A DNA stretch of 32,420 bases from Thermodesulfobacteriales bacterium. Lineage in GTDB: Bacteria; Desulfobacterota_D; UBA1144; Nemesobacterales; UBA2774. Below the pieces are notes generated by a model. It did not search any database, was not told where the DNA came from, and saw only the letters and a list, made by a program, of their open reading frames with translations. The translations under genes were made by a program, and so were the position numbers. Every line of letters begins with the position of its first letter. Position 1 is the stretch's first letter. This document shows, one piece after another, positions 1 to 32,420 of this stretch. The DNA lies in assembly GCA_004525335.1 (NCBI GenBank), contig SPCL01000003.1, positions 1 through 32,420 of the forward strand, given 5' to 3'.

Positions 1-105
1 ACGAGTTCCTGGCTGATTACAAGTTAATTAAACCGCCAAATGTCCTTGCCTAAAACAAATGCTCTCAAGCACTAAAATGAGCCTTTCTCTAAAAATTTAT
101 AAAGA

Positions 106-145
106 TTACCAAGATTTTATTGATAAGGATATAAAATCTTGGTAA
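106..145. repeat. Perfect 15-bp inverted repeat with 10-nt loop, just upstream of tRNA-Gln
   Basis: TTACCAAGATTTTAT (106-120) / TGATAAGGAT / ATAAAATCTTGGTAA (131-145). Confidence 0.9.
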
Positions 146-161
146 CATAATCACGTTCGAG

Positions 162-236
162 TTGGGCCGTCGTCTAATGGTAGGACCCTGGCCTTTGACG
201 CCAGTTGTAGAGGTTCGAATCCTCTCGGCCCAGCCA
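162..236 (+). tRNA. tRNA-Gln (anticodon TTG), CCA encoded
   Basis: Cloverleaf readable by eye: acceptor TGGGCCG/CGGCCCA, anticodon stem CTGGC-CTTTGAC-GCCAG with TTG anticodon, T-arm GAGGTTCGAATCCTC, discriminator G then CCA at 234-236. Confidence 0.96.
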
Positions 237-366
237 GAACTAATTCTTTCAGTAGATAATTTGAATTCAGCACCAATTCAAGCTCCTCTTATTCCTAAAA
301 GTGTAGGGCCTCAGACGAAAAATAAATACAGACAATAAATTTCTGTGTATAGCATTTCAAAATGAT

Positions 367-2514
367 ATGGCAGCCAACCTAAAAACAAATCTAAATGAAT
401 CACAAGTAAAAGCGGTTAAGCACCATAAAGGACCACTGCTTGTTCTAGCAGGCGCGGGTTCCGGTAAAACGAGAATCATTACAGAGAGGATCTCTCATCT
501 TATTAGCGAGCATAATGTAAGGCCCTCTAATATACTTGCCATGACTTTTACCAATAAAGCGGCAAACGAGATGAAACAAAGGGTATCTAATCTTGCCCAT
601 GATGAAACGAAAAACGTTTGGATTGGGACTTTTCATTCGACCTGTCTTAGAATTCTTAAAAGAGATATTAACAAGTTAGATGGATATAACAAGGATTTTA
701 TAATCTATGACGACGGCGATCAGATAAAACTTATTAAAGACTGTATGGGTCGGCTCAATATTGGGGACAAACTAGTAAGCCCGAAATCAGCTAGAGCCCA
801 AATAGACGGGGCTAAAAATAAAGGTCTCGGACCTGATAGTCCTGAGTTAAGAGAATATGACAAACATGTTCAAAGCATATATTCGTTATATGAGAAAGAG
901 CTTAGAAAATCAAACGCCCTTGATTTCGGAGATCTCCTTCATGTTACAGTAAAACTCTTTGAAAAAAAGCCTGAAGTCTTAGAAAATTACCAAAACCAAT
1001 TTCATTATTTACTCGTAGACGAATACCAGGACACAAATCATGTGCAGTACAAAATTGTGGAGATGCTCTCTAGAAAACATAGGAACATATTTGTTGTGGG
1101 AGATGACAACCAGTCAATTTACGGCTGGCGCGGGGCGGATATAAAAAACATTCTCAATTTTGAGAAAGATTTTTCAGATGCCAAAATTATTAAGCTTGAG
1201 CAAAATTACAGGTCTACTAAAAATATTCTCGAAGCAGCAAATAAACTTATTACCCATAATAAAAACAGGCACAAAAAAAACTTGTACACCGAAAATGACC
1301 AAGGTGATCTGATAAATTACTATGAAGCGAGCGACGATAAGAATGAAGCAAAACACCTGTCTTCTAAAATATTTAACGAGATAAAGAAGGGAGATTACTC
1401 ATATAAAGATATTGCAATTTTCTTTAGAACCAATACCCAGTCCAGGTTACTTGAAGAAGAATTACTTCGTAAAAGCATCCCATATAAAATGGTAGGAAGT
1501 ACCGAGTTTTATAAAAGAAAAGAGATTAAAGACATCCTTGCATTCCTTAAGATAATAGTAAACCCTTCTGATGAAATAAGCCTTAAACGAATTATTAATG
1601 TGCCGCCTAGAGGAATCGGCAATGTAACAATTAACAATCTTGATGAGATCGCAAAGGAAAGGGAGGTCTCTTTTTATGAGGCGATTCAGATTGCTCTCAA
1701 AGAAAAATTTCTTTCAAATAGCGTGTTAATGAAAATAGAAAGGCTCAATAATTTACTTACTGAGCTAATAGAATTTCCCGAAAAAGATGACATAGTAAGT
1801 CTCATAAACCATGTGCTTCATAAAACTAAATATTTGGACATGCTGGAAAAGGAAGAAGAAAGAAAAGAGAATATAGGGGAAATTTTAAACCTTGCTGTAG
1901 AATTTCAGAAAGAAAGAGAAGAGACTACTCTAAATGATTTCTTAGATAGTGTAACTCTTGCAAGCGATCTTGATAAATACAGTGAAAATAGCGATCAGGT
2001 GACTCTTATGACTCTTCATTCCGCAAAGGGGTTAGAATTCCCAATAGTATTTATTGTCGGGATGGAGGAGAATCTTCTCCCACATTTTAATTCAACTATG
2101 AACGGACAGGTCGAAGAAGAAAGAAGACTTTTTTATGTTGGAATAACCAGGGCAAAAGAAAAAGTATATCTCGCAGGGGCTGCCAGAAGAATGGTTTTTG
2201 GAAAACAGCAAGCCTCAATCCCATCAAGGTTTATTTCAGAACTACCACAAGAGCTAATAAGATTAGAGACCCCTCATTTTGAAGAAAATAATCAAGCTAG
2301 AAGTGCTAGAAAATATCCTACCAAGACTATCTCTAAACCTGCTACAAGCTATCAAAATACCGGACGTTATAAGGTTGGGCAAAAAGTTGTACACTCAGCA
2401 TTTGGAGAGGGTTTAATAAAAAGAGTAGAAGGCTCAGGAGACGATGCAAAGGTAACAGTGTTTTTTCCAAGTGTCGGTGACAAAAAGATCATTGCCAGCT
2501 ATCTTGAAAACTGA
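367..2514 (+). CDS. pcrA: UvrD/PcrA-type superfamily 1 ATP-dependent DNA helicase
   Basis: 715 aa; Walker A AGAGSGKTR, VDEYQDTN, GDDNQSIYGWRGA, LEQNYRS, TLHSAKGLEFP, EERRLFYVGITRAK; C-terminal Tudor-like YKVGQKVVHSAFGEG. Confidence 0.95.
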   Translation: MAANLKTNLNESQVKAVKHHKGPLLVLAGAGSGKTRIITERISHLISEHNVRPSNILAMTFTNKAANEMKQRVSNLAHDETKNVWIGTFHSTCLRILKRDINKLDGYNKDFIIYDDGDQIKLIKDCMGRLNIGDKLVSPKSARAQIDGAKNKGLGPDSPELREYDKHVQSIYSLYEKELRKSNALDFGDLLHVTVKLFEKKPEVLENYQNQFHYLLVDEYQDTNHVQYKIVEMLSRKHRNIFVVGDDNQSIYGWRGADIKNILNFEKDFSDAKIIKLEQNYRSTKNILEAANKLITHNKNRHKKNLYTENDQGDLINYYEASDDKNEAKHLSSKIFNEIKKGDYSYKDIAIFFRTNTQSRLLEEELLRKSIPYKMVGSTEFYKRKEIKDILAFLKIIVNPSDEISLKRIINVPPRGIGNVTINNLDEIAKEREVSFYEAIQIALKEKFLSNSVLMKIERLNNLLTELIEFPEKDDIVSLINHVLHKTKYLDMLEKEEERKENIGEILNLAVEFQKEREETTLNDFLDSVTLASDLDKYSENSDQVTLMTLHSAKGLEFPIVFIVGMEENLLPHFNSTMNGQVEEERRLFYVGITRAKEKVYLAGAARRMVFGKQQASIPSRFISELPQELIRLETPHFEENNQARSARKYPTKTISKPATSYQNTGRYKVGQKVVHSAFGEGLIKRVEGSGDDAKVTVFFPSVGDKKIIASYLEN

Positions 2515-2595
2515 TCCATAGTTTTAAGAAGAGCAGCTTATAACTAAATTCTTGCCCCAGTCGGGTGAAGCCTCAGCATAATCTTGAAATTGTAT

Positions 2596-3993
2596 TTATT
2601 CACTAAACGGATCTCTTAAGATTCTATGTAGACGTTCAATCTCTGTATAATCCGCCTCATCAACAGCCTTTCTGATCGCGTTCTCTGCAAGATAGTTTCT
2701 GAGTATGAATTTTGGATTTACTAAATTCATACTCTTATTACGTTCAGTATCATTGCTATTTTCTGCCTTAAGACGGAGTTTATATGATGACATCCAATCT
2801 GAAATTGCGCCCTGATCTTCAAACATAAAAACTATGTCTTGATTCCGGTCTGAATTATTGGACGTGATATTGCTTAAGCGTCTCAAGAAAATCGTATAAT
2901 CCACTTTCTCCTTAGCCAGAATATCTAATAGCCTCTTTATTAATTCTACATCTTCAGTCATTTCCTCTTTAAGTCCAATCTTCTTACTCATAATCTCTAC
3001 GTAGCAGCTTGCATATATGTTTCTAAAATTATCTAAAGATTCTTGAGCTTTCTCCCCGTCAACAATTGAGCTTAGAGCAACAGCTAACTTATTTAAATTC
3101 CAAAGAGCAATAGCAGGCTGGTTTTGATATGAATATCTCCCAAAATTATCTGAATGATTAGGAGTGTATTCAGGATTGCAATCTTCCAGAAAACCGTAAG
3201 GCCCATAATCTATTGTAAGCCCCGTGATAGACATATTATCTGTATTCATAACACCGTGAGCAAATCCAACAGATTGCCACTTAGCCATAAGCTGAGCGGT
3301 CCTCTTAGCTACTTCTGAGAAAAACAGATCATATCTATTTTCCAATCCAAGAAACTCGGGAAAATGATGCTCTATAACATAATCCGCTAAGAGCTTTACG
3401 CAGTCTGGTCTATCTGTATAGTGAAAAGCCTCAAATGAACCAAAGCGCACATGAGTCTGGGCCATTCTAACCATCATGGCTCCCTTTTCACTTGTCTCAC
3501 GTTGTACTATTTCATCACTTCCTATGATACAAAGCGCTCTTGTTGTAGGAATTCCAAGCCCATGCATGGCCTCACTACAAAGATATTCCCTTATGCATGA
3601 TCTCAACACCGCTCTGCCGTCAAAAATGCGTGAGAACTTAGTTCGTCCTGCTCCTTTTAAATGGAGATCCCAGATCTCTCCTTTCTTATTTCGAACTTCT
3701 CCTAAAAGAATTGCACGACCATCTCCTATGTCCGGATTGTAAACTCCAAACTGATGCCCAGTGTAATACATGGCAAGCGGATCTGACCCTGGCAACATTT
3801 TCTTTCCGGAAAGATAATCTGCGAACTCAGGTAGCTCTGCTTGAGTCGGATCAAGATCAATTAGGGCAGCAGCGTCTGAATTAAAAGAGACAAGATCGGG
3901 ATTACTAAGAGGCGTTGGTTTAACCAGATCATAAAACTCTTGTGGCAGTTTTCTGTAAGTATTATCAAACTCTAGATCGGTGATTTTTCTCAT
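2596..3993 (-). CDS. selO: SelO/YdiU family protein (pseudokinase-fold protein adenylyltransferase)
   Basis: 465 aa; motifs YYTGHQFGVYNPDIGDGRAILLGE, HLKGAGRTKFSR, GVMNTDNMSITGLTIDYGPYGFLE, NHSDNFGRYSYQNQPAIALWNL typical of YdiU/SelO. Confidence 0.95.
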   Translation of the reverse strand: MRKITDLEFDNTYRKLPQEFYDLVKPTPLSNPDLVSFNSDAAALIDLDPTQAELPEFADYLSGKKMLPGSDPLAMYYTGHQFGVYNPDIGDGRAILLGEVRNKKGEIWDLHLKGAGRTKFSRIFDGRAVLRSCIREYLCSEAMHGLGIPTTRALCIIGSDEIVQRETSEKGAMMVRMAQTHVRFGSFEAFHYTDRPDCVKLLADYVIEHHFPEFLGLENRYDLFFSEVAKRTAQLMAKWQSVGFAHGVMNTDNMSITGLTIDYGPYGFLEDCNPEYTPNHSDNFGRYSYQNQPAIALWNLNKLAVALSSIVDGEKAQESLDNFRNIYASCYVEIMSKKIGLKEEMTEDVELIKRLLDILAKEKVDYTIFLRRLSNITSNNSDRNQDIVFMFEDQGAISDWMSSYKLRLKAENSNDTERNKSMNLVNPKFILRNYLAENAIRKAVDEADYTEIERLHRILRDPFSE

Positions 3994-4129
3994 GCTAACA
4001 TGGGTGTCAGTTTGTAGTGGTCACGGCAAAAAAGGAAGTATAACATTGCCTGGCTCATAGCAAACTATATAAAATGGTTGTATATTAGTTTTCGAGGCTT
4101 ATTAAAATAGCACTAATGAAGTAAATAAT

Positions 4130-4417
4130 ATGAAACATAGAAAGAATAAGATTAAACGTCAGCATGGGATTATTAAAGGCTTAAAGAAATTCCTGGAACA
4201 TAATGTTTCTTCATTAGACTCTGTTGAAGGAATTATTCCAGGGCGGATTAAGGTAGGGAAAACACCTGGAGAGAACTTAATAGTAAGCTACCAATACAAC
4301 ACCATAAGCGGCGCAAAATTAATAGGAAGAAGCGGCACATCGGTACAGGAAGTTTTTGTTATAACAAGTGATCCGGACAGACTTAAAGATGTCATAGAAG
4401 AGCAGTATCCGGAATAG
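4130..4417 (+). CDS. Small conserved protein, DUF2103-like (tentative)
   Basis: 95 aa ORF with ATG; HGIIKGLKKFLE...IPGRIKVGK...SGAKLIGRSGTSVQEVFVIT resembles the DUF2103 pattern from memory; no strong opposing ORF. Confidence 0.6.
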   Translation: MKHRKNKIKRQHGIIKGLKKFLEHNVSSLDSVEGIIPGRIKVGKTPGENLIVSYQYNTISGAKLIGRSGTSVQEVFVITSDPDRLKDVIEEQYPE

Positions 4418-4421
4418 GAAA

Positions 4422-7400
4422 CTAAATAAATCTTACAGCTCGCTCACCCAGCAGTTGCTCGACCTCGGTAATAAATCTATCTTCCACATCAACTCTGAAA
4501 TTGCCAACCTCTAAAACAGATTCACCGTCATCGGTATTAATGTGTACATGAACCTCACAACTGCCTGGATATTTATTCAAAATATCTCTCAACTCCTCAA
4601 AGTTATCTTTGGTTGAGGAAGCTCTATCAAAATTGATATGCACTGTCGAGCCGCTTCTCATCCCCTTGAGCGATATAATATCAAGCGCTCTTAGCTTTAC
4701 TTGGTCATCACTTGGTTCAGCCATGCCTTTTATTATAATGGGCTCTACTTTTTCCTCTAAAATTGTACGGGTTTTTCTTAACAATTTGTCAAAAATGACG
4801 ACCTCTACAGAGCCTTTCATATCCTCAAGAACGAGGTTGGCATAAATACCAGACCCACTTTTAGTAGTTTTAATGACTAGAGATCTCACTACTCCCGCAA
4901 TGCTTACCTCACATTTTTCTTTTATTTCCATGAGCGCTTCGGTATCGATGCTTGTAAGCGTGTTATTCATTTCGGAGGAGTATTTCGCCATCGGATGGCT
5001 TGTAACGTAAAATCCTAGCACTTCCATTTCCTTGGCTAATACATCTTTTTCATGCCACTCATCTACATCAGATAGAGTGGGCATAGTAACCGAATCGTTC
5101 AAAGCAAAAAGAGAATGTTGCCCTTCTGCGGAGCTCTTTTGCTTTATTGATGTGTAGCTAAGTAGTGTTTCAACCGATTCCATAAGACAAGCGCGGTGTT
5201 GGCCAAAGGAATCAAATGCTCCGCTCTTAATGAGGCTCTCAAATGTCCTCCTATTTAACTTTCTCGCTTCAACACGCTCACACAAGCTAAATATTGTCTC
5301 AAAATCGCCCCCCTCTTCTCTGGCATCAATGATTGCTTGAACAGTGCTTGCACCAACATTCTTAATACCGGATAGGCCAAACCTTATTTTTCCATTAGAT
5401 GCTGTAAAGCCGGCCATACTCTCATTAACATCAGGAGCCAGCACATCTATACCCATTTGCTTACATTCTGTAATGCTTGAAATAACTTTATCTGTATTGC
5501 CTGAGTCAACCGATAGAAGAGCAGCCATAAACTCTGCAGGGAAATGGGCTTTCAAATATGCAGTTTGGTAAGTAATAAGAGCGTAAGCTGTGCTGTGACT
5601 TTTATTAAAAGAGTATTCGGCAAATTTTTCCATCGTATCAAATAGCTCTTTTGCCTTCTTATCGGTTATACCCTTCTCCTTAGCACCCTTAAGAAACCTG
5701 GCTCTCTGGGCTTTCATTTCCTTGGGTTTCTTTTTGCCCATTGCACGTCTTAACAGATCAGCTTCTCCGAGGCTGTAATTAGCCACCACACTTGCAGTCT
5801 GCATTATCTGTTCTTGGTAGACGAATAAGCCGTATGTATCTTTTAGGATTTCTTGTAAATCAGGAAGAGGGAATTTAATTTTCGCTTTGCCGTGCTTTCT
5901 TTTAATAAAGTCATCTACCATGCCGCTATCGAGTGGGCCGGGACGATATAAAGCAAGCAGAGCGATTAGGTCTCCAAATTCTGTTGGATGAAGTTTATTA
6001 AGAACATCTTTCATACCTGAAGACTCAATTTGGAATATTCCACGGGTACGGCCTGTTGTTAGTAGTTCGTAGACCTTCTTATCATCTAAAGGAATTCTAT
6101 CTATTCGTATCCATTTGTCCTCGTCATAATTATCTTTTATTAGATTAAGCGCTTTATTTATAACGGTCAGGGTTTTTAAGCCTAGAAAATCGAACTTTAC
6201 GAAGCCCAATTCTTCAATTGAGTTCATATCAAACTGTGTCACTACCTCATTTTTTGAACCTTTATAAAGAGGGATATGATCGGCAAGGGGCTCATTGGCT
6301 ATTACAATCCCGGCAGCATGAGTTGAGGAATGCCGCACCATATTTTCAAGCGGCCTGGCTAGCTCAATCATTTCCTGTAGTTGCGGAGAGCTTTTTATTA
6401 AGTCTTTTAATTCTTTGACCTCTTTAATTGCTCTGTCTATGCTGAAAACTTTTCCTCTAAACGACGGGATTAGTTTTGAAACCCTATCTACATCCGCATA
6501 AGGAATCCCAAGCACACGGCCGACGTCTTTAACAACTGCCTTTGCAGACATTGTTCCGAATGTCCCAATCTGAGCAACTTTATCTGCTCCGTATTTCTCT
6601 GTTACATATCTTATTACTTCGTCTCTTCCTTCACCGCAGAAATCTATATCTATATCAGGCATGCTGATACGCTCAGGGTTAAGGAATCTCTCAAAAATCA
6701 GATCATAGGGTATTGGGTCAACTTCGGTAATACCGAGCACATACGCAACCAAACTTCCTGCTGCGCTTCCTCTACCAGGACCAACCGGTATACCGTTTGA
6801 TTTAGCATAGTTTATGAAATCGGCTACAACGAGAAAGTAACCAGGAAATCCCATCTCTAGTATTATCTTAAGCTCAGTTTCTAACCTGTCTGAGTACTCG
6901 TCAAACTTTTCTTCGGGTATTAGGCCTTCTTCTATTTTTTCTTTTAATTTCTGCCTTGAAAGCTCAGACATATAATCGTCAAGAGATTGATCCCCTTCAA
7001 CTTTGTATTCGGGAAGTTTATATCCGGTGTGTTCAAACTCGAAGTTACAGCGCTTGGCAACTTCCCCTGTCCTATGAATCGCGTCTTCAAACCCTGCAAG
7101 ATCACCAAGCATCTCACCTTCTGACTTTAGGTAATACTGGTCACCTTGAAATCTAAATCTATTCTCATCTTGAATAGAAGAGCCTGTTTGAATGCACAGA
7201 AGAGCGTCGTGAGGCTTTGTATCCTCTTTACGTAAGAAATGACAATCATTGGTTGCAACAAGAGAGATCCCAAGTTTTTCCCCAATTTCCTTAACTTTCT
7301 TATTAACTCTTATTTGTTCTGGTAAACCTGTGGCCTGTACTTCAAGGTAATATCTGTCGCCAAATATCTCTCTATACATAGCCGCAACATCAAGCGCTGC

Positions 7401-7874
7401 AGTCATATCTTTACTGAAAATCGCTTTAGACAGCTCACTGTTAAGACAACCGCTCAGCACTATAAGCCCTTCGTTGTGCTTATCTAAAAGTTTGTGATCC
7501 ACGCGCGGTCTTCTGTAAAAACCATCAAAATAGGCGGCTGTAACAAGCCTTGAGAGATTTTGATAGCCCTTATAGTTCATCGAGAGAACGGTTAGATGGT
7601 GAGTTTTCCCCTCTGAAGGGTTATCGGGGTTAATCTTTGGAGTTACATAAATTTCACAGCCTATAATTGGCTTTATACCGGTTTCTTTGGCTTTTTTGTA
7701 AAAGTCGTAGGCACCAAAGAGGTTACCGTGATCTGTAAGAGCTACGGCTTCCATGCCAAACTCTTTAGCCTGAGGGAACAGGTCTTCAAATTTGATGGCG
7801 CCGTCTAGGAGTGAATATTGTGAATGAAGATGAAGGTGAACAAATCCGTCTGACATTCTAACAAGTATAGCCAA
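4422..7874 (-). CDS. dnaE: DNA polymerase III subunit alpha (true start possibly ATG at 7856)
   Basis: 1150 aa; PHP domain FVHLHLHSQYSLLDGAI, VALTDHGNLFGA; catalytic MPDIDIDFCGEGRDEVIRYV, VGPGRGSAAGSLVAYVLGITEVDP; the listed start at 7874 is TTG, with ATG (MSDGFVHLHLHS) at 7856. Confidence 0.97.
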   Translation of the reverse strand: MAILVRMSDGFVHLHLHSQYSLLDGAIKFEDLFPQAKEFGMEAVALTDHGNLFGAYDFYKKAKETGIKPIIGCEIYVTPKINPDNPSEGKTHHLTVLSMNYKGYQNLSRLVTAAYFDGFYRRPRVDHKLLDKHNEGLIVLSGCLNSELSKAIFSKDMTAALDVAAMYREIFGDRYYLEVQATGLPEQIRVNKKVKEIGEKLGISLVATNDCHFLRKEDTKPHDALLCIQTGSSIQDENRFRFQGDQYYLKSEGEMLGDLAGFEDAIHRTGEVAKRCNFEFEHTGYKLPEYKVEGDQSLDDYMSELSRQKLKEKIEEGLIPEEKFDEYSDRLETELKIILEMGFPGYFLVVADFINYAKSNGIPVGPGRGSAAGSLVAYVLGITEVDPIPYDLIFERFLNPERISMPDIDIDFCGEGRDEVIRYVTEKYGADKVAQIGTFGTMSAKAVVKDVGRVLGIPYADVDRVSKLIPSFRGKVFSIDRAIKEVKELKDLIKSSPQLQEMIELARPLENMVRHSSTHAAGIVIANEPLADHIPLYKGSKNEVVTQFDMNSIEELGFVKFDFLGLKTLTVINKALNLIKDNYDEDKWIRIDRIPLDDKKVYELLTTGRTRGIFQIESSGMKDVLNKLHPTEFGDLIALLALYRPGPLDSGMVDDFIKRKHGKAKIKFPLPDLQEILKDTYGLFVYQEQIMQTASVVANYSLGEADLLRRAMGKKKPKEMKAQRARFLKGAKEKGITDKKAKELFDTMEKFAEYSFNKSHSTAYALITYQTAYLKAHFPAEFMAALLSVDSGNTDKVISSITECKQMGIDVLAPDVNESMAGFTASNGKIRFGLSGIKNVGASTVQAIIDAREEGGDFETIFSLCERVEARKLNRRTFESLIKSGAFDSFGQHRACLMESVETLLSYTSIKQKSSAEGQHSLFALNDSVTMPTLSDVDEWHEKDVLAKEMEVLGFYVTSHPMAKYSSEMNNTLTSIDTEALMEIKEKCEVSIAGVVRSLVIKTTKSGSGIYANLVLEDMKGSVEVVIFDKLLRKTRTILEEKVEPIIIKGMAEPSDDQVKLRALDIISLKGMRSGSTVHINFDRASSTKDNFEELRDILNKYPGSCEVHVHINTDDGESVLEVGNFRVDVEDRFITEVEQLLGERAVRFI

Positions 7875-7936
7875 GAAGATTTAATCTTAGCAAGGGGTTT
7901 AAAAACATCATATGATTTCCGATATTTACACGCCAT

Positions 7937-7948
7937 ACACCGCGGTGT
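7937..7948. repeat. 12-bp perfect palindrome ACACCGCGGTGT in the dnaE/ftsY divergent intergenic region
   Basis: Direct reading: ACACCG/CGGTGT; GC-rich block inside AT-rich intergenic DNA. Confidence 0.85.
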
Positions 7949-8029
7949 TATATGAAAGGTTTATCGAAATTAATATTCCGTCTTGTTGAAATGCTTTGTC
8001 ACAAAAGTATATTTACCACTAATTCATAT

Positions 8030-8051
8030 TAAGTACTTTCTAAAGTACTTA
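8030..8051. repeat. 22-bp near-contiguous palindrome TAAGTACTTT-CT-AAAGTACTTA upstream of ftsY
   Basis: Perfect 10-bp arms with 2-nt centre; contains two self-palindromic AAGTACTT boxes (8031-8038, 8043-8050). Confidence 0.9.
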
Positions 8052-8060
8052 TGTTATTCT
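8052..8060 (+). promoter_or_regulatory. Candidate extended -10 (TGTTATTCT) for ftsY
   Basis: TGnTATTCT immediately 3' of the 22-bp palindrome; about 64 bp upstream of the ftsY ATG; AGGAGG RBS at about 8107-8112. Confidence 0.4.
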
Positions 8061-8123
8061 AACTACTCAAGTAATTAATTTGCTTAACCATTCTCGTTTG
8101 AGAGGCAGGAGGATTTATAGATA

Positions 8124-9452
8124 ATGGAAGAAATGTTTTCAATATTAAATAGCATTCCAAGTCCTTATTCGGACTTAGTAGCTGTTGCAGTCATTTTTAT
8201 AATAATTGCAGCAATATCATTCTTAATTGCATTTCTATTCGGCAGGAAGGCTCCCGAGCAGATTGAGGAAGTTGAAATTGAAGAAGTTATAGAACCCCCT
8301 GAAGAAATTGCTGAAGATTTACCAAGCACAGAAGAAATAGTTGAATCTAAAGAGATAATTGAACCAGCGCCGGGTCAGGAATTTCAAACCCAGGCACCGG
8401 AAATAGCTGAAGAGATATCAGAAACAGAGATACTCCCTGAGCAAGAAGAAGCAATAGTAGAGGAGATTGAAGAAGAGACTGAAGAGGAAATTGAGCCGAG
8501 AGAAGAAGTCGATGAAAGTAAAGAGGGATTATTTGCCAGGCTTCGCCGAGGTCTTTCCAAAACACAGGCCGGACTGCTGGGCGGATTGGGCGGAATTGTT
8601 TCAAAAAAAGAAATTGACGCGAACCTTTGGGATGAGTTTGAAGAGACCCTCATTATGGCGGATATAGGCGTTAGCACGACTATGAAGCTAAGAGAAAATA
8701 TAGAAACAAAGCTCTCAAAACAATCTTTAAACAGCCTGGAATCTATAACCGATACTCTTAAAGAAGAGATTTTAGAGATTCTAAAGAGCGCCCAGGGGGC
8801 TCCCATTAACGCTAATGCTAGTCCTTTTGTCATAATGGTAGCGGGGGTAAACGGTGTTGGTAAAACTACCACAATTGGCAAACTTGCAAATAGGCTCAAA
8901 ACAGAGGACAAAAAAGTTATGGTCGCTGCAGGAGACACCTTCAGAGCTGCAGCTATGGAGCAGCTTGAGGTATGGTCAAAAAGAGTCGGAACAGACTTTC
9001 TAAAAGGTCAAAGCGGGGGAGACCCATCATCAGTTGCATTTGACGCTGTAAAAGCAGCACAAGCGCGCGGGACTGATATTCTAATAATCGATACGGCTGG
9101 AAGACTGCACACAAAGGGAAACCTAATGGAAGAGCTTACAAAGATGAAACGCATTGTTGGACGTGAACTCGAAGGGGCGCCACATGAAACATTATTGGTG
9201 CTAGACGCCACAACAGGGCAAAATGCTGTGCAGCAGGCTAAGCTCTTTAATGAGGCTATAGGGGTGACCGGAATAGTACTGACAAAGCTAGACGGTACGG
9301 CTAAAGGCGGGGTGATAATTGCTATTGCCGATGAACTAAATATTCCTGTTAAGTACATAGGGATCGGTGAAAGTCTTAGCGATCTTAGAGAATTTAATGC
9401 GGAAGAATTTGTGGAGGCGCTATTTTATACAGGAGACGAAACTGTTCATTAA
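8124..9452 (+). CDS. ftsY: Signal recognition particle receptor FtsY with N-terminal predicted TM helix and long acidic region
   Basis: 442 aa; GVNGVGKTTTIGKLA, AAGDTFRAAAMEQL, DTAGRLHTKGNLMEEL, LTKLDGTAKGG, PVKYIGIGE; N-terminal hydrophobic LVAVAVIFIIIAAISFLIAFLF followed by a Glu-rich stretch. Confidence 0.97.
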   Translation: MEEMFSILNSIPSPYSDLVAVAVIFIIIAAISFLIAFLFGRKAPEQIEEVEIEEVIEPPEEIAEDLPSTEEIVESKEIIEPAPGQEFQTQAPEIAEEISETEILPEQEEAIVEEIEEETEEEIEPREEVDESKEGLFARLRRGLSKTQAGLLGGLGGIVSKKEIDANLWDEFEETLIMADIGVSTTMKLRENIETKLSKQSLNSLESITDTLKEEILEILKSAQGAPINANASPFVIMVAGVNGVGKTTTIGKLANRLKTEDKKVMVAAGDTFRAAAMEQLEVWSKRVGTDFLKGQSGGDPSSVAFDAVKAAQARGTDILIIDTAGRLHTKGNLMEELTKMKRIVGRELEGAPHETLLVLDATTGQNAVQQAKLFNEAIGVTGIVLTKLDGTAKGGVIIAIADELNIPVKYIGIGESLSDLREFNAEEFVEALFYTGDETVH

Positions 9453-9471
9453 TATCACTTTAATATCACTT
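9450..9471 (+). repeat. Two tandem copies of an 11-bp unit TAATATCACTT beginning at the ftsY stop codon
   Basis: TAATATCACTT TAATATCACTT read directly; first TAA is the ftsY stop. Confidence 0.85.
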
Positions 9472-9520
9472 TTAGCTTAAGCACGTAACTCCATGAATAG
9501 TCCTATCAAAATAGTAGAAA

Positions 9521-10618
9521 ATGGATAATCACACTAAATACATGTCACTTGCTTTGAAGCTAGCTAAAAAGGCTGAGGGGATGACGAGCCCAAATCCTAT
9601 GGTTGGCGCAGTTATTGTTAAAAAGGACAGGGTTATAGGACAGGGCTATCATAAAAAAGCAGGACTGCCTCACGCCGAGATTGAGGCTTTTAATGATGCT
9701 TTAAAAAAGAAAAACTCTGTTAAAGGTGCAGCCATTTATGTAACTCTAGAGCCTTGCTGTCACGAAAAGAAAAGAACCCCCCCTTGTGTTAGTACAATCA
9801 TAGAGAAGAAGATATCAAAAGTATATGTCGCCATGCTTGATCCAAATCCCAAGGTCTCAGGAAATGGGGTGAAACTTCTAAGAGAAAATGGGATTCAAGT
9901 AGAAGTTGGTATCCTTGAGGACAAAGCAAAGATATTAAATGAGGCGTTTACCAAATATATAACTACCAAAAAACCCTTTGTAATCTTAAAACTTGCCGCT
10001 ACAATGGACGGCAAAATTGCAGCATATACGGGCGATTCCAAGTGGATTGGCAGCCCGACACAGCGAAAATTTGCACACCAACTGAGAAATAAAGTGGATG
10101 GGATCATGGTAGGAACAGAGACTGTTCTCAAAGACAATCCGAGCTTAAACGTGAGGTTAGGGAAAAAAACCGCCGACCCTATCCCGATTGTTTTAGACCG
10201 CAAGTTAAGAATCCCTCTGGAATCAAATCTCTTAAACATCCATGAACGCTCTATCATAGCGACATCGGATTTATCTAAAACAGGAAAAGTTCAGAAACTT
10301 CAAAATCTAGGAGCGTCCATTCTACAAATCAAAGAGGATAAAAATGGTCGGTTAAACTTGAAAGAACTTATGACGAAGTTAGGAAAACTTGAGATCATGA
10401 GCGTACTAATAGAAGGCGGCAGCAAGGTGGCCGCTTCAGCATTAAAAAGCGGTATAGTAGATAAAGTCGTCTTCTTCTATTCACCTAAGATTGTAGGATC
10501 TGAAGGGATTAGCATGATAGGAGAGCTTGGAATCTCTACTATTAAGAAATCGTTAGAAATAAAGAATACCAAGATAAAAAGAATCAATGATGAAATCATG
10601 ATCGAGGGTTATTTATAG
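9521..10618 (+). CDS. ribD: Bifunctional diaminohydroxyphosphoribosylaminopyrimidine deaminase / 5-amino-6-(5-phosphoribosylamino)uracil reductase
   Basis: 365 aa; deaminase HAEIEAF, YVTLEPCCHEKKRTPPC; reductase domain LKLAATMDGKIAAYTGDSKWI, DGIMVGTETVLKDNPSLNVR. Confidence 0.96.
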   Translation: MDNHTKYMSLALKLAKKAEGMTSPNPMVGAVIVKKDRVIGQGYHKKAGLPHAEIEAFNDALKKKNSVKGAAIYVTLEPCCHEKKRTPPCVSTIIEKKISKVYVAMLDPNPKVSGNGVKLLRENGIQVEVGILEDKAKILNEAFTKYITTKKPFVILKLAATMDGKIAAYTGDSKWIGSPTQRKFAHQLRNKVDGIMVGTETVLKDNPSLNVRLGKKTADPIPIVLDRKLRIPLESNLLNIHERSIIATSDLSKTGKVQKLQNLGASILQIKEDKNGRLNLKELMTKLGKLEIMSVLIEGGSKVAASALKSGIVDKVVFFYSPKIVGSEGISMIGELGISTIKKSLEIKNTKIKRINDEIMIEGYL

Positions 10619-10667
10619 CACTTTTTTAGTGGACCCCCCTATAACGTGTTACAATCCTCTATATATT

Positions 10668-11330
10668 ATGGGCAATAAGATACAACAAAGAGTAGGTCTT
10701 TTCGGGGGTACTTTCGATCCAATTCATTTTGGACATCTTCGAGCTGCGGAGGAGATCAAACAAATACTTGAGCTTGATAAAGTTTATTTTATCCCGACCG
10801 CAATTTCACCTCATAAAGTAGATACGAATGTAACTCTTTCTTCAAAGCGGCTAGAAATGCTAAAACTAGCGATAGAAGGAAACAAATATTTCGATATATC
10901 GGAATTTGAACTGAAATCTGAAACACCTTCATATACAATTAAAACTCTTGAGTATTTTAGTAAAATGGAACCCGCTCCTGAGCTTTACTTTATTGTTGGC
11001 AATGAGCAGTTCGATCAGATGGACACTTGGAGAGATTACAAACGGCTTTTTGAGCTAAGTAATTTTGCTGTTATCACAAGACCGGGGTTTTCAGAACTAA
11101 GCTCAAGCAAAGTACCACTTGCGCTTAAAGATGATTTTCGATATTATAATTGTATAGAAAACGTGATTTCATATACTAACAAAAGAAAAGAGATTGTATT
11201 TATAGAGATTAAAGGAATTGAGATTTCTTCAACTGATATTCGAGCCTTTGTTAAATCAAAAAAGTCCATTAAATATCTTGTACCGGATAAAGTACAAAAA
11301 TTTATATTATCTGAAAAACTGTATGCTTAG
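10668..11330 (+). CDS. nadD: Nicotinate-nucleotide adenylyltransferase (annotated ORF opens at 10629; ATG 10668 more likely)
   Basis: GLFGGTFDPIHFGHLRAAEE, FIPTAISPHK, ELYFIVGNEQFDQMDTWRDYKRLF, ISSTDIRAFV. Confidence 0.95.
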   Translation: MGNKIQQRVGLFGGTFDPIHFGHLRAAEEIKQILELDKVYFIPTAISPHKVDTNVTLSSKRLEMLKLAIEGNKYFDISEFELKSETPSYTIKTLEYFSKMEPAPELYFIVGNEQFDQMDTWRDYKRLFELSNFAVITRPGFSELSSSKVPLALKDDFRYYNCIENVISYTNKRKEIVFIEIKGIEISSTDIRAFVKSKKSIKYLVPDKVQKFILSEKLYA

Positions 11331-11341
11331 GAGGCACCTAA

Positions 11342-11737
11342 ATAGACTCTAAAAATAAAGCTATATCTGTTGCTCACGCAGCTTGGGAAAAACAAGCTAT
11401 AAACCCTATTTTGCTTGAAGTAAAATCTACTAGTGATGTTACTGATTACTTCCTGGTATGTAGCGCCAATTCTGACCGCGGTGTAAAAACTATAGTTGAG
11501 AATATAGAACAAACGCTCAAAGATGCGGGGCAAAAGGTGATTGGAGTAGAAGGTTTCAAAGAAGGCAAATGGGTTCTTGTAGATTCAGCGGATGTTGTAG
11601 CGCATGTGTTTTATGAGCCTCTTAGAGAGTTTTATGATATAGAGAGTTTATGGATAGATGCACCTAGGTTAAATCTGGACTTTAAGGACAACCCCACCCC
11701 TCTTAAACCAAAAGGTTCCCAGGAAACATATAGATAG
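11342..11737 (+). CDS. rsfS: Ribosomal silencing factor RsfS (YbeB/Iojap), apparently starting at ATA
   Basis: Core DYFLVCSANSDRG...GVEGFKEGKWVLVDSADVVAHVFYEPLREFYDIESLWIDAPRL. In-frame reading extends to 11342 (I/M-DSKNKAISVAHAAWEKQAINPILLEVKSTS) with the expected N-terminal domain; the stop TAA at 11339-11341 bounds it; AGGAGG at 11329-11334. The ORF track could only start it at TTG 11411. Confidence 0.85.
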   Translation: MDSKNKAISVAHAAWEKQAINPILLEVKSTSDVTDYFLVCSANSDRGVKTIVENIEQTLKDAGQKVIGVEGFKEGKWVLVDSADVVAHVFYEPLREFYDIESLWIDAPRLNLDFKDNPTPLKPKGSQETYR

Positions 11738-11824
11738 AGTTTTAATTAACTCAATCTATCAAAACCATACGATAACAACGGCAGTTGCCTTGGGAAGTCA
11801 TAATATACCAATGTTTGCAGTAGC

Positions 11825-12898
11825 TTACTGACCTTCTTGAACACCGCGCCTTCTAATGAAAGCCGGTATTTCGAATTCATCATCGCCAACTTCGGGTGGG
11901 AGCTGTGTAACAACTTGCTTTAGTTTCTCTGCCTTAGCGGAGTTTATCCCGGTAGCTATGACAGTAAGCTGGACAGCTTCTTTGAAATCATGGTTAAAAA
12001 CTAATCCGAAAATCAAATTTACATCTTTATGTGCTCTTTCTTTAATGTAATTACATGCTTCGTTTAACTCTTCAATTCCAAAATCAGGTGAAGCAGTAAC
12101 GTTCAATAAAATGCCCGTTGCGCCGTCAATGGAGATGTCTTCTAATAGCGGGCTTGTTATAGCAGCTTCCGCAGCTTCTATAGCCCTGTTGGGTCCTTCA
12201 GCATAGCCTGCTCCCATAAGAGCCTTACCGCCGTTTTCACCCATAATACTTCTAACATCGGCAAAATCGACATTGATGTATCCGGTTCCGGTTATTATGT
12301 CTGAGATCCCGCGAACTGCCTGATGAAGCACTTCATCCGCTTTCTTAAAAGCATCGAGAACGCTTACTTTGTGAACCTCTGCAAGCCTATCATTTGGAAT
12401 GATAATTAGGGTATCAACTTCTTTATCCAGACTACTAATACCCTCTATTGCCTGTCTGTTTCTTTTTGGACCTTCAAACCCAAAAGGTTTTGTTACAACT
12501 CCAATCGTTAAAGCACCAATTTCTCTAGCGGCTTGCGCAATTATTGGAGATGCACCAGTCCCAGTGCCACCACCCATACCGGCAGTGATAAAGACCATAT
12601 CAGCACCTTCAAGAGCCTCTGCAATCTTTGCCTGATCTTCAATTGCAGCTTCTCTACCCAAATTTGGGTTTCCGCCAGATCCTAACCCCTTGGTTGTTCT
12701 GGTACCTATCTGTATTTTTGTAGGAGCAAGAGATTTTCTGAGATCTTGCGCATCTGTATTAGCAACTATAAACTCAACGCCGTTAAGACCCCTTTCTATC
12801 ATAGCGTTAACAGCATTGCCTCCGGCGCCACCAGCTCCTACGACTTTAATTTTTGCTTTTTGTTCCACATTTATATCTTCAAGCTCAAATTTGGCCAT
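11825..12898 (-). CDS. ftsZ: Cell division protein FtsZ
   Basis: 357 aa; GAGGAGGNAVNAMIERGL, GGGTGTGASPIIAQ, T7 loop NVDFADVRSIM, C-terminal peptide FEIPAFIRRRG. Confidence 0.98.
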   Translation of the reverse strand: MAKFELEDINVEQKAKIKVVGAGGAGGNAVNAMIERGLNGVEFIVANTDAQDLRKSLAPTKIQIGTRTTKGLGSGGNPNLGREAAIEDQAKIAEALEGADMVFITAGMGGGTGTGASPIIAQAAREIGALTIGVVTKPFGFEGPKRNRQAIEGISSLDKEVDTLIIIPNDRLAEVHKVSVLDAFKKADEVLHQAVRGISDIITGTGYINVDFADVRSIMGENGGKALMGAGYAEGPNRAIEAAEAAITSPLLEDISIDGATGILLNVTASPDFGIEELNEACNYIKERAHKDVNLIFGLVFNHDFKEAVQLTVIATGINSAKAEKLKQVVTQLPPEVGDDEFEIPAFIRRRGVQEGQ

Positions 12899-12939
12899 AA
12901 CCTATCACCCTCCTGCAGTATGTATTATTTCATTGTAAC

Positions 12940-14172
12940 CTAAAAAAACTCTTCAAACCAGTGTTGCATGCTATCAAATATTTTTTTAAATACATTTTCA
13001 TCTCGAATGCGGAGTTTTTTATCCCCTTTATACCCCGCACCGTAAAGAACCAGTCCAACACCGGTTGAGTAAACCGGGTTAGCAATTATATCTGTTAACC
13101 CTCCCACAGCGGTTGGAATGCCCATTCTAACAGGCATTTCAAGCACACGCTCGGCAAGCTCAACGGTACCATTCATAATAACAGTACCGCCGGTTATAAC
13201 AACACCGGCAGGGACTAATTCTTCATAACCTGATTTTTGTATTTCATTTTTAGCCAAAGCAAATATTTCTTCCATCCTAGGCTCAATAACCATGGCAAGA
13301 TCCTTTCTGGAGACCTTTCTGAAATGTTTGCCGCCTACGCTGGGAACTTCGATTTCTTCTTCTGGCGAAACGAGCTCTGCTAATGCTGTGCCATGTTTTT
13401 CTTTTATCTTTCTTGCCTCAGCAAGTGGAGTTGATAAACCCAGAGCAATGTCCCGGTCTATATTATCCCCTCCAAGAGTTACATTTTCGGTATACCTTAT
13501 ACTACCGCCCACAAAAATGGCTATATCAGTGGTCCCGCCCCCGCAGTCAATAAGAACTACACCAATTTCTTTTTCATCCTCTGTAAGAACAGCCTCACTC
13601 GATGCCAGCTGTTCAAGCACAATATCAGCTACATCCATTCCTGCCCCATGTACGCACTTTACTAAGTTCTGAGCCGCGGTGACCTGTCCTGTAACTATAT
13701 GGACTCTTGTTTCTAGTTTGATTCCATAGATTCCGACCGGATCTTTTATTCCGGCTTGGCCGTCTACAATATATTCTTGGGGGATAACATGGATTATTTC
13801 TCTATCAGCGGGAATCAATACGGCATTAGCTGACTCTATAACCCTGTCCAAATCACGCCTAGCCACTTCACGCTCTCTAATTGTGATCATCCCGTGGCCG
13901 CTGATACCTTTGATATGACCGCCGGCAATACCGACAAAGACGGTTCTGATTTCACATCCAGCCATATGCTCCGCTTCTTCTACAGCATTTTTGACTGATT
14001 GGATAGTGTTTTCAATATTAACTACAACTCCTCTTTTAAGACCAAATGAGGGGTATATCCCTACACCGATAATCTCGACTTCTTCAGTCTGAGGATTTAG
14101 TTCTCCAACCATGGCACAGATCTTTGTTGTGCCAATATCCAACCCTATTATTAAGTTTTGTTCTTTACCCAT
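12940..14172 (-). CDS. ftsA: Cell division protein FtsA
   Basis: 410 aa; GLDIGTTKICAMVGE, VLIDCGGGTTDIAIF, GVVITGGTVIMNG; C-terminal amphipathic KKIFDSMQHWFEEFF. Confidence 0.97.
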   Translation of the reverse strand: MGKEQNLIIGLDIGTTKICAMVGELNPQTEEVEIIGVGIYPSFGLKRGVVVNIENTIQSVKNAVEEAEHMAGCEIRTVFVGIAGGHIKGISGHGMITIREREVARRDLDRVIESANAVLIPADREIIHVIPQEYIVDGQAGIKDPVGIYGIKLETRVHIVTGQVTAAQNLVKCVHGAGMDVADIVLEQLASSEAVLTEDEKEIGVVLIDCGGGTTDIAIFVGGSIRYTENVTLGGDNIDRDIALGLSTPLAEARKIKEKHGTALAELVSPEEEIEVPSVGGKHFRKVSRKDLAMVIEPRMEEIFALAKNEIQKSGYEELVPAGVVITGGTVIMNGTVELAERVLEMPVRMGIPTAVGGLTDIIANPVYSTGVGLVLYGAGYKGDKKLRIRDENVFKKIFDSMQHWFEEFF

Positions 14173-14935
14173 CTTCTTCGGTATCTGCCTTTACAACAGG
14201 CAAATCAAAATTAACCACACCCATATTATCCGAGGTTATATTAATATATTTTTCCTCAATGCCCATTATTTCGGCATGAGTAATGATTTTTTCAACCTTC
14301 CGCCACTTATTGACAATATTTTTAGTATCGAATTCGATACGTTTTTTATCAACTGTAAATACATCAATCCCGTATATTGAATCAAGGTGGACTTCAGAAA
14401 TGTTGCTCCAGTTAAGAACTTTACTTACTGAAGATAATTCCAATAACTGTATTGCCTCTTTTACAAGATCGGGATCGTTTATACCTTCGCCTATCAGAAC
14501 AGGAAAATCAAGACCTTCATCAAAATTTGCGGGACCAAGACGCTTGCCTTCCTTATTTATGTAGAAAATCTTTCCATTTTCATCAAATAAGAGACAGTAT
14601 GATTCTTCCTCATTTATTTGAATATTAACTTTCTTTGGGAACTCTTTTGTAACAGATACGCCCTTTACCCAGGAATTCTTTAATATGTTTTCCTCAACTG
14701 AATCTTCAAAAAAGAAAATGCTGCTCTCGCCCTGCCTTAAACCAGATCTTTTTAGAATTTCTTTTTCATTAATCTTTGTATTTCCACTAATATTAATCTC
14801 TTGCACGGTGAAAATTCCAAGGTGAAGAGTAATGTATGCCGATGCGACTAATGCAATCAGCACTAAGAATACAGAGAGGATTTTGATATATTTGAGATAT
14901 GAGAAACGACCTTCTTCGTTATTTTGTCCGTTCAC
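14165..14935 (-). CDS. ftsQ: Cell division protein FtsQ/DivIB (POTRA domain)
   Basis: 256 aa; N-terminal TM helix then VQEINISGNTKINEKEILKRSGL (POTRA); position between murB and ftsA. Confidence 0.92.
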   Translation of the reverse strand: MNGQNNEEGRFSYLKYIKILSVFLVLIALVASAYITLHLGIFTVQEINISGNTKINEKEILKRSGLRQGESSIFFFEDSVEENILKNSWVKGVSVTKEFPKKVNIQINEEESYCLLFDENGKIFYINKEGKRLGPANFDEGLDFPVLIGEGINDPDLVKEAIQLLELSSVSKVLNWSNISEVHLDSIYGIDVFTVDKKRIEFDTKNIVNKWRKVEKIITHAEIMGIEEKYINITSDNMGVVNFDLPVVKADTEEDG

Positions 14936-15834
14936 TTTTCTTGGTTTCCTATAACTCTTACTTCTGTCTCGAGCTTAATTCCTCTTTCAGAAAGTGCTTC
15001 ATTCTTTGCTTTCTCTATAAGTTCTAAAACATCGCTTGCCCTTGCATTTCCTGTATTGACAATAAAGTTTGCATGTAGATCAGAGAACTGAGCGCCGCCG
15101 ATACTAAATCCTTTTAACCCCAGCTCTTCAATCAACTGACCTGCCGCAATGTCGGGCGGGTTTTTAAAAATAGAGCCGGTATTAGACATTTTAATTGGCT
15201 GAGTCGAATTTCTTTTAGCCATATACTCTTTTACATTCTGCTCACTTTTGACACTGTCCCCATGTTCTAATTTAAAAAGTGCTTTAGTAACCACACTTCC
15301 CTCAGGCAAGTTGCTCTTACGATATTCAAATTTAATCTCGCTTCTTTTTAGAGCAATTTCTTCTCCACCTGACCATATCCAAACTGTATCAACTACGTCT
15401 TTAATTTCACCATTATTTGCACCAGCGTTCATGAAGATTCCGCCCCCAACGGTGCCGGGAATTCCTGCAGCAAACTCAAACCCGGTCAATCCTGCTTTAA
15501 TTGTCCTATTTAATATTGTGCCAAGTATTACGCCTGATTCAGCAAGTACTTTGGTCCCCTCAACTATCTCGATTTTTTTCAGCTTCTTCGTTGAGACAAC
15601 AACTCCTGAAATACCTTGATCATATACAATCGTGTTGGATCCCTCACCTAAGACAACCCATGGTACATTTGATGCTGACAAAATGTTAATCAGCTTTATA
15701 AATTCATCATGATTATTGGGCTCTGCGACAAGATCGGCCTGACCACCCACTCTGAGCCAAGTGTATTTTTTCATCGGGTAATCAGGGCTTACGTTGCAGC
15801 CAATATTTTCGATTTGATGAATCAAATCTTTCAC
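14932..15834 (-). CDS. murB: UDP-N-acetylenolpyruvoylglucosamine reductase
   Basis: 300 aa; YTWLRVGGQADLVAEP, VVLGEGSNTIV, GFEFAAGIPGTVGGGIFMNAGA, GSIFKNP, GLKGFSIGGAQFSDLHANFIVN. Confidence 0.97.
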   Translation of the reverse strand: MKDLIHQIENIGCNVSPDYPMKKYTWLRVGGQADLVAEPNNHDEFIKLINILSASNVPWVVLGEGSNTIVYDQGISGVVVSTKKLKKIEIVEGTKVLAESGVILGTILNRTIKAGLTGFEFAAGIPGTVGGGIFMNAGANNGEIKDVVDTVWIWSGGEEIALKRSEIKFEYRKSNLPEGSVVTKALFKLEHGDSVKSEQNVKEYMAKRNSTQPIKMSNTGSIFKNPPDIAAGQLIEELGLKGFSIGGAQFSDLHANFIVNTGNARASDVLELIEKAKNEALSERGIKLETEVRVIGNQEK

Positions 15835-17195
15835 CGAAGCCCCTCAACAATCTTTTCTCCAAAAGCCCAAATATTTCCTGCACCAAGAGTTAAAACGATA
15901 TCATTTTGCTTGAGGTCATCTAAAACTGTTGAGAGCATATCCTCACCATTTAGATATCTGACATTTTTACCGCCTTTATCTATTACCGACTGACATAACA
16001 ACTCAGAGGACACACCTTCAATCGGATCTTCGCTAGCAGCATATATATCCATTATATAGAGCATATCTGTGTCAACAAGTACCCGAGCAAATTCATTAAA
16101 AAGCAGTTTTGTTCTGCTATATCTGTGAGGTTGGAAGATAACAACTACTCTACCGTCATGAGATTCTTTTATAGCGCTAAGCGTGACTTCAATCTCACTT
16201 GGGTGGTGTGCATAATCATCTATTACAGTTATACCCCTTTGCTTACCTTTAATTTGCAATCTCCTATCTATACCTCTAAATTCAGATAACCCTTTGCTTG
16301 TATCCTCAAAACTCATTCCGAGTTCCATGCCTATAGCAATTGCCGCGAGCGCATTTTGGGCATTATGCCGCCCTGGGACATGCAGGGTTACAGATCCAAG
16401 ATCGGCACCGTTTAAATACACATCAAATTTAGTCTCAAAACCAGAAATCTTTACATCTTGCGCTCTTAATTCTGCTTCTTTATCAAAACCATAGGTTATA
16501 AATCGCTTCTTAAAATTGTTGGAAAGCTCTTTAATCCTTGGGCAATCTATGCATAAAACCGATAAACCGTAAAACGGTATCTTGTCTAAGAAAGCCATAA
16601 AAGTATTCTCTAGTTCATCCATATTTTTGTAGTAGTCCATATGTTCTTCATCGATGTTAGTAAGAACAGAAATAACTGGAGATAGTTTTAAAAATGAACC
16701 GTCACTCTCATCAGCTTCGACTACCATAAAGTCTCCGCTTCCAAGACGCGCATTGGTGCCCATGGTCTTCACTTTCCCACCCACAACGATAGTAGGGTCT
16801 AATTTCCCGTAAGATAGCACTGCTGCAGTCATAGAAGTTGTTGTTGTTTTACCGTGGCTTCCGGCAACTGCTATGCCGTAGCGAAGCCTCATAAGCTCTG
16901 CCAACATTTCTGCTCTAGGAATAACTGGGATGTTAATTTCTTTGGCTCTTAGCACTTCAGGATTATCTGACTTTATAGCCGAGGATGTCACTACTACACC
17001 TGCCCCTTCAACATTTTCGGCGCTGTGCCCTATAGTTATCGTAGCGCCCAGGTCTTTGAGTCTTTTTACAGTTGATGACTGCCCAATATCCGAGCCGCTG
17101 ATTTCATATCCGATATTGAGCAATACCTCAGCTATACCACTCATCCCAATACCGCCTATACCAACAAAATGAATCCGCTTAATCTTTCCGTACAC
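15831..17195 (-). CDS. murC: UDP-N-acetylmuramate--L-alanine ligase
   Basis: 454 aa; HFVGIGGIGMSGIAEVL, GSHGKTTTTSM, EADESDGSFLKLSP, DDYAHHPSEIEVTL, FQPHRYSRT. Confidence 0.98.
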   Translation of the reverse strand: MYGKIKRIHFVGIGGIGMSGIAEVLLNIGYEISGSDIGQSSTVKRLKDLGATITIGHSAENVEGAGVVVTSSAIKSDNPEVLRAKEINIPVIPRAEMLAELMRLRYGIAVAGSHGKTTTTSMTAAVLSYGKLDPTIVVGGKVKTMGTNARLGSGDFMVVEADESDGSFLKLSPVISVLTNIDEEHMDYYKNMDELENTFMAFLDKIPFYGLSVLCIDCPRIKELSNNFKKRFITYGFDKEAELRAQDVKISGFETKFDVYLNGADLGSVTLHVPGRHNAQNALAAIAIGMELGMSFEDTSKGLSEFRGIDRRLQIKGKQRGITVIDDYAHHPSEIEVTLSAIKESHDGRVVVIFQPHRYSRTKLLFNEFARVLVDTDMLYIMDIYAASEDPIEGVSSELLCQSVIDKGGKNVRYLNGEDMLSTVLDDLKQNDIVLTLGAGNIWAFGEKIVEGLR

Positions 17196-18265
17196 TATTT
17201 ATCTCCGGCTAATTTATATAGTTCATCCACTATCACTTTTGAAGCCTCTGGCTTACCTAACTTTCTTGCACTTACAGACATAGTATTTAGTTTGTCTTTG
17301 TCTAATAGCTTGGTCAATGTGTGAGCCAATTTTTCAGGAGTTGCGTCTTTATCTTCAAGAAGCTCTGAAGCCCCTTGTTCTTCCAGAATTTTCGCATTTT
17401 CAAGCTGATGATTATGCGCAGCATAGGGAAAAGGAACCAGTATTGAAGGTTTTCCAAGCGCAGTAATCTCAGCAATCGTTCCAGCCCCAGCCCTTCCTAT
17501 AACCAGGTCTGATTTGCTGTATGCAAGAGCCATATTATCTATAAATGATAAAACCTCCGCCTTAACCCCATTATCCTTGTATAAATTTTTCACATAGTCG
17601 AAGTCTTTTTTACCCGTTTGGTGAATAATTGAAATATTATTGTGATCAATCCTAGAGAATGCTTCGGGAACTGCTCTATTTAGAGAATATGCTCCCTGAC
17701 TCCCACCAAAAATTAGCACGGAGATGGAATCAGAATTTGGAGAATTATTAGAAGTTTTAAGGATATCTCTCCTGATCGGATTACCTGTTATTAGAACTTT
17801 CTTTGATGGAAAATACTGGACACTAGAATCAAATGAGCCAAAGATTTTCTTAACAAATTTCCCGAGGATACGGTTTGTCACCCCAGGCACAGTGTTCTGT
17901 TCACATATTGCAGTTGGAAGTCTTAGTATTACAGCAGCTAAGAGTAAAGGCCCTGAAACGTAACCACCTACTCCTAAGGCAACATCAGGTTTGAACTTTT
18001 TTATAATTGATATGGAATCTATTAAACCTTTTAAAGCATAAAAAAAAGCAATTACTGTTTTAAATAAGCCTCGCCCCACAAAACCTCTTGAGCTAATATG
18101 CTTTATCTGATAGCCCTTTTTTTGGAGTAATTCGTTCTCCATCCCTTTTTGGGTACCAACAAAAAGGATTTCATCACCATTATTTCTTTCTGATATTTCA
18201 TCGGCAATAGATATTGCGGGAAAAACATGCCCGCCTGTACCACCGCCGGCAATTATTATCCTCAT
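17195..18265 (-). CDS. murG: UDP-N-acetylglucosamine--N-acetylmuramyl-(pentapeptide) pyrophosphoryl-undecaprenol GlcNAc transferase
   Basis: 356 aa; IIAGGGTGGHVFPAISIADE, GVGGYVSGP, EQNTVPGVTNR, GGSQGAYSLN, GRAGAGTIAEITALGKPSILVPFPYAAHNHQ. Confidence 0.98.
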   Translation of the reverse strand: MRIIIAGGGTGGHVFPAISIADEISERNNGDEILFVGTQKGMENELLQKKGYQIKHISSRGFVGRGLFKTVIAFFYALKGLIDSISIIKKFKPDVALGVGGYVSGPLLLAAVILRLPTAICEQNTVPGVTNRILGKFVKKIFGSFDSSVQYFPSKKVLITGNPIRRDILKTSNNSPNSDSISVLIFGGSQGAYSLNRAVPEAFSRIDHNNISIIHQTGKKDFDYVKNLYKDNGVKAEVLSFIDNMALAYSKSDLVIGRAGAGTIAEITALGKPSILVPFPYAAHNHQLENAKILEEQGASELLEDKDATPEKLAHTLTKLLDKDKLNTMSVSARKLGKPEASKVIVDELYKLAGDK

Positions 18266-19371
18266 TTTATTCCCGATCTAGAGACGTTGAGTATAACTCC
18301 AACTGCCGTCAAACTAGTTATTAAGGAGGTCCCGCCGTAACTGATAAAAGGCAGTGTAAGACCTTTTGTAGGAAATAGACCTACAGCGACAGCCATGTTC
18401 ATTCCTGCTTGAAGAGCAATAAGCACCACGCAACCAAAGACTAGATAGCAGCCGAATAAATCAGGGGCTCTAAGCGATACGCGTAAACTCCTTACCAACA
18501 ATACGATAAAACCTAATATTACCAAGAGTACTCCTATAAAGCCTAACTCCTCTCCGATGATTGAGAAAATAAAATCAGTATGAGCCTGAGGCAAGAAAAA
18601 TAGTTTTTGTGAGCTGTCTCCCAAGCCTGTGCCGTAGACCCCACCCAAGGCAAATGCAATAAAGGATTGAATAGACTGATATCCAGCGCCAAGAGGGTCC
18701 TGCCATGGATCCAGGTATGCAGTAATACGTCTCATTCTATAGCCCTTGGTTAGAACAGCCGCAATAAGCAGTGCAACTGAAACCAGGCCTAAAGGCACAA
18801 GGTATCTGATCCTGACTTCTCCTATAAACATCATGGAAAAGAGAACTGCAATCATTGTTGTGGCGGTACCAAAATCAGGCTCAAGTAGAACTAGAATCAC
18901 ATATATTCCAGCTACTAGAATATGTGAGGCAAATCCTACAACAAAGCTGTCGACTTTATCTCTTTTTTTAGTAAGTGAGTGTGCGAGATATAAAACTAAT
19001 AAATATTTTGCAACCTCAGAGGGCTGGAAGCTAAAGACTCCCAAATCAATCCACCTTCTGGCTCCACCAACATCTTTACCAATTACAAGAACTGCTATGA
19101 GCATAGCTATACCCAGGATATAAGCCGGATAAACCAGCTTTCTAAAAACTCGGTAATCAACACTCATTACAGCAAACATGCCTAAGAGACCTAAAGCAAG
19201 ATACATTGCGTGGCGCTTAAGGTAATAATTAGGGTCTCCATAGTTCTCAATTGAGTAGACAGAACTAGTGCTGTAGACCATCAAGACCCCTATAGCAGTT
19301 AGAAAGACTGCTGAGAGTATAACGCCGATGTCGTAATTCCTACCTTTTGCGGGTTCAAATGTTTTTAACAA
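18262..19371 (-). CDS. ftsW: SEDS peptidoglycan glycosyltransferase FtsW
   Basis: 369 aa polytopic; FQPSEVAKYLLVLYLA, LLEPDFGTATTM, GYQSIQSFIAFALGGVYGTGLGDSSQKLFFLPQAHTDFIFSIIGEELG, PFISYGGTSLI. Confidence 0.96.
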   Translation of the reverse strand: MLKTFEPAKGRNYDIGVILSAVFLTAIGVLMVYSTSSVYSIENYGDPNYYLKRHAMYLALGLLGMFAVMSVDYRVFRKLVYPAYILGIAMLIAVLVIGKDVGGARRWIDLGVFSFQPSEVAKYLLVLYLAHSLTKKRDKVDSFVVGFASHILVAGIYVILVLLEPDFGTATTMIAVLFSMMFIGEVRIRYLVPLGLVSVALLIAAVLTKGYRMRRITAYLDPWQDPLGAGYQSIQSFIAFALGGVYGTGLGDSSQKLFFLPQAHTDFIFSIIGEELGFIGVLLVILGFIVLLVRSLRVSLRAPDLFGCYLVFGCVVLIALQAGMNMAVAVGLFPTKGLTLPFISYGGTSLITSLTAVGVILNVSRSGIK

Positions 19372-20683
19372 TTTCTTTAAATTTCATCCCCCTATCTTCG
19401 TAAGAATTAAACATATCAAAACTTGAACAAGCAGGAGAAAATAAAATGGTATCTTCCGCTTGAATGTTATTCTTAGTTATTTGTAGTGCCTCTCTAAGAG
19501 AATCCGCAAATTCACTGGGAACCTTTTCCCCTAACTCAGCTTTAATTCTTTGCTTAGACTCTCCGATAAGAATCATAAGCCTCACTTTCTCATCCACTAA
19601 CTTTTTAAGGGGCTCAAAACTAACCCCCTTATCCTTTCCACCCGCTATGAGTATGATAGGCGAAGGGATACTCTCAAGCGCCCTCAAGGTAGCAGCAGGG
19701 CTTGTAGATTTTGAATCATTATAAACCTTCACTCCTGACAGCTCCCCGACGTATTCATTTCTGTGCTCTAGTGGCTCAAAACTGTTAATCTCCTCTTGAA
19801 TCAACGCCGGATCGCAATCTAAAATGGCCGTGCCTGCTATCGCAGCCATCATATTTTCTATATTGTGTATGCCTAGAAGTTTAGTGGAACCTATATCGTA
19901 ATTATGACCTCTGAATGTTATGTGAGAGCCATTATAAGTTACACCTTCAGTCGCACTATCCTTAGAAAATGGTACTTTTTGTGAATTCACTTTTGGTAAA
20001 TACTTTTTAATAACTTCATCATCATTGTTATAAATAAACCAGTCATCCTCTGATTGATTTGAATAAATTTTCATCTTGGATTCCACATATTCATCAAATG
20101 ATTCGTGGTGATCGAGATGATTGGGTGAGATATTGAGCACTAGAGCTATATGGGGTTTGAAGTCCTTGATTCCCTGGAGCTGAAAACTGCTTAACTCAAG
20201 CACAAGAATATCGAACTTATCAGAATCCTCGGCAATCTGAATAAGAGGAGTGCCGATATTTGCTCCGAGGAAAACTCTCTTGCCATTTCTTTCAAGAATA
20301 CCGGCTATCAAAGTAGATGTAGTGGTCTTACCGTTTGAGCCGGTTATGGCTATTATAGGCGTATCTATAAAACGCCATGCAAGCTCTACTTCACTTATTA
20401 CCTCTATGCCTTGGGCTATGGCTTTCTTAACCTGAGGAATGCTAAATGGGACCCCGGGGCTAAGCACTATAGTTTGGGCCCAAAGAAAAGTCTCATCCGT
20501 ATGAGTTCCTGCTTCTACCTCTACCCCTTTTGGCTGAAGCTCTTTTATAATTTCTTCTATTTTATCAATCGGTGAGCTGTCGCTAACCTTGAGCACTGCT
20601 CCTTTCTTGAGCAAAAAGTTAAGTGTATGCCGACCTGTTTTTCCAAGCCCGACGACAAGTATTTTTCGACCTTTAAGTTCCAT
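19355..20683 (-). CDS. murD: UDP-N-acetylmuramoyl-L-alanine--D-glutamate ligase
   Basis: 442 aa; VVGLGKTGRHTLNFLL, SPGVPF, ITGSNGKTTTSTLI, LELSSFQLQ, NISPNHLDHH, YNDSKSTSPAATLRAL, FSPACSSFDMFNSYEDRG. Confidence 0.98.
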   Translation of the reverse strand: MELKGRKILVVGLGKTGRHTLNFLLKKGAVLKVSDSSPIDKIEEIIKELQPKGVEVEAGTHTDETFLWAQTIVLSPGVPFSIPQVKKAIAQGIEVISEVELAWRFIDTPIIAITGSNGKTTTSTLIAGILERNGKRVFLGANIGTPLIQIAEDSDKFDILVLELSSFQLQGIKDFKPHIALVLNISPNHLDHHESFDEYVESKMKIYSNQSEDDWFIYNNDDEVIKKYLPKVNSQKVPFSKDSATEGVTYNGSHITFRGHNYDIGSTKLLGIHNIENMMAAIAGTAILDCDPALIQEEINSFEPLEHRNEYVGELSGVKVYNDSKSTSPAATLRALESIPSPIILIAGGKDKGVSFEPLKKLVDEKVRLMILIGESKQRIKAELGEKVPSEFADSLREALQITKNNIQAEDTILFSPACSSFDMFNSYEDRGMKFKEIVKNI

Positions 20684-20731
20684 TTATCTCTCTAAAAACA
20701 ATCTTCATTTATACTAATTATGACTAAGTCT

Positions 20732-21841
20732 CTACCTGAGTTTGAGAGTCGAAAGGGCAAAGAGGGCAAGGACTAAGGATATAATCCAGAACCTAATAAC
20801 TACTTTAGATTCGGACCACCCGCTTAATTCAAAATGATGATGTAGTGGCGCCATCTTGAAAACTCTTTTACCTCTTAGTTTAAAGGAAAAAACCTGAATA
20901 ATTACAGATAGAGCCTCTGCAACAAAAATCCCGCCCACTATAAGGAGTAATAATTCCTGTTTGATTATTAATGCAACTGAACCAATTGCTGCGCCTAGTG
21001 CAAGTGAGCCGACATCGCCCATAAAAACCTCTGCAGGATGTGAATTGTACCAGAGAAATCCAAGGCACGCCCCACCCACTGCGGCTAGGTATACGGCAAG
21101 CTCTCCTCCTTGCGGTATATATGGAATCTGAAGATAACTTGAGAATTCCTGATGTCCGGAGAGATAGGCAAAAACAATATATGTTGCCGTGGCTACCAAT
21201 ATCGATCCGATCGCAAGACCATCCAAACCGTCCGTTAAATTCACGGAGTTTGAAGCCCCTACAACAACTAATACTCCAAAAGGTATATAAAACCAGCTGA
21301 GATTTAATACTGCATTTTTGAAGAATGGGATAATTATGGAGGTATAGGAATAGTCGGTAGCTTCACTTCCGCTAACGACCATGCTAAATCCGTTTATCTC
21401 GCTTAATATCAAAGCAACAAAAAGAGTTCCGAAGACTATTTGCAAAAGGAACTTTACTCTTGCGCTCATCCCCTTTCCTTTTGAGTACTTTAGCCAGTCA
21501 TCAAGAAAGCCAATCAGTGCATAACTAAAAGTAAAAAGAAGAACAGTCCACATCACCTGGCTTGTAAGATCCACCCATAGAATTGTAGATATAGCTATAG
21601 AGATAACAATAAAGGCGCCCCCCATAGTGGGAGTACCGGCTTTCGTTTTATGGCTATCAGGTCCGTCCTCTCGAATATTTTCTCTGAACTGCCTTCTGGC
21701 AAGGAATCTAATAAAAACTCCCCCCAAGATTATGCTTATCAGAAATGCAGTTACACCGGCCCCGAACGAGCGGAAAGTTATATATCTGAAAACATTAAAT
21801 ATAACGAAATCCTCTTTAAGAAGATAAAGAAGATGAAACAT
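20732..21841 (-). CDS. mraY: Phospho-N-acetylmuramoyl-pentapeptide transferase
   Basis: 369 aa; HKTKAGTPTMGGAFI, IGFLDDWLKYSKGKGMSAR, NSVNLTDGLDGLAIG, GDVGSLALGAAIG, APLHHHFELSGWSESKVVIRFWI. Confidence 0.98.
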   Translation of the reverse strand: MFHLLYLLKEDFVIFNVFRYITFRSFGAGVTAFLISIILGGVFIRFLARRQFRENIREDGPDSHKTKAGTPTMGGAFIVISIAISTILWVDLTSQVMWTVLLFTFSYALIGFLDDWLKYSKGKGMSARVKFLLQIVFGTLFVALILSEINGFSMVVSGSEATDYSYTSIIIPFFKNAVLNLSWFYIPFGVLVVVGASNSVNLTDGLDGLAIGSILVATATYIVFAYLSGHQEFSSYLQIPYIPQGGELAVYLAAVGGACLGFLWYNSHPAEVFMGDVGSLALGAAIGSVALIIKQELLLLIVGGIFVAEALSVIIQVFSFKLRGKRVFKMAPLHHHFELSGWSESKVVIRFWIISLVLALFALSTLKLR

Positions 21842-21847
21842 TTTCCA

Positions 21848-23230
21848 TTACTCCTTTGATAATTCTTTGATTACAAGCTCCATTTTAGAACCGCGAGAAC
21901 CTTTTACCAAAACCAAGTCGTCTGGATTAGCTAAATCGATCAAGATTTTCGCTGCTTCTTCATGTGTACTTACAACTATACCGTCTGTAGAATTGCCATA
22001 ACCTTCTAAGATTTGATGCGCGAATTTGCCGTACAAAATTACACTATCTACTCCACTTGAGGATAAGTATTTACCGATTTCCAGATGTTCATGCTCACTA
22101 CCCTCTCCAAGCTCAAGCATATCTCCCAATACAGCTATAGTTTTTCCTTTACCTTTTAATCTAACGAGTTCATCAATAGCTCGTTTCATCGAATCCGGAT
22201 TGGCGTTGTAGGCGTCATTAATTATTTTAAAGCCATAAGGAGTGTCCAGAACTTCAAGGCGCATATGTGTTGGTGCATAGCTTGCCAAACCTTCCTGAAT
22301 TTGTGAAATGTCGCATCCTAGAGATATTGCGATTCCGGCAGCGCACAAGGAGTTCATGACGTTATGAAGACCAATACCTTTTATACTTATAGGAAATTCT
22401 TCGCTCGACACATTCATTGTGAACTTTATACTTGAGAGATCATTAGATTCTATATCATGCGCTGTAATCATAGCGTCTTTGGAATTAATTCCATAAGTGA
22501 TTTTCTGGCAATTTAGGCTGTTTGCTATTTTTTCTACCCGTGGGTCGTCAAGATTTACAACGAAAATGTTTCCCTCGTTAAAATTCTCTACCAACTCCCC
22601 CTTTGCTTTGGCTACGCCGTCCAGCCCTCCCAGTTTTTCTAAGTGAGCGTGACCTATATTGGTTATAGCACCAACATCAGGACGAGCGATTTCAGATAAT
22701 CTTTTCAGCTCTCCAAAGTCATTCATTCCAACTTCTACAACTGCAGCGCTGTAGTCTTTATTCAATTGAAAAAGGGTTAATGGCAGCCCAATAAGATTGT
22801 TGAAATTACCGGTATTCTTTAAAGTATTATGTTTTAAAGAGACTATACTCCAGGTCATTTCCTTTGTTGTTGTTTTTCCATTGGAGCCGGTAATTGCAGC
22901 GACTTTTAAATCTGGGAAGCTCATTCTCCAACTTGTGGCGAGATCCCCCAAAGCCTTAAGCGTTGAAGGGACTTGTATCAAAACTTTATCATTTAAATCT
23001 TCTGATAAAGGGCTTTCTACCACTGCACCGCTAGCACCACCATCAAAGGCCTGTAAGACAAAATCCTGCCCGTTAAAATTGTCCCCTTTCAAAGCAAAAA
23101 AGATTTCATCTTTAGTAATTTTTCTCGTATCCGTAGAAACTCCGCTAAACATACTAGCAGTCTTCCCTGAGAGTAATCTCCCTTTGGTTGAGTTAAGAAT
23201 AAAATCTAGATCAATCATATTATTATCCAA
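21848..23230 (-). CDS. murF: UDP-N-acetylmuramoyl-tripeptide--D-alanyl-D-alanine ligase
   Basis: 460 aa; ITGSNGKTTTKEM, NTGNFNNLIGLPLTL, INDAYNANPDSMKRAID, VLGDMLELG, VLVKGSRGSKME. Confidence 0.98.
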   Translation of the reverse strand: MDNNMIDLDFILNSTKGRLLSGKTASMFSGVSTDTRKITKDEIFFALKGDNFNGQDFVLQAFDGGASGAVVESPLSEDLNDKVLIQVPSTLKALGDLATSWRMSFPDLKVAAITGSNGKTTTKEMTWSIVSLKHNTLKNTGNFNNLIGLPLTLFQLNKDYSAAVVEVGMNDFGELKRLSEIARPDVGAITNIGHAHLEKLGGLDGVAKAKGELVENFNEGNIFVVNLDDPRVEKIANSLNCQKITYGINSKDAMITAHDIESNDLSSIKFTMNVSSEEFPISIKGIGLHNVMNSLCAAGIAISLGCDISQIQEGLASYAPTHMRLEVLDTPYGFKIINDAYNANPDSMKRAIDELVRLKGKGKTIAVLGDMLELGEGSEHEHLEIGKYLSSSGVDSVILYGKFAHQILEGYGNSTDGIVVSTHEEAAKILIDLANPDDLVLVKGSRGSKMELVIKELSKE

Positions 23231-23234
23231 ATAA

Positions 23235-24719
23235 CTAAATCTCTTTTAAGGCTTCTCTAGCAATTTCTCTATCGTCAAACGGGTACTTAGTCGTTCCTAT
23301 AATCTGATAGTCCTCATGTCCTTTGCCTGCAATTAGAATCGTATCGTTTTTCTGAGCAGATATTATAGCTTGTTTGATTGCTTGTGCCCTATCCGCAATT
23401 CGGTAATATGGCTTTTCACTTTTCCGGGCTTGATAAACACCTTGCTCGATATGATCTAAAATAACTTCAGGATCCTCAGTCCGAGGATTGTCCGACGTTA
23501 CGATGAGTACATCTGATAGTTCCTTACCTATCTTTCCCATAAGCGGGCGTTTCGCATTATCACGATCACCGCCGCATCCAAATACTAGTATTAATCTTCC
23601 TTTAGTAAGAGGTCTTGAAGCCAGAAGGACATTCTTAAGAGCATCGGGAGTATGTGCATAATCTACCAGCACATTAAAACCATTCTCATTTGGAATCCCT
23701 TCTAATCTTCCCGGAACGGAGTCTATATTAGCTATGCCCTTCTCAATATCTTCGTTTGACGTTCCTAAAGAACAAGCTGTAGCAACTGCGGCCAGAATGT
23801 TTGATAAATTGTGCTCGCCAAAAAGGGTTGATTTAATCTGTAATTCGCCCTTTGGAGTTACCACGTTTGCCTCGATACCGCTCTGTGTTATTGCTGAAAA
23901 TTGTGCATATACGCTAGCATTAGGATTTGTAATAGAATATGTAACAATGTTACCTGAAACATCTTCGACTAAGCGGGCTCCAAAAGGATCATCAATATTT
24001 ATTGTTGAATATTTCTCTTCCTTTTCGCTCTCTTCTAAAAACTCCGTGAAGAGCCTTTTCTTAACTTCAAAATAGTTCTCCATTGAGTCGTGATAATCTA
24101 GGTGATCTTGAGTTAAATTAGTAAACACAGCCGCATCAAAATGACACTGTGCCACTCTTTGTTTATCGATTGCATGTGAAGAAACTTCCATTGCCACAGT
24201 TTCTACTCCTGATTCCCTCATTTCCCTAAACATCCCCATAAGGTCTAAAGATTCGGGGGTTGTCATGGGTGATTGCTTCATTATATCTGCGTAACGGTAA
24301 TCAATAGTGCCTATAATCCCGGATTTCTTATTTTGATGCTGCCATATCGATTCCAATAAATAGGTAATCGTGGTCTTTCCATTTGTGCCGGTAATGCCAA
24401 CAAGTGTGAGTTCTTTTGTTGGGTGTCTGAAAAAATTAGCCGAAACTACTGCAAGCGCGGCCCTGGAATCATTAACTTGAACTACTGAAACTTCTTGAGA
24501 ATTAATTTCCGGTACCTTTTCAACAATAAGGGCTTTAGCGCCGTTTGTAACTGCAGAATCAATGTAGCTATGGCCGTCTGTGTTTTCGCCTTTTAATGCT
24601 ACAAATAAAAAACCCTCTTTAACCTTCTTTGAATCAAAAGAAATACCAGAAATATTTAAGTCGAAATTCCCTTTAAAATTTACAATATCAATATCATTTA
24701 GCAGTTCTCTAAGGATCAT
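23235..24719 (-). CDS. murE: UDP-N-acetylmuramoyl-L-alanyl-D-glutamate--2,6-diaminopimelate ligase
   Basis: 494 aa; GITGTNGKTTITYL, MEVSSHAIDKQRV, FTNLTQDHLDYH, DYAHTPDALKNVL, TSDNPRTEDP (DNPR motif associated with meso-DAP specificity), GKGHEDYQ. Confidence 0.98.
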   Translation of the reverse strand: MILRELLNDIDIVNFKGNFDLNISGISFDSKKVKEGFLFVALKGENTDGHSYIDSAVTNGAKALIVEKVPEINSQEVSVVQVNDSRAALAVVSANFFRHPTKELTLVGITGTNGKTTITYLLESIWQHQNKKSGIIGTIDYRYADIMKQSPMTTPESLDLMGMFREMRESGVETVAMEVSSHAIDKQRVAQCHFDAAVFTNLTQDHLDYHDSMENYFEVKKRLFTEFLEESEKEEKYSTINIDDPFGARLVEDVSGNIVTYSITNPNASVYAQFSAITQSGIEANVVTPKGELQIKSTLFGEHNLSNILAAVATACSLGTSNEDIEKGIANIDSVPGRLEGIPNENGFNVLVDYAHTPDALKNVLLASRPLTKGRLILVFGCGGDRDNAKRPLMGKIGKELSDVLIVTSDNPRTEDPEVILDHIEQGVYQARKSEKPYYRIADRAQAIKQAIISAQKNDTILIAGKGHEDYQIIGTTKYPFDDREIAREALKEI

Positions 24720-26641
24720 ATTTGTTGTTTAAGCTCAATTGAGCAAACCGTTCCCTCTTTAATCAAATCTCCCGGCAGAGGTTTCTGGGTAGTGACAAAT
24801 CCACTGCCTTTTACATCCACCTTAACTCCTTGTTCTTCTGACCATTTAAGAATGTCCCTAACACTCATGCCGCTAAGATCCGGCATTACCGTCATCCCGA
24901 CAAGCTCTTTTTTGGGACTTACACCCATATGGAAAAGTACTTTTTCCGCTATCTGCTTGAAAATAGGGCCTGCTACTGAGCCTCCATAAGTTTTTTTCCT
25001 TGGAGCTTCTACAACCACTGCCATAACTATTTTGGGATTTTCCACAGGAGTAAAGCCAATAAAAGAAGCTATATACCTGTCCGAGTAATAACCTCCGGAC
25101 TTGGGGTCAGGAATTTGTGCTGTACCGGTTTTTCCAGCTACCGAGAATCCCGGGATTTGAGCTTTTTTACCTGTTCCGTCTTCTACCACACTTTGTAGTA
25201 TTTGCTTCATCTGATGAGAGGTATCATAGGATATAACTCTAGTAACAACTTCAGGTTTGTTTTCCGTAACTATATTGCCTTCAGGATCCACTATCTTCTC
25301 TATCACATAGGGCTTCATAAGATATCCGCCGTTAGCAATTGCAGAAAGCGCTGTGACAACCTGGAGTGAAGTCACTGAAATACCTTGACCAAATGAAATA
25401 GTAGCAAGTTCTATAGGTCCCCATTTTCTTGGGCTTGCAAGCAGACCTTTGGATTCCCCTGGAAGTCCTATGCCTGTTTTTTCTCCGAAGCCGAATTTCT
25501 TTAAATATTTATAGTACGTATCACGCCCCATGAGCTCCCCAATCTTGGAGGCGCCAATGTTGCTTGAGTACTTTACAATTTCTGACACTGTAAGGGTGCC
25601 CCGTGGATGTACATCTTTTATAACCGCAGAGCCGATTTTTCTTCTGCCGTTCTCACAATTAAACTGGGAGTTTGGATTTACTTTTTTGTCTTCAATTGCA
25701 GATGCTGCAAGAAAAACTTTCATTGTCGAGCCTGGTTCATGCGCATACCAGATAGGAAGGTTTCTTCTATTTGACTCAGGAAATTTACTATATGAGTTTG
25801 GATCTATAAAAGGATACGAAGCCATAGCGAGTACTTCACCTGTTTCGGGATTCATTATTAGGGCCATACCTTTTTCACCGCCCACCCCTTCTATCCCCTC
25901 TTTTAATTCTCGCTCGACTATATGCTGTATTTGGGAATCAATTGTAAGAACAATGTCGTTTCCAGAGCTTTCGTCTCTATCAATTTCCTGTATCTCATTT
26001 GGATCGCTTAAAATCTTATTCCCTCGAGCGTCCCTTTTTAACGTGATTTTTCTGGTCTTGCCAATTAGAGAGCTGTCATAGCGGTACTCGATTCCCTCAA
26101 TACCTATAGAATCAAGATCAGTGAATCCGATTACTTGCCCTAGTAGAGTACCGTTGGGGTAAATTCTCTTAGGCTCTGGAATAAAGCCCAGGCCTTTCAT
26201 ATCAGAGTTTTGAAGTTCTTCTGCAGGTTTTGAGTCTGCAAGTCTTTTGATCCAGACAAAAGATTTATCTGAAGCCACTCTATTATAGATTCTCTCCTCA
26301 GGAAGATTAAGTTTTTCAGATAGAATCTTTGCTGTCTCCTTGGGATTTATAACATTTTTTGGGTTTGCGTATATAGATTTTACATCTATGTTTACAGCCA
26401 ATTCCTTACCATTTCTATCAAAAATTTTCCCTCTTCTAGGAAGAAGGGTAGAAGTGCCTTGATGCTGCTTTCTAGCCATTTTGAACGCTCTCTCACGATC
26501 CAGAACTTGGAGTTCAAGCGCTTTTACTGAGACCATAGCAAAGAGTGCAATTATAAGAGTGGCAATTATAAATACTCTCCAACGGGGTTTATCCAAATCC
26601 CGTGCAAGAGAAATTCTTTTTGTGCTTCTCTTTGGCTTCAT
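24716..26641 (-). CDS. ftsI: Division-specific transpeptidase FtsI/PBP3-like with C-terminal PASTA domain
   Basis: 641 aa; RGKIFDRNGKELAVN, active site EPGSTMKVF, SSNIGASKIGE, AGKTGTAQIP; C-terminal MPDLSGMSVRDILKWSEEQGVKVDVKGSGFVTTQKPLPGDLIKEGT is PASTA-like. Confidence 0.96.
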   Translation of the reverse strand: MKPKRSTKRISLARDLDKPRWRVFIIATLIIALFAMVSVKALELQVLDRERAFKMARKQHQGTSTLLPRRGKIFDRNGKELAVNIDVKSIYANPKNVINPKETAKILSEKLNLPEERIYNRVASDKSFVWIKRLADSKPAEELQNSDMKGLGFIPEPKRIYPNGTLLGQVIGFTDLDSIGIEGIEYRYDSSLIGKTRKITLKRDARGNKILSDPNEIQEIDRDESSGNDIVLTIDSQIQHIVERELKEGIEGVGGEKGMALIMNPETGEVLAMASYPFIDPNSYSKFPESNRRNLPIWYAHEPGSTMKVFLAASAIEDKKVNPNSQFNCENGRRKIGSAVIKDVHPRGTLTVSEIVKYSSNIGASKIGELMGRDTYYKYLKKFGFGEKTGIGLPGESKGLLASPRKWGPIELATISFGQGISVTSLQVVTALSAIANGGYLMKPYVIEKIVDPEGNIVTENKPEVVTRVISYDTSHQMKQILQSVVEDGTGKKAQIPGFSVAGKTGTAQIPDPKSGGYYSDRYIASFIGFTPVENPKIVMAVVVEAPRKKTYGGSVAGPIFKQIAEKVLFHMGVSPKKELVGMTVMPDLSGMSVRDILKWSEEQGVKVDVKGSGFVTTQKPLPGDLIKEGTVCSIELKQQI

Positions 26642-27006
26642 TACTTACCCACTACTTTATTTTTTTCGATATATATAATGTCTTCTTGCGTTGGAAACTT
26701 AAATCCTAACTGAGTAGCCGATTTTTCAAGCTTCTCTGGAGATTTCAGTGTCATAAAGTCTGATTGAAGTGTTCTATTATCTTTTAACAGATCTTCGGTT
26801 TTTTTCTTATTTCTTGATATCTCGTATCCCAGGCTTAACTCTTCAACTTTGATTCGTACATAAACAAGAGAAAGCCCAATAGCTATTAATATCAGAACTA
26901 TCATTCCTATGGATAAGATAGAACTGCCGGACTGCTTTCTTTCTTTTTTTCTAGATGTTTTTAGAATAGACATATCAGAGTTTCTCGCCCACTCGCATTT
27001 TTGCAC
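26641..27006 (-). CDS. ftsL: FtsL-like division protein (start may be ATG 26973, just after the rsmH stop)
   Basis: 121 aa; single TM ILSIGMIVLILIAIGLSLVYVRI followed by coiled-coil region; position between rsmH and ftsI; GF(K)FP..E-type end typical of FtsL. Confidence 0.82.
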   Translation of the reverse strand: MQKCEWARNSDMSILKTSRKKERKQSGSSILSIGMIVLILIAIGLSLVYVRIKVEELSLGYEISRNKKKTEDLLKDNRTLQSDFMTLKSPEKLEKSATQLGFKFPTQEDIIYIEKNKVVGK

Positions 27007-27934
27007 TTCTGGACCGAGGGTTATTCATTACCTCCTCTTCACTTGGAATAAGTGGGGAGCGGGTAATAATATTGATCTCGCTTTTTTTACCACATCCGCA
27101 CATTGGTAAATCCGGTGGGCAGATACACGGAGAGTATAGGTTTTGAAATAAATTCTTAACAATCCGATCCTCAAGAGAATGAAATGAAATGATAACTAAT
27201 CTGCCTCCTGTTTTGAGAAGAGGTATTGCCTTACCAATAAACTCTTCTATGTTATCGAGTTCATGGTTAACTGCTATCCTAAAAGCCTGGAATGTTTTGG
27301 TCGCCGGATGTATCCTGGCAGGGTGAAATTTCTTGGGAATTGCCTCATAAACCAGGTTGGCTAATTCTGCTGATGTTGAAATAGGCTTATCTTCTCTCGT
27401 TTGTACTATACGTTTCGCAATCCTTCTTGACCACCTTTCCTCACCGTATACTTTTAGAACTTTAGATATTTCATCAACACTCATCTCGTTAACCAAATCA
27501 AAAGCAGTAAACCTTAACCTAGCATCCATTCGCATATCTAAGCGTTCATCACGAATGAAACTAAATCCTCTTTGACTAGAATCAAGCTGAAATGAAGACA
27601 TTCCTAGATCAGCAACAATTCCATCTACTTCTTCTATCTCAAGGTCCAAAAGAACCCTGTCTATCTCTGAGAAATTGCTATTCCTAAAAACTACATTGCT
27701 TTTGTACTTGGATAAATTATTACTAGCGATGGTAATAGCCTCTTCATCTACATCAAGGCCTATAATACGGGATTGATAGTTTGTATAATCTAATATTTCT
27801 TTAGTGTGTCCGCCCAGGCCTAGAGTTGCGTCAACATACAATCCATCTTCTCTAGTAATCAAGTTGTCTAGAACTTCCTCAGTCATAACCGGTATATGGG
27901 CCGGAGCCTTTTGTTCTAAAATGGCATTTTCCAC
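26975..27934 (-). CDS. rsmH: 16S rRNA (cytosine(1402)-N(4))-methyltransferase RsmH/MraW (GTG start at 27934 preferred over the annotated 28039)
   Basis: HIPVMTEEVLDNL, YVDATLGLGGHTKEIL, DGIVADLGMSSFQLD, RGFSFIRDERLDMRMD, FHPARIHPATKTFQAFRIAVNHELD; GTG at 27934 lies 5 bp after the mraZ stop with AAGGAC upstream, whereas the longer ORF overlaps mraZ in another frame. Confidence 0.96.
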   Translation of the reverse strand: MENAILEQKAPAHIPVMTEEVLDNLITREDGLYVDATLGLGGHTKEILDYTNYQSRIIGLDVDEEAITIASNNLSKYKSNVVFRNSNFSEIDRVLLDLEIEEVDGIVADLGMSSFQLDSSQRGFSFIRDERLDMRMDARLRFTAFDLVNEMSVDEISKVLKVYGEERWSRRIAKRIVQTREDKPISTSAELANLVYEAIPKKFHPARIHPATKTFQAFRIAVNHELDNIEEFIGKAIPLLKTGGRLVIISFHSLEDRIVKNLFQNLYSPCICPPDLPMCGCGKKSEINIITRSPLIPSEEEVMNNPRSRSAKMRVGEKL

Positions 27935-27938
27935 GGTC

Positions 27939-28385
27939 TTATAGTCCTTGTGCTGCAAGGATTTCCCTGCTTTTTTTAAATTCTTCATATGAATTATCAG
28001 ACTCTTCCTGTTCCCAAACCTCTTTAGACCAAATTTCAACCTTTGTTAGCATACCTATTAAAATTACATCTTTATCGATATGTGCATGATTTCTTAACGA
28101 TTGAGGGATAAGGATTCTTCCCTGTCCATCCATCGGACAATCAACGGCGCTACCCATCAAGTATCGTAAAAAGGAAATAACTTCCTGTTTGAACTGAGGA
28201 AGCTCCGATACTTTTCTTTCAATTTCATTCCATTCCCTAAGGGGGTATGCCGCCAGACATTTATCAAAGTTGGTAACAATGAGGATCTCACCGCCGTACT
28301 TCTCCCTACACACCTCTCTAAATTTAGAGGGTATGCTTATCCTCCCCTTGTCGGTCATTGTATGTTCGTATCTTCCACGGAACAT
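27939..28385 (-). CDS. mraZ: Transcriptional regulator MraZ (start at ATG 28385; the longer ORF to 28415 would begin inside the operator repeats)
   Basis: MFRGRYEHTMTDKGRISIPSKFRE, DRQ-type repeat MDGQGRILIPQSLRNHAHIDKDVILIGMLTKVEIWSKEVWE; first gene of the dcw cluster. Confidence 0.97.
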   Translation of the reverse strand: MFRGRYEHTMTDKGRISIPSKFREVCREKYGGEILIVTNFDKCLAAYPLREWNEIERKVSELPQFKQEVISFLRYLMGSAVDCPMDGQGRILIPQSLRNHAHIDKDVILIGMLTKVEIWSKEVWEQEESDNSYEEFKKSREILAAQGL

Positions 28386-28391
28386 GTTGCG

Positions 28392-28426
28392 CCCTCTTGT
28401 GCCACTTCGTGCCACTTTGAACCACT
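28392..28426 (-). promoter_or_regulatory. MraZ-box-like operator: four repeats with exact 10-bp period
   Basis: Minus strand AGTGGTTCAA AGTGGCACGA AGTGGCACAA GAGGGCGCAA; first copy overlaps the -10, last copy precedes ATG by about 6 nt. Confidence 0.85.
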
Positions 28427-28452
28427 ATATAAAATTGTATTAACTTTGTCAA
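28424..28452 (-). promoter_or_regulatory. Sigma70-like promoter of the dcw cluster (Pmra)
   Basis: Minus strand TTGACA (28452-28447), 17-nt spacer, TATAGT (28429-28424), about 40 bp upstream of the mraZ ATG. Confidence 0.85.
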
Positions 28453-28733
28453 GTAAGGTTTCGTCATTTATCAATTTTTTAGTAAATACGGTAGGGTAAA
28501 ATAGCACACTTTTTTAGGTGTAATTAAGGTATTTATACGCTATAAACAAAGGACGAGATTATAATACGGTTTTTTACTACTACTTTAATAATGTATTCTA
28601 TAGTGCTGATATTAAACGACTTTCAGATCAAAACAGCTAAATAGCAAAGTATGAAGGATGCCAATTTATGCCACCCTGATCAACCAATTTTTATAGTAAA
28701 GAGGCTCATCTCAAGCAATAAGAAAAGAACAAT

Positions 28734-28762
28734 CGGACAAAAACTGCAAATTAAGATATAAT
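28734..28762 (+). promoter_or_regulatory. Candidate sigma70 promoter for the DUF4911-like gene/murJ
   Basis: CGGACA - 17 nt - TATAAT (28757-28762), 28 bp upstream of ATG 28791. Confidence 0.55.
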
Positions 28763-28790
28763 CTTCTTAAATTTTCCTAACCACACTCAT

Positions 28791-29006
28791 ATGCCTAATA
28801 TATATATAAAACTTAAGAATATTTCTGAAACCGTTTACTTTCAATCGATTATGGGGACTTATTCGCACATTGCTTGGGTTAGGACCCAAGACCCTGCAAA
28901 GGGGATAATGCAAATAACCCCCACTGAGGACCAGGTAGATCAAGTAATGAAAATTCTAGGTTATCTGAAAAATGAGATTGAGTTTGAAGAGGTAGACTCG
29001 ATATAA
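28791..29006 (+). CDS. Small protein, DUF4911-like (tentative)
   Basis: 71 aa; pattern ...FQSIMGTYSHIAWVRTQDPAKGIMQITPTEDQVDQVMKILGYLKNEIEFEEV resembles the DUF4911 family; preceded by a good -10; 24 bp before murJ. Confidence 0.65.
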   Translation: MPNIYIKLKNISETVYFQSIMGTYSHIAWVRTQDPAKGIMQITPTEDQVDQVMKILGYLKNEIEFEEVDSI

Positions 29007-29030
29007 CATCTAATCAAAGTTGAATAACAG

Positions 29031-30605
29031 ATGAAGCAACATGAACAAATAACCCGCTCTGCAGGTATTGTAGGCTCACTTACTTTTCTAAGCCGTATAG
29101 CGGGCTATGCAAGAGATGTAGTAATAGCATATTTTTTCGGCGCTACTGCGTTAACCGATGCGTTTTGGGTCGCTTTTAGAATACCAAACCTACTGAGAAG
29201 ACTCTTTGCAGAAGGATCTCTTACAATCTCATTTATACCTGTTTTCACCCAGTATCTGGAAACTAAGAATAAAGAAGAGGCTAAGAAGGTTGCAGATGCA
29301 GTATTTACTATTTTAGTATTCCTCCTAATTCTGATATCTATAGGCGGAATACTTTTATCACCATACATCATTAAGCTATTTGCCGCGGGGTTTGACGAAA
29401 GCACTTTTGAATTAGCTGTTTCCTTAAACCGAATAATGTTTCCATACATAATTTTCATATCTCTTACAGCTTTATCGATGGGCGTTCTGAATTCTCTTAG
29501 ACACTTTTTTGCCCCGGCTTTCTCCCCGGTAATTTTAAATATTTGTATAATAGTTGCAGTTTTGTTTCTCTATAAGAACTTTAATGTTCCTATATACGCC
29601 GCCGCCGTTGGTGTTATAGCGGGCGGAATCTTACAGCTTATTTTTCAATTGCCTTTCTTGTACGGACGTGGCTTTTTGTTCAGCTTTCGCAAACAAGTCC
29701 GTCACCCGGCCGTTAAGAAGATAGGGTTTCTTATTATTCCGCAACTATTTGGGGTTGCTGTATACAACATCAATATTTTGGTTAACACCCAGTACGCATC
29801 CTTCATGACAGAGGGTACGATCTCTTATCTGTACTTTGCAGAGAGGCTGATTGAGTTTCCGCTCGGAATAATTGCGGTTTCAATCGCAACTGTTCTTCTT
29901 CCGAGCCTGTCTTCTTATGTATCAAAAAAGGAATTTGATAAATTCAAAGAAACTTATTCTTTTACACTAAGGCTCATGTTTTTTATATTGATACCTGCCC
30001 TAGTAGGCCTGATAGTTCTAAGAGTTCCGATTTGCAATCTTCTATATCAAAGAGGGGAGTTTGACTACGCAGCTACAGTTTTCACATCTCAAGCGCTTTT
30101 AGGATACGCGGTCGGTATATGGGCTGTCGGAGGAATCAGGATAACAGCGCCTGCTTTTTATTCGATGCAGGACACAAAAACCCCTGTCATTATTGCTTTT
30201 GTAGCATTTATAGTTAACGCGGTGCTAGGCTATGTGTTGGGATTCACTTTTGGCTACAAACATACAGGACTTGCTTTAGCAAGCTCAATCTCATCTATTA
30301 TAAACTTTGTTCTATTGTTCTATCTCATTGAGAGAAGGGTCGAAAATATAAATATAAAGTCAATTATTGTACTGCTTGTGAAATTGACAGCGATCTCCGG
30401 AGTTATGGGAGTAGTGATTTGGAGAATATCCAAACTAACTTTCTGGAATGAATCTGCTTTTTCTTTAGAAAAAATTGGGATTTTAGCAGCATCAATTGTA
30501 ATTGCAGCAGTAATTTATTTCTTGCTTGCTAAAATTCTGAAAATAGAAGAAGCCGATTTTCTTGTAAAGATGATTAGAAGAGGAAGAAAAATAAACGATG
30601 GGTGA
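29031..30605 (+). CDS. murJ: Lipid II flippase MurJ/MviN
   Basis: 524 aa polytopic; SLTFLSRIAGYARDVVIAYFFGATALTDAFWVAFRIPNLLRRLFAEGSLTISFIPVF, ERLIEFPLGIIAVSIATVLLPSLS. Confidence 0.97.
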   Translation: MKQHEQITRSAGIVGSLTFLSRIAGYARDVVIAYFFGATALTDAFWVAFRIPNLLRRLFAEGSLTISFIPVFTQYLETKNKEEAKKVADAVFTILVFLLILISIGGILLSPYIIKLFAAGFDESTFELAVSLNRIMFPYIIFISLTALSMGVLNSLRHFFAPAFSPVILNICIIVAVLFLYKNFNVPIYAAAVGVIAGGILQLIFQLPFLYGRGFLFSFRKQVRHPAVKKIGFLIIPQLFGVAVYNINILVNTQYASFMTEGTISYLYFAERLIEFPLGIIAVSIATVLLPSLSSYVSKKEFDKFKETYSFTLRLMFFILIPALVGLIVLRVPICNLLYQRGEFDYAATVFTSQALLGYAVGIWAVGGIRITAPAFYSMQDTKTPVIIAFVAFIVNAVLGYVLGFTFGYKHTGLALASSISSIINFVLLFYLIERRVENINIKSIIVLLVKLTAISGVMGVVIWRISKLTFWNESAFSLEKIGILAASIVIAAVIYFLLAKILKIEEADFLVKMIRRGRKINDG

Positions 30606-30654
30606 AAATAGAGGCAAATATCATCTGAAGATTATTATGTATCGGCCTCATTTT
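30605..30654 (+). terminator. Possible murJ 3' stem-loop
   Basis: AAAATAGAGGC ... GCCTCATTTT: about 10-bp stem with one bulged A, about 29-nt loop, starting in the murJ stop region; weak U-tract (TTTT in the right arm). Confidence 0.35.
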
Positions 30655-30709
30655 AAAGTCAGACTTATATTCATTAAAAAATCGGATTAAGAATTGAATC
30701 TTTCGAGAT

Positions 30710-30750
30710 GTATAAAGTGACAAATAAATCTCAAGTAAATCACTTTATAC
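30710..30750. repeat. Perfect 11-bp inverted repeat between convergent murJ and the ODP/MBL gene
   Basis: GTATAAAGTGA (30710-30720) / 19-nt loop / TCACTTTATAC (30740-30750). Confidence 0.88.
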
Positions 30751-30775
30751 GTGCGTGATATAACTAACTAAAAGT

Positions 30776-31519
30776 CTAAGTTTGAAGACCTTTTTCATCG
30801 CCGAACACCTCTTTGAGCACTGGATCCAGCTCATGTAACAAACGTTCACAATTACCACTAAAGCTGGACCCGTGCATAATTGCGAGCGTTTTGGGTTTGA
30901 GATCGGCAAGCTTGTACAAAAGTCGTTTTGTATTGTTAGTGTAAGGCAGATAGTCCATCAGTGGCCCACCCTGATATTCAGTGATCGCCTTATGAGTACG
31001 TCCAAGGATTTTATCGGACTCCGTGACTGGTTCAACTTGACCAATTTGATGAAAAAGGTCAGAGCAGAACAAAGTGGCGTTTGTTTCTTCAAATAGGGAT
31101 CCTGCGTCCCAGCCATGTGGCAAGTGAGGTGTTGAAATAAATCTGAAGCGATGTTTTCCAGTGAGGAGCACATCGTCTTTTTGGAGACCCCTTGGTGGAC
31201 GATTAGAAAAGTCGTTAATATTTACAAGTGCCCCAACCACGCTACAGACCGGCTCTGCAGAGGGTGCTACCTCTAGCCACTCATTAAGGGCACCGCATTC
31301 GTCAACTTCAAAATGGCTCCAGCTTATATAGCGGATGGTTTTCGGATCGAGCAATTTAGAAACAGCTTCGTGCAGTTCCGGGAACATAATTCGCATGCCG
31401 GTATGATAAAGTAGTGGTTCATCGTCTTTGACCACAAAATGGTTAAATTGTAAGTCAAAGTCTTTAACATATATTGAGATACGATAAATATCCGGAGCAA
31501 TTTCGGTCACTGTAGCCAT
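30776..31519 (-). CDS. Stand-alone MBL-fold metallohydrolase of the oxygen-binding diiron (ODP/flavodiiron beta-lactamase-like) type
   Basis: 247 aa; SHFEVDECGALNEWL (HxExD), HLPHGWDAG, LFCSDLFHQ, IMHGSSFSG; GGAGGT RBS directly upstream of ATG 31519; no flavodoxin domain in the ORF. Confidence 0.85.
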   Translation of the reverse strand: MATVTEIAPDIYRISIYVKDFDLQFNHFVVKDDEPLLYHTGMRIMFPELHEAVSKLLDPKTIRYISWSHFEVDECGALNEWLEVAPSAEPVCSVVGALVNINDFSNRPPRGLQKDDVLLTGKHRFRFISTPHLPHGWDAGSLFEETNATLFCSDLFHQIGQVEPVTESDKILGRTHKAITEYQGGPLMDYLPYTNNTKRLLYKLADLKPKTLAIMHGSSFSGNCERLLHELDPVLKEVFGDEKGLQT

Positions 31520-31554
31520 TACTCACCTCCTATATTTGTGCAGCTCCTCTTTAG

Positions 31555-31584
31555 ATTATATTAAACTTCTATAACAACTGTCAA
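31555..31584 (-). promoter_or_regulatory. Consensus sigma70 promoter for the ODP/MBL gene
   Basis: Minus strand TTGACA (31584-31579) - 18 nt - TATAAT (31560-31555), then GGAGGT (31530-31525) and ATG 31519. Confidence 0.85.
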
Positions 31585-31819
31585 GCACTGTATAGGTTCA
31601 GTACATACGGACAAACATGAAGGGTATTGATTATAAAGCAACCCAATGTGTAGCAGTATGTTGTTTCTGTAATGTATGAAAAAAAGAAGAGAGGAGGATC
31701 ACTTAAAAAACAGAGGAAACATCCACCCCTCTTCAAGGGTAATAGTATACTGCTCCCCATTAAGAACGAAGTATAGTTAAGTTGGCAAAATGCTTTGTAA
31801 AAGGCATAGGGAGGGAGCA

Positions 31820-32095
31820 ATGAAGCGAAGGAGATGGGATTCTAAAACCAAGACCAAGATAGTACTAGAAGGCTTATCTGGAAGACCAGTATCAGAGATA
31901 TGTAACGAGTACGGAATACATCAGAACCAATTCTACATCTGGCGTGATAAGTTCTTATCTGAAGCTCATAAAGCGTTTGATTCTAAGAAAGACGTTGGAG
32001 AAGTAATCCGCCTTCGTAAAAAGAATCAAGAGCTAACCCAAATAATAGGCTCACTCACCGTTGAATTAAAAAAAACAGAGGACGAGTTCATATGA
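31820..32095 (+). CDS. IS3-family transposase OrfA (HTH)
   Basis: MKRRRWDSKTKTKIVLEGLSGRPVSEICNEYGIHQNQFYIWRDKFL...; RBS GGGAGGG directly upstream of ATG 31820; overlaps orfB as ATGA. The annotated ORF opened at 31790. Confidence 0.9.
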   Translation: MKRRRWDSKTKTKIVLEGLSGRPVSEICNEYGIHQNQFYIWRDKFLSEAHKAFDSKKDVGEVIRLRKKNQELTQIIGSLTVELKKTEDEFI

Positions 32096-32420
32096 GAAAG
32101 CAGTCTTACTCTGTAACTCTTCGTAACGAATACATACTTAAAAGGATAAAAGATATAAAAGCAGACCATCCCTTCTGGGGTTATAGAAGAGTATGGGCAT
32201 ATCTAAGATATATAGATGGATTAATAGTAAATAAAAAGGTGTATACAGGTTAATGAGAGAGAATAACCTTACTGTAAAACCAAATACAAGACTAATAGCA
32301 AAGAGGGTATCAGAAAGACCAAAGCCTAGAGCAGATAAACCTAAGCAGTGGTAGGGAATAGATATGACAAAGGTTATAACAAACACTGGCTGGGTATATG
32401 TAGTAATAGTACTGGACTGG
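32092..32420 (+). pseudogene. IS3-family transposase OrfB, frameshifted and with in-frame TAG; truncated by window end
   Basis: Frame 1: MRKQSYSVTLRNEYILKRIKDIKADHPFWGYRRVWAYLRYIDGLIVNKKVYTG* (stop 32251-32253). The shifted frame continues VYRLMRENNLTVKPNTRLIAKRVSERPKPRADKPKQW*GIDMTKVITNTGWVYVVIVLDW with TAG at 32352-32354. Confidence 0.85.

Follow-up and report, generated by a model that had tools for sequence, protein, structure and literature searches.

An AUA start codon on rsfS, kept as AUH across a bacterial order and plausibly subject to control by IF3

The rsfS gene of the analyzed window almost certainly starts with AUA, as judged from its reading frame and from its relatives. An AUH codon occupied this position in every genome of the window's order in which the region was read, and infC, encoding IF3, also started with AUA. 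With moderate confidence, we favor the explanation that rsfS is an AUH-start gene under IF3 discrimination, coupled to the upstream nadD gene, so that the 50S and 30S anti-association factors would be under a common control. The window is the whole 32,420-nucleotide stretch of DNA that was analyzed. It comes from a metagenome-assembled genome (MAG) in an order of uncultured Dadabacteria, with 306 contigs totaling 2.29 Mb and a completeness of 92%. Its nearest named relatives were Dadabacteria MAGs, with 86% to about 70% protein identity.

The features of the rsfS start region were as follows.

10668–11330, + strand: nadD (nicotinate-nucleotide adenylyltransferase), stop TAG at 11328–11330; NF000840 E = 6.7e-62, TIGR00482 E = 3e-54
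11329–11334, + strand: Shine-Dalgarno (SD) sequence AGGAGG, read directly, overlapping the nadD stop TAG and 7 nt from ATA
11339–11341, + strand: in-frame TAA adjoining ATA, which rules out an rsfS start further upstream in frame
11342–11344, + strand: ATA start codon of rsfS, the first codon following the in-frame TAA; AUH in 43/43 order genomes
11342–11737, + strand: rsfS coding sequence, 131 codons beginning with AUA and ended by TAG at 11735–11737; PF02410 and TIGR00090 match; codons 2–22 under purifying selection
11411–11413, + strand: TTG, the earliest canonical codon in the rsfS frame; rejected as start, with 23 conserved codons lost and the TTG not kept in relatives

Profile searches identified the product as the ribosome-silencing factor RsfS (PF02410, E = 1.2e-26; TIGR00090, E = 1.9e-28). 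The TIGR00090 match scored 98.5 bits against a cut-off of 56.9 and covered positions 5–99 of 99, which places the protein in the RsfS (Iojap/YbeB) family. The nadD start at ATG 10668 was derived from the profile match, and GTG 10629 would be possible too.

The first-pass annotation had described an ATA directly after TAA, no ATG, GTG or TTG in the rsfS frame between that TAA and TTG 11411, and an AGGAGG on the nadD stop at 7 nt from ATA. Direct reading confirmed each of these points. The gene thus combined the sequence features of an AUH-start gene, namely an AUH codon, a normally spaced SD sequence, and the lack of any usable canonical start. It had also been stated that a start at TTG 11411 would delete 23 residues, and this held, with the affected codons conserved in relatives. 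In family f1, pairwise differences at codon positions 1, 2, and 3 were 0.229, 0.079, and 0.601 in codons 2–22, and 0.175, 0.077, and 0.567 in codons 23–105. The respective values in family f6 were 0.094, 0.063, and 0.326 in codons 2–22 compared to 0.100, 0.056, and 0.314 in codons 23–105. Codons 2–22 are therefore coding sequence under purifying selection equal to that on the rest of the gene. Because they evolve as coding sequence, rsfS translation begins no later than codon 2, and given the TAA, ATA is the only candidate.

Accordingly, it is very improbable that rsfS translation begins elsewhere, either at TTG 11411, the first in-frame canonical codon, or from nadD through a frameshift or read-through. 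Against TTG 11411 stand the conserved coding sequence in codons 2–22 and the lack of conservation of this TTG in relatives. The in-frame TAA blocks an extension, a -1 shift from nadD meets TAA too, and a short ATG frame at 11323 was missing in relatives. What speaks for another start is that a few relatives carry a canonical codon slightly upstream of ATA; this was an ATG a few codons upstream in G017, and such codons were also present in G043 and in genus g5. In genus g5 (G010 and G013; loci L121 and L123), a TTG adjoins ATA and overlaps the TGA stop of nadD (TTGA). This TTG may be the rsfS start there, as a possible return to a canonical start.

The order was represented by 43 genomes, from seven families, in which the rsfS start could be read; in one more genome only the 3' end of rsfS was present. 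At the homologous position, 40 genomes had ATA, two had ATC, and one had ATT, and none had ATG, GTG or TTG (0/43). The two genomes with ATC make up one family. A GGAGG-like SD sequence was located 5–8 nt upstream of the codon in nearly all order genomes, and in six of them (G000, G001, G003, G016, G022, and G028) an in-frame TAA lay immediately 5' of ATA. Conservation of AUH was judged to be far beyond chance, since it was kept in 43/43 genomes compared to a difference in about 59% of pairs at third codon positions elsewhere in rsfS. The other isoleucine columns of rsfS contained a mixture of all three Ile codons, and ATA made up 32–52% of Ile codons inside the sampled genes. In the sister family of the same class, rsfS started with ATG or GTG (12 genomes read).

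These comparisons support the non-canonical AUA start that had been proposed for rsfS in the first-pass annotation. They also decide against the main alternative given there, namely that a true ATG became ATA through an error in sequencing or assembly. The window does come from a metagenome-assembled genome; however, the same ATA recurred in 40 genomes, which derive from many different assemblies, and a pattern of ATG in relatives with ATA only here did not occur when the 5' ends of relatives were checked. An error as the source of ATA is ruled out by the relatives, and its remaining probability is negligible.

The stop codon of nadD was located at +1 of ATA, as A[TAG] or A[TAA], in 31 of the 43 order genomes, when nadD stops were placed via the longest open upstream frame (217–264 codons). 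In the window, the nadD stop is at -14 relative to ATA, without the +1 overlap. That the nadD stop lies on ATA itself in most relatives had not been seen in the first-pass annotation. With AUA in place of AUG, the A-UAG or A-UAA overlap corresponds to the common ATGA overlap. Because the second and third bases of the start double as stop bases, the overlap is a serious rival explanation: ribosomes finishing nadD would re-initiate at AUA, the identity of the codon would be unimportant, and AUA would be held in place by the stop. The same geometry at infC (33/43) and at rsfS of a second phylum (ATTAG) agrees with this explanation, which we nevertheless consider unlikely. AUH was kept in 12 genomes without the +1 nadD overlap, the window included, and these were scattered over several separate places on the RsfS tree, which was built on RsfS alone and has weakly supported deep branches. 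Nine genomes read ATAA at the rsfS start, and none read ATGA, which is one A-to-G transition away and would leave a valid TGA stop, although among 4-base overlaps in these genomes ATGA is the most frequent and TGA serves as an ordinary stop codon. Since ATGA is common, the step from ATAA to ATGA was never taken, and AUH persisted in the 12 non-overlap genomes, the overlap is probably not the sole cause; we argue that it would not by itself force AUA. Part of the start conservation of rsfS and infC could stem from the overlap with the upstream stop (31/43 and 33/43, respectively).

The infC gene started with ATA behind GGAGG in 30/30 loci of the order and in 13/13 loci of the sister family (L165–L194 and L279–L291). 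In 33 of these 43 loci, the start overlapped the stop of the upstream frame as A[TAG] or A[TAA]. The analogy with infC drawn in the first-pass annotation was strengthened by this result. The biotin synthase gene bioB was a third gene of the order with a conserved AUH start, and it has no ribosome role. It started with ATT, ATC or ATA behind an SD sequence in 30/30 order genomes (L299–L328), and with ATG in 13/13 sister-family genomes (L377–L389).

The rarity of such starts was confirmed by a screen of 1.93 Mb from seven genomes, containing 996 ORFs in 369 reciprocal-best-hit ortholog families. The screen selected a conserved N-terminus extending beyond any canonical start. By this criterion, 37 of the 369 families were flagged in at least two genomes, and AUH genes having a chance in-frame canonical codon upstream escape this count. 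An earlier version on a smaller sample listed every flagged ORF. Among the flagged families listed, only rsfS, infC, and bioB had AUH and an SD sequence correctly placed in every affected member; the majority of the other families had an ordinary start a few codons further on. Elsewhere in the sampled genomes canonical starts predominated, and GUG and UUG were common. General use of AUA starts in these genomes was rejected, as AUH was found in 3 of 369 families among those listed. An altered initiator tRNA was likewise considered, and there was no sign of one. G000 encodes an initiator-type tRNA with the ordinary CAU anticodon, a GGG/CCC stem, and a 1:72 mismatch, and no initiator tRNA with another anticodon was present among the 24 tRNA matches of a 92%-complete genome. 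The mRNA structure at the rsfS start gave no consistent signal across 12 genomes (mean z of -0.4 versus mononucleotide shuffles).

Outside the order, rsfS without canonical starts was found in a second phylum (G077 and relatives; L026 and L292–L298). ATT was present in the eight genomes with a match, one of which was read in a shifted frame. It was located 10 nt after AAGGAG and overlapped the nadD stop (ATTAG). The infC gene of this phylum also appears to start with ATA. In an Armatimonadetes MAG (L060, rsfS match 3001–3267), the sequence AAGGAG-TTTAAT-ATA was observed, with no canonical start near the N-terminus. It is a possible further independent AUH case.

IF3 represses non-canonical starts; infC autoregulates in this way, and sigR, with its GTC start, is under trans control by IF3 (PMC5472188). 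The infC of S. aureus starts with AUA; in this species AUA starts yield about 10–30% of the AUG output, and the ccpN ratio shifts with the medium (PMC13009471). RsfS binds uL14 and, together with IF3, curbs subunit joining in E. coli, where both factors increase when 30S maturation is slow (PMC13246957). The literature library searched yielded no report of an AUA start on rsfS or of Dadabacteria start codons. With AUH in 43/43 genomes, rsfS has the conserved non-AUG identity of the IF3-discriminated class, and IF3 control of rsfS is plausible.

We infer the following mechanism. The rsfS of the order would be translated from AUA, rarely AUU or AUC, behind a strong SD sequence and with the ordinary initiator tRNA, and coupling to the upstream nadD frame would partly supply the ribosomes. 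Because the third base of AUA mismatches the initiator anticodon, IF3 should destabilize initiation at rsfS, as at infC. RsfS synthesis would be low when IF3 is abundant relative to free 30S, and would increase under a shortage of IF3 or a buildup of free 30S. The level of IF3, which keeps 30S apart, would then set RsfS, which keeps 50S apart, while IF3 would also limit its own synthesis via the AUA start of infC. By delaying the joining of 50S, RsfS may additionally repress the weak start of its own gene.

The main functional rival to IF3 control is a low-dosage role, in which AUA is a constitutively weak start that keeps RsfS scarce because an excess would block 70S formation, and IF3 carries no signal. 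bioB adds weight to this explanation and is a point against the IF3 reading, as it shares the AUH trait without a ribosome role and fits low expression equally as well. A weak canonical start on rsfS is also known elsewhere, since E. coli rsfS starts at the minor codon UUG (PMC10917681). However, the SD sequence has stayed strong in the order, although weakening it could lower expression, and GUG and UUG were never used at the rsfS position despite being common in these genomes. On balance, a merely weak start is rather improbable as the full explanation.

A wider version of IF3 control can be put forward only tentatively. Start-codon identity alone might define a small IF3 regulon of infC, rsfS, and bioB, which would set both anti-association factors with no dedicated regulator, and AUH-rsfS would have had a separate origin in one or more other phyla.

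An AUA start on a gene for a 50S anti-association factor would allow IF3 control in trans of other ribosome factors to be tested cheaply. Annotation restricted to ATG, GTG, and TTG can miss the rsfS start, here with a loss of 23 N-terminal residues. The comparative screen applied here, for N-termini that are conserved yet lack a canonical start, could be run on any lineage to find genes of this kind.

The infC gene is the textbook case of a non-canonical start used as a sensor. To our knowledge, conserved non-canonical starts have been described for few bacterial genes. The rsfS gene would join the IF3-sensitive genes with non-AUG starts; it is unexpected in that group, and its pairing with infC is suggestive. 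Non-AUG autoregulation of infC involves AUU in E. coli, AUC in Streptomyces, and AUA in S. aureus (PMC5472188, PMC13009471). Like the infC system, rsfS has AUH, a strong SD sequence, deep conservation, and an overlap with the upstream stop, and the same genomes carry an AUA-started infC. Whereas the product of infC regulates its own gene, regulation of rsfS would act in trans, and RsfS is a 50S factor. The rsfS case also resembles the Streptomyces sigR GTC start (PMC5472188), as a gene other than infC with a conserved non-canonical start and a strong ribosome-binding site, with IF3 control at rsfS being what we infer. In contrast, sigR has GTC, encodes a sigma factor, and was demonstrated by experiment within one genus, whereas rsfS has AUH and is conserved across an order. 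Also similar are Staphylococcus ccpN (AUA) and cvfC1 (AUU), whose conserved starts lie behind an extended SD sequence and give lower expression than AUG (PMC13009471). Unlike rsfS, ccpN and cvfC1 are regulator genes with no link to subunit association.
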